From assembly GCA_013285645.1 (NCBI GenBank), contig JABDHJ010000001.1, forward strand, positions 192,537 to 256,536: 64,000 nt of DNA, read 5' to 3'. A program made the position numbers and the translations under genes. Under the pieces are notes generated by a model that had not been told where the DNA came from, did not search any database, and saw only the letters and a program-made list of their open reading frames with translations. Shown here piece by piece: positions 1 to 64,000 of the stretch (within the stretch, counting starts at the first letter, position 1; every line of letters starts with the position of its first letter). Origin of the DNA: Verrucomicrobiota bacterium (lineage in GTDB: Bacteria; Verrucomicrobiota; Verrucomicrobiia; Methylacidiphilales; UBA1321).

Positions 1-769
1 GTGCTCCGCCAACCGAAACGTTGACGAAAAGCAGTCCCAGCGTCGCGTACATGAATTTTAGACTGGGCCCGAGCCGATAAAACTCGCGACCAAGCAGCAC
101 CGCGCAGATGGTCATCGCCGCGGGTTCCGTGATGAGCGATCCAAGCAGCGGCCCGATCGTCAGCAGCGCAAACCACCAGCGCGCCGGAGATTTCCCCGCC
201 ACCAAGCCCAAGATTCGCACCGCCGCTTGCACCACCGGTCGGCTCGCCGCAATGGCCATGATCACCACGACGAAAAGCGGTTCCGTGTAGGTCACGGTCT
301 GGTCGATGTAAGTCCGCATCACGTCGGGCCCCTTGGCGATCACGATGGCAATCGCCAGGGGAATCACCCAAATACCGAAGACCGCCTCCACTTCGCCCAG
401 GAAGTGAAGAATCGCAGCGGGAATGCTCTGATGAAAACGATGCGGCACTTTTTCTCCGAGATCGTCACCGTGAATGGCCTTGAGTTTTTCCTCATGCCGA
501 TGCTGGACCTGGTGCGAAAGCTTGAGAATTTTCGGCGCAAAAAAAGTGTGGATAATCGCGAGCAAAAAGATAACGGTCGAGACCAGATTGAACGGTTCCA
601 CCTGGACCCGATGGACCAGAACCGTCCAGACATTCGACGTGTCACCGTCATCATACGAGGCCAGTGGCGGCGGGAAAGCCACCACATCGGCTGACGGCGC
701 CGCAGCGTGAACCGCTGTGGGAAAGAATCCTAACGATGCCAGCACGATAAGAAGAACGAAGCGGCTCAT
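1..769 (-). CDS. putative Na+/H+ antiporter-like membrane protein (C-terminus truncated by window edge)
   Basis: Manual reverse-strand reading from ATG at 769: MSRFVLLIVLASLGFFPTAVHAAAPSADVV...FNLVSTVIFLLAIIHTFFAPKILKLSHQ...; open to position 1. Signal peptide plus hydrophobic segments resembling the Na_H_antiport_3-type family. Confidence 0.6.
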   Translation of the reverse strand, partial: MSRFVLLIVLASLGFFPTAVHAAAPSADVVAFPPPLASYDDGDTSNVWTVLVHRVQVEPFNLVSTVIFLLAIIHTFFAPKILKLSHQVQHRHEEKLKAIHGDDLGEKVPHRFHQSIPAAILHFLGEVEAVFGIWVIPLAIAIVIAKGPDVMRTYIDQTVTYTEPLFVVVIMAIAASRPVVQAAVRILGLVAGKSPARWWFALLTIGPLLGSLITEPAAMTICAVLLGREFYRLGPSLKFMYATLGLLFVNVSVGGA

Positions 770-843
770 AATTGACCGCCGTTTGATGACTCGGTTCCGG
801 TCAAAGATCAAGCCTGTTCCACCGCTATGACTGGCACCGTTTA

Positions 844-2466
844 TCAATACCGAAGTTCCGTCGAAGACGTATGTCCTGAATTTCTCAGGCTCACGTCCGG
901 GGAAAGTTGAAGTACGTCGCGCCCTTTTATCTCCATTCCAGCAGGAGCAATATGGTTCTCCTTGATAAATTGGGCCAGTGCCAAGCTGGGGCGTCTTTGA
1001 AATTCATCCATGACCAAGGCATCTCGAAAACGTCCAAGCCCCAGGTAGTCTTGAACCAAGGGTGGAATCACGATTCCAAGCTCGCTCAACGGCCTTTCAC
1101 CGCGATAAAACGCATCCACTTTCTTTTGAGTCAATTTGCCGTTTTGGAGTGCTTTCTGCACCTCTGCTTTAACGGCGGGAAGGTTCGGGCAAGGCCCCGC
1201 CACCAACCGTTCCAAAGCCAACCGTTGAGCGTCTGTAACCAATTCGATACGCCCCATCATGACGCGCGTGATTTCCGTCGGCGCGCCGGTGATCGTCAGT
1301 GGCAACACTTTGTCCACCCACGCACGAGGCACAATGTAGAAGAAGCGCAGTCCGGGACTCTTGAAGTAGGACAACTCCCAAGTCCGCAACATGGCCGAGG
1401 CTTCATCGGGATAGAGGCTCTCTTTTATCAACGCGGCCTGCATGGAGACCTTGAGCTTATTGAGACTGTCGATGCTGAAATCAGAATCGGCAAAGGAAGC
1501 TGGCACATCAGGAAACCGCGCGACCGGGACCGTAACGAATGGCAGCGGTTCGGGATGATCGAGGCAATAATAGGCACAACTCCCATCGGCCCGTATTTGG
1601 ACCATCCATGCCCAATCAAATTTTCCACCCAGGCCTGTGCCCGACATGGGTGAACTAATCGCCAAACCCTGCTTTCCGTTAGTGCTGCCCGGCGATAGAA
1701 AAAGCGGCGAATCAAGATGCCCCACCCCGCGATAAAAGAGAAAATGTTCGGCCTGGATGAAATCGTGCGATCCACCTTTGTTATCCGGTTCTGAGAATTT
1801 GACTTCAAGCAAGGGTGCGCTGACTTCTCGCGGCGTGGTCCAGACCTTGTCGTCCGTCTTAACCGGTTCTCCTCGCAAAGAAGGGTAGGTCTCAAGGTTA
1901 TATTTGTCATCGGTCGGCACCGGTTTTCCTGAAGCCCCAATTTGGACACCCTTCCACGTAAGCCCGGACATGGTGGAGTCGATGATTTTATCCTTAACAA
2001 ACGGTATGCCGCCGTTCAGCGGCACGTCCTCCACTTGGGCATAGGGATAATACTGACTCAGGATTCCTCCGTGAAAGTCGACGTGAACATCGAGCGGTGG
2101 TACTGATCGCGCCGTCTGGCCCTTGGGTGGATAAATATAGAGCACGGGCGTTTCGAGCCGCATCGTCACGGTGGGATCTCCCACCGCCCACCCTTTCCCG
2201 CCCGTCTCCGTGTAGGGCGGCAGGCCGATGTTTTCTTCATTACGCGAATGCGGATTCGTTACAGATACACCCGCCACCTGCCAGACAAAGTCAGGCACTG
2301 GCTCATCATCCACATTAATGCCACCAATGGCCTGTCCCCTTCCGTCCTGCAGCGAAGTGAAAGTGCCCCATTCGTGGACAATGACGGGATTGGCGGCGTG
2401 GAGCGGAATTGCGATCGAGAAAAGCGCAAGGAGGCAGCAGTTGAGGAGAGAAATAATTGTTCTCAT
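844..2466 (-). CDS. secreted hypothetical protein with N-terminal 'VHEWGTFTSLQDGRG' motif
   Basis: 540 aa ORF with signal peptide (MRTIISLLNCCLLALFSIAIPLHA) followed by HEWGTFTS; no catalytic family recognised. Confidence 0.75.
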   Translation of the reverse strand: MRTIISLLNCCLLALFSIAIPLHAANPVIVHEWGTFTSLQDGRGQAIGGINVDDEPVPDFVWQVAGVSVTNPHSRNEENIGLPPYTETGGKGWAVGDPTVTMRLETPVLYIYPPKGQTARSVPPLDVHVDFHGGILSQYYPYAQVEDVPLNGGIPFVKDKIIDSTMSGLTWKGVQIGASGKPVPTDDKYNLETYPSLRGEPVKTDDKVWTTPREVSAPLLEVKFSEPDNKGGSHDFIQAEHFLFYRGVGHLDSPLFLSPGSTNGKQGLAISSPMSGTGLGGKFDWAWMVQIRADGSCAYYCLDHPEPLPFVTVPVARFPDVPASFADSDFSIDSLNKLKVSMQAALIKESLYPDEASAMLRTWELSYFKSPGLRFFYIVPRAWVDKVLPLTITGAPTEITRVMMGRIELVTDAQRLALERLVAGPCPNLPAVKAEVQKALQNGKLTQKKVDAFYRGERPLSELGIVIPPLVQDYLGLGRFRDALVMDEFQRRPSLALAQFIKENHIAPAGMEIKGRDVLQLSPDVSLRNSGHTSSTELRY

Positions 2467-2712
2467 ATCACCGAGCCGCCTTGGGGAACCGTAGATCGCA
2501 CTCGCAATATGGTCAAGAGACCGAGGAAAGGCTGACTGAACTGATCCTTCGACAAGCTCAGGATGACAGAATTGTTAAAAAGTAAATTCGTTGAGCTTTT
2601 CATCCCATTCCCCTTTTGTGTTCTTTGCGTTCTTTTGTGGCCAACGGCTCCCTTCATGTTTTCCTGTTAAATAAATTCCGGTTTTGGTTATGATGACCAG
2701 CTCACCAAATCT

Positions 2713-3651
2713 ATGAGCACATCCAAACCTCGCGCGCTTCTCTTTTCCGGCCAGGGCGCACACAAAGTCGGCATGGGCGCCGATCTTTTTGACAACAGCC
2801 CTTCCGCCAACGCGCTCTACAAACTGGCCGATAGCCGCCTCGGCTGGCCGTTGAGCGAATACAGTTTCAAGGGCCCCGATACGGTCCTGACCGAGACGCG
2901 CGTCTGCCAACCGGCCCTCTACGCGCATGGACTGGCCATTCTCGCGGCCTTTGAGGATTACGCGAAACGCCCTCTGCGTTTTGAGGCTGCTGCTGGCTTG
3001 TCTTTGGGCGAATACACCGCCCATGCCGCCGCAGGCACGTTTACTTTTCAGACCGGACTCAACCTCGTCGCGGAACGCGGTCGCCTGATGCAGGAGGCCT
3101 GTGACGCGACCGTCGGCACGATGATCACGCTGCTCAGTGCGACTCCCGAGCAGGCCAAGGAAATCGCCGACAAATGCAACGTCGATGTGGCCAATTTGAA
3201 TTGCCCCGGCCAAGTTGTTCTCTCCGGTGGCGTCAGGGAAATGGAAGGCGTGGCCGAGGCGGCCAAGACGCTGGGCATCCGCAAGGTCATTCCGCTCAAG
3301 GTCGCCGGAGCCTATCATTCACGATTGATGGCGGGCGCGGCAACGGGCCTCGCCGAGTATCTGCGCACCGCCGAAATCAGGCATCCCAAGATGCCCGTGG
3401 TGGCCAATTACACCGCCGACGTCACGGAAGGCGTGGACAATATTCTCACCACGCTCGAGATGCAGGTCTGCGGCTCCGTCCGCTGGACTGAATCGATCCA
3501 ACGTCTCATCGCAATGGGCTTTACCGACTTCGTCGAGTGCGGGCCGGGCGGCGTCATCGCCGGACTTTTGCGCCGGATCGACTCCACCGTGAGCTGTTTA
3601 TCATTGGAATCTTACGCCGACATCGTTAAACACGCCGATGCCCTCATCTAA
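2713..3651 (+). CDS. fabD: malonyl CoA-acyl carrier protein transacylase
   Basis: [14 protein letters not shown] and [14 protein letters not shown] (GxSxGE) motifs; followed by fabG, acpP, fabF. Confidence 0.95.
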
Positions 3652-4390
3652 TTTTCTCGCCAACAAAGTCGCCCTCGTCACCGGCGCCAGCCGTGGACTC
3701 GGCCAGGCCATCGCCCTCGCGCTCGCGGCGGAAGGCGCAACCATCGCCGCTATCGCCCGCACGGAAGACGCGCTCAAATCCACCCTCGAAACGATCCGTG
3801 CCGCCGGTGGCGTCGCCGAACCTTTTGCGCTCGATGTCTCCGACAGTGCCGCCTGCGAAGAAACCGTGACGAAAATCACAACCAAGCTCCAGCGCATCGA
3901 TATTCTAGTGAACAACGCAGGAGTCACGCGCGACGGCCTCCTCATGCGCATGAGCAGCGAGGCTTGGGACACGGTCCTCGATACCAATCTCAAGGGCGCA
4001 TTCAATCTCACCAAGCTGGTCGGACGTCTCATGATCCGCGAGCGCGCCGGGCACATCATCAATATTTCGTCGGTCATCGGCCTGATGGGAAATGCTGGAC
4101 AGGCCAATTATGCGGCATCGAAAGCGGGCTTGATCGGCTTTACAAAATCGGTCGCGCGCGAATTTGCGTCACGCGGAATCACCTGCAATGCGGTGTGTCC
4201 CGGCTTCATCGAAACCGACATGACTAAAGATTTGAGTGAAGACTTGAGAAAAAAACTTTTGGCCAGTATCCCCCTGCAACGCCTCGGCCAACCGGCTGAT
4301 GTGGCCGGGGTTGTGGCCTTTCTTTGCTCGCCCGCTGCGAGCTATATTACAGGTCAAGTCTTGACGGTGGACGGAGGTATGGTCATGTAA
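3638..4390 (+). CDS. fabG: 3-oxoacyl-[acyl-carrier-protein] reductase
   Basis: SDR fold: [41 protein letters not shown]; overlaps the fabD end. Confidence 0.95.
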
Positions 4391-4527
4391 AGCAGGTAAA
4401 AACCGCACACCCTGTCAAGCCTAAGTGGAATGGAGCGCAAACTTGACCCAAAGAAAAAGTTTGCCAAAGCGCAATTGCAACCGTAACAACGCACCTACAA
4501 GTAAACGCAAAGGAGCTAGAATTTTTT

Positions 4528-4773
4528 ATGTCCGAAAAGTCGATTGAAGAGAAAGTCAAAGACATCATTGTGGAACAACTCGGCGTCAACCCTGAACAGG
4601 TGACGTCCCAGGCCAAGTTTATCGAGGACCTGGGAGCCGACTCGCTTGACACCGTCGAGCTGGTCATGGCGTTCGAAGAAGAATTTAATGTCGAAGTGCC
4701 CGACGAAGAGGCCGAAAAATTGCAGACCGTCGGAGATGTGGTAAAATACATCGAAGACAAGGGTTCGAAATAA
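4528..4773 (+). CDS. acpP: acyl carrier protein
   Basis: 81 aa with phosphopantetheine site [18 protein letters not shown]. Confidence 0.97.
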
Positions 4774-4799
4774 GCCTCTAAATCCGGCTTATCGAGCAA

Positions 4800-4833
4800 G
4801 GCATCCTGTCGTACAGGGTGCCTTTTTCGTTTT
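4800..4833 (+). terminator. Rho-independent terminator downstream of acpP
   Basis: ggcatcctgt-cgt-acagggtgcc followed by tttttcgttt. Confidence 0.8.
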
Positions 4834-4866
4834 CATCGGCACAGGCCTTGGTTAGATTAACTACTT

Positions 4867-6114
4867 ATGAATGAACGGCGCATCGTCATCACCGGCTTGG
4901 GTGCGGTCACTCCCCTTGGCCTCGACGTCAACACTTCCTGGACCAACCTGGTGGCTGGAAAGAGCGGCGTGGGCCCGATCACCTTGTGGGACGCCTCCAA
5001 GTTCGACTGTCGTTTTGCCGCGCTGGTGAAGGATTTTGAGCCGAAGATCCATTTCCGGAATGAGAAGGACGCGCGCCGCGCCGACCGCTATTCACAAATG
5101 GCCATGGCCTCGGCCAAGGAAGCCGTCAAGCACGCTGGTCTCGATACAACGCAAATTCCGGCAGACCGCATCGGAGTTCTCGTCGGCTCCGGCATCGGTG
5201 GACTGAAATCGCTGGGTGATCAGGATGAAATTCTCATGACCAAGGGCCCGGGCCGCATCTCGCCTTTCATGATTCCGATGATGATCAGCAACATGGCCGC
5301 CGGATTGATCTCGATGGAATTTGGCTTTGCCGGTCCGAACTTCGCGGTCGTCACCGCTTGTGCGACCTCTAACAATTGCATCGGCGAAGCTTGGCGCTTG
5401 ATTCGCGATAACGAGGCCGACGTCATTCTGGCCGGCGGCAGTGAGGCGGCCTGTGTTCCCTTGGGCATGAGCGGTTTTGCCGCCCTGCGGGCCCTCAGCA
5501 CGCGCAACGACGAACCTGAGCGGGCGTCACGGCCTTTCGACAAGGACCGGGACGGCTTCGTCATGGGCGAGGGCGCCGGTGTGGTCATCGTCGAGGAACT
5601 CGAACACGCCAAGAAGCGTGGTGCGAATATTTTGGCGGAACTGACCGGCTACGGCCTCACCGCCGATGCCTATCACATGACCTCCCCTGCCCCTGGCGGC
5701 ACGGGCGCCGTCAAGGCGATGCAGCACGCGGTGAAGCGGTCAGGCTTGTCGCTGGACAAGATCGATTACATCAACGCCCACGGCACCTCGACGCCGGTCG
5801 GCGATGTCGCGGAAACCGAGGCCATCAAGGTTGTCTTTGGCGACCACGCGAAGAAAGTCCCCGTCAGCTCCACCAAATCGATGACCGGCCATCTCCTGGG
5901 CGCCGCTGGCGCAATCGAAATCATCGTCTGCATCAAGGCGATCGAGCACAACCTCATCCCGCCCACGATCAACCTTGAAAACCCGGATCCGCAGTGCGAC
6001 CTCGACTACGTGCCCAACAAGGCCCGCGAATGCAAAGTCGATGCCGCCCTGAGTAATTCCTTCGGCTTCGGTGGCCATAACGCCACCCTCCTCGTACAGC
6101 GGTTCGTCGGATAG
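4867..6114 (+). CDS. fabF: beta-ketoacyl-ACP synthase II
   Basis: [32 protein letters not shown] active Cys, [26 protein letters not shown]. Confidence 0.96.
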
Positions 6115-6160
6115 GTAGCTGTCGACCGCCGGGCGGCGGTGTCTTTGTTCCCTTCCCCTT

Positions 6161-6372
6161 CCGTCATCCTGAGCTTGTCGCACACTCGTGTGGCAGGATC
6201 AGTTCCGCCTGTCCCCGCTCCCCTCGTTCCCAAGTTTTACTTGGGAATGTCCGTGTCCCCTCAACTTCGTTGCAAGACGAAGAAGCATAGCTTCGCAGAC
6301 AAGTGCGTTCCCAAGTGCAACTTGGGAACGAGGAAAAAGGCAGACTGAACTGATCCTTCGACAAGGATGACG
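6161..6372. repeat. composite intergenic repeat block (TCATCCTGAGCTTGTCG-type repeats flanking two GTTCCCAAG...CTTGGGAAC palindromes)
   Basis: tccgtcatcctgagcttgtcg (6160-6180), cgttcccaagttttacttgggaatg (6225-6249), cgttcccaagtgcaacttgggaacg (6306-6330), cagactgaactgatccttcgacaaggatgacgg (6341-6373). Confidence 0.8.
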
Positions 6373-6404
6373 GATTGTTTTTACGAGAATTGAGGAAGCT
6401 ACCC

Positions 6405-6989
6405 TCAATCCTTACTGCGCTCTTCCATCCACCTCTTCGTCAGCACATGATCAACCCCGAGGTGATCGAGGATTCGAGCAACGACCGTATCCACCAAATC
6501 GAGGATGGTCTCCGGCCTGTGATAGAAGGCAGGAATGGCCGGAATAACCTCTGCCCCCGCTTCAAGGACAGTCACGATGTTCCGGGCCTGAATCAGGTTC
6601 CAGGGGGTCTCCCGGGGCACGAGGATCAGCTTCCGCTTTTCCTTCAGGAAGACATCGGCGGCGCGGGCTATGGCGCTGTCCGAATAACCATGCGCAATCC
6701 GGCCCAGCGTCCCCATGGAACAGGGAACGATGACCATGGCATCGAACCGGGCCGAGCCGCTGACAAAAGGGACCTGCATGGAACTGTCTCCATGGACTTG
6801 AAAGCCTTCCGGAATAACCAACTTGCCTACCTCGGCCTGGGCCACTTCCCGAGCGTGGGAACTTAGGGCGACATGCACCTCATGCGGTCCTTTTGGGTCT
6901 TCATTGAGAATCTGTAATAAGCGCTGGGCATAGAGGGAACCACTGGCCCCGGTAATCGCCACGACGAGCTTCATTTCCACATGATACAC
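6405..6989 (-). CDS. ubiX: UbiX-family flavin prenyltransferase
   Basis: VAITGASGSLYAQRLLQIL; VIVPCSMGTLGRIAHGYSDSAIARAADVFLKEKRKLILVPRETP. Confidence 0.92.
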   Translation of the reverse strand: MYHVEMKLVVAITGASGSLYAQRLLQILNEDPKGPHEVHVALSSHAREVAQAEVGKLVIPEGFQVHGDSSMQVPFVSGSARFDAMVIVPCSMGTLGRIAHGYSDSAIARAADVFLKEKRKLILVPRETPWNLIQARNIVTVLEAGAEVIPAIPAFYHRPETILDLVDTVVARILDHLGVDHVLTKRWMEERSKD

Positions 6990-7134
6990 GCAATAGGCTT
7001 ATGAACAAGGAATTACGCAAATAGTTACCGCCAATTGATTTGTCAATGCTTGACGCAATGGGCCGTTAAAAAGTAGTTTATCTCTTTAAGCTTCTAGGCG
7101 TTGACCTTTCCTGCCACCGACCTATAGTTGAATA

Positions 7135-7650
7135 GTGGAGCTTTCTAAGATTTTGGTGGCAAGGAGTGCCGCCCTCGGGTTTATCAAGGTTGTTGGCCGC
7201 GGATCCTTTCAGAATTCGGGTTGCCTCAAGGCCTTTTACCAGCAACTCCTGAAGGATGGGGTTCATCGCTTTGTGGTCGATTTGGAGGCTTGTACCTACC
7301 TCGACAGCACCTTTTTGGGCATTTTACTGGGCTTGGGCCTCAAGCTAAAGGAGGGTGGAAACGGCCTCCTCCACATCCTCAATGCCAGCCCCCGCAACCT
7401 CGAGTTGCTGAGAAATCTGGGGCTGGACCGCCTGATCAATATCGATGCCGCCCCTGTCCCGCTTAACGGCATAACCGAAAAGACGCTGGAAGAGATGGCT
7501 TGTCCCACCCCGACGCGACAGGAAGCGGCCCCGACCATCCTTGAAGCCCACGAAGCCCTGATGGAATTTGATCCCCGCAACGTCCCCAAGTTCAAGGACG
7601 TCGTAGAATTTCTGCGGGAAGATCTCGGTCAAATCGCCGGCAAGAATTGA
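7135..7650 (+). CDS. STAS-domain anti-anti-sigma-like protein (GTG start)
   Basis: FVVDLEACTYLDSTFLGILLGLGLKLKEGG resembles the conserved STAS phosphoacceptor region; followed by a PP2C/SpoIIE phosphatase. Confidence 0.8.
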   Translation: MELSKILVARSAALGFIKVVGRGSFQNSGCLKAFYQQLLKDGVHRFVVDLEACTYLDSTFLGILLGLGLKLKEGGNGLLHILNASPRNLELLRNLGLDRLINIDAAPVPLNGITEKTLEEMACPTPTRQEAAPTILEAHEALMEFDPRNVPKFKDVVEFLREDLGQIAGKN

Positions 7651-7716
7651 CCGCAACGGCGCAACGTCCGGCCATAACTCTGATTGACGCCCGGCGGGTT
7701 CTGCTAATCTAGCCGC

Positions 7717-9171
7717 ATGCACATCGCGTGGTACTTTTTCATCATTGGCGCGATCCTGAGCATCTCGGTGTTCATTTACATCCGGAGGAAACTGAAAGTC
7801 AGCCAGGATCTGCAAGTCCAATTGCACAAGGAATTCAACGCCCTCCAGCAGGAAAAGAAGATCATCTACGATTTCCTGCACGATCTCGGCGAGGCCTTTA
7901 CCGAGGAAATCGACCGGGAGTATCTCCTGCTCATCATCGTGACGTGCGCACGCAAGGTGACCGGCGCCAGGGGAGCGGCCATCTATCTTTGGGATGCCGA
8001 CCGGGAAAAACTGATCGCCGCCATCATCAATGGAACGTTCCCACCGCCGCTGAAGGTCGAGAATGCGATCGCCGATCAACTCGCCGCCAAGGCCGAGGAC
8101 CTGGAAGCATTTTTGCGGCTCGAAGCAATTCCCGCCCAGTCAAACACCGTCATAGCGGAGGTGGCGCAAACTGGCGTGGGCATCTATGCGGAGCGGGCGG
8201 AACTGGACGAGCGCTTTCCCTGGTTTCGCCAAAAACCGTTGCAGACGGAGACCTACCTCGCCGTGCCTCTCCACTACCGCGAGGAACAGCTCGGCGTGCT
8301 GGCCCTGGCCAATCGTGAGGACAGCAAATCCTTCAGCAAATCCGACTTTGATTTGATCAAGGCCGTGGCCGACCAAGCCGCCTACTCATTGCAGCACGCT
8401 CAGATTTACACGCAGCTCACGGAGAAAAAGAAGCTCGATCATGAAATCGAAGTGGCCCGCGAAATCCAGCGGATTCTTCTCCCCAGCGAGGCTCCGCACA
8501 TGGAGGGCTTCAACTGCGCCGCCCTGAATATTCCGGCCCAACAGGTCAGCGGCGATTACTTCGATTTTATCCAAGTGGACGAGCAGCGCTGGGGCATAGC
8601 CGTCGCCGATGTCAGCGGCAAAGGCGTGCCCGCCTCGATCATCATGGCGATGTGCCGCAGCGTCCTGCGCAGCAAGGCGCCGGGCAATCCCTCGCCCGCC
8701 CAGGTCTTGCGCGATGTCAATCGCCTGCTTTATCCCGATATCCGCGAGGACATGTTCATCACCATGATCTATCTGGTCATCGACCAATCGGGCACACTCA
8801 CGCTGGCGAGGGCCGGACACGAAGCGGCGCTCTGGTGCCGGGAACATTTCAAGCACATCGAACCCATCGAGGCGCCCGGAATTGCCCTTGGAATTGATGC
8901 TGGCGATGTCTTTGACGAAGTCATTAAGGATGTTACAGTACAACTCTCGCCACAGGACACCGTGGTGGTTTATACCGATGGAATCAACGAAGCGCTGGAC
9001 GAAGAAGGCAATGAATTTGGCCAGGACCAACTGAAGGCCGTTCTCCGCGAGGCAGGCCCGCAAAGCGTCGATTTCCTCGTGCAAGCAATCGTCGACCGGG
9101 TGCAGGACTTCAGCAAAGGCCATCCCCAAAACGATGATATTACGCTGGCAGCAGTGCAACGATCCGATTAA
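7717..9171 (+). CDS. membrane-anchored GAF-domain PP2C/SpoIIE-type serine phosphatase (RsbU-like)
   Basis: N-terminal TM, coiled coil, GAF-like region, EVAREIQRILLPSEAP and SGDYFDFIQVDEQRWGIAVADVSGKGVPASIIMAM, VVYTDGINEALDEEGNEFG. Confidence 0.92.
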   Translation: MHIAWYFFIIGAILSISVFIYIRRKLKVSQDLQVQLHKEFNALQQEKKIIYDFLHDLGEAFTEEIDREYLLLIIVTCARKVTGARGAAIYLWDADREKLIAAIINGTFPPPLKVENAIADQLAAKAEDLEAFLRLEAIPAQSNTVIAEVAQTGVGIYAERAELDERFPWFRQKPLQTETYLAVPLHYREEQLGVLALANREDSKSFSKSDFDLIKAVADQAAYSLQHAQIYTQLTEKKKLDHEIEVAREIQRILLPSEAPHMEGFNCAALNIPAQQVSGDYFDFIQVDEQRWGIAVADVSGKGVPASIIMAMCRSVLRSKAPGNPSPAQVLRDVNRLLYPDIREDMFITMIYLVIDQSGTLTLARAGHEAALWCREHFKHIEPIEAPGIALGIDAGDVFDEVIKDVTVQLSPQDTVVVYTDGINEALDEEGNEFGQDQLKAVLREAGPQSVDFLVQAIVDRVQDFSKGHPQNDDITLAAVQRSD

Positions 9172-9189
9172 TTACATTTTAATTTTAAC

Positions 9190-9783
9190 ATGAAAAAAGA
9201 AGCAGAAAAAAAACACGAACATCCGAAACATTCTCACGGCGAGGAAGCTCCGGCATCCCCTACCCCGGTTGAAATTGTCGAACCTACCGAGAGTGCCGCT
9301 CCCATCGATCCCCTCGAGGCCGCCCAAACGCAGATCGCGGAGTTGAAGGATCGCCTTCTCCGTGCCCAGGCCGAGTGGGACAACTCCCGCAAACGTATCC
9401 TTCGCGACAAGGAAGATGCCGTGCGTTACGCCGGGGAAGCGCTCCTCGAAAAACTGCTGCCCGTCATGGATAACTTTGAGATGGGCATGCAGGCTGCCAA
9501 GACCGCAACGGATACCAAGGCCATCGTCCAGGGATTTGAGATGGTCCAGTCCCAACTAGAAAAAGTCCTGCGCGAAGCCGGAGTCGAGGCCATTGACTCC
9601 GTCGGACACCCCTTCGATCCGCATCGGCACGAGGCTCTTGGTCATCATGAATCAGAAGAACACCCGGAAGGCCATGTGCTGATGCAGATGCGCAAAGGCT
9701 ACAAGCTCAAGGATCGCCTGTTGCGTCCAGCATCGGTTTTTGTCGCCAAACCCCCGGAAGGTAAGGCATCCTCCAAGCCCTAA
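9190..9783 (+). CDS. grpE: nucleotide exchange factor GrpE
   Basis: LRAQAEWDNSRKRI...LLEKLLPVMDNFEMGM; FDPHRHEALG; followed by dnaJ. Confidence 0.93.
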   Translation: MKKEAEKKHEHPKHSHGEEAPASPTPVEIVEPTESAAPIDPLEAAQTQIAELKDRLLRAQAEWDNSRKRILRDKEDAVRYAGEALLEKLLPVMDNFEMGMQAAKTATDTKAIVQGFEMVQSQLEKVLREAGVEAIDSVGHPFDPHRHEALGHHESEEHPEGHVLMQMRKGYKLKDRLLRPASVFVAKPPEGKASSKP

Positions 9784-9803
9784 TTTCAGCTGCGAAAGAT
9801 TAA

Positions 9804-10970
9804 ATGGCGACAACCAAACGCGATTATTACCAAGTCCTCGGTGTGGAGCGAAATGCGACTCCCGACGAAATCAAAAAAGCCTACCGCAAAATGGCGGTAA
9901 AATTTCATCCGGACAAAAATCCGGGTGATAAAAGTGCCGAGGACAAGTTCAAGGAGCTCGGCGAGGCCTACGAGATTATCAGCAATCCGGACAAGCGCAG
10001 CGCCTACGACCGCTTCGGGCATCAGGCTTTCACCCAAGGCGGCGGCATGGGCGGTGGAGGCGGCGTGCACGATCCGTTTGAGGTGTTTCGTGAGGTCTTC
10101 GGTGGCGGCGGTCGCGGCGGTGGTGGTGGCGGCATCTTTGAAAGTATTTTTGGCGACGGCTTTGCGCAGGAAGGCGGAGAGCGCGGCGGACGCGGACGCG
10201 GTTCCGATTTGCGCTACGACATGCGCATTACCTTTCAAGAAGCGGCGCGCGGCGTGGAAAAGGAAATCGAAATTGCCAAGCTCCAGGCCTGCGATACCTG
10301 TCATGGTTCCGGAGCCGAGCCGGGCAGCAAGGTCACGACTTGTTCGACCTGCGGCGGCCAGGGACAAGTGGCTGTGGCGCGTGGTTTTTTCAATATCGCA
10401 CAGACCTGCCCTCGTTGCCGCGGCGCGGGCCAGACCATCGAGAAACCCTGCCACACTTGTCATGGCGACGGGCGGACGGAACAGACGTCCAAGATCAAGA
10501 TCAAGATTCCGGCTGGCGTCGAAGACGGCACCCGGCTTCGTTCATCCGGCCAGGGAGAAGGCGGCGCGCGAGGTGGCCCGGCGGGCGATCTTTACGTGGT
10601 CCTGCATGTCGAACCGCATGAGATTTTTCAGCGCGAAGGCACCGATCTCTTTTGCAGCGTGCCGATCAGTTTTGCACGCGCGGCACTTGGCGGCGAAGTC
10701 AAGGTCCCTACCCTAGATGGCAGCGCTGTGCTGAAGGTCCCGGCGGGCACGGCCACGGGCAAGGTCTTCCGCCTTCGCGGCAAAGGATTCCCCGAGGTGC
10801 ATGGGCGCGGCGTGGGGGATCTTCACGTGAAGCTTTACGTGGAGGTACCAACTAAGTTGAATCTCGACCAGAAGCACAAACTGCAAGCTTTTGCCGATAG
10901 CTGTGATGAAAATACGCATCCGGAGGAGGTCTCCTTCTTCCGCAAGGCCAAAGAATTCTTTAACAAATGA
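9804..10970 (+). CDS. dnaJ: chaperone DnaJ
   Basis: J domain with HPD ([10 protein letters not shown]), Gly-rich region, four CxxCxGxG-type zinc repeats. Confidence 0.97.
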
Positions 10971-11698
10971 AACGCTACTACGCACCCTCGCTGGATCGCG
11001 GCATTCTCGATGCGGAACAATCCCACCATTGCGTACAGGTGATGCGCCAGGCAATTGGCGATCTCTTTGCGGTGTTCGACGGCCAAGGAGTCGAGGCCAA
11101 GGCGCGCATCACGGAGATTGGCAAGGACGAGGTGAAATTCACGGTCCTCGCCAAGGCCCCCTCACCTCGCGCGATCCATCCCGTCTGGCTGGCGCAGGCG
11201 CTGACCAAGCCGAAGTCGATGGACATGATTTTCCAGAAGGCGACCGAACTGGGCGTCTCGGAAGTGGCCCCGCTGCAATCGGACCACAGCATCGCGCAAG
11301 TCGATGACGAGAAGGCCGATGCCAAGGTCGAGAAATGGAAGAAACTCACCATCGAGGCGGCCAAGCAATGCGGCCAGAACTGGCTGCCGGTGGTTCATCC
11401 GCCCGTCGCTCCCAAAGATTTTATTACCGGCATTCCCAAGGGCGCGGTGAAACTGATCGCGTCGCTCCAGCATGAAGCCCGCCCCCTGAAGACAGCGTTG
11501 CGGGAACATCTCCATGGCCTCAAGCCCGGCGCACCGATCGTCGTCATGATTGGGCCCGAAGGCGACTTTACCCCGGCTGAAATCGGTCAGGCCCGTTCCG
11601 CTGGATTTGCCCCGGTGTCGCTCGGCAAAATCATTCTTCGCGCCGAGACCGCCGCCTTCTTCGCCCTAAGCGCCATTGCGTATGAGTTGATGGAATAG
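10967..11698 (+). CDS. rsmE: 16S rRNA (uracil-1498-N3)-methyltransferase
   Basis: [63 protein letters not shown]. Confidence 0.94.
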
Positions 11699-11717
11699 GC
11701 GATACCTCTCATTTCCT

Positions 11718-12215
11718 ATGAACCCCATGGTGAGATTGTTGGCGATTATTTTCGCGACGACCATGGTTCTTTCCATCGCCTCAGCGGACGACAAACCCAA
11801 CGATCCCGCCAGTTCATGGGAGCAGCACCCCGAAGGTATTGCTTTGACCGTAACCCTGACCAGCATCGCGGAAAAGAGTCCACCCAAAAACTCCATCCAG
11901 ATTTACATCAAAAATACATCGGAAAGTGCCAAGACCCTATATGGCCATGGAACCGGGGAAGTTCGCATATTTTATACGGATGACCATAACGCGCAAATTC
12001 CCTTGCGCGCTTATAACGGTGATCTCTTAAGCCCTAAGGGAAATACCGTCCTACAAATGGGCGCAACACTGGGAAAGACCATTAGCTTAGCCCCAAGTGA
12101 ACTCGCATTGATCAAGACACATCCGGTTAAATGCGCTTTTGGCATTTATGATGAAACCTTGAAGAAGGGCTACATCATCGAGTCTTCGCCAAGAATTTTA
12201 GTAAACGAACCATGA
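11718..12215 (+). CDS. hypothetical secreted protein
   Basis: 165 aa ORF with signal peptide; ATGA overlap with the downstream ModA-like gene. Confidence 0.7.
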   Translation: MNPMVRLLAIIFATTMVLSIASADDKPNDPASSWEQHPEGIALTVTLTSIAEKSPPKNSIQIYIKNTSESAKTLYGHGTGEVRIFYTDDHNAQIPLRAYNGDLLSPKGNTVLQMGATLGKTISLAPSELALIKTHPVKCAFGIYDETLKKGYIIESSPRILVNEP

Positions 12216-13129
12216 AACTATTTTTTCTTTCCCTTGCTCTCCTGGCATTCGGCCTGACGCCCTCGTCTGCGCAAACCGCCATACCCGCACGTCCCGCCGA
12301 TCCCACTCAGGCGATGCCCGCACAACCGGTCGTTCCGATGCCGGTTCCGGCCACGCTTGCTCGTCCTTCATCTGCCCCTTCCGCCGTCGCTCCAGCCCAA
12401 GCGGACACTGCCGCACCTTCAGCTCCCGTCGCTCTTTCCATCATGGCGGACAGCAGCTTAAAGGCAGTCTTGCAGGAACTCGCGCAAAGTTGGGCCGATA
12501 CCCTCGATAACGGTCCGCAGGTGCCGCTCACCCTGACAAATGCCGGGACCATGTATGCCAAAATCCAAAGCGGCTCCGATTGGGACCTGATCATTAGCGC
12601 CGATGTGCAGGACGTGAAGGAGATGACCGGCAAGGGGCTACTTCTCGCCGACGGCCAGCGATCGCTCGCCCGCAATTCCTTGGTCGTCTATGGACGCAAG
12701 GCCCTGATCAAAGACGACGACCTCGATTGGTTCGACCTGATCGGATCGGAATGGAAAAAAGTGGCGCTGGGCGATCCTAATTTAGTGGCATCGGGACGCG
12801 TAGCGCAACGCGCCCTGCAGAAACACAACCTGATCAACGACGACACAAAGAATCTCTTTATTTACGCCCCGACCGAGGCGCGCGCACTGGCCGTCGTTGA
12901 GCAGGAAAAAGCTGATGCTGTGTTCGCCTACAAAACGGATTTGATGGGCGTGAAATTGCCCGGCTTCGAGCCTATCGCGATCAAATCAGAAGATGCACCG
13001 CCGATTTTCTACACCGCCGCCGTCTGTCACGGAGCAAAAAATCAGGCGCAAGCGCAGGCCTTCATCCTCTATTGCGGCGGCGATGCCGCGCGCGCCATCT
13101 GGGCCAAATACGGCTTCGAGACGAATTGA
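12212..13129 (+). CDS. ModA-like molybdate-type ABC transporter substrate-binding protein
   Basis: Signal peptide, Pro/Ala-rich linker, then SIMADSSLKAVLQELAQSW...SAPVAL and LARNSLVVYGRKALI...VALGDPNLVASGRVAQRALQ, typical of ModA-type periplasmic binding proteins. Confidence 0.85.
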   Translation: MKLFFLSLALLAFGLTPSSAQTAIPARPADPTQAMPAQPVVPMPVPATLARPSSAPSAVAPAQADTAAPSAPVALSIMADSSLKAVLQELAQSWADTLDNGPQVPLTLTNAGTMYAKIQSGSDWDLIISADVQDVKEMTGKGLLLADGQRSLARNSLVVYGRKALIKDDDLDWFDLIGSEWKKVALGDPNLVASGRVAQRALQKHNLINDDTKNLFIYAPTEARALAVVEQEKADAVFAYKTDLMGVKLPGFEPIAIKSEDAPPIFYTAAVCHGAKNQAQAQAFILYCGGDAARAIWAKYGFETN

Positions 13130-13142
13130 ACCATCTCGACGT

Positions 13143-14285
13143 TTACGGCGCCTCGTAAACGCACTTGCCGCGATGATAAGTCGCCAGCAGATAGGGCGTT
13201 TTTTCGGGCGAGAGCAAGCAGAAGTCAGCGGAGTTACCTTCCGTTAATCCGTGATGGAGATTGAAAAGCGACGCGGGCCGGGTCGAAAAAGCTTTCCATG
13301 CGTCCTCAAGATATAGGCCCGCCATTCGCTCGGCCAGGAAGACGCCTTGAAACGGCGTGAGCGTGGAACCAGCCAGTCGTCCGGAGCCGGGCAGGCGCGC
13401 TGAACCGTCCGCCCCCATTTCGACTTTGATCTCGCCCAGAGTATAGGTGCCGTTTGGCTCCGCCGCCGCGCCCGCCATGGCGTCCGTGGTCAAAAGAAGT
13501 CTGGATGGATTCACCTGATTGAGAAGACGCGCCAGGACACTAAAGGCGTGCGTCGGTAAATGCAGTCCATCGGGAATCAATGACGCATAAAGACCGGACT
13601 GAGCCAGCGCATGGAGAATGACGTTCTCAAATTTTGGGCCCGTGGCCGGGGCGGCGTTGCCGAGATGAGTCCAGCCAGCCGCGCCCGCCTCAACAGCGGA
13701 ACGCAAGGTTTCTCCCATTGCTGCCGAGTGCCCGAGGAAGATTTTTATGTCTTGGTCCACCGCCGCGTGAATGACGCGAAGGCTCGCATCAAGATCGACC
13801 TCCGGCGCCATCGTGATGAGCTTCACCAGGGAACCGGCAATTGCCAGCCACTCATCGAGCAGTTTCACTTCCGGTTTTTGCATCCACTCCGCCCGATGCG
13901 CGCCGCGATAACCGGGATCAGGATTGAGCCATGGCCCCTCCATGTGAAAGCCAAGACAGTTGCGCGAATCGCGATGAATTTGCGCCGACAACTTCGTCAG
14001 CAATTGGCGATAGCCTTCCTCCTGATTGGTAATCAACGCGATGAGAAAGCCGGTGCATCCGTGAGCATAAAGCTGCTGCGTTGCATGATGCCAGGCATCC
14101 TCCGATTCGAGCGGTTGGTTAAAATCGATACCGGCAAAGCCATTGATCTGGATGTCGATCAGCCCCGGGGCGACCCAGGGCAAATCGAGTGTATCGCCCT
14201 TGAGCGTCGTGATCTTTTTGAAAACAGGGCCTTCGATTTGCACTTCGCAAATCGCACCGGAAAGCGTACGCGCGGTGATTTTCAT
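13143..14285 (-). CDS. nagA: N-acetylglucosamine-6-phosphate deacetylase
   Basis: APGLIDIQINGFAGIDFN; GFHMEGPWLNP; GHSAA; LLTTDAMAGA; GSTLTPFQG. Confidence 0.9.
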   Translation of the reverse strand: MKITARTLSGAICEVQIEGPVFKKITTLKGDTLDLPWVAPGLIDIQINGFAGIDFNQPLESEDAWHHATQQLYAHGCTGFLIALITNQEEGYRQLLTKLSAQIHRDSRNCLGFHMEGPWLNPDPGYRGAHRAEWMQKPEVKLLDEWLAIAGSLVKLITMAPEVDLDASLRVIHAAVDQDIKIFLGHSAAMGETLRSAVEAGAAGWTHLGNAAPATGPKFENVILHALAQSGLYASLIPDGLHLPTHAFSVLARLLNQVNPSRLLLTTDAMAGAAAEPNGTYTLGEIKVEMGADGSARLPGSGRLAGSTLTPFQGVFLAERMAGLYLEDAWKAFSTRPASLFNLHHGLTEGNSADFCLLSPEKTPYLLATYHRGKCVYEAP

Positions 14286-15544
14286 GCTTTCACCTTCAAA
14301 GGTTCACGCATGAAGTGGATGAGCAATCCCCACAGTACCGCGCCCACCACCAACATCGCCGGGAGAATCAATACGCCCTTCTGCAAACTGCCGGTGAAAT
14401 CGGAGACATTGCCGACAATCGCGGGTGAACGCCAATCGCCAAAGAGATGAATGATAAATGTGCAGAGAGCCATGGCATTCGCGCGCAAGTGGACGGGAAC
14501 AATTTCAAACATTTGCGTGCAAATGGGCCCTGTCGGAAGAAAAAGAAAAAACATGCTGACGCCAAGTCCAATGAGCGAGAATGTGGAGTTGCCAACCGTC
14601 AATGCCAGGAAGCAAATGGGCGCGGCGATGATCATGGAGAGGGCCATCACCCACGCATAGCCCGTGGGCGTCCGCTTGCGAAGTTTGGTGGCGAGCAATC
14701 CGCCCAAAAGAGTGGCGACTAGACCGGTACCTGCCAGCATTTCCCCGAAAATAGTGGACGAATAACCCAAAGGCAATTGGTGAATGCGGTTCAGAAAGGC
14801 CGGGCCCCATATCCCAAAAGCTCCAAGGGCAAACGTCTGCGCCGCATAGCCCCAGACCAGAAGATTATAACGCCGGTTAAGCAGCAGGCCGAATATCTCC
14901 GACCAGGCCGCCTTCGGTTGTTCGGCGACCACGCCCTGGATACCGTCCGCTTCACCCCGGGGCGGCTCCCGGAGTAAAAGCAAGCTTAGCGCCAGCAAGA
15001 CCCCGGGAAATCCCGCGTACATAAATGCATGCCGCCAATCGCCTTGTTGCGCAAACCAACCTCCGATGGTGAATCCGATGGCCGAGCCAAACGGAATTGC
15101 CACGTAAAAAAGCGTAAGCGCCGTGTTGCGGCGCGTCGCGGCAAAGAGGTCGGAAATCCAACTCGGCCCCATCGTGACAAAGCAGGCCTCCCCTACCCCA
15201 ACGAAAATTCGAATGATAAAAAGATGCGTGAAACCATGCACAAAACCGCTGCCCGCCGTGGCCAGGCTCCAAACCATCACGCCGCCGAGCATGAGATATT
15301 TTCTCGGGTAACGGTCGCCCAGGTAGCCGAAAACGGGCGCGGAAAGAAAGTAGCCCAGCATGAACGCCGAAGCGACCGATCCGGCGGCGCCGTCATCCAA
15401 TCGCAACTCCTTCTGCATGGGCGTCAACACCGCCGACATCACGTACCGGTCGAGGTAATTGAGCATGTTCAACCCTGAGAGAATCGCCAGGGTGCTCCAG
15501 GCCGCAACGGCACTGGTCATCGGGATCGGTGACGGGGAACGCAT
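14282..15544 (-). CDS. MFS transporter
   Basis: 12-TM-type profile; LNYLDRYVMSAVLTPMQKELRL...GYLGDRYPRKYLMLGG; overlaps nagA by 4 nt. Confidence 0.9.
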   Translation of the reverse strand: MRSPSPIPMTSAVAAWSTLAILSGLNMLNYLDRYVMSAVLTPMQKELRLDDGAAGSVASAFMLGYFLSAPVFGYLGDRYPRKYLMLGGVMVWSLATAGSGFVHGFTHLFIIRIFVGVGEACFVTMGPSWISDLFAATRRNTALTLFYVAIPFGSAIGFTIGGWFAQQGDWRHAFMYAGFPGVLLALSLLLLREPPRGEADGIQGVVAEQPKAAWSEIFGLLLNRRYNLLVWGYAAQTFALGAFGIWGPAFLNRIHQLPLGYSSTIFGEMLAGTGLVATLLGGLLATKLRKRTPTGYAWVMALSMIIAAPICFLALTVGNSTFSLIGLGVSMFFLFLPTGPICTQMFEIVPVHLRANAMALCTFIIHLFGDWRSPAIVGNVSDFTGSLQKGVLILPAMLVVGAVLWGLLIHFMREPLKVKA

Positions 15545-15663
15545 GAGACGAGGAGTGTGAAGCAGAGTGGATGACCACGCAAGAATCAGCTGGAAACGAG
15601 GTTGCGATAAGTTAACGCGAAAAAGAGTCGCTTCCGCCGCGACCTGCGCTATTTTCGTGGCCT

Positions 15664-16305
15664 ATGTTAGGTTCATGGACTGAAGCTTTTATCTTTTCTT
15701 GGTACGTAATGATCCCCTTGGTGATCTGCAGTATCATCTCACTCGCCATCATTCTTGAGCGCATGATTTCATTGCGAATATCTCATGTCATCAAGCCGTC
15801 ACTCGCCAAGGCGATCCACGATCTACACTACGGCGGGAAGACTACCCTGGTTGAGCAACTCTCCGCGGATGAAGACACCGCCCTATCCCGCCTCGTCCGC
15901 GCCAGCTTGATGTACACCAGTTGGCCCAAGGACGAAAATTCCGATGCCGTTCAGGCCTATGCCCGCCGCGAAGTCATCCGGCTGGAACGAGGAATGGCCT
16001 TCCTTGAGGTTGTCACCGGCCTCGGTCCACTCCTCGGCCTCATGGGCACAATCCTCGGCCTGATCCGCATCTTCGGCTCGGCTGGCCATGCCTCTGATCT
16101 CTCCGCCCAGAGTGCCGAAATCGCGGGTGGTATCGCCGAGGCAATGTATTGCACCGTCGCAGGCCTCATCGTGGCCATTCCGGCCTTGATCGCCTCGACC
16201 TTGTTCGCCCGCCACATTGAGGCGCTCACCATCGATCTCGAAACGCTCTGCTCGGAACTTCTGGGCAAGCTCTACACCCAGGCTGAGGCCTCCGACACGG
16301 TTTAA
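15664..16305 (+). CDS. exbB: MotA/TolQ/ExbB proton channel family protein
   Basis: GLGPLLGLMGTILGLIRIF, IAGGIAEAMYCTVAGLIVAIPALIA; followed by exbD-like gene. Confidence 0.9.
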   Translation: MLGSWTEAFIFSWYVMIPLVICSIISLAIILERMISLRISHVIKPSLAKAIHDLHYGGKTTLVEQLSADEDTALSRLVRASLMYTSWPKDENSDAVQAYARREVIRLERGMAFLEVVTGLGPLLGLMGTILGLIRIFGSAGHASDLSAQSAEIAGGIAEAMYCTVAGLIVAIPALIASTLFARHIEALTIDLETLCSELLGKLYTQAEASDTV

Positions 16306-16311
16306 CGCGCC

Positions 16312-16740
16312 ATGCAATTCACCCGGAAGCGGCGGCGTCCGCCGATGATCAACATCATTCCGTTGATCGACGTTCTCGTCGTCCTGCTCATCTTTTACAT
16401 CGCCACGACTGTCTTCAAGACGGCCCAGCCTATCGTCAAGATCACGGTGCCCGAGTCAACCCAGGCCAAGACGACGCCGGACACGCCCCCCACCATCATC
16501 TTCGTTGATGCCGAGAGCAAAATTTACTTGGGCGACGAACCGGTCGAGGCAGATAAGCTGGGCGAATTGCTCAAGAGTAAAATCGCCGCCGACCCTGGCT
16601 TCAAGGTAGCCATGAAAGCCGATACCAAGGCGCCTTTCGGCGTGATTACCAAGGTGCTCGATGCCGCTCATTTCGCCGGGATCACAAACCTGGATACCTT
16701 CATGGATGCGACCAAAGCCGCTGGAGCTTCGGGACCATGA
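16312..16740 (+). CDS. exbD: ExbD/TolR family protein
   Basis: INIIPLIDVLVVLLIFYIATT. Confidence 0.9.
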   Translation: MQFTRKRRRPPMINIIPLIDVLVVLLIFYIATTVFKTAQPIVKITVPESTQAKTTPDTPPTIIFVDAESKIYLGDEPVEADKLGELLKSKIAADPGFKVAMKADTKAPFGVITKVLDAAHFAGITNLDTFMDATKAAGASGP

Positions 16741-17312
16741 TTCGGGAAATCGTTCACTACGACGCACCCGTTTTGCGGGCCAAGGGCAAGGAAGTCGATC
16801 CCACCGCCCCGGCCATCCAAGCCTTGATTGACGATCTTTTCGACACGATGCGTCACGCGCGTGGCGTCGGTCTGGCTGCCCAGCAAATCGGCGAGGCCGT
16901 GCAGGTCGCGGTCATCGATATCTCAGGCGTCAAGGAACGCCCCAGCAAGATGTGGATCAAGGGTGAACCGGTCAACCCGGAAGACTACATGCCGATGATC
17001 CTGATCAACCCGGTGCTCAAACCGACCAAGACCAAGGTCACCAGCCATGAAGGTTGCCTCAGTTTTCCCGGCCTGACGCTCGATATTCCCCGCGCCCAAC
17101 GAGTCAGCGTGAAGACGCGGACACCGGACGGGGGTATTTTTGAGTTCGATGCCGGCGGTTTGCTCGGTCGGGCCGTTCTGCATGAAGTGGATCATCTTCA
17201 TGGACGCCTTTACATCGATCACATCAGCGCGGCGGACCGGCGCGCCATCAAGGAGGACCTTGAGTATATCAAGCGCGGCGAGCCGATTCCGGAGCGCGAG
17301 GAAGAAGAATAA
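16737..17312 (+). CDS. def: peptide deformylase
   Basis: GVGLAAQQIG, EGCLSFPGL, HEVDHLHGRLYIDHI. Confidence 0.96.
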   Translation: MIREIVHYDAPVLRAKGKEVDPTAPAIQALIDDLFDTMRHARGVGLAAQQIGEAVQVAVIDISGVKERPSKMWIKGEPVNPEDYMPMILINPVLKPTKTKVTSHEGCLSFPGLTLDIPRAQRVSVKTRTPDGGIFEFDAGGLLGRAVLHEVDHLHGRLYIDHISAADRRAIKEDLEYIKRGEPIPEREEEE

Positions 17313-17369
17313 ATCCCCTTCGGCGCAATCCTCTGGTAAGACATCCTAAAGTCTTTGCCAGCGCTACCG

Positions 17370-17783
17370 ATGAATAAAAGTATGGGATCCGTCGACAGTA
17401 AGAATTATCAGCTTCGCGTTCGCGTCACCGCCGAGGAACACGACTTCTTGAAAAAACTGAGCGCCGAGCGCAAGGCCGGAGAAACGGTCTCCGACCTCGT
17501 GCGGGAAGCCATCTCTCTTTTGGCGAAGACCGGATCGAGCGGTAAAGCCTCCACGCTCACCCCTGCCGTCCAAGCCAGGGTCGAACGTCTTGCCGTTCTG
17601 CTCAAGCGCGAACCGCAACAAGTGGAAGATGCCTGCATCGAAGGCATCCTCGATCTGATCGAACGCAAATGTGAAGTGCCCCTCATCGTGATGGAAACGC
17701 AGCTTCACTTGAAATACCGGAGCAAAGATAGCAAGGAGGAGTTCCCGTGGAACCCTGCCGCTCCTTCCGATCCGCCAGCTTAA
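17370..17783 (+). CDS. hypothetical protein, possible ribbon-helix-helix type N-terminus
   Basis: ATG at 17370; YQLRVRVTAEEHDFLKKLSAERKAGETVSDLVREAISLLA. Confidence 0.6.
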   Translation: MNKSMGSVDSKNYQLRVRVTAEEHDFLKKLSAERKAGETVSDLVREAISLLAKTGSSGKASTLTPAVQARVERLAVLLKREPQQVEDACIEGILDLIERKCEVPLIVMETQLHLKYRSKDSKEEFPWNPAAPSDPPA

Positions 17784-17807
17784 CCTTGGGAATGAGGGAG
17801 TTCTCCT

Positions 17808-19148
17808 CTACGCGCCTCCCTGCCCCTTCGCCCGCTCCATCCGGCTCAACACCCGCGTCTTCCCCAGCACCTCCAGTAAGTGATACAGGCTCGGTCCCAC
17901 TGACCGACCCGAGACCGCCAAGCGCGCGGGGTGGATGAAGGCGCCGACCTTCTGTCCCGTGGCCGCGGCGAGCGCCTTGAACTCATTTTCCAAATCGGTC
18001 GCAGTGAAGCACTTCTCGTCAACGCCCTGAAGCCGCTCATTCAACTTGGCCAGGTTTGCGAGCCCTTCCGGCGTGAAAACCTTCTTCATCGCCGCCGGAT
18101 CAAAATCAAAATCCTCGCGGAAGAAATAGCCCATCCACTCCGGCAGTTCGCGCCCCAGCTTGATCTTCTCCTTCACGATGGCCAGCGCCGCGCGAAAATA
18201 AACCGGGTCATAGCTCTCGGGTAGGACTCCGCCTTTGCGCAACATCTCGATAGCCAACGGCTCAATCGATTCCAGGCTCGCCGCGCGCATGTACTCGCCA
18301 TTGATCCAGAAAAGCTTGTTAAGATCGAAGTGAGCATTCGAGCGATTGACCTGCGGTAAATCAAACTTCTCAATCACCTCCGCAATGGAAATTACCTCTC
18401 GATTGTCCTTCGGCGACCACCCCAATAGGCAGAGATAATTCACCACGGCCTCATGCAGATAACCCTGCTCCTTGTAGTCGGCGATGGACGCGCCCACATC
18501 CCGCTTGCTCATCTTCGATCCATTCGGATTAAGAATCAGCGGAATATGCGCGTAATGAGGCGGCTTCGCCCCAAACGCCTGAATTAGCGCCAGATGCTTG
18601 TGCGTATTCGAGAGGTGATCCTCACCCCGGATCACATGCGTGATCCCCATTTCAAGATCGTCCACCACATTGACGAGGTGAAACACCGGCGAACCATCCT
18701 TGCGCTGAATCACTAAATCCGGCTCGTTCGTCCGGTCAATCTGACGATCACCGCAAATCAAATCAGCCACATCAATCGGCGTCTTGGGCACACGAAACTT
18801 AATAGCGCCGTCCGACTCATAGGCCTTGTCTTCGGCAAGAAGCCGGTCCACATATTTTTTGTAAATGGCCCCGCGCTGACTTTGAAAATAAGGTCCCTTG
18901 TCGCCCTTGATCGTCCCATCCAGTTGCGGGCCCTCGTCCACATTCATCCCCAGCCACTTCATCCCTTGCAGGATAACATCGACGTACTCCGGCTTGTTCC
19001 GCGCGGCGTCGGTATCCTCGATGCGAAGTACAAAAGTGCCGCCGGTGTGCCGGGCGTAAAGCCAGTTGAAAAGCGCCGTGCGGGCGCTGCCAATATGAAA
19101 CATCCCCGTCGGTGACGGAGCAAAACGAACGCGAACAGAATCCATCAT
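17808..19148 (-). CDS. gltX: glutamate--tRNA ligase
   Basis: VRFAPSPTGMFHIGSARTALFNWLYAR; MSKRDVGASI. Confidence 0.97.
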   Translation of the reverse strand: MMDSVRVRFAPSPTGMFHIGSARTALFNWLYARHTGGTFVLRIEDTDAARNKPEYVDVILQGMKWLGMNVDEGPQLDGTIKGDKGPYFQSQRGAIYKKYVDRLLAEDKAYESDGAIKFRVPKTPIDVADLICGDRQIDRTNEPDLVIQRKDGSPVFHLVNVVDDLEMGITHVIRGEDHLSNTHKHLALIQAFGAKPPHYAHIPLILNPNGSKMSKRDVGASIADYKEQGYLHEAVVNYLCLLGWSPKDNREVISIAEVIEKFDLPQVNRSNAHFDLNKLFWINGEYMRAASLESIEPLAIEMLRKGGVLPESYDPVYFRAALAIVKEKIKLGRELPEWMGYFFREDFDFDPAAMKKVFTPEGLANLAKLNERLQGVDEKCFTATDLENEFKALAAATGQKVGAFIHPARLAVSGRSVGPSLYHLLEVLGKTRVLSRMERAKGQGGA

Positions 19149-19300
19149 CGAATCTTGGATGCGTCTTCAAAATAGGGCAAGGCTGCGTTACAATTGGACA
19201 AAGCCTTTTTCCCAGTTTCACAGCGCACCAAACCATGATATTTTTGACCGGATATCCCGCCGTATCTGGATATCAAGCGCTTCTTGAATTAAGTTGAGCC

Positions 19301-19795
19301 ATGAACCGATCCCTTCTTGTCCTGACAATGCTCGCCTGGATGACGGCGTTTGGAATAAGCAACCCCGTTCAAGCCTCCAGTCAACACGTCTGGTACGTGA
19401 CCAGTCCGGATCACGGTCAAACCTACGCCTACGGCTCACGAGAAAACCTCGTCTGGGCGATGCCGGCGCCCAATCATAACCTCGTTTTGTATGCGACCTA
19501 TAGCAACGAGCCCTATGCCCAGGGCGGCAATCGCCGGTACGACTATTTCACAATTAACTTCCCCAACATCACGCTGGGTTCCGACGGCGTAACATTCTTC
19601 TACCACCCGTCCAAGGGCATCGCCCTTCCCGTCGCGGCCAGGCACGACGGCTTTTTGGGCCTGACCGAAACAAAGCTTCTTCCCACCAGCTATCTCACTG
19701 TGAGTAAAGTGCATGGCTACCTTACCTTCGTGCTCGTAGTCGGAGATCATCCCTTCACTCCTGACCCAGATTTCAGGATCGGATTTGATCACTAG
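19301..19795 (+). CDS. hypothetical secreted protein
   Basis: Signal peptide MNRSLLVLTMLAWMTAFGISNPVQA; WYVTSPDHGQTYAYGSRENLVWAMP. Confidence 0.7.
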   Translation: MNRSLLVLTMLAWMTAFGISNPVQASSQHVWYVTSPDHGQTYAYGSRENLVWAMPAPNHNLVLYATYSNEPYAQGGNRRYDYFTINFPNITLGSDGVTFFYHPSKGIALPVAARHDGFLGLTETKLLPTSYLTVSKVHGYLTFVLVVGDHPFTPDPDFRIGFDH

Positions 19796-19845
19796 CATGG
19801 TTTGACTCTTGTCAGATCATTTCTTTCCCCTGACAATTTCCCCAC

Positions 19846-20874
19846 ATGGCCGACGGCATTCTTTCCTCAACTGCAAATTCCCCTGTTTCCAGCCAGCCAG
19901 CGCCGCGCTCCGGAATCGATCTGCGTCCACTAACGACCAGCGAACTCATCGATCGCGGCTTTTCTCTCTATCGCGCTCATTTTGCCGGATTCCTTTTGCT
20001 CGCCCTGCTTTGCCAAACGGCCCCGCTTCTGAATCAGGTGCTCGTCACCGCCTTTAAGCTCGATCTATCGCAAGTCGATGTCCAGCAGGCAACCTACGCA
20101 TCTTTCATCAAAATGGGGATCAACGCGTTACTGTTTATCATCTCTCATATCATCGTCTTTGGTTTTGAGATGATCATCACTTTTTATATTGCCGATGCCT
20201 ATCTCGGCCGGAATCCGTCCATCAGGGAAAGCATGTATAAATTCGCGACCTGCGTCGGCGCCTCGTTTTGGACCTGTACTCTGAACATGCTTCTGATTGC
20301 GCTGACACTCATTTTCCCGGTCTTGGCTCTCGCCGGGCCCAAACTCTACGCGCAATTTTATCCACCGGCGAATTTGATCGCCTTGTTCCTTTTCGCCACA
20401 GCGACATTCATCCTCTTCGTTGCCTCTCTCGTTCCGGTACTGGTGGTGTTCATGCGCGTGATCCTGGTCGTCCCGGCTCTGGCCCTGGAAAAATTTTCCG
20501 GCTGGAAGGCGATCAAGCGTTCCTCGAGTCTCGTTCGCTATGATCCCGGCCTGGGATTTTTCTATTGGGGCGAAATGCGTTTAAGTTTTCTGCTCCTGCC
20601 GCTTTTCATCATCGAGCTGTTGATCCTCTCGCTCACCTCGCTACCCTTAATTATTTTTAAGATCAGCGAAGCCATGCGCGATGGCTTCGGCGGGGAACTC
20701 GCACCGCCGCCCGACTCCACCATGATCCTCAGCCAGATCCTGACCTTCCTGGGCATCTCGCTCATCCTGCCCCTCTACCCGATTGCGACGACGCTGTTTT
20801 ACTACGACATCCGCATTCGTCGCGAAGGCTTCGACCTCGAAATCATGGCCCAGCAACTAGGAGAAGCTCCATGA
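19846..20874 (+). CDS. multi-TM membrane protein (GDPD-membrane-domain-like)
   Basis: LRPLTTSELIDRGFSLYRAHFAGFLLLALL; WKAIKRSSSLVR; several TM helices; first gene of the DUF4129-MoxR operon. Confidence 0.75.
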   Translation: MADGILSSTANSPVSSQPAPRSGIDLRPLTTSELIDRGFSLYRAHFAGFLLLALLCQTAPLLNQVLVTAFKLDLSQVDVQQATYASFIKMGINALLFIISHIIVFGFEMIITFYIADAYLGRNPSIRESMYKFATCVGASFWTCTLNMLLIALTLIFPVLALAGPKLYAQFYPPANLIALFLFATATFILFVASLVPVLVVFMRVILVVPALALEKFSGWKAIKRSSSLVRYDPGLGFFYWGEMRLSFLLLPLFIIELLILSLTSLPLIIFKISEAMRDGFGGELAPPPDSTMILSQILTFLGISLILPLYPIATTLFYYDIRIRREGFDLEIMAQQLGEAP

Positions 20875-21641
20875 ACCGGTGGTCGATTCTCCTTCTAATA
20901 TTTTTCCTGGGGGGCCTCGCCCTCCATGCGCAAGACACTCCCCCTGCCGCCGCACCAACAACGGTGACGGCACCGATCACAGATCCGGCCCAAGTGGCTG
21001 CCCACTTTCGCGAGGTTGTGGCCCGCCCCGAATACCAAGAGAACGAGGAACCCGACCTCGGCTCACGTCTCAAGGACTCCCTCTCCCAGTGGTTTCTGCG
21101 TCTCGGCGCCAAATTCGGCCAGTTCCAATACTCCGGCGAGATGCCCGCCTTCGCCTCGTTGTTAATGACCGTCCTGGTCATGCTTTCCGTGGCAGGTCTG
21201 CTCTACGTCATGGTGCGACTCACCCGTCGCCGGGCCAAAATGGAGATGGAATCCCCAGTTGGAGCAACCGCTCCCAAGACCTTTCACCCACCCGAGTTTT
21301 ACGACGATGAAATTCAACAAGCCACCCGGGACGGAAATTGGCACGGCGCATGGCTGGCCACCTGGCGACAATTTCTCTCCCGCATGGAGAATCGCCATCT
21401 CGTTGAAGCCGACCGCACGCGCACCAATCGCGAGTATCTCGCCCAATTGCGCAGCCACGCTCTTCCAGCCTCCGCACTCTCACTTGTAGTCGGCATGGTC
21501 GATTCCTACGACCGGACGATCTATGGACGCAAACCCGTCGCCGAGCCTGATTGGCGTCAATTTCATGGGCAAATTGAAGAAGCCGGCCTCCTGCTCAACT
21601 TGAGCGACAAGGGCATCCGTCCAACACCGCGCGAGTCATGA
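20871..21641 (+). CDS. DUF4129-type protein
   Basis: Signal/TM, central TM, C-terminal R/E-rich TNREYLAQLRSHALPASALSLVVGMVDSYDRTIYG; ATGA overlaps with both neighbours. Confidence 0.75.
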   Translation: MNRWSILLLIFFLGGLALHAQDTPPAAAPTTVTAPITDPAQVAAHFREVVARPEYQENEEPDLGSRLKDSLSQWFLRLGAKFGQFQYSGEMPAFASLLMTVLVMLSVAGLLYVMVRLTRRRAKMEMESPVGATAPKTFHPPEFYDDEIQQATRDGNWHGAWLATWRQFLSRMENRHLVEADRTRTNREYLAQLRSHALPASALSLVVGMVDSYDRTIYGRKPVAEPDWRQFHGQIEEAGLLLNLSDKGIRPTPRES

Positions 21642-22849
21642 ACAAGAACATCCTCTACATCCGGGTGCTCTTGGTGATTGTCTCCCTCGCCGTTGTCCTC
21701 ACCTTCATCAATCGCTCGCCCCGGCACAGTCACACCGACGCCTGGCTGCCATCCAGCTTCAATCCCGTCGGATCGGGTTCCATGGCATTCTATCAGACGT
21801 TGCAGGACCTGAATTGGCCCGTCGAACGCTGGCGGGAACCGCTCAGCCGACTCTCGAATTACGGAACGGGAAATGTCCTCGTCATCGCCCGGGCCAAGGC
21901 GGGATCACGCGTCAGTTTTTCCGATCAGGAAACCAACCTGCTTGAGGCTTGGGTGAAGAAGGGCAACACCCTTCTGCTCCTCGGCGCTCTCGACGAATGG
22001 GACGATACCCGAGTGCTTCTTGAAAAGATCGGTTTCGATTTGCCAAAAAAAACCGACACGGTGAGCGATTTTCTCCAGCCATTTTCGCGAGACTTAGGCC
22101 CGACTATTCAGGCTCAACCCGCCGGGGACAGTCAGGTAACCGGCACGCTGGTTCTTCCCCACGCTTCACCTCTACCCCTCACCTTTCCCTCGGATACCCA
22201 CGTGCTCTGGCAGCAGCAGGGACGCCCCTTCATCATCGATGTGCCTCTCGGTACCGGACACGTCATTTGCGGCAGTTCGGCCCAATTACTGAGCAACGCC
22301 ACTCTCAAACAGGGTGATAATCTCTCGATTGTTCTTAACCTGCTCAAGCCCGCGGGCCAAATGCCCAATCGCATTTTCTTCGAGGAAAGTCATCACGGCT
22401 ACTCGGCTGTCTACGCGCTGGCCCGCCTGCTCGGTCATCCGGGAATTGGCTTCGCCGGAATGCTCGCGCTGCTCGGCGCGCTCGCCTTTCTCGGATCTTC
22501 GCTCGTCCGATTCGGCCCCGTCATTCCGCTGCATCGCGAAACCGGGCGCTCCACTCTCGAGTTCATCGACTCAATCGCCGATCTCTATCTCCGTGCCGAC
22601 CTGCGCAACGACACCATGAAATACCTTTTCACCGAAACCCACCAACGCATCTTGCACCGGCTCAATCTTCCTCCCACCGCCTCGCACGAACTGATCGCCT
22701 CGCGCCTGCAACAGACCAACCCGCAACTTCCCCAATGGAAAAAACTGGCGCAACGCTTCGATTCCCCTGATTATGTCGAAGGTTTGCCGCCCACCGGATG
22801 GCTCCGGGTCGCCCGCGAACTGATCGAAATTAAATCTGCCATGGCATGA
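21638..22849 (+). CDS. DUF4350-type membrane protein
   Basis: N-terminal TM; FNPVGSGSMAFYQTLQDLNWPVERWREPLSRL; FFEESHHGY; C-terminal TM region. Confidence 0.8.
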   Translation: MNKNILYIRVLLVIVSLAVVLTFINRSPRHSHTDAWLPSSFNPVGSGSMAFYQTLQDLNWPVERWREPLSRLSNYGTGNVLVIARAKAGSRVSFSDQETNLLEAWVKKGNTLLLLGALDEWDDTRVLLEKIGFDLPKKTDTVSDFLQPFSRDLGPTIQAQPAGDSQVTGTLVLPHASPLPLTFPSDTHVLWQQQGRPFIIDVPLGTGHVICGSSAQLLSNATLKQGDNLSIVLNLLKPAGQMPNRIFFEESHHGYSAVYALARLLGHPGIGFAGMLALLGALAFLGSSLVRFGPVIPLHRETGRSTLEFIDSIADLYLRADLRNDTMKYLFTETHQRILHRLNLPPTASHELIASRLQQTNPQLPQWKKLAQRFDSPDYVEGLPPTGWLRVARELIEIKSAMA

Positions 22850-23787
22850 ACTCACTTCTCGCAACCCGTGCTGCCGAAATCCGGCAGGAAATCAAAAAAG
22901 TCATCGTCGGGCAGGAAACGCTCGTTGAAAAAACACTCATCGCGCTCCTCGCCGGTGGCCACGTCATTCTCGAAGGGGTGCCCGGTCTCGCCAAGACGCT
23001 CTTCGCGCGCGCCCTCGCCGCCAGCCTCCACGTCAGTTTCAAACGCATCCAGTTCACCCCCGACTTGATGCCATCCGATCTCATCGGCACAAACGTCTTT
23101 CAGCCCGACTTACACACCTTCAGATTTTTGCCCGGACCGATCTTCGCCGACATTCTCCTCGCCGACGAAATCAACCGCACTCCGCCGAAAACCCAGTCAG
23201 CCCTGCTCGAGGCCATGGAGGAACACCAGGCGACGATTGACGGCGTCACCCACTATCTCCCTGATCATTTCTTCGTCATCGCCACGCAGAATCCCATCGA
23301 ATACGAGGGCACCTTTCCCCTCCCCGAAGCGCAGACCGATCGCTTTCTCTTCAAGATCAAAGTCGACTATCCCACGCCCGCCGACGAGATGACGCTTCTC
23401 CAGCAAAAACCCTTCTCCGGCAAAGTGGAGGACATTATCGAATCCAAGGCCACCGCCGCCGACTTCGCCATCATCCGCAGCGAGATTGAAGCCGTCACCA
23501 TCGACCAGACCATCTACGATTATATCCTGCGGCTCGTCATCGCCTCCCGCCAAAGTCCGCTCCTGGCCCTCGGTGCCAGCCCCCGCGCCGGTCGCAACTG
23601 GATCAAGGCCGCCCGGGTACTCGCCGCCTTGCGCGAGCGCACCTTCATCACGCCTGACGATATCAAGGAACTCGCCTACCCGATCCTCCGCCATCGCCTC
23701 GTCCGCACGCCCGAAACCGAGATCGAAGGTACGACCGTGGAGCAAGTCATCGACCAGTTGCTCGCCTCCGTCGAGGTGCCGAGGTAA
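22846..23787 (+). CDS. MoxR family AAA+ ATPase
   Basis: EGVPGLAKTLFARALA (Walker A), ILLADEINRTPPKTQSALLEAMEE, ATQNPIEYEGTFPLPEAQTDRFLFKI. Confidence 0.95.
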   Translation: MNSLLATRAAEIRQEIKKVIVGQETLVEKTLIALLAGGHVILEGVPGLAKTLFARALAASLHVSFKRIQFTPDLMPSDLIGTNVFQPDLHTFRFLPGPIFADILLADEINRTPPKTQSALLEAMEEHQATIDGVTHYLPDHFFVIATQNPIEYEGTFPLPEAQTDRFLFKIKVDYPTPADEMTLLQQKPFSGKVEDIIESKATAADFAIIRSEIEAVTIDQTIYDYILRLVIASRQSPLLALGASPRAGRNWIKAARVLAALRERTFITPDDIKELAYPILRHRLVRTPETEIEGTTVEQVIDQLLASVEVPR

Positions 23788-23790
23788 CCC

Positions 23791-24090
23791 ATGACCTCCT
23801 CCACTCCTCCCTGGTTCGTCATCGTCTTTCTTTGCATTATCGCGATCGCGTTCGTTGCCACCGTCGTGGCTATCATCGCGAGCGCCTCACGCCTCAAGCT
23901 AAAGCCACACGCTTCCGCAAATGAACCCGATGAACAGGGATTGCCCCTGGGCTATTCTGCGGATGTTACGGATCCCATGACCACTCCCTCTGCCATGGAG
24001 ACACCCACGCATCATACTCCAATCGACGCGCCCCACCCCGGCCACACCAACGATTCCGCTGGCACCGGTCACGGCAGCACTCATCACTAG
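23791..24090 (+). CDS. small single-TM hypothetical protein with His/Pro-rich tail
   Basis: 99 aa; N-terminal TM WFVIVFLCIIAIAFVATVVAIIA; sits between MoxR and DUF58 genes. Confidence 0.5.
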   Translation: MTSSTPPWFVIVFLCIIAIAFVATVVAIIASASRLKLKPHASANEPDEQGLPLGYSADVTDPMTTPSAMETPTHHTPIDAPHPGHTNDSAGTGHGSTHH

Positions 24091-24104
24091 CCGGAATACG
24101 GGCC

Positions 24105-25412
24105 ATGGTTTTTCTGCCCCGCTTCTATTATACGCTGGTGATCGCCATGCTGCTGGCGCTCGCCTCCACGTGGGCGCCTAACGGCCTCGCCACGAGCCTC
24201 CTCCTCACGCTGCTCCTCACTTGCGCGGTGCTCGCCGACGTCGTTCTCATCCCCCGCGATGCCCTGCGCGTAAGTCGAAAAGTCCCCGCCATGTTGCGAC
24301 AGGCCCAGCCCTTCCTCGTTGAGTTGACCCTGCTTAACCAAAGTGACACCACCGTCTCCCTCGACCTCATCGACTCTCCCCCGATCGAGTTCACCGGTTC
24401 CGCGAAATTGATCGTCCTCCAATTGCCGCCGAAACAGGAGACGATCCAAACGTACTCGTTGAAAAGTTATCACCGCGGCAACTTCGCCTTCGGTGCGGTC
24501 TTTTACCGGATCACCGGCCCCCTCGGGTTGATCCAACGACAGGGACGGATCGATCTCCCCAGGGAGGTACAAGTCCTGCCCGATATGTCCGGAGAAGGCT
24601 CACGCGATCTGCAACTAGCCATGGCCGGAGCGATCCAGTCCGGACGAAGAAAGTCGGCACGTCGCGGTGAAGGCCGTGAATTTGAATCGCTCCGCGAACA
24701 TCAACGCGACGACGACTTCCGCCACATCGATTGGAAAGCCTCCGCCAAGCGAGGCAAGCTCATCAGCCGCCAGTACGAAACCGAACGCGATCAGCGCCTC
24801 ATGATCCTGATCGATACCGGTCGCCTGATGAGTCCGAAAATCGGCTCCTATCGCAAACTTGATTACGCGATCAACGCCTCCGTCCACCTCGCGCAGATCG
24901 CATTGCACAAGGGAGACCTCGTCGGCTACGCCATCTTCAACGATGAGCTGTCCGCTTTCGCCGAGCCCAAAAAAGGACAGGCGCAAATGTCTCACTTTGT
25001 GCGCAACCTCACCTCGCTCCAGCCCACGCGGCTCGAATCGGATTACGCCGCCGTCTTCCACCACGTCCTGCGCCATTGCTCCCGCCGTACACTGGTCGTC
25101 TGCTTCACCGACCTGAGCGACGCCCACTCCGCCAACAGCCTTCTAAAATCCGCGCTCCCGCTCATGCCGCGCCACCTGCCCGTCATCGTCACCGTTAGCA
25201 ATTCCGAGATATTGGCAGTCACTCGCAAAACTCCCGACAACGAATTTGAAGTTTATCGCCACGTCGCCGCCATGGAAATCTGGAACGATTACCAGCGCAC
25301 ACTCCTCGGCCTCCGCAGTCGCGGCGTCGCCACCGTCAGCGTCCCCGCCCAGGAACTCAGCACCGCCGCCATCAACGAGTACCTAAGAATCAAAGAGTCC
25401 GCCCGCCTCTAA
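24105..25412 (+). CDS. DUF58 domain-containing protein
   Basis: GEGREFESLREHQRDDDFRHIDWKASAKRGKLISRQYETERDQRLMILIDTGRLM. Confidence 0.93.
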   Translation: MVFLPRFYYTLVIAMLLALASTWAPNGLATSLLLTLLLTCAVLADVVLIPRDALRVSRKVPAMLRQAQPFLVELTLLNQSDTTVSLDLIDSPPIEFTGSAKLIVLQLPPKQETIQTYSLKSYHRGNFAFGAVFYRITGPLGLIQRQGRIDLPREVQVLPDMSGEGSRDLQLAMAGAIQSGRRKSARRGEGREFESLREHQRDDDFRHIDWKASAKRGKLISRQYETERDQRLMILIDTGRLMSPKIGSYRKLDYAINASVHLAQIALHKGDLVGYAIFNDELSAFAEPKKGQAQMSHFVRNLTSLQPTRLESDYAAVFHHVLRHCSRRTLVVCFTDLSDAHSANSLLKSALPLMPRHLPVIVTVSNSEILAVTRKTPDNEFEVYRHVAAMEIWNDYQRTLLGLRSRGVATVSVPAQELSTAAINEYLRIKESARL

Positions 25413-25507
25413 GGTAGCCGTCGCACTCCGTGCGACGGTGCATTTCCTGTAGGGACGTGCTCCTGCGCGTCCGTGCCTTTTCTTCGTTGCGTCCGTTGCG
25501 CGAAACC
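25411..25507. repeat. composite intergenic repeat block between convergent genes
   Basis: ggtagccgtcgcactccgtgcgacggtg + gtagggacgtgctcctgcgcgtccgtgcc + tcttcgttgcgtccgttgcgcgaaacc; related units occur elsewhere in the window. Confidence 0.7.
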
Positions 25508-25523
25508 TTCCCCAGCCGCTGGT

Positions 25524-26489
25524 CTAGCGAACCTTCACACTCTTCCCCGTAATCATCAAATAAAGCCAAAAGCACCCGCCCAACGTCAGGCCCAATGCCG
25601 CCTTAAACCAAACCGGCGCATGCGAAGGCGAAACAAACGCCTCAATACATCCCGCCGTGACCAGTGCCGGCACACACGCCACCGCCATCCGCACCGCCGA
25701 CCGCCCCTGCTGCGCCATCGCATCACTCCGCGAATAGGAGCCCGGATTGATTAGTGCATTCGCCACCACCAGCCCGGCGCCACCCGCAATGATGATCGAG
25801 CTGATCTCCAGTAACCCATGCCCCGCAATAAATGCCAGCAACGCCCCCAGCAACCCATAGTCCGCGCAAAGCTTGAAGACCACCCCCAGCATGAAACCGT
25901 TCTGAAAGAGAATCCATCCCGTGATCAGCCCGCCGGACAATCCTCCCGCAAACGCCAGCAGCGCCACGGAAATATTGCTCGTAAAAAGATAAGTCGAAGC
26001 CACCGGCGCGGGCACCACACTGAAGATGCTCCCCGTCCACATCTGCCCCGAGTAAATCGAGTTGAGAATATTATTGGGCAGGATGATTGAGGCCGCCCGT
26101 TCATCGAACTGCACCGCCGAAAGTCCCAGCGCGATCCCCATCAGGAAAATAATCGCCGACCACGTCACCGCCGTCAGATGCTCGCGAATCGCCTGCGGAA
26201 TCTCACTAAAAACAAAGCGCCCAAACACACTAGATGACAACCGGTGCGGCCGATAAATCTGATTATGCGCCCGCGCCACCAACTGCTGCAGGAAAAGCTG
26301 CATCGTGGTCCCACGAAAATGCGTCTGGGCAAAAGCCAGGTCGCCGGTCGTGGCGCGATACAACGCGCTCAGCTCCCGCAAAAACGGACGATCCGTCTTC
26401 GCCGGTCCGCGCGTTTCAATGAACGCAAGCATCGTCTCAAGCCGCTCCCACCGGGGCCGGTTATCACGAACAAAAACACCAAGTGTCAT
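25524..26489 (-). CDS. stage II sporulation protein M family (SpoIIM) membrane protein
   Basis: LGVFVRDNRPRWERLETML...; FVFSEIPQAIREHLTAVTWSAIIFLMGIALG; GGLSGGLITGWILFQNGFMLG; GHGLLEISSIIIAGGAGL. Confidence 0.88.
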   Translation of the reverse strand: MTLGVFVRDNRPRWERLETMLAFIETRGPAKTDRPFLRELSALYRATTGDLAFAQTHFRGTTMQLFLQQLVARAHNQIYRPHRLSSSVFGRFVFSEIPQAIREHLTAVTWSAIIFLMGIALGLSAVQFDERAASIILPNNILNSIYSGQMWTGSIFSVVPAPVASTYLFTSNISVALLAFAGGLSGGLITGWILFQNGFMLGVVFKLCADYGLLGALLAFIAGHGLLEISSIIIAGGAGLVVANALINPGSYSRSDAMAQQGRSAVRMAVACVPALVTAGCIEAFVSPSHAPVWFKAALGLTLGGCFWLYLMITGKSVKVR

Positions 26490-26573
26490 AAATCAATCAA
26501 ACCACGTTTTAACATTTCCGTCATCCTGCTGCCTTCCCGCAATCCCGTAAATTCCGTTAAACCTTCCCCTGCC

Positions 26574-27353
26574 CTAAGTCCGCCTCGCCAACTCCGTCAG
26601 CCAATCCTCCGGCGACAACGTCGAAACTTCAAGATCCGTCCCCCGCGCCGCCCGCTTGAGAACTTCATAAATCTGTCGGGCCAGTCGTTGCCGCACCTCA
26701 TCCTGAAATTGCTCCCGCCGATTCAAATAGCGATGCAGCAATTCCCACTGCGCCGAGCTCAGATGAATCCCCGGTGTGTTTGCCGGAACGGGCGCCGCCC
26801 CCGCCTGGGCCTTGACCTGATCAAAGATCGACCAATCAATCGCGGTCTCGTGAATCACCATCGTTCGCGCCATCAAATCCCCCAACCGCTGCGCCTTACG
26901 ATTAACAAAAATCATCAGTAACCCGATCAACCCCATCGGCCCCAGCGTATCGACCGGGCGCGACAAGTTACGTAGCAAAACATCGATCCCGCTCACCGGC
27001 GAGCCATCAACCTTGATCACCCGCAAATGCAGCAACCGCTTGCCCGGCGTCTGCCCGTTCCAAAGCCACTCGAATAAATTGAAGTAGCACCATTGGAATC
27101 CAAAGATCAGCAAAATCAGCACCGTCTTCAGCACATTGGAACTCATCCGGGTAAACCAATCCTCCGTCACGTCATGGGCCAACAATTCCCAAAGGCTATA
27201 AGCGATAAAGAGAACAAGTCCACCCAGCGCAAGGTCGATCAGGATCGCCAACGTCCGGCTACCCACATTGGCCAACTCCACTTGAAGATCGATTTCCTCC
27301 GGCAGCTCCAGCTCAGTCTTGCGAGTATCCCAGGTTGAATTCGGAGTGCTCAT
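26574..27353 (-). CDS. RDD family membrane protein
   Basis: ELANVGSRTLAILIDLALGGLVLF; WNGQTPGKRLLHLRVIKVDGSP. Confidence 0.9.
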   Translation of the reverse strand: MSTPNSTWDTRKTELELPEEIDLQVELANVGSRTLAILIDLALGGLVLFIAYSLWELLAHDVTEDWFTRMSSNVLKTVLILLIFGFQWCYFNLFEWLWNGQTPGKRLLHLRVIKVDGSPVSGIDVLLRNLSRPVDTLGPMGLIGLLMIFVNRKAQRLGDLMARTMVIHETAIDWSIFDQVKAQAGAAPVPANTPGIHLSSAQWELLHRYLNRREQFQDEVRQRLARQIYEVLKRAARGTDLEVSTLSPEDWLTELARRT

Positions 27354-27380
27354 CTTGATTCCGTTATCTTCTACGGGGAA

Positions 27381-27465
27381 GTTTCGCGCAACTACGCAAC
27401 GAACGCAACGTTTCGGATTTTAAAATCAGGTTTTTCGTTGCGACCGTTGCGTCGTTGCGTGAAAC
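27381..27465. repeat. imperfect inverted repeat (GTTTCGCGCAAC...GCAACG / CGTTGC...GTTGCGTGAAAC)
   Basis: Left arm 27381-27411 and right arm 27435-27465 are near reverse complements; a third related copy lies at 25481-25507. Confidence 0.75.
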
Positions 27466-27475
27466 ATTCTCCTGC

Positions 27476-28459
27476 TTACCACTCGAGCACGGTGCTAGCC
27501 CAAGTCAGTCCGCCGCCAAACGAAACCATCAGCAGCAAATCGCCGCGATTGAATTTACCCAACATGCTGGTTTCATGCAGTGCAATGGGCATGCACGCCG
27601 CCGATGTATTTCCATAGCGTTCCAAATTAATAACAAACCGATCCAGCCCGACATTCATCCGCGTGGCCACCGCATCGACAATGCGCTGGTTGGCCTGATG
27701 CGGAATGAACCAGCGAATCTGGTCCGGCTTGCACCCGGCATTTTCGAGGCAGATTTCCGATGAGCGATTCATCGCGTTGACCGCGTATTTGAAAACCTCT
27801 TTGCCCGACATCTGCAAAAACTGCAGCCGCTGATCCAGCACGGCGGGCGTGATTGGCACCCGGCAACCACTCGCCGGAACCGAAAGAATTTCCGTCTGCG
27901 AGCCGTCCGCGCCCAAGTCAAAAGCCAGCAGTCCACGTGCGCCGGGCCGATGTTGTAAAACCACAGCACCCGCTCCATCGCCAAACAGCACGCACGTATT
28001 GCGGTCCTGCCAATTGACGATCGAAGAAAGCTTCTCCGCGCCAATAACGAGAATGGTTTTATAAACGCCAGAGGAAATGAACTGGCTCGCCGTCACCAAC
28101 GCATAAAGAAAGCCCGAGCAAGCCGCCTGCACATCAAAAGCGGCCGCGCGAGTCGCGCCAATCTTTTGCTGAATATAACAGGCCGTGGACGGGAAAACCG
28201 TATCCGGCGTACAAGTCGCGACAATGATCAAGTCAATGTCCTTGGGATTGATCCCACCCAACTCCAACGCCTGCCGCGCCGCTGCCGCGCCCATGTCCGA
28301 GGTAAATTCATCGTCCGCCGCTATCCGCCGCTCGCGAATGCCGGTGCGCGAAAGAATCCACTCGTCAGACGTGTCGACCATCTTCTCCAAATCCGCGTTG
28401 GAAAGCACGCGGGAGGGAAGATAGGCACCGGTGGAAAGAATAGAGGCACTACGTGGCAC
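27476..28459 (-). CDS. fabH: beta-ketoacyl-ACP synthase III
   Basis: ILSTGAYLPSRVLSN; FDVQAACSGFLYALVTASQFI; FIPHQANQRIVDAV. Confidence 0.95.
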   Translation of the reverse strand: MPRSASILSTGAYLPSRVLSNADLEKMVDTSDEWILSRTGIRERRIAADDEFTSDMGAAAARQALELGGINPKDIDLIIVATCTPDTVFPSTACYIQQKIGATRAAAFDVQAACSGFLYALVTASQFISSGVYKTILVIGAEKLSSIVNWQDRNTCVLFGDGAGAVVLQHRPGARGLLAFDLGADGSQTEILSVPASGCRVPITPAVLDQRLQFLQMSGKEVFKYAVNAMNRSSEICLENAGCKPDQIRWFIPHQANQRIVDAVATRMNVGLDRFVINLERYGNTSAACMPIALHETSMLGKFNRGDLLLMVSFGGGLTWASTVLEW

Positions 28460-28492
28460 GATTCCCCGAAGGTAGCATCTCGAACGGATTTG

Positions 28493-29491
28493 TCATGCCT
28501 TGGCTATCGCCTCGACAATAAGCGGATTGACCTTGTGCGCCACCGCTTCACGCGCAACGCGTATCGCATTCTTGATCGCCTTGGGCGAAGAATTACCGTG
28601 CGCCTTGATGCAGATGCCGTTCACCCCGAGCAACGGCATCCCGCCGTACTCCTCAGTATTCGTGCGCCGACGGATCGCCGTGAAGGCCGACTTCGCCAGC
28701 ATCGCCCCGGCGAGCCGCACCACATTCTGCTTCAATTCGATCTTCAGCCACGAAGAAATGGCCTTGGCCAGGCTCTCCGAAGTCTTCAGCAAAACATTGC
28801 CCACGAAACCATCGCACACGACCACATCCACTCCGCTGGCAAAAAGATCGTGCCCCTCGACGTTTCCAATGAAATTGATCGGCGCGGCGGCAAGCTTCTT
28901 ATAGGCCTCTTTCGTCAATTCGTTCCCCTTCCCCGCTTCCGAGCCGATGTTCATCAGGCCGACACGCGGATTTTTAAATTTCAGGACTTCGCGGGAATAG
29001 ACCGAGCCCATGATGCCAAAGTTAAGGAGATGCCCCGGATCCGAATCGACATTGGCTCCCGCATCCAAAAGCAAAAAGAAATGATTTTCAGTCGGCATGA
29101 TGGCCGCGATGCCAGGCCGGTCTACACCCGGCAACATGCGGAGTCGAATGGTCGCCGCCGCCACTAGGGCGCCGGTATGCCCCGCCGAAACGAGTGCATC
29201 CGCCCCACCGTCCGCCAGTAATTCAACTGCCCGAGAAATAGACGAATCCTTCTTGCGCCGGACAGCATCGATCGCGCTATCAGACATCTCCACAACCTGC
29301 GACGCATGATGAATGGAAAGGCGATCAGGTACGGAAGGAGCACCCTGATTCGTGAGCTCCTTCTTGATGCGCGCTTGATCCCCCACGAGGATAAGCTCGA
29401 TATCGGAATACTTCTTGAGCGCCTGCAGGGCGCCCGAAATGGTGCTGGCCGGGGCGGAATCCCCGCCCATGGCGTCCAGAGCGATCTTCAT
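28493..29491 (-). CDS. plsX: phosphate acyltransferase PlsX
   Basis: MKIALDAMGGDSAP; SAGHTGALVAAATIRLRMLPGVDRPGIAAIMP; CDGFVGNVLLKTSES. Confidence 0.95.
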   Translation of the reverse strand: MKIALDAMGGDSAPASTISGALQALKKYSDIELILVGDQARIKKELTNQGAPSVPDRLSIHHASQVVEMSDSAIDAVRRKKDSSISRAVELLADGGADALVSAGHTGALVAAATIRLRMLPGVDRPGIAAIMPTENHFFLLLDAGANVDSDPGHLLNFGIMGSVYSREVLKFKNPRVGLMNIGSEAGKGNELTKEAYKKLAAAPINFIGNVEGHDLFASGVDVVVCDGFVGNVLLKTSESLAKAISSWLKIELKQNVVRLAGAMLAKSAFTAIRRRTNTEEYGGMPLLGVNGICIKAHGNSSPKAIKNAIRVAREAVAHKVNPLIVEAIAKA

Positions 29492-29537
29492 ACAGAGACG
29501 CTTTAGAACGACTCAGCGATGCAAGGCATTCGCCAGC

Positions 29538-29723
29538 TTACTCTTCGACCGTGCGGGAGATGACTTGACGGCCCCGATAGGTGCCGGTCTTGGCATCGAC
29601 ACAATGCCCGTGATGACGGTTACCCGTCTTGGGGTCGGTGTAGAGGCCAGGCGATTTAAATGCATTGGCGGCCCGGCGTGTGCGCAGGCGCATTTTCGAT
29701 GTTTTGCGTTTAGGAACTCCCAT
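29538..29723 (-). CDS. rpmF: 50S ribosomal protein L32
   Basis: MGVPKRKTSKMRLRTRRAANAFKSPGL...TGNRHHGHCVDAKTGTYRGRQVI. Confidence 0.9.
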   Translation of the reverse strand: MGVPKRKTSKMRLRTRRAANAFKSPGLYTDPKTGNRHHGHCVDAKTGTYRGRQVISRTVEE

Positions 29724-29730
29724 AAATATC

Positions 29731-30195
29731 TCAATCTTTCGTTTTCAATTTACTCAACGCCTCCCAGACATCCTCGCCGACTAACGAGTCCGAGGCTTCT
29801 GGACGCGGTTGGTAAAACTCACCAGTCACTGGACAACGACCATTCGCACCCAATTGACAGACCGCATTAAGCGGCAATTCAAGCAGGACATCCTCGCGAA
29901 TCAAGGGAGTTAAATCAATGGAATTCGGCACAGGAGCCTCAAAAAGATGTTCCACCTTCGCCCGGAGCGTCATCGGGAACCATTCCGCGCACCGTCCGCA
30001 CGTCAGCGAAACCGGCACCTGCGCCCATCCCGTGACCAGATAATTGCCCTCATCCTCCTTCACCACGAGAAGCTCCGCCCAGATCGGCTTCGTCGCCTTG
30101 GCCGTCGTTTCGTTGAAACCCAAAATCTCAGGAGAAAGCTCGCCCTTCAGGGTAAGCGGGTGCATCTGATCGATCAGTGCAGGAGTAAAGTTCAT
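29731..30195 (-). CDS. DUF177 (YceD) domain protein
   Basis: Position directly upstream of rpmF; VPVSLTCGRCAEWFPMTLRAKVEHLFEAP. Confidence 0.85.
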   Translation of the reverse strand: MNFTPALIDQMHPLTLKGELSPEILGFNETTAKATKPIWAELLVVKEDEGNYLVTGWAQVPVSLTCGRCAEWFPMTLRAKVEHLFEAPVPNSIDLTPLIREDVLLELPLNAVCQLGANGRCPVTGEFYQPRPEASDSLVGEDVWEALSKLKTKD

Positions 30196-30695
30196 GGCTT
30201 CACCTCATGAAATTTCTTCTTCAGCGCCGCTTCCACCGCGGGCGGAACAAAGGCCGAGACATCTCCGCCCAGCCGGGCGATTTCCTTGATGATCGTCGAA
30301 CTCAAGTACGTGTACGTATCCCGCGGCATCAGGAAAATTGTCTCGATCGTGTCGGACAATTTCCGGTTCATCAGCGCCATCTGAAATTCAAATTCAAAGT
30401 CCGAAACGGCACGCAGGCCGCGCAAAATCGCATTCGATTTCTCGCTATGAACGTAATCGATTAATAGCCCGCGAAAGGTTGTGACTCGCACCTTCCCCTT
30501 AAAATTAGCTAGCGCAGCCTCGGCCAGAGATTTCCGCTGTTCGAGATCAAAAAGAGGCTTCTTCGTCGAGTCCGCGGCAATGGCCAGCACGACCTCATCA
30601 AAAAGCTGCAAGGCGCGCTCAACAACGTCGAGATGCCCATTGGTGATGGGATCAAACGTGCCGGGATAAACGATCCGGCGCGGACTGGAGCTCAT
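30192..30695 (-). CDS. coaD: phosphopantetheine adenylyltransferase
   Basis: RIVYPGTFDPITNGHLDVVERAL; YTYLSSTIIKEIARLGGDVSAFVPP. Confidence 0.96.
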   Translation of the reverse strand: MSSSPRRIVYPGTFDPITNGHLDVVERALQLFDEVVLAIAADSTKKPLFDLEQRKSLAEAALANFKGKVRVTTFRGLLIDYVHSEKSNAILRGLRAVSDFEFEFQMALMNRKLSDTIETIFLMPRDTYTYLSSTIIKEIARLGGDVSAFVPPAVEAALKKKFHEVKP

Positions 30696-31948
30696 CTGAC
30701 CCTCTCGATATCCGCACCCAGTGCGCGCAATTTCTGGTCGATATGCTCATAGCCGCGATCGATATGGTAAACGCGATTGACCTCCGTCGTCCCCCGCGCA
30801 ACCAGACCAGCCAACACCAGCGCCGCCGATGCGCGCAAATCCGAAGCCATCACCGGCGCGCCACTCAGGTACTCCACACCGTGAAGAATGGCAGTCGCGC
30901 CTTCCAGTTCCACCCTTGCCCCCATGCGTCGCAACTCGCTCAAATGCATGAAGCGGCTGGGATAAATCTTTTCGGTGATCGCGCTGATCCCCGGCGTAAC
31001 CGTCATCAGTGCGCAAAGCTGCGCCTGCATGTCGGTGGGAAATCCCGGATAAGTTTCGGTCACGAGATCAATGGAGCTCAGCTTGCGCGGCGCCGACACC
31101 TGAATGCCCTTCGCATCGCTCGTGATCTGCGCCCCGCAACTTTTCATCCGGTCGATGACATTGACGAGATGATTCGCCTCCGCCCCGGCCAAAAAGACAT
31201 CGCCCTGCGTGATAAGCGCCGAGACCATAAACGTCCCCGCCTCAATGCGATCTGGAATGACGGTATGCTCAACTCCATGGAGCGCGTCTACGCCTTCGAT
31301 CTCAAGCCGACGCGTACCATGGCCCACAATCTTGGCCCCCATCTTATTCAGGAAATCGGCCAGATCGCGCACTTCCGGTTCGCAGGCCGCGCTCTCGATA
31401 ATCGTCAGCCCTTTGGCCCGTGTGGCCGCCATCATAATGTTATCCGTGCCCAAAACCGTTGAGCCGGACTTGCCGCCAAGAAAGATTTCCTTGCCGACCA
31501 AATTCGCCTTGGGGATATAGATATTCCCACCTTCGTTGTGTGAGGGCGCGCCGAGTTCAGCCAGCCCCTTCAGGTGAAGATCGATCGGACGATCACCAAT
31601 GGAACAGCCGCCCGGCTCGGAAAAGGTCGCCTGTCCGCAACGCGCAATAATCGGCCCCAGAAAGCAAATCGAGGCGCGCATCTTACGAACGAGATCATAA
31701 GGAACTTCGGAAATGATCTTCTCCGCGCTGGTCGTCACAACACCGTTCTCAAAAGTCACCTTCGCCCCGAGCCGTTGCATGATCTCAATCATGAAGCGAA
31801 TGTCGGATAAATCCGGCACATTGCGGATGACGCAGGTTTCCGGAGTCAAAAGAGTCGCCGCCAAAATAGGCAGGGCGGAGTTCTTTGAACCGCTGATTTG
31901 AACGCGTCCCGTCAGACGGGCGCCACCTTTTACAACAAGTTTATCCAT
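30692..31948 (-). CDS. murA: UDP-N-acetylglucosamine 1-carboxyvinyltransferase
   Basis: GGARLTGRVQISGSKNSALPILAATLL; YPGFPTDMQAQ; DLRASAALVLAGL. Confidence 0.96.
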   Translation of the reverse strand: MDKLVVKGGARLTGRVQISGSKNSALPILAATLLTPETCVIRNVPDLSDIRFMIEIMQRLGAKVTFENGVVTTSAEKIISEVPYDLVRKMRASICFLGPIIARCGQATFSEPGGCSIGDRPIDLHLKGLAELGAPSHNEGGNIYIPKANLVGKEIFLGGKSGSTVLGTDNIMMAATRAKGLTIIESAACEPEVRDLADFLNKMGAKIVGHGTRRLEIEGVDALHGVEHTVIPDRIEAGTFMVSALITQGDVFLAGAEANHLVNVIDRMKSCGAQITSDAKGIQVSAPRKLSSIDLVTETYPGFPTDMQAQLCALMTVTPGISAITEKIYPSRFMHLSELRRMGARVELEGATAILHGVEYLSGAPVMASDLRASAALVLAGLVARGTTEVNRVYHIDRGYEHIDQKLRALGADIERVR

Positions 31949-32768
31949 AATATTCCATCACCAGGATTCTCTCCTGCCCGGTTAGATCGGGCAAGACTCG
32001 CATTAAAGCGTAACCAGCCGCCAAACAAAGCGTTTTCACCGCCTCCATCTGGCCATCTCCCAATTCCAAGGCGAGATAACGGGTACGACCCGCGCTCTGA
32101 ACAATCAATCGGCGGATAACATCGAGCCCATCCGCGCCGCCATCCAGGGCCAGACGCGGCTCATGGCGTACCTCTCTCATCAGGCTATCCATCAGGCCGG
32201 TCGGGATGTAAGGAAGATTAGCCACGATCATTTGAAAACGCTCCGGAAGCGCTGTGTTCTCCAATAGATCGCTTTCCAGATGCCTAATATTACCACAGCC
32301 CTCGCAATTGCGAGTGGCCATCGTCAACGCCGCCGGACTCACGTCCACCGCAATGATCTCCAGCGAAGTAAATTTCTTCGCCAGCGCCAGTCCTAAAATA
32401 CCCGAGCCCGTCCCCACATCCAGCACCGGCAATCCCGCCGGATCAATCAGCTCAATCGCGACTTGAAGAAGAATCTCCGTCTCAGGTCGCGGGATAAGCA
32501 CATCCGGCGTAACCAGCACGCGATGCCCTGAAAAAGTAGTCGAGCCGAGCAGATATTCCAGCGGCTCCCCTTCCGCGCGTCGTTTCACCAAAGGCCGCAG
32601 CTTATCGAGAACGGAATCCTCAATCGCCTTGTCGTAATCGAGATAAAGCTGCATACGCGTTTTTTGGAGGGCATCTGCCAGCATCAACTCCACCGTCAGG
32701 CGAGGCGACGGGACGTTATGCTTGGTAAAAAAGGCTGTCGTATTATTGATGACTTCAAGGACGGTCAT
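31941..32768 (-). CDS. prmC: peptide chain release factor N(5)-glutamine methyltransferase
   Basis: LIPRPETEILL; LDVGTGSGILGLALA; IVANLPYIPT (NPPY-like); adjacent to prfA. Confidence 0.93.
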   Translation of the reverse strand: MTVLEVINNTTAFFTKHNVPSPRLTVELMLADALQKTRMQLYLDYDKAIEDSVLDKLRPLVKRRAEGEPLEYLLGSTTFSGHRVLVTPDVLIPRPETEILLQVAIELIDPAGLPVLDVGTGSGILGLALAKKFTSLEIIAVDVSPAALTMATRNCEGCGNIRHLESDLLENTALPERFQMIVANLPYIPTGLMDSLMREVRHEPRLALDGGADGLDVIRRLIVQSAGRTRYLALELGDGQMEAVKTLCLAAGYALMRVLPDLTGQERILVMEYYG

Positions 32769-33850
32769 GACGCAGCGGATTCGAGTTCCGCCAGTTTCTG
32801 CTCCAGCGCGTTGGTCGCCAGAACATCGAAAATCTCGTCCAGATCGCCTTCCATGACATAAGACAAATTATGCGCCGTGTACCGAACGCGATGATCGGTC
32901 AGGCGATTGTCCGGAAAATTGTAAGTGCGAATCTTCTCGTTGCGATCCCCATTGCCGATCTGCGTCTTGCGATGCTCCGCGTACTTCGCCTCTTCCTCTT
33001 CCTGGCGCTTCTCCAAAAGGCGCGAACGAAGAATGCCCATCGCCTTCTCCTTATTCTTCAGCTGGGAACGTCCATCCTGGCAGCGCACTGTCAGCCCGCT
33101 CGGCTTGTGCGTAATCTGCACCGCCGAATCGGTCGTGTTGACCCCCTGCCCGCCTGGACCACCCGATCGGCAAACGCTAATCTCGAGTTCATCCGGGCGA
33201 ATCACGACATCGACCTCATTGGCCTCCGGCAAAACCGCTACGGTCGCCGTCGAGGTATGCACCCTGCCTTGCGCTTCAGTGGCCGGAACGCGCTGCACAC
33301 GATGCACGCCGCTTTCATAACGCAGCTTCTTGAAGACATCGTTCCCATTGATCTGAAAAATCATTTCCTTCACGCCGCCTTTTTCCGAGGGGCTCAGATC
33401 CATCGTCTCAACCTTCCACCCCACCTTTTCGGCATAGCGAGTGTACATCCGCGCCAGTTCCGCTGCAAAAAGTCCGGCCTCGTCTCCACCTACTCCTGCG
33501 CGAATTTCCACAATCGTATTGCGCGAGTCATTTTCATCCGGGGGAACGATGGCGAACCGCAACGTCTGCTCGGCTTTTTCATAGGCCGGGCGAAGCGTCG
33601 CCAATTCCTCTGCCGCCATCTCGGCTATCTCAGGCTCGGCAGTATTCTTGGCCATCGCTTCGGCCTCGGCCAGGTCACGCTTCAGCTTCAGCCAGTTCTG
33701 GCCGTCCGCCACCGACTGCTTCAGGCGCGAATGCTCCCGCGTCAGGTCCTGAGCCCGCTTGGGATTGTCATACAGGTCCGGACGTGCCAACAGCTCTTCC
33801 AGTTCGGCAAAGCGCTTCGCAAACCGGTCAAGATGAGGCATTAAATCCAT
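32765..33850 (-). CDS. prfA: peptide chain release factor 1
   Basis: GGQ motif SGGPGGQGVNTTDSAVQITH; start placed at the ATG at 33850 (MDLMPHLDRFAKRF) because the upstream extension runs through a terminator hairpin. Confidence 0.95.
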   Translation of the reverse strand: MDLMPHLDRFAKRFAELEELLARPDLYDNPKRAQDLTREHSRLKQSVADGQNWLKLKRDLAEAEAMAKNTAEPEIAEMAAEELATLRPAYEKAEQTLRFAIVPPDENDSRNTIVEIRAGVGGDEAGLFAAELARMYTRYAEKVGWKVETMDLSPSEKGGVKEMIFQINGNDVFKKLRYESGVHRVQRVPATEAQGRVHTSTATVAVLPEANEVDVVIRPDELEISVCRSGGPGGQGVNTTDSAVQITHKPSGLTVRCQDGRSQLKNKEKAMGILRSRLLEKRQEEEEAKYAEHRKTQIGNGDRNEKIRTYNFPDNRLTDHRVRYTAHNLSYVMEGDLDEIFDVLATNALEQKLAELESAAS

Positions 33851-33884
33851 GAGAAGTGGGTAGGGTGGCAAGACGTAAAAACAA

Positions 33885-33924
33885 AAAGGGCGCAGTTGCC
33901 GCATCACGGCAGACTGCGCCCTTT
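33885..33924 (-). terminator. Rho-independent terminator downstream of rpmE (minus strand)
   Basis: aaaaagggcgcagttgccg-catca-cggcagactgcgccctttaaaa; on the minus strand the stem is followed by TTTTTGTTTTT. Confidence 0.8.
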
Positions 33925-33933
33925 AAAAGTTAA

Positions 33934-34188
33934 CTATTTCTTCGTAGCTGGCGTGGGAGTGGTTCCCGCGAGGCGCTTTTCGGTCATCTTGCTCGTGCCG
34001 AAGCGACGAGTGAATTTCTCAACACGGCCTGCCGTATCGACAAACTTCTGTTGGCCGGTGAAAAAGGGATGGCACGCCGCGCAAATGCCGAGGCGAAGGT
34101 TCTGCTTGGTGGAGCGAGTGTGATAGACCGCGCCGCAGGCGCAGACAATCTGGCTTTCCACATATTCGGGGTGGATATTAGGTTTCAT
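33934..34188 (-). CDS. rpmE: 50S ribosomal protein L31
   Basis: MKPNIHPEYVESQIVCACGAVYHTRSTKQNLRLGICAACHPFFTGQQKFVDTAGRVEKFTRRF. Confidence 0.95.
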   Translation of the reverse strand: MKPNIHPEYVESQIVCACGAVYHTRSTKQNLRLGICAACHPFFTGQQKFVDTAGRVEKFTRRFGTSKMTEKRLAGTTPTPATKK

Positions 34189-34355
34189 GGGAGTCGAGAA
34201 CCATACCCCAATCGGAACCAGACGCAAGTACCATTTAAAGCCCCCCCGCCAACCATCGCCCCGATGAAGGGTCAGCCTCCGGCGTGACCCATTCTACAGA
34301 GTGCCGTCGCACGCTGGGCGACGGTTCAGCCTGCCTGCCTTCGTTCCGGGCGGCG

Positions 34356-35285
34356 TTATTTTGAGAGATTTAAAACGTCCGATTCTTTCGGCTTTATGCA
34401 ACTGGCATAGGTACCAAACAAGGCTTTGTTTGATTGATCAAATGTTGATCTAATTTTGGACTTCATGGGCAGTTCGCCCATTCGATCGTCACGGTAAAAC
34501 AAGCCAAGAAAAGAGTTTACCAGCCACCTCAGTTGAATTAATAAAAAATTCGTTAGATATCCGACTTCTTTATCATGCGGGAGAAGTGCGTTCAACTCTC
34601 GAATCATTTCCGCTCTTTGGGGCGTAAGAGATTTGTTGGTTCTTAAGACTTTCTTATACCTTGAGGTATCATGCACTCCCAGAAGGCGCGCGAAATCATC
34701 GCAGATATCATTATTTACCATTTTGCTATAATCCCTGACTACGATGCTTTCTTTTCCAAAAACGCACGCCCAAGGCTCCAATAATTTGTAATAGTTAAGA
34801 TAGCCATTGTCGATATGTACGGGATCGTCTGTTAATTTCTCCCTCCTGCCATTAATGATGGCTGTGCTGTATGACGCGTAATAGAGCTCGTACTGCTCTC
34901 TCATGTAAAAAATGATGTACACATCAAACGCATCCAATGCGTCTCTAAGTTTTTCTATATGATCACGCGATGTCAGCCTTGATGAAAAATGTTCGGACGA
35001 AAGTATGACGTTTCTTTCCTCATTTGATAAATCCTTCTTAAATCGAGATAACATGTCTTGATTGGGTACATGTTCTGAAGGAAATACAAAATCTGGCGGT
35101 TCATGAAAAAAACTCGCTACGATTGGAGAATGGGCATTTCTGTGCTCTGAGTAATAGAGCTTATTCTCAGTAAAATAGGTAAAACCCGCTCTATTGAGTT
35201 GCTCACTATTGTTCGCCAGGAATTGCCGCAAGCTTGAGGTACCGGTTTTCTCAGATCCAATATGCAAATACAAAGTGCGTTCCAC
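34356..35285 (-). CDS. sulfotransferase-like P-loop protein
   Basis: LYLHIGSEKTGTSSLRQFLANN (5'-PSB-like loop), YIIFYMREQYELYYASYSTAI (3'-PB-like); visibly AT-richer than neighbours. Confidence 0.75.
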   Translation of the reverse strand: MERTLYLHIGSEKTGTSSLRQFLANNSEQLNRAGFTYFTENKLYYSEHRNAHSPIVASFFHEPPDFVFPSEHVPNQDMLSRFKKDLSNEERNVILSSEHFSSRLTSRDHIEKLRDALDAFDVYIIFYMREQYELYYASYSTAIINGRREKLTDDPVHIDNGYLNYYKLLEPWACVFGKESIVVRDYSKMVNNDICDDFARLLGVHDTSRYKKVLRTNKSLTPQRAEMIRELNALLPHDKEVGYLTNFLLIQLRWLVNSFLGLFYRDDRMGELPMKSKIRSTFDQSNKALFGTYASCIKPKESDVLNLSK

Positions 35286-35496
35286 TGCCGGCCTAATTGT
35301 TTAATGTTGGCAAATAATGTTGCTTGAAACGGTAGTAAGTCTTACCGCGCAGCTTGGTTCCTCGATTAAGACGCTTGTTCCACCCTCCTAGTTACGGAAA
35401 GTTGAAGAAAAGGGATTAGGAGCCTTTTCAGTTTTATTTTCGAGACAGGCGGGAAAGCAGATTCATCCGCGTGCCGTCAACGGCACCCAACTCCCC

Positions 35497-35700
35497 TCAC
35501 TGACTGCTTTGCGCCGTATCCAGAATATTGGCCAGGCCGCTGAAGATAATGGCGATCTGGGTATCTAGCAGCCCGTAAACCGCGATGGCCACAATGGAAA
35601 GAACGACCATGATCAGCGAGTATTCCACCAGCGTCTGGCCTCTTTGCCGGGATCGGGACGCGCGCATCCGTGCGAATAGAGGTTGCATCAGGGCTTTCAT
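35497..35700 (-). CDS. Flp-type pilin subunit
   Basis: RSRQRGQTLVEYSLIMVVLSIVAIAVYGLL: G|xxxxEY prepilin signature plus hydrophobic helix. Confidence 0.85.
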   Translation of the reverse strand: MKALMQPLFARMRASRSRQRGQTLVEYSLIMVVLSIVAIAVYGLLDTQIAIIFSGLANILDTAQSSQ

Positions 35701-35818
35701 GGTAAAACACGGAAAACTAAAAGCGAAAGAGAAAAAGGAAATGAGGCGGGAACCGATGAGAAATCGGAAAGAAATTTGAGAGAATGGAACTTCTCAAATC
35801 TCTGAGCCAACATAAGAG

Positions 35819-36022
35819 TTAGTGGCTGCTTCCGGCGTACGACAACTGGCTGCTGATCGTCGTGAAGACACCCTTGACCTGGTTGCCCAAGGCAATCAGG
35901 ACCGAGATGGCGACCACGGAAATGAAGGCGAGAATCAAGGCGTACTCCACCAGAGTTTGGCCCTTCTTGCTCTTCATACGGCGCAGCGCAACTTTGGCGC
36001 TAGTAATAATTTTGTTGATCAT
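35819..36022 (-). CDS. Flp-type pilin subunit
   Basis: MINKIITSAKVALRRMKSKKGQTLVEYALILAFISVVAISVLIALGNQVKGVF; start at ATG 36022 with strong Shine-Dalgarno (gaggaggtgaaaaaac on the minus strand). Confidence 0.9.
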   Translation of the reverse strand: MINKIITSAKVALRRMKSKKGQTLVEYALILAFISVVAISVLIALGNQVKGVFTTISSQLSYAGSSH

Positions 36023-36338
36023 TGTTTTTTCACCTCCTCTCAATAAAAAAAGTGTATCGAAATCTTTAATTTGCCTGCTTCTCCTGCTGGGCAATTTGTC
36101 TACCAGTGATCATTTCACATGCCAACTGAAAAAACCAGCATCAAATCATTCTTCGACATGAACAATACCCTAGTAAAATCTGTAGTAACCTATTTTCTTG
36201 TAGCCACTTGTAACTATTAGCCAAAAATGAAAATTAAAGAACTCAATCGGAGATGGCTACCAAAAAAGTGTAACTGAAAGACCCAGATGTCTTGAATATG
36301 GACGTGCGGGACCTTTTTGCCGGGCCAGCCCTGTTCCT

Positions 36339-36809
36339 TTAGGTAATTGCTGCCGTATCGTTCATGAAATCGCCATCCAACAAAAGCGGTCCAGCTGCCG
36401 CTTCTTTTTCACGGGCAATATGCAAAAGTTCATTGAGCGAGACGGTTACCTGCTGGGAATAAAACCGGACCAATCCGATATTGGTCTTCTCCCCAAAGAT
36501 GGTGACCAGGAGGCATTCGTGATGAAGCGCGCTCATCAGGATGTGTTGCCCATGTCCCTCGTGATAGAGCGCACTGAATTCAGATTCCCCAAGACGCTTG
36601 GCCAATTCGTGCGTGGCGGCAAAGGAACCGGCGGCGAGAGCCGAAAGAATGCTCAGGTCGAGCGCTCCGGTTTCGCCCTTTTGGGCAAAGAGATTGCCGC
36701 CCTTGTCGACCAAGGCGGACCATTGCGCTTCCGACTTGGCGAGAAAATCGCCCAGGCGCTGTTCGATGGCCATCTGATCTTCGGCCGTGAGCATTCCAAT
36801 TCCAGTCAT
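36339..36809 (-). CDS. roadblock/LC7-domain protein (MglB-like)
   Basis: WSALVDKGGNLFAQKGETGALDLSILSALAAGSFAATHELAKRLGESEFSALYHEGHGQHILMSALHHECLLVTIFGEKTNIGLVRFYSQQ; adjacent to MglA-type GTPase. Confidence 0.82.
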   Translation of the reverse strand: MTGIGMLTAEDQMAIEQRLGDFLAKSEAQWSALVDKGGNLFAQKGETGALDLSILSALAAGSFAATHELAKRLGESEFSALYHEGHGQHILMSALHHECLLVTIFGEKTNIGLVRFYSQQVTVSLNELLHIAREKEAAAGPLLLDGDFMNDTAAIT

Positions 36810-36822
36810 ACGTAGTTCCTAT

Positions 36823-37512
36823 TCAGGCTGCAGCGCTGCCCGGCGCAACCTGGGATTCTTCCGCAGGCGGGGGTACGGTGACAGCAGCATTGGGTTGGGC
36901 CAAGCCCGTGACATTGGCATTGGGGGTCTTCGAGTATTTGGCCAGGAGAAGCCGCGCGGCCGCGTTCAACGTTTCCAGTACGCCGGAACCCGTCGAAGCC
37001 ACGGCTTCGAAAGCGAGCGTGCGGTTGGCCCGGTTGTTGAAGGTAAATTCGAGATAGTTGACCGGGGCGGCATTGGGAATGTCCCGCTTATTGTACTGCA
37101 ACACGTAGGGAATCTGCACCAGGCTCAAGTGATTCTCGATCAGGTTTTCCTGGAGATTGGCGAATGACTCCACGTTGTCTGCCATCTTTTCCCAATGCGA
37201 ATCGACGCAAAAGATGATGCCGTCCACTCCCTTGAGCACCAACTGCCGCGTCGTGTTATAAATGGCCTGTCCGGGAACCGTGTAGAGTTGAAACCTCGTC
37301 GTGAAGCCCGGCAGCGTTTTCGTATTCAGCGACAAAAAGTCGAAGAAAAGCGTGCGGTCGGCGTCGGTGGCCAACGAAACCAGCTCGCCTTTTTGCGCGT
37401 GGGTGATCTGTTTATGCAGCGTAACCAGATTGGTCGTCTTGCCGCAAAGAGCGGCGCCGTAATAGACGATCTTCAGCTGAATTTCGCGGCTGGAGTAATT
37501 AATGAAAGCCAT
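36823..37512 (-). CDS. MglA-type small GTPase
   Basis: INYSSREIQLKIVYYGAALCGKTTNLVTLH (P-loop), SLATDADRTLFFDFLSL, YVLQYNKRDIPNA (NKxD-like). Confidence 0.93.
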   Translation of the reverse strand: MAFINYSSREIQLKIVYYGAALCGKTTNLVTLHKQITHAQKGELVSLATDADRTLFFDFLSLNTKTLPGFTTRFQLYTVPGQAIYNTTRQLVLKGVDGIIFCVDSHWEKMADNVESFANLQENLIENHLSLVQIPYVLQYNKRDIPNAAPVNYLEFTFNNRANRTLAFEAVASTGSGVLETLNAAARLLLAKYSKTPNANVTGLAQPNAAVTVPPPAEESQVAPGSAAA

Positions 37513-37530
37513 ACGTGCAATCTCGGCTAA

Positions 37531-40014
37531 CTATTCTTTCCGCATGCTCAAGGCAGCCAGGACAAAGCGGGCGACCTTAAGATGCCGTTCAGGCATTTGA
37601 GGCAACCTGCAAAGGATAATGAGGTAAAGGTCATTGTCGCGGAAAATGTGATAGCTCGTTCCCGCAGTCGGAATGATCAGGTCGTTGGTTTCCTTGCCCG
37701 CGATTTCCGAGAACGACTTGTTCAGCGACTCGAACATCCGCGGCACAAAGGCAACCAGCGCTGCTTTGTCCAGGCCTTTGGGAGTATGCCCCACCAGGGA
37801 CAGTCCGCTGCCTTGGCTCAAGACGCAACCGGTGACATCCGGCCAGCAGCATATACGATCCGTGACTTCCTTGAGGGAAGGCCGTTGATCCGCCGGAAAG
37901 CCGAGAAGCTCGTTGATCGTGAGCGGTATCCGGTTGGCAGGCGGAGTTTCCCCAGTGAGGTTCGTATAAGCGTCTTTTGTGATTCCGGGCACATCCAATA
38001 GGTCTTCGATCCTTTGAAACGACCCAATCGCCTTCCGATGCTTAATGATCGATTCAGCCAGTTCCCGGTTGCAGCCGGGTATCTGGAGCAACTCCTCGAC
38101 TGTGCAGGTATTGAGATTGAACGCTCCGGATTCTTCAGGAGTCGGCTCCTTTTCGGCGGTAGTAGGCAAGGGCTTCGTTAGCACCGCCTCAGGATTAACA
38201 ATCGATGTGGGTGCCTGCACAGCCGGAGTTGGCGGCGGCGTATAGGCAACCGGCGCCGGAGCAGCAACCGGAGTGGGCACTGCCACGGGAATGGAACGCA
38301 CAGGTGCGGTAGCCACAGGCGCGGGTGCGATAGGCAGCGGCGCGGGGGTGAATACCGGCGCAGGCGGCTGGATCAGCGGCGGCGGTGTGAAGGCCACAGG
38401 CGCGGGCGTCTCGATGGGAGCAGGCTCCTCCACCGGTTCCGGCGGCGTATAGGCAACGGGTTCGGGCTCAGGTTCAGGTTCCGGAGCGGCGACGGGAATG
38501 GGCAGGGTCTCCTCCTGTACTGGGGGCGTATAGGCCTCGGGCTCGGGATTGGCGATGGGAGCCGTCTCAGCCGTGGCGAGCAGATCGGTGGAGGCGCTTT
38601 CCGGTTCTTCGCTTTCACCCATTTGCGCCATGGCCAATGCAGCCAAGCGCTGGAGATCGTCGGCAGCCGCATCAGGCACGCCCGGAGCGGGTTGCTCGAC
38701 GGGAGACGTTGCCGCAAGCTCTTCAGGAACTGGAGCCTCAACCGGGGCTGGAGGGGCCTCAGCCACCATGGGAGCGGGCGTAGGTCTAGGAGCAGGTTGT
38801 GGAGGAGCCTCAGGCTGCACCGGAGGCATCTGCGGTTTCGGCAAAGACTGGGTCAGGCGAGGCACCGGCGGAATGGGAGCGGGCGGCATTGAGACCATCG
38901 AGCGCGGGGTCGAAGCCATCGGAATCGGAGCCGTCGGCTGGGGCAACATCGGTGCCTGCATCTGAGACGTGACCGCCGCCTGGGGCCGGGCCGGAATCGC
39001 GGCAGTCGCCCGCGTCGGAGCCGGAAGTGTCCCTGAAGGAGAAATCGTGCGTGCGCTGACACTCGGAGACGCCGGGGCGACCGATCCCGGCAAACGTGAG
39101 GGTGGCTTGGGAGGAGGCGGAAGTTGACCGCTGGCCGAGACCGAGGATACGATTCCCGGAGCAGTCGGCCGCTGTGGTGGCGCAATCGTCTTCGGCGCGG
39201 CCGTGGGAACAAATGCCTCGCTCTGCGGAACCTGGCTTTCCTCGATGATATTATTCTGAGTCGTTTGACGACGCGCGGCTTCCGCTTGTTCGCGCAAAAT
39301 CTCCTCCGTGAAGGGATCCGCCATGTTGATCACGGAAGCATCGACCCCTTTTTGATCGGGACGCAAGGCAAGCAGATCAGGCGGGATGCGCATGACCACA
39401 TCCATCAGCGGTAAATTGACGACCGTCGGCAGATAGTTGGTAATGGAAGCCGTGGGCTGGAGGTAGCCGGGCGGAAAATGAGGAACCAGGTCCGCCAGCG
39501 TCATCTCCACCTTGCCGGAAGGGAGTTGACTTAAAATCATGTTCATCGGCAGGCCGATTTCCGTGGCCGCAGTACCGGCGGCCTCAAATTGGGCAATGTC
39601 AGCCGCCAAGACTTCCGGGGGAAGGCAGCGCAGAATCATTCCCACCGGCAGGTTGATCCGTCCCGCCGGGGCAGCTGCCGCAGGAATAGGAAGAGATTTA
39701 GTGCTGCTAGTCGGTTTGCCCAAGCCGCCGGGCAGAACAATGCGCTGGGTTGAGCGCGTCGATTGCACGACCCCGGGGCGGGTCGGTTTGAGGCCCGAAG
39801 CGGTGCGCGGCATGACCATCGGCTGTGTAGTCGCAGCACCGGAAGTCATCCCCGATGTGGGAATCAAACCGGAAGGCTGGGGAGGCTTGACGGTGGGGAT
39901 GTTCGCCACGCCCGGAGGGGTTTGAATCTTCGGCGGAGTCGGCGGCGCTTTTGCAACAGGGGCAGTAGCTTCCGTGGGGTTTTTATCTTTTTTACCGAAG
40001 AAAGAGAATGCCAT
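37531..40014 (-). CDS. large Pro-rich protein with N-terminal repeat region, helix-hairpin-helix domain and C-terminal roadblock-like domain
   Basis: 827 aa: three I/V-x-LP...LP repeats (INLPVGMILRCLPPEVL, IGLPMNMILSQLPSGKV, VNLPLMDVVMRIPPDLL), long P/A/V-rich region, FNLNTCTVEELLQIPGCNRELAESIIKHRKAIGSFQRIEDLLDVPGI (HhH), C-terminal DRICCWPDVTGCVLSQGSGLSLVGHTPKGLD...DLYLIILCRLPQ. Confidence 0.8.
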   Translation of the reverse strand: MAFSFFGKKDKNPTEATAPVAKAPPTPPKIQTPPGVANIPTVKPPQPSGLIPTSGMTSGAATTQPMVMPRTASGLKPTRPGVVQSTRSTQRIVLPGGLGKPTSSTKSLPIPAAAAPAGRINLPVGMILRCLPPEVLAADIAQFEAAGTAATEIGLPMNMILSQLPSGKVEMTLADLVPHFPPGYLQPTASITNYLPTVVNLPLMDVVMRIPPDLLALRPDQKGVDASVINMADPFTEEILREQAEAARRQTTQNNIIEESQVPQSEAFVPTAAPKTIAPPQRPTAPGIVSSVSASGQLPPPPKPPSRLPGSVAPASPSVSARTISPSGTLPAPTRATAAIPARPQAAVTSQMQAPMLPQPTAPIPMASTPRSMVSMPPAPIPPVPRLTQSLPKPQMPPVQPEAPPQPAPRPTPAPMVAEAPPAPVEAPVPEELAATSPVEQPAPGVPDAAADDLQRLAALAMAQMGESEEPESASTDLLATAETAPIANPEPEAYTPPVQEETLPIPVAAPEPEPEPEPVAYTPPEPVEEPAPIETPAPVAFTPPPLIQPPAPVFTPAPLPIAPAPVATAPVRSIPVAVPTPVAAPAPVAYTPPPTPAVQAPTSIVNPEAVLTKPLPTTAEKEPTPEESGAFNLNTCTVEELLQIPGCNRELAESIIKHRKAIGSFQRIEDLLDVPGITKDAYTNLTGETPPANRIPLTINELLGFPADQRPSLKEVTDRICCWPDVTGCVLSQGSGLSLVGHTPKGLDKAALVAFVPRMFESLNKSFSEIAGKETNDLIIPTAGTSYHIFRDNDLYLIILCRLPQMPERHLKVARFVLAALSMRKE

Positions 40015-40099
40015 ATGCCGGGTATTTTCGTGGAAAGCTTGTCAAGCCGGTTTGATGGTGCACTATTATCTTTCAGTTGCAACAGCAAATATCGTCGCG

Positions 40100-41113
40100 A
40101 TGAGTTATCCGAATAGCACTCCGTTTTCTGAATCAGACCTACCGGTTTCGTCCGGTTTTAATACCCAATCCCAGATGGGATTGGCCGAAGTCCTGCAGAT
40201 GTGCTGCCTGAGCCACCGCAGCGGCCAGATCACCTTCCGGTCCGGCGAATCCCACGGATTTGTCTTCATCCAGCAGGGCAACGTCCTCCACGCCATGTGC
40301 GGTCCCATCGAGGGAGCGGAAGCCATCTTCACCATGCTCACCTGGCCCGGAGGCGGATTCTCGCTAAATGAAGATATTTTACCTCATAAGAAAACGGTGA
40401 CATTGACCTGGGAGCAACTACTCTTTGAAGGTGCCCGCCGCGCGGATGAAGGTATCAGTACGCCTTCCGGCGCTCCGGTTGTCACCGCCGAACCAGTTGT
40501 TAGTACGCGTGCCCACGAGAGCCAGCCGAAACTAATCATAACCCGTCCCGACCTCCCTCAGGCCGCTTACGAGTTGGTCCAGGAATACACCCATTTAGGA
40601 CGGGCTGCGGGCAACGAGATCTCCCTCCCCTACCCCTCCATTTCCGGTCGCCATTGCATCTTCATCCTCAGCGGTCCGGATGTTGTCGTGCGCGATCTCA
40701 ACTCTTCCAACGGCACCCTGGTCAACGACGAGACCATCAGCGAACAGGTCCTGCGACCCGGCGATATCATCCGAGTCGGAGTCGTCGAGATCAAATTTGA
40801 AGCTGGCATGAAGCGCCCCAAATTACGCACCAACGCTCCGGCTCAAAGAACTGCGGAGTCTCTCAAGGAAGTGCCGTTCAATCCGCTGATCTCCCACTCG
40901 ACAGTCAAGCTACCCGGCGCAAGAAGCGCGGACGGTGCCGCTCCCAAAGCCAAGAACGACAGCGCTTACGTCAAAGGCGTGTCCGCCATCAACTACAGCG
41001 ATCTCGCCAAGCCCGAAGTTAACGAGAAAAAAGCCCCTTGGATGATCATCTTCATCGTCGTAGTGTTAGTCCTCGGTGGAGCCGCCTGTTACTTCTTCCT
41101 CCTCCGGCATTAG
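40100..41113 (+). CDS. DUF4388-like + FHA domain protein with C-terminal transmembrane anchor
   Basis: MGLAEVLQMCCLSHRSGQITFRSGESHGFVFIQQGNVLHAMCGPIEGAEAIFTMLTWPGGGFSLNE; FHA: HLGRAAGNEISLPYPSISGRHCIFILSGPDVVVRDLNSSNGTLVND; C-term APWMIIFIVVVLVLGGAACYFFLLRH. Confidence 0.88.
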   Translation: MSYPNSTPFSESDLPVSSGFNTQSQMGLAEVLQMCCLSHRSGQITFRSGESHGFVFIQQGNVLHAMCGPIEGAEAIFTMLTWPGGGFSLNEDILPHKKTVTLTWEQLLFEGARRADEGISTPSGAPVVTAEPVVSTRAHESQPKLIITRPDLPQAAYELVQEYTHLGRAAGNEISLPYPSISGRHCIFILSGPDVVVRDLNSSNGTLVNDETISEQVLRPGDIIRVGVVEIKFEAGMKRPKLRTNAPAQRTAESLKEVPFNPLISHSTVKLPGARSADGAAPKAKNDSAYVKGVSAINYSDLAKPEVNEKKAPWMIIFIVVVLVLGGAACYFFLLRH

Positions 41114-41249
41114 CGCCCCGGCCTCTTTTAAAATTCCGTCATCCCGAGCTTGTCGAGGGATCAGACTCGTGTCCACCGCAACAAACCGCGCACGATTGCT
41201 GAACGGTCTCCTCTTTCAGCCCCCGGTGATTTCCAGAGTTATTGTCACA

Positions 41250-41672
41250 TTATTTTAAGCGCAACCTCAACCGCCCAAGCATGCCCTTCCTACCGGAAGA
41301 CCCGCGTAAAATCAGAAGTCGGAATCCAACCCAAATCCAACAAAGTCGGCGGACTCGAAAAGCGTCCCACATAAAACCGCCGTGCTTTTCAAAGTAAGTT
41401 TCCTCGGACGCCGAATAAAGGTAATCAATGGCCTCTCCAAGACACTCCCCTATATCGATTTCAACCCCACATTCCTCCCTGACTTCCCTCGCTAGGGTAA
41501 CTTGTTCCGTCTCGCCCGGTTCGCATCCACCGCCAGGGAGAAAGTACGTCTCCCCGTCACGAATAGCAGCAACCCCGCGCTCACCATCCAAAACTACAAC
41601 ATAAACGCCACGTCGAATGACGTAGTCGATGCCAGCCTGCTTTTCACCAAATGTCGGAATTGTGGAAGGCAT
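41250..41672 (-). CDS. NUDIX hydrolase (possible C-terminal frameshift)
   Basis: Nudix box GGGCEPGETEQVTLAREVREECGVEI. Confidence 0.75.
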   Translation of the reverse strand: MPSTIPTFGEKQAGIDYVIRRGVYVVVLDGERGVAAIRDGETYFLPGGGCEPGETEQVTLAREVREECGVEIDIGECLGEAIDYLYSASEETYFEKHGGFMWDAFRVRRLCWIWVGFRLLILRGSSGRKGMLGRLRLRLK

Positions 41673-41843
41673 AAATTGCCGGTTAATGTCAAAGCTCTCT
41701 CCGTCATCCTTGCATGTCGAGAATCAGTTCCTGCGCCTTTTCCATATTAATTTGCACCTCGGTTCCCGCATAAGATCGAGACGCCACCAGTTTTAGGATA
41801 GACTCCCCTCCCCCTATCTCCGTAAGATGATCGTTTTCCGCTT

Positions 41844-42818
41844 ATGCTAAATCCCGATTCGATCGCGTCCCTCCAGAAGCTTTGCTCCCAGCACGAGCGC
41901 TTCCTGATTATTTCCCACGTCCGCCCGGATGGCGACGCCTACGGTTCCACCCTCGCCCTCGCCTTGAGCCTGCAGGCCATGGGCAAGGACGTGCAGGTCG
42001 TGAATGCAGATGGCCTCATGCCCTCCTTTGAATTTCTCCCCGGCAGCAAAAGCCTGACCGCCACCTCACCCGAGGCCCCGGAGCCCGATCGCCTCATCAT
42101 TTCCGTCGATTGCGCCGATCAAAAGCGGCACGGCGCGGCGTTCGATCAATGGAAGCGCTTGCCCGACGTCAGCATTGATCACCACGTCAGCAATCCCGGT
42201 TATGCCGCGTTAAATCTGATCGATGCCGATTCCCCCGCCACCGCGCAGGTTCTCTTCGACATCATCACCACTCTGAAATGGCCGCTCACCGCCGAAGTCG
42301 CCGCCAATCTTTACGTTGGCTTGATGACCGATACGGGCAATTTCCGTTATCGCCAAACCACCGCGCGCACCTTTGAAGTCGCAGCCCGTCTGGTCGAGGC
42401 CGGCGCAGATCCCACCAACCTGGCCCAAAGTTGCTATTCCAGTTTTCGTGCCGAGCGCCTTCTCTTGATGAAAGAAGTCTTCAACAGCATCCATTTTGCC
42501 GACCACAACCGTGTGGCCTGGTTTTATCTCACCCCGGAAACCTACGCCAAAAGCGGCGCCATTCCCGACGAGACCGAAGGCCTGATCGAATACCTGCAAA
42601 TGGTCCGCACCGTCGAGGTGGCCTTCGTGCTCGAATCATTGCCCGACGGCCTCACCCGGGGGAGTATGCGTTCGCGCGGCAACGTCGATGTGCAAAAGAT
42701 TTGCCAGGAATTCGGAGGCGGCGGTCATCGCCTCGCCGCCGGCCTAAGAACCAAACTCTCTCCCACCGAGCTGGAAAAGAAACTCTTGGAATCCATCGCC
42801 AAACAGCTACCTGAGTAA
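41844..42818 (+). CDS. nrnA: DHH/DHHA1 phosphoesterase (NrnA-like bifunctional oligoribonuclease/PAP phosphatase)
   Basis: ISHVRPDGDAYGSTLALALSL; IDHHVSNPGYAALNLID; GLMTDTGNFRY; GGGGHRLAAGLR. Confidence 0.88.
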   Translation: MLNPDSIASLQKLCSQHERFLIISHVRPDGDAYGSTLALALSLQAMGKDVQVVNADGLMPSFEFLPGSKSLTATSPEAPEPDRLIISVDCADQKRHGAAFDQWKRLPDVSIDHHVSNPGYAALNLIDADSPATAQVLFDIITTLKWPLTAEVAANLYVGLMTDTGNFRYRQTTARTFEVAARLVEAGADPTNLAQSCYSSFRAERLLLMKEVFNSIHFADHNRVAWFYLTPETYAKSGAIPDETEGLIEYLQMVRTVEVAFVLESLPDGLTRGSMRSRGNVDVQKICQEFGGGGHRLAAGLRTKLSPTELEKKLLESIAKQLPE

Positions 42819-42898
42819 CCCATTCCCCCAGAAATTTCTTTGTGCTCTTTGCGCTCTTTTGCGGCTAATCTATTTCCCTTCCAGTAAAATATAAAATT

Positions 42899-43615
42899 AT
42901 GATCGAAGCAGACGGAGTCCTCCTCATCGACAAACCAACCGGTTGCACCTCCCACGACGTGGTGGATTACGTGCGCAATCGCTTTCACTTCAAAAAAGTG
43001 GGCCATTGCGGAACGCTCGATCCCCTCGCCACCGGCCTGCTCATGCTCGTCATCGGCAAGGCGACTAAAATCCAGGACCTGCTCATGGCCGAGGACAAGG
43101 AATACGCCGGCACCATGAAGCTCGGCGCGACCACCGACTCCCAGGACGGCGACGGAAAAATCCTCGAGGAAAAACCGGTGCCCGAACTCACGCGCGAGCA
43201 ACTCGAAACCGCTTTCAAAAAATACACCGGCGACTTCTATCAGATCCCGCCCATGGTCTCCGCACTCAAGCAGGGTGGCGTGCCGCTCTATAAATTGGCC
43301 CGTGCCGGAAAAACCGTCGAACGCGAGCCGCGCCTCGTCCACATCGGCAGCTACATAATCGACGACGTCGCCATGCCGCTGATCAAGTTCCGCATTCAAT
43401 GCAGCAAGGGCTTTTATGTCCGCACCTATTGCCACGACATCGGCCAGGACCTAGGCTGCGGAGCGCATCTCGTCCAATTGAGCCGCCTCAAATCCGGCAA
43501 CTTCTCCCTGGAGCGCGCCCTCAGTTGGGAACAACTCCAGAAAACCACCGATGCCCGCGAACTGCTTCCCTCCCTCCTCACCCTCCCCGAAGTCTCCCGC
43601 CTACGCAGAAGATAA
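42899..43615 (+). CDS. truB: tRNA pseudouridine(55) synthase
   Basis: GVLLIDKPTGCTSHDVVDYVR; KVGHCGTLDPLATGLLMLVIGKATK; YEGT-like YAGTMKLGATTDSQDGDG. Confidence 0.96.
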   Translation: MIEADGVLLIDKPTGCTSHDVVDYVRNRFHFKKVGHCGTLDPLATGLLMLVIGKATKIQDLLMAEDKEYAGTMKLGATTDSQDGDGKILEEKPVPELTREQLETAFKKYTGDFYQIPPMVSALKQGGVPLYKLARAGKTVEREPRLVHIGSYIIDDVAMPLIKFRIQCSKGFYVRTYCHDIGQDLGCGAHLVQLSRLKSGNFSLERALSWEQLQKTTDARELLPSLLTLPEVSRLRRR

Positions 43616-43819
43616 CCAATATATCATTAGTCATCCTGAGCCCGTCGAAGGATCAGTTCAGCCTTCCCCATCTCAAAACCCTTCTCCAAAAAATTCCGTA
43701 ATTCCGTTAAAACTTCCCCTGCCGTAATTTAGATAATTTGGAAATTTGGCCCTTCCTTGTTCCCCTCAATTTCTTTGTGCTTTCTGCGTTCTTTTGTGGC
43801 TAATTCTTAATCCCCTCCC

Positions 43820-44731
43820 GTGCTAATCGGCCCCGTCCCCCTCACCCAACTCGCTCCGCATCCCGGCGTGACCGGTCTCGCCATCGGCGTCTTTGATGGT
43901 GTCCACCTCGGCCACCAAGCCGTCGTCCGCAGCCTTAAGGGAAAAGTCGCCGCTCTCACCTTCGAGCCGCATCCCCTCAGCATCATCGCCCCAGACCGCG
44001 TCCCTCCTCGCCTTACCACCCTCGAACAAAAAGTCGCCTACCTCCGCGCACAAGGCACCGTCGCCGTCATCGCGGTCAAATTTGATGAGGAGTTGCGCAA
44101 ACTTTCCCCCGCCGCCTTCGTCGATGAAATCGGTCGCGTCTTCCCCGATCTCAAACAAGTCGCCATCGGCGAAAGCTGGTCCTTCGGTCGCAATCGCGAA
44201 GGCAACGCCACCCGCCTCGCCGAATTGGCGCAGACCCATGGCTTCACCGTAAAGGCCATCGTCCCCGTCATGCTCGAAGGCGCGCCGGTCAGCAGTACGC
44301 GCATCCGCGAAGCCATTTCCCAAAAGCGATTTGCCGATGCCGCCCGTCTCCTCGGACGTTCCCATGCCATCACCGGCTTGGTGATCCACGGCGACGAACG
44401 CGGACGTCTCCTCGGTTTTCCCACCGCCAATCTGTCCGGTGTCGAGCAATTGCTACCTCCCCGCGGCGTCTACGCCGTCAAGGCTCGCGTCGCCGGAAAC
44501 CTCACCAAGTATCGCGCCGTCATGAATCTGGGCCAACGCCCCACCTTCACCTCCAACGGCACCGATTCCCTCGAAGTGCATCTCCTTGATTTCGACGCCG
44601 ACCTCTACGACCAACGCCTCTGGGTCTCCGATTTCAGCTGGATCCGCGACGAGCAAACTTTCGCCGGCCCCGAAGCCTTGAAAGCGCAAATCACCTCCGA
44701 CATCGCCAAGGCGCGTTCGGTCCTCTCCTAG
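43820..44731 (+). CDS. ribF: bifunctional riboflavin kinase/FAD synthetase
   Basis: GLAIGVFDGVHLGHQAVV; SSTRIREAIS; LLGFPTANLSGVEQLLPPRGVYAVKA. Confidence 0.95.
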   Translation: MLIGPVPLTQLAPHPGVTGLAIGVFDGVHLGHQAVVRSLKGKVAALTFEPHPLSIIAPDRVPPRLTTLEQKVAYLRAQGTVAVIAVKFDEELRKLSPAAFVDEIGRVFPDLKQVAIGESWSFGRNREGNATRLAELAQTHGFTVKAIVPVMLEGAPVSSTRIREAISQKRFADAARLLGRSHAITGLVIHGDERGRLLGFPTANLSGVEQLLPPRGVYAVKARVAGNLTKYRAVMNLGQRPTFTSNGTDSLEVHLLDFDADLYDQRLWVSDFSWIRDEQTFAGPEALKAQITSDIAKARSVLS

Positions 44732-44782
44732 TCCCGGATGAGCGTCTTGATGGCGTACCCTGCAATATCTAGCGGCCCTTTT

Positions 44783-45616
44783 TCAACTCTCCGGCGCTTG
44801 CAATTGTTCGACGCGCTGGAGGATCTCTGCGGACAACGGCGCGGCGTTGGTGGCGGCCTTCAAGTATTCGTCCAAATTCGCAAGTGAAGCCGTGCCGCCA
44901 ATTGTGGTCCGGATCACGGGTTCGCTGGCGGCAAGCCTCAGGTTGAATTCCGTGGCATTGCGACAGCCGGAGGCGTTGATAAGTTCGGCAAGTTTCTCGG
45001 ATGTCGAGCTGTTGTTTTTATCGGAGGGCCCGCCCCCCAAAGTACGCAGGGCGAGGACGGGAATTTTCTTCGCGCGGATGGCGGCCCACGCGCTATCGCT
45101 GCAATCCCGCTGGCAGGCGTTCCAGTATAGGGTCACTCCCTCGATCAAACCGCTCTTCATCGCCTCGACGGCGGCATCGGAGTTTTCCGGGGTCAGGAAC
45201 AAGACGGCCTGACGGATCAAGCCGCGCGCGCGGAGCGAGGCGAGTTCATCGGCCAACGGGCCGCCGCCACCTCGCAACTGGTCGATAAGATTGCCGGGAT
45301 TTGGGTCCATGGACACAAGCTGCGCCACATCGATGACGTCGAGCCCGAGTCGGCGACAAGTGTCCTCGACCTCAAAACGCATGAGCGGCACAGAGGCGTC
45401 CCGTACTTTGATCATCATCTTCGGCACCCGATTACGGTTCTCGTCAAAGGCCATGCGCAGGACCATGAAGGTGAACCCCTGGTTATAAGTCGGGCTGGAA
45501 TGAAAAGAGACCCCGGCTTCCATCGCCCGCCGCGCTACGATCAAATCCTGGGCCACATCCGCCGGATTCCGGCCTAGGGACATGGTACCGAAGGTGTAGG
45601 GGGTAAGTGACATCAT
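44783..45616 (-). CDS. aldo/keto reductase family protein
   Basis: YTFGTMSLGRNPADVAQDLIVARRAMEAGVSFHSSPTYNQG; RLGLDVIDVAQL; TTIGGTASLANLDEYLKA. Confidence 0.85.
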   Translation of the reverse strand: MMSLTPYTFGTMSLGRNPADVAQDLIVARRAMEAGVSFHSSPTYNQGFTFMVLRMAFDENRNRVPKMMIKVRDASVPLMRFEVEDTCRRLGLDVIDVAQLVSMDPNPGNLIDQLRGGGGPLADELASLRARGLIRQAVLFLTPENSDAAVEAMKSGLIEGVTLYWNACQRDCSDSAWAAIRAKKIPVLALRTLGGGPSDKNNSSTSEKLAELINASGCRNATEFNLRLAASEPVIRTTIGGTASLANLDEYLKAATNAAPLSAEILQRVEQLQAPES

Positions 45617-45703
45617 CCGTGTAGGATATCGGACAACCCGCGAAAATCAGAATCAAAATTCTCTATTTCTAAAAAGAGAAATGGAGTTTGGGAACGAGGG
45701 AAA

Positions 45704-45934
45704 TTAATTGTTTGGAAATATCGCAAGATAGGCTTTCAAGATGGAGACCACTAGCAAGCACATACCTGCAAATTTAAGGTTCCGTTTTTTCCTTTCAAAA
45801 GTCTCTCCCTTGGATTTAAGAAACCATGTTGGTTTGAAAATCAAAGCCAAGCCTAAGGCAAAGAAGAGAATTGATTCTGGAAATTTTACTAAAATGAGAT
45901 AGGCAATCCCCTCAAGGAAGTCGCGAAAGCTCAT
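45704..45934 (-). CDS. small membrane protein, hypothetical
   Basis: 76 aa with two hydrophobic segments. Confidence 0.5.
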   Translation of the reverse strand: MSFRDFLEGIAYLILVKFPESILFFALGLALIFKPTWFLKSKGETFERKKRNLKFAGMCLLVVSILKAYLAIFPNN

Positions 45935-45981
45935 CGAGTTATCTTGCCCTAGAATAAAAACCAGGATAACGGAGGCTTGAA

Positions 45982-46695
45982 CTAAGCCTGCAGCTTCTTC
46001 ACCAAATCCCGCACGGCGCCGGCGCCGGAAACGGCGGTGAAAACCACATCGACATCGTCACTGGCTGCGCTGGCGAATTCGATATTCCCGTAGCCTAGAA
46101 AATTGATGTGCGCGGCAATGCTGCGAATGTCCTGAATCCGCAATTCGCGCGAGGTCTTGTTGAAGATGCCGCTTTCCACGCTGACGCGTTTGTTGGTGAC
46201 GCTATATTTGGTCGAGGTCCTGGCCAGATAGATATAGATGAAAATGACAAGGGCAATGGGCAACATTGCCAATGCGTACAGACCATAGTTTGGCAGAAAA
46301 AGATAAGTGCCGACGGGTACCAGACACAGAACCAGCGCCAGTCCCAATAGCGACGCCCATTTCCACCACGTCGGATAGCCGGTCCACTCCACCTGCTCCA
46401 CATGGGATTCCGCAGAAACGAGCGCCGGTGCGGAATTGGCAGTGGTTTGGGGGTGTGCTTTTTTGATGAGGATTTGTTGGACGGTCGGCACAACCGCGGT
46501 TTTTTCCAATAGGGCTGCCGGTATCGACGGCTCAATAGTGGAGAGGATGGTGCTCAGCGGTTGCCAATCGGCATTTCCTTCCTGCCAGAAAAGGGTCAGG
46601 GCGGTGATATGCCCCTCATTCCACATTGATTGGACTTGCTGCAACGTGTACGGGCCGGCCTGGGCTTCGTTGAGCCATAGGTAGTACATGCGCAA
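45982..46695 (-). CDS. GYF_2-domain plus PH-like (bPH2) membrane protein
   Basis: MYYLWLNEAQAGPYTLQQVQSMWNEGHITALTLFWQEGNADWQPLSTI; two TMs; TSTKYSVTNKRVSVESGIFNKTSRELRIQDIRSI. Confidence 0.88.
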   Translation of the reverse strand: MRMYYLWLNEAQAGPYTLQQVQSMWNEGHITALTLFWQEGNADWQPLSTILSTIEPSIPAALLEKTAVVPTVQQILIKKAHPQTTANSAPALVSAESHVEQVEWTGYPTWWKWASLLGLALVLCLVPVGTYLFLPNYGLYALAMLPIALVIFIYIYLARTSTKYSVTNKRVSVESGIFNKTSRELRIQDIRSIAAHINFLGYGNIEFASAASDDVDVVFTAVSGAGAVRDLVKKLQA

Positions 46696-46907
46696 ACCTT
46701 GAGAGGTCTCCGGCGTGGTGTCGAGCCATCAGTTCTGCACGTCGAGTAAAAGGCAGGCTGAACTGATCCATCGACAAGCTCAGGATGACTAATGATTTTG
46801 GTGGGAGTTGGCTGGCTCGCTACGCTCGAGAAAGTCTCAAGAGTAACGCTACAGGGGAGGGCTGCATTCCTTCTCGCGATTTGATTTAGGTCGCGTAAAG
46901 TGGCGAT

Positions 46908-47336
46908 ATGAATATGGGCTGGCTTGGCTGGGCTTTCCTTTCGGCGCTTTTTGCCGCGCTCACGGCCATTCTCGCCAAGGTGGGTGTGACGGATATCAAT
47001 CCCAATCTCGCCACGGCGATTCGCACGAGCGTCATCCTCGTTTTTACGTGGGGACTTGTCTTCTGCCTCGACGGCAAGGCCGACTTCACGGGCATCACCA
47101 CGCGCTCGTGGATGTTCCTGGTCGCCTCGGGACTGGCCACAGGCCTTTCCTGGATCTGCTATTTTCGCGCCCTGAAACTGGGCGATGTCGCGAAGGTCGC
47201 GCCGGTCGATAAATTGAGCGTGGCCATCGCCATCATCCTTGCGGTGATTTTTCTCGGGGAAAAAGTCAAAACGCAGGAAGCCATCGGCGCGGCGATGATC
47301 GTCCTCGGCGTCGTGGTGATGGTGGTCAGGCTTTAA
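46908..47336 (+). CDS. half-size EamA-family transporter
   Basis: 142 aa, one EamA repeat: WLGWAFLSALFAALTAILAKVGVTDINPNLATAIRT...SVAIAIILAVIFLGEKVKTQEAIGAAMIVLGVVVM. Confidence 0.88.
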   Translation: MNMGWLGWAFLSALFAALTAILAKVGVTDINPNLATAIRTSVILVFTWGLVFCLDGKADFTGITTRSWMFLVASGLATGLSWICYFRALKLGDVAKVAPVDKLSVAIAIILAVIFLGEKVKTQEAIGAAMIVLGVVVMVVRL

Positions 47337-47536
47337 GGCGTGACCGAAACGTCTTCGCGCTTGAGAAAGAGCCGGATTTGCTCCATGTCCTGCGCGACGG
47401 AAACCAATTCCCAGCCATCCTGCCCCATCTTGTTAAGGACCTTGCGGACCTGATGGCTGATTGAGCCCTGACTCGAAACATCCGATACTTCGGTTTTCAT
47501 GTAGACCACATCGTATTCAAATTTTCTCATACTCAT
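47333..47536 (-). CDS. DUF4177-like small protein
   Basis: KFEYDVVYMKTE...VRKVLNKMGQDGWELVSV. Confidence 0.7.
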   Translation of the reverse strand: MSMRKFEYDVVYMKTEVSDVSSQGSISHQVRKVLNKMGQDGWELVSVAQDMEQIRLFLKREDVSVTP

Positions 47537-47574
47537 AACTTGCGGCTGATTCGCGACAACGCAAATATAAGCTT

Positions 47575-48630
47575 ATGCCCTACGCCCCTCATCCCAAACC
47601 TGTTCCTGTCGTTAAACCCAGTGAGTTCATTTTCGCGGCCAGTCATTTGGATCACGGCCATATCAACGGACAATGCGAGGGCCTGATCGAGGCGGGCGGC
47701 GAGCTTCGCTATGTTTACGATACGAATCCCGAACGGCTGGCTGCATTCTGTAAGAAATTTCCAACGGCTCGCGCCGTCGATTCGTTTGATCGTATTCTGG
47801 ACAACCCCGAGATCAAACTGGTGACGTCAGCGGGCGTTCCCAACGAGCGGGGCCCTATCGGCTGTCGCGTAATGGAGGCGGGAAAGGATTACTTCGTGGA
47901 CAAGGCGCCATTCACCTCCTTGGAACAATTGGAAGATGCCCGGAAAGTCGTGGCGGCAACCGATAGGATATACGCAGTCAATTATTGTGAACGGATATAT
48001 TCCGAGTCCGCCATTTTTGCCGGGCAATTGATCGAACAGGGCGCCATCGGACGCGTCCTGCAGGTGGCTGGTTTTGGTCCTCATCGGTTGAACGCACCGT
48101 CCCGTCCCAGCTGGTTTTTCGAGCGCGCCAAATATGGAGGCATCCTATGCGACATCGGAAGCCATCAGGCCGAGCAGATTCTCTTTTACACCGGTGCCAC
48201 CGACGCACGGGTCGCCCATGCGGCTGTGGCCAATTACAATTCAAAGGACTACCCGGAACTGGAAGATTTCGGCGAGGCGTCCCTCGTTCTTAATAACGGT
48301 GCTTCCGGCTATTTTCGGATCGACTGGTTCACACCGACCGGGCTGGGTAATTGGGGCGATGGGCGCGTGATCATCCTTGGGACAAAGGGCTATATCGAGT
48401 TACGCAAGGCTCTCGATATTGGCCACGACAAGGAAGGGGAGCATCTCTATCTCGTCGATGAACAGGGACAACATCACTTCGCGGTGAAGGGGAAAGTGGG
48501 ATTCCCCTATTTCGGTCAATTGATTCTCGATTGCCTGAACCGGACCGAAACTGCAATGCCCCAAACGCATACCTTCAAGGCCGCCGAGATTTCGTTACGC
48601 TGTCAGGCGGCTGCCATCCGGCTGGAATGA
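47575..48630 (+). CDS. Gfo/Idh/MocA family oxidoreductase
   Basis: GLIEAGGELRYVYDTNPERLAAFCKKFP; GKDYFVDKAPFTSLEQLEDARKV; GGILCDIGSHQAEQILFYTG. Confidence 0.92.
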   Translation: MPYAPHPKPVPVVKPSEFIFAASHLDHGHINGQCEGLIEAGGELRYVYDTNPERLAAFCKKFPTARAVDSFDRILDNPEIKLVTSAGVPNERGPIGCRVMEAGKDYFVDKAPFTSLEQLEDARKVVAATDRIYAVNYCERIYSESAIFAGQLIEQGAIGRVLQVAGFGPHRLNAPSRPSWFFERAKYGGILCDIGSHQAEQILFYTGATDARVAHAAVANYNSKDYPELEDFGEASLVLNNGASGYFRIDWFTPTGLGNWGDGRVIILGTKGYIELRKALDIGHDKEGEHLYLVDEQGQHHFAVKGKVGFPYFGQLILDCLNRTETAMPQTHTFKAAEISLRCQAAAIRLE

Positions 48631-48657
48631 GCCGGACGGCCAAACGAATTTAATGAC

Positions 48658-49119
48658 CTAAGCGCTCGCGGTAGCGTGCTTTTCTTCCTTATGGGCCGCT
48701 TTTATCTTGGCCAGGATCGGGGCCACGGAGGGGTCGAGCTTCAACATGGCAACCTGCATTTTTTGCTCATGCTCTTTTGCCTGCATTTTCAACGCCTTCT
48801 TGTCGTCCGTTGAGGCACTGGCGCCCTGACTTTTGAGCGCTTTATGCTGCGCTTTGAGGTTGTCGGCCTCGGTCTTGAGGTCTGGGTTGGCGGCCAGGGC
48901 CGCGGCCATGTCCTTGTCCAACTGCGCTTTTTCGGCAGGAGTGAGCACAGACTCAAGGTTATGTTTACCCTTACCGGTTGGAGGCGGAGTGGTAGGCGTT
49001 GTCGAGGCCGGGGTTGTCGTTGTCGTAGGAGTGGTCTGCGCGAACGCCGCTGTGACACTTGCGGTTCCGAGCGCAAGGGCCAGCAGGGCGATTCGACGGA
49101 ATGACTGAGTGTTTTTCAT
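48658..49119 (-). CDS. secreted helical hypothetical protein (paralog of 49181..49591)
   Basis: Signal peptide; KAQLDKDMAAALAANPDLKTEADNLKAQHKALKSQGASAS...LKLDPSVAPILAKIKAAH. Confidence 0.75.
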   Translation of the reverse strand: MKNTQSFRRIALLALALGTASVTAAFAQTTPTTTTTPASTTPTTPPPTGKGKHNLESVLTPAEKAQLDKDMAAALAANPDLKTEADNLKAQHKALKSQGASASTDDKKALKMQAKEHEQKMQVAMLKLDPSVAPILAKIKAAHKEEKHATASA

Positions 49120-49180
49120 AGATACACTCCTAGAGACTCCAGCCGGGCAAAGGTTACATTACAGCCGCGAAATCCAAATC

Positions 49181-49591
49181 CTATTTGGAGGGATGGGCTG
49201 CAGCCAGTTTTGCCAGGATTGGAGCGATGCTGGGGTCGAGCGCAAGCATGGCGGCGTGCACTTTCTGCTCATATTCTTTGTGCATAGCCTTTATGTCATC
49301 CTTATCGGCTTGGGAGGCATTGGCGCCTTGGGCTTTAAGCGCGTCGGATTGCTTCTTCAAGTTGTCTCCCTGGGTCTTGAGATCAGGGTTGGCGGCCAGG
49401 ACGGCGTCGTGGTCCTTGGTCAACTGGGCCTTTTCGTCCGCAGTCAACAGAGGTGCATGGGTACTGCTACCTGCAGTCGAAGTTCCCGGAGTTGAGGCAG
49501 TTTGCGCAACTGCCGCCGTGACTCCTGCAATCCCAAAGGCAACGGATAACAGAGTGATTCGTGAAAGAAGTGAGATGGTTTTCATAACCAT
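49181..49591 (-). CDS. secreted helical hypothetical protein (paralog of 48658..49119)
   Basis: Signal peptide; KAQLTKDHDAVLAANPDLKTQGDNLKKQSDALKAQGANAS...LALDPSIAPILAKLAAAH. Confidence 0.75.
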   Translation of the reverse strand: MVMKTISLLSRITLLSVAFGIAGVTAAVAQTASTPGTSTAGSSTHAPLLTADEKAQLTKDHDAVLAANPDLKTQGDNLKKQSDALKAQGANASQADKDDIKAMHKEYEQKVHAAMLALDPSIAPILAKLAAAHPSK

Positions 49592-49669
49592 TAAAGACTC
49601 CTTTAATCGAAAAGTTGCGACTGCAGCTAAAAATAGTTGCTCCGCCCACCAGTCATGGAAAGCAGGGGA

Positions 49670-51148
49670 TTACTCCTTTTTGCCGCTCTTGATGAGCTTG
49701 AGCGCGGGTGCATCCTCGAACGTCTTATAATAGTCGTCCAGTGGATAGCAACCTGAGCGCAGACCGTTGCGGGGTGCGGTGGTGCAATCGCTGAAGGTGC
49801 GACAAATCAGCTTCGGCTCGAGTAATTTCCCGGCGGATGTGGCATCGGCGAGCATGTGCGGATAGGAAAGAACCATCCGGCCCAGGCCCACGATATCGAC
49901 GTGGCCTTCCCGCACATAATGTTGCGCGACGTGTGGTAGATATTCCTGCAGATAGGAATAGCCCGAGCCGACTAAAATCAATTTAGGGAACGCAGCCTTC
50001 AATTCCGCCACGACCTTGATCTGGCGGACCACGGAGATGAGCGGATCTTCATGCGGTTGATAACCGTCCGAGGGAGGATAGGCGGCAGGCCGCTGGATGT
50101 GCGGATTATAATAGGGACTGCCCGCGGAAAGATTCACGAGATCGATGCCGAGGTCGGTGAACAGTTGAAGGAGTTGCTTGGTCTCGGTCAGGTCGTACTC
50201 GAGCGGATTTTCCCGGTTAATGCCGAACTGATATTGGTAGGGCAAGAGATGGGCGAAATCCTCGGGCATACCCGGTCCCGGCTTGCCCGGTTGGGAAAGT
50301 TCCGGGTTCGGCTTGAAGGGGACAAAATCAAACGCGCTCAGGCGCACGCCAATCCCAAGGTTGGGAGCAACGGCGCGGATGCCCTCGGTGATTTCGCGGA
50401 TAAGTCGCGTGCGATTCTCGAACGAGCCGCCGTAAGGTCCGGAACGGGTGACGGCGCCAAGAAATTCGTGAAGCAGGTAGCCATGGCAATGCTTGATATC
50501 GACGAAGTCCGCGCCGATCTCCGCAGCGATCTTGGCCGAGGCGATATAGCAATCCACGAGACGCTTCAGGTCATCATCGGTGAGGATTTGATCGTCGCCG
50601 GTGACGCTGAATTTTGCGTCGAGAATCGGATGGCGATAGGCGATGCGGGATTCCCACTTTTTCTTGTCGTTGGGGCGGCAGAATCGGCCCGAGTGAGTGA
50701 GCTGAAATCCGATGATGAGATCGTCGGTCTTTCCAAATTTTTCCTTGTGTGCGGCAATAAGCGTCTCGCGCAGTCCGGCGATGCCTGCCTTGTTTTCCTC
50801 ATTGATAATGAGCTGGTTCATGTTGGCGCGACCATCGGGGCGCACCGCCATGGCCTCGCCGCCCCAGATCAATTTCGCGCCGCTTTCGCCGAAGCGTTTC
50901 CAGCGACGGATCATTGGCTCGGTTACGCCGCCCGTGGTGGTGCCGTCCCAGCCTTCCATCGGGTGAATCGCCCAACGATTGCCGATGGTGCGTCCACGCC
51001 ATGTCGTCTTTTGCAACAAGGGCGAGGTATCGCCCTGAATGATCTCGTCGTCCAGACCGAGATCGAGATTGAGGCTTTGCAAGTGAGTACGAAAATCGGC
51101 GACAGATTTAAGCGCGGCGACACGGACCAATTTGAAGGGAGTGGACAT
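49670..51148 (-). CDS. NADH:flavin oxidoreductase / Old Yellow Enzyme-like protein
   Basis: IGNRWAIHPMEGWDGTTTGGVTEPMIRRWKRFGESGAKLIWGGEAMAV; FVDIKHCHGYLLHEFLG; start set at ATG 51148 (MSTPFKLVRVAALKS). Confidence 0.9.
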   Translation of the reverse strand: MSTPFKLVRVAALKSVADFRTHLQSLNLDLGLDDEIIQGDTSPLLQKTTWRGRTIGNRWAIHPMEGWDGTTTGGVTEPMIRRWKRFGESGAKLIWGGEAMAVRPDGRANMNQLIINEENKAGIAGLRETLIAAHKEKFGKTDDLIIGFQLTHSGRFCRPNDKKKWESRIAYRHPILDAKFSVTGDDQILTDDDLKRLVDCYIASAKIAAEIGADFVDIKHCHGYLLHEFLGAVTRSGPYGGSFENRTRLIREITEGIRAVAPNLGIGVRLSAFDFVPFKPNPELSQPGKPGPGMPEDFAHLLPYQYQFGINRENPLEYDLTETKQLLQLFTDLGIDLVNLSAGSPYYNPHIQRPAAYPPSDGYQPHEDPLISVVRQIKVVAELKAAFPKLILVGSGYSYLQEYLPHVAQHYVREGHVDIVGLGRMVLSYPHMLADATSAGKLLEPKLICRTFSDCTTAPRNGLRSGCYPLDDYYKTFEDAPALKLIKSGKKE

Positions 51149-51259
51149 GGTAGGTTCCGGAGATGAACGACAAGGGTTAGGGTTTGACGGGATAATATAA
51201 GATATATGATATGGCTTCTGGCTTCGGCAAGCCCTATCTTCGAGGCTAGGCACTTTCTT

Positions 51260-51910
51260 ATGACACTTACCCTGACCAAGCAACAGGCGATTTATCAGCA
51301 TCTCAAGGAGCGCATTCTCGATGGCAAGCTCCCTCCCGGGCAACGGTTGATTATCGACGACATTGCCGAGGACCTCGGCCTGAGCATCATTCCGGTACGG
51401 GAAGCCTTGCATTTATTGCAGGCGGAAAGACTGGTGGAAATTCGGCCCCACGCCGGGGCGACTGTCTCCGCAGTCACGCCCGAAAGCATTGAGGAAGTTT
51501 TCACCATTCTTGAGGGGATGGAGGCGATGGCTGTCCGGCGGGTGGCGAAGCGCATGTCCGGCAAGCTGGACGCGATCCTTGTGAAATTGATCGCGCAAAT
51601 GGATACGGCGGAACATGCGAATAACGTGGAAAAATGGTCGGCGCTTAACATGGAGTTTCATCTCGCGCTCAGCGATGCCACCGGAATGCCATGGCTGCGG
51701 GAGATCACCGAGCGGGCCCTGGGCAATTGGGACCGCATCCGCCGCCACTTCTTTCGCGGGGGTAGCGAGCATCGGTTCACCGAGGCGCAGCGCGAGCATC
51801 ACGCGATCCTGAAAATGTTACGCAAGGGCGACGCGGACCAGGCGGAGAAGCTGATCCGCCAACATAACCAACGCGCCTCCCAACACTACTCTCTTATCCG
51901 GACAAGCTAA
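51260..51910 (+). CDS. GntR family transcriptional regulator with FCD domain
   Basis: LKERILDGKLPPGQRLIIDDIAEDLGLSIIPVREALHLLQAERLVEIRPHAGATV; C-terminal FCD. Confidence 0.93.
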   Translation: MTLTLTKQQAIYQHLKERILDGKLPPGQRLIIDDIAEDLGLSIIPVREALHLLQAERLVEIRPHAGATVSAVTPESIEEVFTILEGMEAMAVRRVAKRMSGKLDAILVKLIAQMDTAEHANNVEKWSALNMEFHLALSDATGMPWLREITERALGNWDRIRRHFFRGGSEHRFTEAQREHHAILKMLRKGDADQAEKLIRQHNQRASQHYSLIRTS

Positions 51911-51913
51911 ACA

Positions 51914-51940
51914 CCCCGGAGTAAGTTCCGGGGCATTTTA
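51914..51940 (+). terminator. Rho-independent-like terminator after the GntR gene
   Basis: ccccgga-gtaagt-tccgggg followed by catttta. Confidence 0.55.
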
Positions 51941-51980
51941 AGGAAGCAGCAGCAAGCTTCGGGGAATTCAACCCGACAGA

Positions 51981-53366
51981 TTAAAATCGGATGTCAAAGA
52001 AGCGGAGATCGCTTTGCCCGGTAGCGGCGCGATGTAGCATCACGGCCAGTTCGCGGGCATGATAATCGCCCCACATGGAGGCCTCGCCGCACGGCACTTG
52101 CTGGCCTGGCGGAACATAATCCCAACCGTTCGGACGGTGGTAGACGGAGTGAAGAATAAGGCCCTCGTGCGTCGTGTCAGTTGAGAGATACGGCTCCTTG
52201 AAGAGCGTGCGTGCGACGGTCAGTCCCGCTTGATAATAACGAGCGCCCTGTTCGGCCTGGCCCGTCCGCTTCAGATAAGAACCGAGTCGGAGAAGACCTT
52301 GCGCGGCAATCGCGGCGGCGCTGCTATCGACCGGTTCGTGTTCGTTGTAAGGCTCGGCGGGACGGTCGAGATAATTGCCGAGGTAGGCGAGGCCGGGGGC
52401 GCCGGTATCCCAGTAAGGAATGCCGTCGATCGGCGTATGCTGCAGATAAAAATCGGCCACGGCTTCGGCCACGCGAACGAAGCGGGAAATCACCTGCTGC
52501 TTGCCGCCAAACGGGGCCAGTTCGGTTTCAGGAAGAGTCTCGAGAAATTCGATTTCCTCTGGATAACCGCAGAGAATCCAGGCCAGTCCGCGCGTCCAGG
52601 TGGAAAACGGCGAGTAACCCTGCTGGCTGTTCGGGCAGCGATAGGCGCCGTCGTTGACGTTGAAAATCGATTCATGCGCCGTGCGACCGCGCAGATCGTA
52701 GGCGTCGCGACCTTCCCCATAGTAAACAGCAAAGCGGGCGGTCGTCTCCGCATGTTGCAGCAAACGCGCCAGCAACGAAATCGGGCGATCCATCTCGCCC
52801 ATGAGTTTGTGATTGAGTTGATGACTGACCGCAAGCGCGCGCAACGAGCGGATCGTATCGGCGAAAAGGGAATGAGGTCCGTTAAAGGAATAGATGTAGC
52901 CCAACTCCGGAGTCAATTCGGTCCAACGCACAGCCTGCACAGCGCCGGTCGCCTTCAGCGCCAGTTCGTAAAAGTTCTTCTCCCAGGCATTGAACGGAAT
53001 GGCTCCCGACGCCATGAGGCGTAGCAGATTACCATAGGTGCTGACGTTGTTGAATCCGTGATCATGGACGCCGATGTGGGTGATATGCGACGCCATGAGT
53101 TCGACCGTATTGCGACGACCAATGTCGAGGAAGGCCTCATCTTTGGTGACCTCAAACTGATAGATCGCGCCACCGAACTGGAAGCCCTGCGTCCATTCGG
53201 TCCAACCGCGTGAGGTGTATTCGCCTTTCACGGTGAAAACCGGGGTCCCGCGCGCCGGGTTCCAGCGATTTTGCAGGCGATGAATCTTTTCGCCGGAAAG
53301 CGCGAAGAGCTGTTTGACGGAATCGTGAAGGGCGGCAGGCGTCAGTTGGTAATCGATCTGGATCAT
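51981..53366 (-). CDS. glycoside hydrolase, GH88/GH105-like (unsaturated glucuronyl hydrolase type)
   Basis: WTEWTQGFQFGGAIYQFEVTKDEAFLD; HDHGFNNVSTYGNLLRL; FSTWTRGLAWILCGY; six-hairpin-like pattern. Confidence 0.75.
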   Translation of the reverse strand: MIQIDYQLTPAALHDSVKQLFALSGEKIHRLQNRWNPARGTPVFTVKGEYTSRGWTEWTQGFQFGGAIYQFEVTKDEAFLDIGRRNTVELMASHITHIGVHDHGFNNVSTYGNLLRLMASGAIPFNAWEKNFYELALKATGAVQAVRWTELTPELGYIYSFNGPHSLFADTIRSLRALAVSHQLNHKLMGEMDRPISLLARLLQHAETTARFAVYYGEGRDAYDLRGRTAHESIFNVNDGAYRCPNSQQGYSPFSTWTRGLAWILCGYPEEIEFLETLPETELAPFGGKQQVISRFVRVAEAVADFYLQHTPIDGIPYWDTGAPGLAYLGNYLDRPAEPYNEHEPVDSSAAAIAAQGLLRLGSYLKRTGQAEQGARYYQAGLTVARTLFKEPYLSTDTTHEGLILHSVYHRPNGWDYVPPGQQVPCGEASMWGDYHARELAVMLHRAATGQSDLRFFDIRF

Positions 53367-53494
53367 GGGGAAGATTACCCTAGCGAAAACGCCGCGAGTT
53401 TAAAAGCTTCTCCTTACCGAGCTGTTTGCTTTATATGTTTTGAAGAATTTAAAGGGCCGGAACTCTGCCGATTGTTTCCAAGGAAAAACGAATC

Positions 53495-54187
53495 ATGTAT
53501 TACCTCGTCATTGACGGCGCTCAACAGGGGCCTTATCCGCTCGAACAAGTGCGGGAGATGCTGGCTTCGGGCGGGATCAATTCCGATACGCTCATTTGGA
53601 CGGAAGGACAGGCCGAGTGGCAACCCGTGGAGCATATTCTGGGATTGCCGCCGCAAGCTCCGCCGGTTCAGCCGCCAGTCGCAACATCAGCCGAAGTAAC
53701 CAGGGTCGGCATATTTTCGTTTTTAGGCGGAGTGGGAATGACCCTTGCCGTTGTCGGGGCGATTTTGCTGGGGCTGCTGGTTCTGGTTGGTGGATTCATT
53801 GGTTATATGGTCTACGCCGGAAGCGGCCTCGATAAATCGAGCAAGGCCTATGTCGATGAATCCATCCCGGCGATTGTCACCGGTTGGTCTCCGGACGAAT
53901 TGGTCAAGCGCGAGAGCAAGGCGTTTCAAAAATCGACGAGCGATGAGCAACTCATGAAGCTCTTTACCGTTTTTCGCAAATTGGGCGCCTTGAAAAACTA
54001 TGAGGGCTGCAAGGGCGACTCGAACGTCAGCTATACGTCGGAATCTGGCAAAGTTATCACGGCGACTTATCTTGGGCGCGCCACTTTTGACAATGGCGAA
54101 GCCGAAATCAAGGTCATCCTCATCCAGGAAGATGGGGCGTGGAAAATCCAAGGCTTCCGCATCGATTCGCCCGTATTTCTGAATTAG
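53495..54187 (+). CDS. GYF_2-domain single-TM protein
   Basis: MYYLVIDGAQQGPYPLEQVREMLASGGINSDTLIWTEGQAEWQPVEHI; TM then extracytoplasmic region. Confidence 0.85.
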   Translation: MYYLVIDGAQQGPYPLEQVREMLASGGINSDTLIWTEGQAEWQPVEHILGLPPQAPPVQPPVATSAEVTRVGIFSFLGGVGMTLAVVGAILLGLLVLVGGFIGYMVYAGSGLDKSSKAYVDESIPAIVTGWSPDELVKRESKAFQKSTSDEQLMKLFTVFRKLGALKNYEGCKGDSNVSYTSESGKVITATYLGRATFDNGEAEIKVILIQEDGAWKIQGFRIDSPVFLN

Positions 54188-54196
54188 CCGTCGTTT

Positions 54197-54994
54197 TTAC
54201 AGCCGTCGGAGATGAAAACCGCCATCGACATTGATCACGTCGCCGGTTGAAAACGGGAAGTGGCCTTCGAGAATCGCCTTGACGGCGAGTCCGACATCCT
54301 GCGGATTGCCCCAGCGCTTTTGAGGGACTAGGCCTTCGGCGAGAAGTTTATCGTATTTGTCTTTGACGCCGGAGGTCATATCGGTGGCCATGATGCCGGG
54401 ACGAATCTCGAGCACCTGTACGCCCGCATCAGCGAGCCGCACGGCCCATAGTTGCGTGGCCATGCCGAGTCCGGCTTTGGAGATGCAGTACTCGCCGCGA
54501 TTGATCGAGGCCGTGTTGGCCGAGAGTGACGTGACGAAGAGAAGTTTGTAGCCGCCCGGAACGCGGCTCTTGCCGGGATTCGCCAGCCAGTAGCGGGCCG
54601 CGAGTTGGGAGAGGAAATAGGGGCCCTTCAAGTTGATGCCAATCACCTCGTCGAAAATATCTTCGGTTGCTTCGGTGATATCGGCGCGAACTCGCGGAGC
54701 GACGCCCGCGTTATTAACCAGCGCATCGAGATGACCATAGGCGGCAATCGTTTCATCAAAAAGGCGCTGGCGATCCGAGGCCAGTCCGATGTTCCCACCG
54801 ACGATGGCAAATTTTTGTTCAGGATTGGGCGCCAATTTCTGGCAGACCGCCGCGGTGGCTTCCGCCGCTTCCTTGTTGCTGGCATAATGAACCGCCACGG
54901 AGAAACCAGCTTGAGCGAGCGTTTCCGCTACGCCACGACCGAGACCGCGTGATGAACCGGTGACGAGAACGACAGGAGGAGGAGAAGTGGGCAT
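54197..54994 (-). CDS. short-chain dehydrogenase/reductase
   Basis: VVLVTGSSRGLGRGVAETLAQAG; LVNNAGVAPR; YCISKAGLGMA. Confidence 0.9.
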   Translation of the reverse strand: MPTSPPPVVLVTGSSRGLGRGVAETLAQAGFSVAVHYASNKEAAEATAAVCQKLAPNPEQKFAIVGGNIGLASDRQRLFDETIAAYGHLDALVNNAGVAPRVRADITEATEDIFDEVIGINLKGPYFLSQLAARYWLANPGKSRVPGGYKLLFVTSLSANTASINRGEYCISKAGLGMATQLWAVRLADAGVQVLEIRPGIMATDMTSGVKDKYDKLLAEGLVPQKRWGNPQDVGLAVKAILEGHFPFSTGDVINVDGGFHLRRL

Positions 54995-54995
54995 A

Positions 54996-55643
54996 TTATT
55001 TATTACGAGCCTTGGCGACGGCGGCGATGAATTGTCCGGCGAGATCTGTCAACTTGGCCCAGTCTTTATTCTTGAGAATGTCTTTGCTGACGAGCGTGCT
55101 CCCTGCGGCGACTGCGACGCAACCGGCCTTGATGAAGTCGCCTGCTGTGTTCACATCGACGCCGCCGGTGGGGACGATCTTCAAATGCGGGAGGGGGCCG
55201 CGAATCGATTGGATATATTTAGGACCGAGACCTTCCGCCGGGAAAATCTTGATGAAGTCTGCACCGAGTTCGTAGGCGGTTTGCGCCTCGGTCGGCGTGT
55301 AACAACCAGCGAAGATCGGCTTGCCCGCGCGATTGCAGAAAGCGATGACCTCAGGCTTGAGCACGGGAGTGATGACGTATTCCGCGCCTGCAGCCAGGGC
55401 GGCTTCAGCGGTTTTCACGTCAAGAACGCTGCCGACGCCGACAAGGGCCTTGTCGCCGAAAACGCGGCAGACATCCGCAATGACCTTGAGCGCGTTCGGC
55501 GTGGTCATGGTGACTTCGATGCCGGAAACGCCGCCATCGATTAGCGCGCGGCTGGCGTCGATAAGTTGCTCGGAATTATCGGCGCGAATGATCGCGACGA
55601 CGCCCGGTGTGAGAAGGCCGGAGATGATTTGGTCTTTAGTCAT
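54996..55643 (-). CDS. eda: 2-dehydro-3-deoxy-6-phosphogalactonate/-gluconate aldolase
   Basis: GVVAIIRADNSEQLIDASRALIDGGVSGIEVTMTTPNAL; AGAEYVITPVLKPEV; IKIFPAEGLGPKYIQSIRGPLPHLKIVPTGGV. Confidence 0.93.
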   Translation of the reverse strand: MTKDQIISGLLTPGVVAIIRADNSEQLIDASRALIDGGVSGIEVTMTTPNALKVIADVCRVFGDKALVGVGSVLDVKTAEAALAAGAEYVITPVLKPEVIAFCNRAGKPIFAGCYTPTEAQTAYELGADFIKIFPAEGLGPKYIQSIRGPLPHLKIVPTGGVDVNTAGDFIKAGCVAVAAGSTLVSKDILKNKDWAKLTDLAGQFIAAVAKARNK

Positions 55644-55670
55644 GAGAGTAAATTAGAGTTTAAAAAGAAA

Positions 55671-55824
55671 TCCGTCATCCTGAGCTTGTCGAAGGCTCAG
55701 ACTCATAAGCACGGTGAAGTTCCAGCCCGCGAATGCTGAAAGCGCCGACAATTGACGTAGAAGTCGTAATCTGGGCTGCAACGGTGCATGCGTGTCTGAT
55801 CCTTCGACAAGCTCAGGATGACGG
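55671..55824. repeat. long inverted pair of the TCATCCTGAGCTTGTCGAAGGATCAG repeat
   Basis: tccgtcatcctgagcttgtcgaaggctcagac (55671-55702) versus gtctgatccttcgacaagctcaggatgacggg (55793-55824). Confidence 0.85.
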
Positions 55825-55859
55825 GCTTTTTTGAATAGAGTAGTGGCATTATGATCGCC

Positions 55860-56879
55860 TTATCGTTGCACGCGGCCAGAACCGTCGCCGCCCAGCAAGC
55901 CCTCGACTTCGGAGAGCTTTACCAGATTGAAGTCGCCGCTGATGGAGTGCTTCAGGCAGCTCGCGGCCACGGCGAATTCGATCGCATCCTGCGCCGACTT
56001 CTTTTTGCCGAGTGCGTAAATCAGGCCCGCCGCGAAGGAATCTCCGCCACCGACGCGATCAACGATCTCAAGATCATAGCGGCGGCTGAACTGCGCCTTG
56101 CCGCCAGTGAAATAGAGGCCAGACCAGCCATTATGCGAGGCTGAGAAACTTTCGCGCAACGTGATCGCCACGCCCTTGAACTTGAATCGTTCAGTCAGTT
56201 TCGTTGCAACTTCCACATAACGACTGTGATCGAGCTTTCCTTCCGTCACTTCAGTTGCGCCGGCTTTGACGCCAAAAACTTTTTCCGCGTCCTCTTCATT
56301 CGCGATGCAGATATCGACGAACTCCATGATGGGGGCCATGACCTGCCCGGCCTTTTCGCTCGTCCAAAGTTTTTTGCGGTAATTCAAATCGCAGCTCACG
56401 GTCAGGCCGAGTTTCTTTGCGGCGCGCGCGCCTTCGAGCGACGCCTGTGCCGCCTTGTCGGAGAGTGCTGGCGTGATCCCGGTGAAATGAAACCAGTCGG
56501 CGCCCTTGAGGATTTCGTCCCACTTCAAGTCAGCAGGGTTGATCTCCGAAATGGCACTGTGGGCACGATCATAGGTGACAGTGGAGGCACGCTGGGAGGC
56601 ACCGCTCTCCAGAAAATAAATTCCGATCCGATCGCCACCGCGTAAAATGGAACGCGTATCGACACCCAACCCGCGAATCTTCTGGATGCAGGCTTCCGCG
56701 ATATCGTTTTTCGGCAGGCGCGTGATAAAGGCCGCTTCCTCGCCGAACAAAGCGAGCGAGACCGCGACATTGGCCTCTCCGCCGCCAAAGGTCATCTCCA
56801 AAACCGGGGTTTGATTCAGGCGCAAATGACCAGGTGTGGCCAGGCGCATCATGACTTCTCCAAACGTGATTACTTTCAT
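55860..56879 (-). CDS. kdgK: PfkB-family sugar kinase, 2-keto-3-deoxygluconate kinase-like
   Basis: MKVITFGEVMMRLATPGHLRLNQ; FGGGEANVAVSLALFGEEAAFITRLP; RVGGGDSFAAGLIYAL. Confidence 0.9.
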   Translation of the reverse strand: MKVITFGEVMMRLATPGHLRLNQTPVLEMTFGGGEANVAVSLALFGEEAAFITRLPKNDIAEACIQKIRGLGVDTRSILRGGDRIGIYFLESGASQRASTVTYDRAHSAISEINPADLKWDEILKGADWFHFTGITPALSDKAAQASLEGARAAKKLGLTVSCDLNYRKKLWTSEKAGQVMAPIMEFVDICIANEEDAEKVFGVKAGATEVTEGKLDHSRYVEVATKLTERFKFKGVAITLRESFSASHNGWSGLYFTGGKAQFSRRYDLEIVDRVGGGDSFAAGLIYALGKKKSAQDAIEFAVAASCLKHSISGDFNLVKLSEVEGLLGGDGSGRVQR

Positions 56880-56969
56880 GCGGTTGAGTCTTTCTAAGAT
56901 ATTCGAGGTGGAAAAGAGCGAGTATGATCAGTCACGGGCGCGTCGTCGAATGTGTTTTTTTGGATTCTT

Positions 56970-57059
56970 GTCCGAGGTAGCCGTCGCAGTCCCTTGCGAC
57001 GGTCAGTCCTATGAACGGAAAAGACACCATCGCAAGGGACTGCGACGGCTACCTCGGAC
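56970..57059. repeat. long inverted repeat (34-nt arms, 22-nt spacer)
   Basis: gtccgaggtagccgtcgcagtcccttgcgacggt / accatcgcaagggactgcgacggctacctcggac; one mismatch between arms. Confidence 0.9.
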
Positions 57060-57286
57060 ACTCAAACATAATCCTTGCTACTTTGCGCGGGAAAGGTAGA
57101 GTGACCTCGGTTTAGTGAGCAGAAGCTCATCGGTTTTTATCGGCCCAGTGGCCAAAATCGCCCCCTAGTTGTCTTTCGATGAGAGATCGTTCAGGGCCAT
57201 AACACCTCATCGACAACATTTAATTGCGGCCTGATGCCGGCGATTTATCGCCCGCATTTGCGCTCCAATTTCTACAGACAGCACAT

Positions 57287-58675
57287 ATGAACACCAACAG
57301 TACAGTTATCCCCAGCCCCCTCCCCGCTACCACCACGCCTTCCGTGATGTTCGCCGACCTCGCCCTAGCGGAACCACTTTTGCGCGCACTCAACGAAAAG
57401 AATTATACCGAGCCCTCGCCCATTCAGGCGCAGTCCATTCCGTATCTTTTGCAAGGACGCGACATGATCGGCGTCGCGCAGACCGGCACCGGCAAGACCG
57501 CCGCGTTCGCGCTGCCCATCCTGCAACGCCTCTCGGCCAATCCCGCTCCCGCGATGCCGCGTCGTCCCCGGGCATTGATCCTCGCGCCGACACGCGAACT
57601 CGCCGCGCAGATCGCGCAGAGCTTCGGCACCTACGGAAAATTCCTCAAGCTCACGCACTGCGCAGTCTTTGGCGGCGTCAGCCTCTCGCCTCAAATTCGC
57701 GCCCTTCAGCGCGGTGTGGATATCCTCATCGCCACGCCGGGCCGTCTCACGGACCTCGAACGCCAGAAGCATCTGAGCCTCGACAAGGTTGAAATCTTCG
57801 TCCTTGATGAAGCTGATCGCATGCTCGATCTCGGCTTCGTACATGAGATCAAACGCATCATCACCAAGCTTCCCCCCAAGCGCCAGTCGCTCCTGTTCTC
57901 GGCCACCATGCCGCCTGCGATCCAGGAACTCGCCGCATCGATTGTCCACAATCCGGCCCGCGTCGAAGTCACTCCCGCCTCCACCACGGTGGAACGGATC
58001 GACCAGCAGGTCGCCTTCGTCAATCGCCATGACAAATCGAAGGCGCTCGTTCACTTCATCAATAATCATCCGAAAGGATTGGTCCTCGTCTTCGTCCGCA
58101 TGAAGCACATGGCCAATAAGCTGGTTGATCAGATCGCGAAGGACGGCATCAAGGCCGATGCCATTCACGGCAATAAATCGCAGGGTGCCCGTCAGCGCGC
58201 GCTGGAAAATTTCCGCAGCGGTCACAGCCGTGTTCTCGTGGCGACCGATATCGCCGCTCGCGGCATTGACGTCAAGGGCATCACGCTGGTCGTGAATTTC
58301 GACCTGCCCGAAGAGCCGGAGTCCTACGTCCACCGCATCGGACGCACCGCCCGAGCCGGTCTCGACGGCCAGGCGATCGCATTCTGCGACAGCTCGGAAC
58401 GTAATCTCCTTCGCTCCATCGAGCGCCTCATCCGCCGCACGATTCCTGTTCTTAAGGGTCATCCTTTTGAAGGAAATGCGAACCAGCCGGATCAGCCCCG
58501 CACCACCACGGGATATGCTGGTTCGGGTATTGATCGCCCTCACCGCCCCGCGCCGCGCTCGGGTGGTTTCCGCCCCAACAACCCTTCCTCAGGCAATCGC
58601 TTCGGCGGCGCACGTTCTGGCGGCGACAACAGCCAGCGCGGCGGATTTGCCCGCGCCGGACGCGCTCGGTTCTAA
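57287..58675 (+). CDS. rhlE: DEAD-box RNA helicase (RhlE-like)
   Basis: Q motif, AQTGTGKTAAFALPIL, VLDEADRMLDLGF, LFSATMP, HRIGRTARAG; Arg/Gly-rich C-terminus. Confidence 0.95.
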   Translation: MNTNSTVIPSPLPATTTPSVMFADLALAEPLLRALNEKNYTEPSPIQAQSIPYLLQGRDMIGVAQTGTGKTAAFALPILQRLSANPAPAMPRRPRALILAPTRELAAQIAQSFGTYGKFLKLTHCAVFGGVSLSPQIRALQRGVDILIATPGRLTDLERQKHLSLDKVEIFVLDEADRMLDLGFVHEIKRIITKLPPKRQSLLFSATMPPAIQELAASIVHNPARVEVTPASTTVERIDQQVAFVNRHDKSKALVHFINNHPKGLVLVFVRMKHMANKLVDQIAKDGIKADAIHGNKSQGARQRALENFRSGHSRVLVATDIAARGIDVKGITLVVNFDLPEEPESYVHRIGRTARAGLDGQAIAFCDSSERNLLRSIERLIRRTIPVLKGHPFEGNANQPDQPRTTTGYAGSGIDRPHRPAPRSGGFRPNNPSSGNRFGGARSGGDNSQRGGFARAGRARF

Positions 58676-58750
58676 GCGATTTGGAATGGAGGCGCTCCTG
58701 CACCTCCGCTGACGACCGGGAGGTTGTCCTTCCAAGAGCAACTCTATGTG

Positions 58751-58781
58751 TCGATTACGTGACAATTTGTCACGTAATCGA
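58751..58781. promoter_or_regulatory. perfect 31-nt palindrome upstream of RND gene (candidate operator)
   Basis: tcgattacgtgacaa-t-ttgtcacgtaatcga; 15-nt perfect arms, no T-tract following. Confidence 0.7.
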
Positions 58782-58874
58782 TGGCTCTCCCTCTGGAAAG
58801 TTGTATCGAGACTTAACGACGCCGAGAACAACTTTTACGGAAGTCTGGGGTTATAGTTAAGTCTTCCTATTCCT

Positions 58875-61800
58875 ATGACACTGGCTGATCTCTCCATCAA
58901 ACGTCCGGTTTTTGCTTGGATGCTGATGATCGGCATTATCATGTTTGGGCTGATTTGCTATCAGCGGTTGGGCGTCAGTTACATGCCCGACATCGATTAC
59001 CCGACCCTCGCCATCAGCGTGAACTGGCCGGGTGCCGCGCCGGAGGTTATTGAAAGCGAACTGGTCGATCCCATCGAACAGCGGGTCGTTGCGGTGGAAG
59101 GCGTGCGCCAGGTCCGCTCCAGCATCGGGCAAGGTTCGGCCTCCATCACGCTTGATTTCGACATCAACCGGAATGTCGATAACGCCCTGCAGGAAGTGGA
59201 GGCGAACGTGCAGCAGATCCGTCTTCCGCTAAACGTCCGGACGCCCACCATCTGGAAGCGCAATCTTGAGGACGATCCGATCATCCGAGTCGTGGTCTAC
59301 GGCGACAAACCGCTGCGGGACATGGCCGATTACGTCGATAAATATCTGCAGACCACGCTCCAGACCGTCGATGGCGTGGGCGACGTGAGCGTCGGCGGAT
59401 TCGGCTCGCGCCAGCTCCGCATCTGGATCAACAACGACAAGCTCAAGCAATACCAACTGACCGTGCAGGACGTGCAGCAGACGATCGAGGACCAACACGA
59501 GGAAACGGCCGGCGGCTACCTGGAAAATGCCAAGAACGAAATCAATGTCCGCACCATGGGTGAAGGCCTGACCGCAGACCAGGTCGGCAATGAATTGATC
59601 CTGAAACGAGGCGGCGAATCGATTTATAACTCGACCATTCACATCCGCGATGTGGCGCGAGTGCAGGACGATCTCAGCGATCGACGCAACATCACGCGGG
59701 CCGATGGCCAGCCCGCCGTCGTGGTGAATATCAAGAAACAGCGCGGCTACAATGAAGTCGCCGTCGCCGATAATGTGCTGGCCAAGCTGAAAGAACTTCA
59801 GGGTGCCCTTCCCCCGGGGATGAAGGCCCAAGTTGTGGTCGATTACACGCAGTTCACTCGAACGGCCGTGGCCGAGACACTCCATGAATTAATCATGGCG
59901 GGCATCCTGACCTCGATTATCTGCTACCTCTTCCTGGGAACGTGGAGTTCCGCCGCCAACGTCCTCGTGGCAATTCCGACCTCCGTCATCGGAGCGTTCA
60001 TGGCTCTCTACATGCTGAATTTCACGCTGAACTTGTTCACGCTTCTCGCGCTGGCACTGGCGATCGGCATCGTGGTCGATGACGCGATCATGGTGCTGGA
60101 AAATATTGTCCGGCATTACGACATGGGCAAGAGCCGCAAAAAGGCCGCCCAGGATGGCGCGCGCGAAATCACCTTTGCGGCAGTGGCGGCGACGGTCGCG
60201 GTCGTGGCGATTTTCATTCCTGTCGCCTTCATGAGCGGAATTATCGGCCGCTTCTTCTTCCAATTTTCGGTGACGATGACCGTGGCTGTCCTCTTCTCCC
60301 TGCTCGAATCCATCACGCTCACGCCGATGCGCTGCTCCAAGATGCTGGGCAAAAGTGACAAGGAAAGCTATCTGACTCGGCATGCGGACCGGCTCTTCCG
60401 AGGCTTGGCCGCGCGTTATCGCATCGCTCTCATCTGGGCGTTGAATCGGCGCTGGCAGGTGCTGGGCGGCTCATCTCTTCTCTTTGTGCTCTCGCTCTTC
60501 GCCGTTATGTTTTTGCGGCAGGAATTCGTCCCGCCCCAGGACCAGAATTTCTTTCATATCCGGCTTGAAGCGCCGATGGGATCCTCCCTGACCTACATGG
60601 ATGCGAAGGTCAGCCGGATCGAGCAGTACATCAAGACCAACCCCGAAGTCGCCCATTACGTTTCCGGCACGGGCGATGGAGGCCGGGCGAATGTTGCCAA
60701 CTTCGATGTCGTTCTCGTCGATAAATCAAAACGGAAAGTCAGCCAGGCCGACCTGATCCTGAAGTTTCGGGCCGACATCAAAGCCATGCCTGAAATGGCG
60801 GGACTTTGGACGAGTTTTTCGGATCTCTCCGGTCGCGGGCTTTCCACATGGCAGACTTCTCCCGTGGCCTTCACCGTTCGAGGGCTGGAATATGACAAGC
60901 TCAACGAAATTACAACCCAGATCATGGCCAAGCTCAATGCCAGCGGCTTGGTCACCGACTTGAACAGTAACTACCGCACCGGCATGCCCGAGGCCCAGGT
61001 TTTCCCAGACCGGGACGCGGCTTCCCAGCGGGGAGTTTCCGTCGATGCCATCGCCCAGGCCGTCAACGTGGCTATCGGGGGCACGGCGGACGGCCAGTTC
61101 ACCAGCAGCGGTCACCGTTACGACATTGATCTTCGCCTGGAAGGTCTCGAGCGCGGGCAACCCGCCGACATCCAGAAACTTGATGTGCGTAACGAATACG
61201 GAGAGCTCGTTCCCTTGAGTGAAGTTACGAAAATCGAAATTCATCCCACACTCCAAACTGTCGCCCGCATCGATCGGCAACGGGCCATTTCAGTCGGCGG
61301 CGGACTAGCTCCTGATGCCTCCCAGGCCAAAGTCCTGGCCTTGACGGAGGAGATCGCCAAACCGCTTTTGCCGCCCGGTTACGAGTTTCATTTCGACGGC
61401 GGCGCTTCCGGATACAAGGAGACCTTTAACAGCCTTTGGTTCGCGCTCATTCTCGGAGTGGCCGTTGCGTACATGGTCCTGGCTACGCAATTCAACAGCT
61501 TCCTCCACCCAATTTCCGTGCTGCTCGCGCTTCCCTTCAGCTTGACCGGCGCACTGTTGGCGCTTTGGGCGACGAATGAATCTCTCAATATGTTCAGCAT
61601 GATCGGCATCATCCTGCTCATGGGCATCGCCAAGAAAAATTCGATCCTGCTCGTCGAGTTCACCAACCACGTCCGCACCCAGGACAAGCGTCCGTTGCGC
61701 GCCGCGTTGCTCGATGCCTGCCCGATCCGGTTGCGCCCCATTTTGATGACCTCGCTGGCCACGATGTCCGCCGCTATTCCCTCCGCGCTGGGATTCGGCC

Positions 61801-62003
61801 CCGGCTCGGAAACCCGCATGCCGATGGCCACGGCGGTCATCGGCGGTATTCTCGTCTCGACCTGCTTTACCCTTTTTGTCGTTCCCTGCGCTTACAGTCT
61901 CCTGGCCCGCTGGGAAACAGAACCCGATGATGACGAAGACAGTGACGCCGAGTTGACCTCAACTTCGTCTGCTGCTTCCGACGAAACTTCGCTGGTAAAA
62001 TAG
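58875..62003 (+). CDS. RND (HAE1/AcrB-like) efflux transporter, inner membrane subunit
   Basis: 1042 aa; LSIKRPVFAWMLMIGIIMFGLICYQRLGVSYMPDIDYPTLAISVNWPGAAPE; AIGIVVDDAIMVLENI; GIAKKNSILLVEF. Confidence 0.95.
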   Translation: MTLADLSIKRPVFAWMLMIGIIMFGLICYQRLGVSYMPDIDYPTLAISVNWPGAAPEVIESELVDPIEQRVVAVEGVRQVRSSIGQGSASITLDFDINRNVDNALQEVEANVQQIRLPLNVRTPTIWKRNLEDDPIIRVVVYGDKPLRDMADYVDKYLQTTLQTVDGVGDVSVGGFGSRQLRIWINNDKLKQYQLTVQDVQQTIEDQHEETAGGYLENAKNEINVRTMGEGLTADQVGNELILKRGGESIYNSTIHIRDVARVQDDLSDRRNITRADGQPAVVVNIKKQRGYNEVAVADNVLAKLKELQGALPPGMKAQVVVDYTQFTRTAVAETLHELIMAGILTSIICYLFLGTWSSAANVLVAIPTSVIGAFMALYMLNFTLNLFTLLALALAIGIVVDDAIMVLENIVRHYDMGKSRKKAAQDGAREITFAAVAATVAVVAIFIPVAFMSGIIGRFFFQFSVTMTVAVLFSLLESITLTPMRCSKMLGKSDKESYLTRHADRLFRGLAARYRIALIWALNRRWQVLGGSSLLFVLSLFAVMFLRQEFVPPQDQNFFHIRLEAPMGSSLTYMDAKVSRIEQYIKTNPEVAHYVSGTGDGGRANVANFDVVLVDKSKRKVSQADLILKFRADIKAMPEMAGLWTSFSDLSGRGLSTWQTSPVAFTVRGLEYDKLNEITTQIMAKLNASGLVTDLNSNYRTGMPEAQVFPDRDAASQRGVSVDAIAQAVNVAIGGTADGQFTSSGHRYDIDLRLEGLERGQPADIQKLDVRNEYGELVPLSEVTKIEIHPTLQTVARIDRQRAISVGGGLAPDASQAKVLALTEEIAKPLLPPGYEFHFDGGASGYKETFNSLWFALILGVAVAYMVLATQFNSFLHPISVLLALPFSLTGALLALWATNESLNMFSMIGIILLMGIAKKNSILLVEFTNHVRTQDKRPLRAALLDACPIRLRPILMTSLATMSAAIPSALGFGPGSETRMPMATAVIGGILVSTCFTLFVVPCAYSLLARWETEPDDDEDSDAELTSTSSAASDETSLVK

Positions 62004-62014
62004 CGGGACCGATT

Positions 62015-62839
62015 TCAAGGCGAAATGGTTTTATAACCCGGCTTGAGCAAGAGCGTATAAGCCGCTCCTCCCAGCCAGCCACCGAAGATCGGCGCAAGCA
62101 CATACACCGTCAACCAACCCCAGCCATTGACGGTAAAAGGAAGACTTCCCCAACCCGCCCAGGAGGAAAATAATCTGGGTCCCAGGTCTCGCGCGGGATT
62201 AAAGCAAGCCATGGTGATCGGCCCGAAAAGAGAAATGAGCATGGTAATGGTCAGACCGATGGCCGCCGCTGTCAGGATTTGAGGACGGCTTCCATTTTGC
62301 TCATCCGTTACGGCGAGGATCACCATCAGTAGAATCGCAGTCCCCACGACTTCGGTGAAGAATGCTTCCGGTTGACTCGTAATGGAGGGGGCCACCGACA
62401 GAGGTCTGCCGCCGGGATTGGGAAAGTACTCCCCAAAGATCATCGCGCTGGCTTCGCTGCCAGGAAGACCTCGCGTGATACCGTTCTTTTGTTCAAACAC
62501 GGTAAGCGCACCCGCAAAAATAAGATAAAGCACGCAAGCGGCCAGAATCGAACCGAATAACTGGCAGAGGATGTACGGTACGATACGCCGCAGTGGAAAA
62601 TCTCTCCACACGGCGAAACTGAGGGTCACGGCAGGATTGAGATGCGCCCCGCTTAACGATCCCGTCAGGTGGATGGCAGTGGCAATTCCCAATCCCCAAA
62701 TAATGGCGACTTGAAATATTCCTACCTGCGCACCCGTCAACACGGCAGAAGCCACGCTTCCGCAACCGAAAAATACGAGCAGGAAGGTGCCAACAATCTC
62801 TCCCCATATCCACGCAGGAATGGTCTTCGCTACTGTCAT
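62015..62839 (-). CDS. MIP/aquaporin family channel
   Basis: Two NPA-type motifs (HLNPAVTLSFA, CFNPARDLGPRLF); start overlaps upstream gene by ATGA. Confidence 0.92.
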   Translation of the reverse strand: MTVAKTIPAWIWGEIVGTFLLVFFGCGSVASAVLTGAQVGIFQVAIIWGLGIATAIHLTGSLSGAHLNPAVTLSFAVWRDFPLRRIVPYILCQLFGSILAACVLYLIFAGALTVFEQKNGITRGLPGSEASAMIFGEYFPNPGGRPLSVAPSITSQPEAFFTEVVGTAILLMVILAVTDEQNGSRPQILTAAAIGLTITMLISLFGPITMACFNPARDLGPRLFSSWAGWGSLPFTVNGWGWLTVYVLAPIFGGWLGGAAYTLLLKPGYKTISP

Positions 62840-63300
62840 GAGCAACAACTGCTCTCAGTGGAACAACAAGATGAATTACTGCTTTCAAGACCACACTGTT
62901 CTTTAGCCAGACAATCTGTGTGCTTGGTTGTCAAACGAAAGACAACTGCATCGCCATCCGCTTCGGCGGATTCAATCGGAAACTGGGAGATGTAAGGAGC
63001 TTCAAATTCAACTTCGACCTCCAATTCATCCGAAGGCAAAATTTTTCCGGCTAACTTCAAAATCGAGGCAAGCTTGCCCGCCGTTAGCGCATGGTCTTCA
63101 TCATTGGCCGCCACCCACGCTTGAAGAACACATGAGGAAGTGGACCTCCGAGTTCCACCGCAGTCGATGAAGTCTTTCTGCACATGGCCGACTTCTGTGA
63201 TGTGAAAATGGACCGGGATGGTGACTTGATCCGGCAAGTGGAAGACGATGCCCTTGGCGGCATTTTGTTCGAGGATGGATTTGAGTTCGGTGATGTTCAT
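62836..63300 (-). CDS. DUF6428-like protein with Cys-rich C-terminal tail
   Basis: MNITELKSILEQNAAKGIVFHLPDQVTIPVHFHITEVGHVQKDFIDCGGTRR...; tail CLAKEQCGLESSNSSCCSTESSCCS; in ars-type gene context. Confidence 0.75.
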   Translation of the reverse strand: MNITELKSILEQNAAKGIVFHLPDQVTIPVHFHITEVGHVQKDFIDCGGTRRSTSSCVLQAWVAANDEDHALTAGKLASILKLAGKILPSDELEVEVEFEAPYISQFPIESAEADGDAVVFRLTTKHTDCLAKEQCGLESSNSSCCSTESSCCS

Positions 63301-63304
63301 AACT

Positions 63305-63736
63305 TTATTTCTTTTCGCGGTAACCAGTGGCATACGCCTCAAAGACGAGTTTGATTTGGTCTCGCACTTGGCGGAACACGGCCAAAATTTCCTCATCCGT
63401 TCCTTGGGCATGAGCCGGATCGTCAAACCCCCAGTGATAACGATTCACCTGCCCGGGAAACATGGGACAAGCTTGGTCCGCGTTGCCACACACCGTGATG
63501 ACGGTATCGATCTCGCGATCAAGAAATTCATTCAGGGATTTCGAGGTGTGCCCGGAAATATCGATGCCAATCTCCCTCATCACTTCCAGGGCCTTGGGAT
63601 GCACGTAGCCAGCAGGCTTCGATCCCGCGCTATAAACATCGAAGAGATCACCCGCCGCGTGACGGAGAACTCCCTCTGCCAGATGGCTGCGGCAGGAATT
63701 GCCAGTACAAAGAATCAGGATGGAAGGATTGCTCAT
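63305..63736 (-). CDS. arsC: arsenate reductase, LMW-PTP/thioredoxin-coupled type
   Basis: [22 protein letters not shown] (CX5R loop); [30 protein letters not shown]. Confidence 0.93.
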
Positions 63737-63753
63737 CTTGTTTGGAGTGAATA

Positions 63754-63999
63754 TTAATTTTGTGGAAGGCGTTCCTTTTCACCGATGCCGCCTACCGCCT
63801 GCTCAAGTTTGATCCGTTCCATCTTCTCAAAAGGCAGGGAACAAAAAAGGTCAAGGCGTCGCTGAATCTGCATCGCCACTTGCACAGTCTTTTGAAACTT
63901 CTCATCCTCGTTGCCTTCAAATGTCGCCGGGTCAGGAGAACCCCAATGTGCAACGACCGGTTGCCCCGGCCAAACCGGACAACTTTCCCTGGCATTATC
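63754..63999 (-). CDS. second arsenate reductase-like (LMW-PTP family) protein, N-terminus outside window
   Basis: Manual reading: [71 protein letters not shown]...; open at the window edge. Confidence 0.8.
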
Positions 64000-64000
64000 A

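Follow-up and report, generated by a model that had tools for sequence, protein, structure and literature searches.

A Methylacidiphilales locus encoding MglA, an MglB-like protein and the roadblock protein LP-Rob as a probable version of a Verrucomicrobiota module for type IV pilus extension

A locus in a 64,000-nucleotide stretch of Verrucomicrobiota DNA (the window) is probably the Methylacidiphilales version of a phylum-wide Verrucomicrobiota MglA/MglB module controlling type IV pilus extension. The evidence consists of the protein families, the conserved gene order, phylum-wide co-occurrence, and the adjacency of pilB in other clades. GTPase-based bacterial cell polarity is known mainly from Myxococcus. 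The Verrucomicrobiota module would offer a separate system for how a Ras-like switch licenses a pilus motor, and a family of unannotated proteins, named LP-Rob here, gains a testable function.

The six genes of the locus, which the original prediction had described as a candidate signalling module, are all present as open reading frames with the predicted coordinates and strands. Gene order is kept in 7/7 genomes of the same genus and beyond, and the arrangement is therefore not due to chance. Within Methylacidiphilales, the module lies in an nrnA-truB-ribF context.

The GTPase gene (36823-37512, minus strand) encodes 229 amino acids. Its closest PDB matches are the MglA proteins of M. xanthus and T. 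thermophilus (E 6e-63 to 4e-57), and the best of these spans residues 1-195, which amounts to full-domain similarity. The next gene is mglB, well within the four genes that define MglA-MglB coupling in the usage of Wuichet (2014). Arg53 (the intrinsic finger), Thr78, and the catalytic Gln82 are invariant in ten members of the order. By sequence, the protein is a genuine MglA, as had been predicted. The position of Ras Gly12 is occupied by Ala21, and Ala is found there almost throughout the MglAs of the phylum. This raises a specific biochemical question, given that the G21V mutation at the same site of Thermus MglA reportedly lowers kcat seven-fold (PMC3000849).

The adjacent roadblock protein (36339-36809, minus strand; 156 amino acids) contains a single Robl_LC7 domain (E 3.5e-8, 33.5 bits against a cut-off of 23), and its size fits the range of about 130-180 amino acids expected for MglB. 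PDB MglB matches it at E 7e-16. The NCBIfam MglB equivalog NF052242 scores below its cut-off (E 3.5e-17, 63 bits against 200), and the protein is therefore termed MglB-like and not assigned to that equivalog. NF052242 is apparently a Thermus-type model.

LP-Rob (37531-40014, minus strand; 827 amino acids) is defined by an N-terminal LP domain of about 105 residues, a Pro-rich linker, and a C-terminal roadblock domain, with a helix-hairpin-helix (HhH) in some lineages. Relatives were found in 21 of the 60 near genomes searched. An alignment of 40 relatives places the LP domain at residues of about 128-232 (39319-39633, minus strand) and resolves it into four strand-helix units with an LPxxxILxxLP pattern. 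Its AlphaFold model has a pLDDT of 88.7 and a pTM of 0.71, and the domain has no match in Pfam, PDB sequences, PDB folds or viral fold libraries. The C-terminal domain (residues of about 714-824; 37543-37875, minus strand) falls below the Robl_LC7 cut-off as a single sequence (13.2 bits against 23). Robl_LC7 matches 30 of 43 relatives at E up to 0.1, and a profile of the 43 sequences matches the PDB roadblock 7f8f (E 5e-8). The AlphaFold model of this domain (pLDDT 90) retrieves roadblocks, including MglB, with a Foldseek probability of 1.00. On the family profile and the model, it is a true roadblock domain. Both predicted roadblock proteins thus hold up. Failure of the roadblock calls and lack of neighborhood conservation had both been set beforehand as refuting conditions, and neither came about.

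Conservation extends across the phylum. In almost every one of 80 loci from Verrucomicrobiota and Lentisphaerota, LP-Rob and mglA are neighbors, and the predicted set of GTPase, GAP-like protein, and large roadblock protein is strongly conserved across Verrucomicrobiota. Among 388 genomes of the phylum, 41 have MglA, and 33 of these also encode the LP domain, against 1 of the 347 that lack MglA; these counts are inflated by shared ancestry. In five of the MglA-containing genomes the LP domain lies on a contig other than that of mglA; one of these is a weak match. In a derived clade, rpoN replaces pilB, exbB/exbD are also among the neighbors, and the locus has no mglB. LP-Rob stays with mglA even there, and it could therefore be a core partner and not an accessory.

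The recurrent pilus neighbor is PilB, the type IV pilus extension ATPase. Of 40 loci outside Methylacidiphilales that could be tested, 28 have pilB as the gene just upstream of LP-Rob, accompanied by a TPR-MshEN gene; in the order to which the window belongs, pilB is not adjacent to the module. M. xanthus MglA works through SgmX to recruit PilB (PMC11580455). The adjacency of pilB lends contextual support to the original proposal of pilus placement by such a module outside the myxobacteria, but the Flp/Tad component of that proposal concerns non-core genes. Two further leads were set aside. PilT is found in 39/39 other MglA-containing genomes tested and in 57/60 without MglA, and this co-occurrence does not discriminate. 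A GspE-type ATPase on contig C44 of the source genome was rejected as PilB because it belongs to a cluster of type II secretion genes (GspE, F, K, D).

Divergent from LP-Rob, a plus-strand gene (40100-41113) encodes a protein with a DUF4388 domain (PF14332; about 40169-40450; E 9e-18, 64.9 bits against a cut-off of 25), which we take to be the PATAN domain. It continues with an FHA domain (about 40592-40780; E 1e-16) and a single C-terminal hydrophobic segment, a transmembrane (TM) segment (about 41039-41104). PF14332 also matches in a Synechococcus control. This gene is the divergent neighbor of LP-Rob within Methylacidiphilales, and in two deep clades LP-Rob has a DUF4388 protein as a neighbor. 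The predicted membership of the DUF4388-FHA protein is thus upheld for its DUF4388 half, which recurs beside LP-Rob, but the FHA half was seen in Methylacidiphilales only. An 'fha' profile match to the LP-Rob neighbors of Lentisphaerota was rejected, since Pfam identifies these as DUF4388 and not FHA. An interaction with the pilus motor ATPase PilB1 has been reported for PixE, a PATAN regulator (PMC7690835).

In the proposed mechanism, MglA would be the GTP switch and the MglB-like protein its GAP-like partner. The C-terminal roadblock of LP-Rob, a putative scaffold, would bind MglA or MglB directly, and the LP domain, on its long flexible linker, would connect the switch to the PilB motor or to its cell pole, where the module would then localize. 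The membrane-anchored DUF4388 (PATAN)-FHA protein is a likely input or docking part in Methylacidiphilales, and its FHA domain may read phosphorylated partners. As judged from gene families and neighborhoods, the module probably helps decide where or when Verrucomicrobiota extend pili, and the pilus it controls in the source organism is predicted to be of type IV. A bolder version, which is possible but rather doubtful, would make LP-Rob the first known member of a new kind of small-GTPase partner, in which a roadblock platform docks MglA onto PilB by way of an LP domain with a new fold. Pilus polarity under GTPase control would then exist in a second lineage, Verrucomicrobiota, with different wiring. 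In the literature, Wuichet (2014) was the sole paper found that brings Verrucomicrobiota together with MglA and either PilB or type IV pili, and nothing joining roadblock, helix-hairpin-helix, and MglA was found; with most subscription journals outside both searches, this absence is weak evidence of novelty.

Two genes of the locus point to a different pilus. The pilin gene at 35819-36022 (minus strand) exceeds the Pfam cut-off for Flp_Fap (E 4e-9), and a similar gene at 35497-35700 (minus strand), with counterparts in congeners whose contig extends that far, scores below it (E 1e-3). MglA might position a Tad machine that assembles these Flp pilins, in which case the module would serve attachment or surface sensing and not twitching. 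Flp genes follow mglB in 7/7 congeners, and the seven relatives examined each have one TadA-like ATPase, which in the relative followed up has CpaE-like and TadB-like neighbors. However, neither sister genera nor any other family has these pilins next to the module, Flp genes occur dispersed across other contigs, and the pilus neighbor elsewhere is PilB. The genome of the source organism, which is incomplete, yielded no TadA-like ATPase. No tadA, tadB/C or secretin genes lie beside the window flp genes, which do not constitute a Tad locus, and in relatives a TadA-like cluster lies on another contig. Control of Tad pili is accordingly quite unlikely. The Flp pilins were rejected as core members, being neighbors at the level of the genus, and the original prediction needs correction on this point.

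Slightly less unlikely is a general polarity or cell-envelope signaling device without a dedicated pilus role, to which pilB would be a common but incidental neighbor. The contexts do vary, from nrnA-truB-ribF to rpoN with exbB/exbD, and actinobacterial conservons show that a GTPase paired with MglB can also work in other pathways (PMC13343842). Yet the frequency of pilB adjacency, the accompanying TPR-MshEN gene, and the repeated presence of DUF4388 proteins beside LP-Rob point to pilus control. A competence locus, with LP-Rob as a ComEA-like DNA-uptake protein and its HhH as the working part, is highly improbable. The HhH (residues 631-688; 37951-38124, minus strand) matches HHH_3 (E 1.1e-15), the ComEA repeat model below cut-off (E 4e-9), and ComEA structures. 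However, HHH_3 matches only 19 of 43 relatives, while the LP and roadblock domains are retained, LP-Rob tracks MglA, and inspection of its N-terminus reveals no apparent export signal.

The favored MglA/MglB module for type IV pilus extension resembles several known systems in part. MglA and MglB homologs are shared with M. xanthus, whose system also includes MglC, RomY, and RomR/RomX and acts via SgmX on PilB. Each has a second roadblock protein, LP-Rob here and MglC in M. xanthus. Signal output to the motor that extends type IV pili has been demonstrated in M. xanthus (PMC11580455) and is a proposal for Verrucomicrobiota. Unlike MglC or RomY, LP-Rob has about 830 residues and an LP domain, and the Verrucomicrobiota module differs further in its frequent location in a pilB cluster, its DUF4388 neighbors, and Ala at MglA position 21. 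The actinobacterial conservons (CvnA-D) likewise co-encode a small GTPase and an MglB-type roadblock protein (PMC13343842). At their core are also a histidine kinase-like protein and CvnC, which were not seen in the window locus. We know of no conservon with an LP-Rob-like protein. The cyanobacterial response regulators PixE, PixG, and LsiR share the DUF4388/PATAN domain but carry a receiver in place of the FHA domain and membrane anchor found here. Ragulator and other eukaryotic and archaeal roadblock platforms likewise combine the roadblock fold with a small-GTPase partner, a resemblance of fold only.

LP-Rob, MglA and MglB constitute a new version of the MglA/MglB kind of module, with a partner protein family (LP-Rob) for which no description was found. 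All six genes of the original prediction are present as window ORFs where it had placed them. LP-Rob (37531-40014, minus strand) is the first of three closely spaced genes, followed after 18 bases by mglA (36823-37512, minus strand) and, 13 bases further, by mglB (36339-36809, minus strand), an arrangement with the shape of an operon. Two Flp-type pilin genes lie about 320 bases beyond mglB. The DUF4388-FHA gene (40100-41113) is divergent and 85 bases from LP-Rob. The genome itself is a 66% complete draft. Two further ORFs were noted in the window. A 309-aa ORF without a Pfam match (34356-35285, between the pilins and rpmE) is found only there; where a congener's contig extends over this region, rpmE directly follows the second pilin. 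A nudix-like 140-aa ORF (41250-41672), between the DUF4388-FHA gene and nrnA, was not detected in relatives' loci.

The GTPase matches Myxococcus xanthus and Thermus thermophilus MglA across the whole domain, and the arginine finger, Thr78 and Gln82 are all present. Residue 21, the position of Ras Gly12, is alanine in all module MglAs of the Methylacidiphilales and in almost every Verrucomicrobiota MglA encountered; glycine is retained in some Lentisphaerota and in one Verrucomicrobiales sequence. Sequence comparison identifies the protein after MglA as MglB-like. In the MglA tree, the three main groups are the Methylacidiphilales, the Lentisphaerota and relatives, and the remaining Verrucomicrobiota, the last with weak support. 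In a congener (G007, locus L033:6767-7453; same MAG as locus L097), Gln82 of MglA is replaced by Leu (VPGL vs VPGQ), either genuinely or through an error in the draft. The same replacement renders the M. xanthus protein insensitive to MglB (PMC2907295).

The C-terminus of LP-Rob, called roadblock-like in the original prediction, matches this family weakly by Pfam as a single sequence. The call is borne out by a profile of 43 relatives, which matches solved roadblocks (E 5e-8), and by an AlphaFold model (pLDDT 90) whose best Foldseek matches are roadblocks, including MglB and p14/MP1. Robl_LC7 is matched at E up to 0.1 by 30 of the 43 relatives. A long Pro-rich linker joins the roadblock to the N-terminal LP domain, which is conserved, spans about 105 residues and repeats an LPxxxILxxLP pattern. 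An HhH is found in the window's lineage and some others; many relatives lack it. An alignment of 40 LP sequences and a model (pLDDT 88.7, pTM 0.71) indicate four strand-helix units. The LP domain had no match among Pfam families, PDB sequences or viral models, nor among PDB folds by Foldseek (best E 9.3). A new fold is only a possibility, because small repetitive domains can escape Foldseek and the folds compared were those of the PDB and viral models.

The neighbourhood is conserved, as the original prediction needed, and is more widespread than could be known from the window. The order DUF4388-FHA/LP-Rob-mglA-mglB-flp recurs in 7/7 same-genus genomes (one contig stops within the first flp), and two sister genera have it without flp. 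Other Methylacidiphilales families have the first four genes, usually beside nrnA-truB-ribF. One family of the order (f3) lacks mglB at the locus. LP-Rob is kept in its loci L045, L048 and L049 and is followed there by a protein of about 915 aa; the GTPase is degenerate in L045 and was not found in L048 and L049. Of 80 loci from named genomes, a set biased to MglAs with the two peptide patterns used to collect it, all but a few have an LP match, a roadblock match or both next to mglA. Several exceptions are contig ends; beside the Kiritimatiellota mglA of locus L162, no LP or roadblock match was seen. In an even draw of 388 genomes from the phylum, MglA (E <= 1e-20) occurs in 41, the LP domain (E <= 1e-3) in 34, and both in 33 (Fisher value 4e-39, ignoring shared ancestry). 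The two lie on different contigs in five drafts (G140, G168, G205, G248, with a weak LP match of E 4e-4, and G289), where they may still be neighbours.

In the third MglA group, pilB is directly upstream of LP-Rob. Outside the Methylacidiphilales, this holds for 28 of 40 testable loci, which also contain a TPR-MshEN gene. MshEN is a c-di-GMP-binding domain, and the PilB tested matches the NCBIfam MshE-related c-di-GMP motif slightly below cut-off. Eight of the 40 loci, lacking upstream pilB, represent one derived clade with rpoN upstream. In its nine loci (L147, L150, L159, L161, L163, L164, L166, L168 and L171), exbB/exbD are downstream, the LP protein is kept, and mglB was not detected in the locus. 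In these nine loci without mglB, and in one f3 genome that also lacks it at the locus and has a degenerate GTPase, LP-Rob stays with mglA, which suggests direct LP-Rob-MglA contact.

DUF4388, which we take to be the PATAN domain, may also link the module to pili. LP-Rob has a DUF4388 protein as its neighbour both in Methylacidiphilales, where that protein also carries FHA, and in Lentisphaerota, where it does not; one of the Lentisphaerota proteins weakly matches a receiver domain. Within a pilB-LP-Rob cluster, one protein (L123:2636-5005) combines receiver-like, DUF4388, kinase-like and FGE-sulfatase domains. The Synechocystis PATAN regulator PixE reportedly interacts with PilB1 (Jakob 2019, as cited in PMC7690835). 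In M. xanthus, MglA brings PilB to the pole through SgmX, whose co-occurring proteins include two PATAN proteins (PMC11580455). The window's genome has three PilT, nearly universal in the phylum and therefore necessary but not telling. It also encodes, at a contig edge, the C-terminal part of a PilB/GspE-type protein, with a PilC-like gene after it. Its contig C44 (locus L059) carries a type II secretion cluster (GspE, GspF, GspK, GspD). The DUF4388 set of the window's bacterial family is expanded and mostly unstudied, with 5 to 14 domains per genome in G000-G010 and ten in the window's own.

We propose that MglA-GTP would be limited by MglB as a putative GAP. LP-Rob may bind MglA-GTP, reading or tuning it, and would bring its LP domain to the pilus base, promoting PilB action there. 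PATAN-FHA would be the membrane-anchored, possibly phospho-reading, input in Methylacidiphilales. The module merits experimental follow-up.

The Flp pilins, noted beside the locus in the original prediction, do not define the module. They are real and conserved within the genus, and absent beside the module in the sister genera. Flp genes number three to seven per genome in the window's family and are spread over several loci, and relatives have one TadA-like ATPase on a contig other than the module's, with CpaE-like and TadB-like neighbours in the locus examined. The pilins may be a local addition that places Tad pilins under shared expression. In G007, a second Flp-like pilin adjoins a second DUF4388 gene (L033:15191-16289), about 4 kb from the module.
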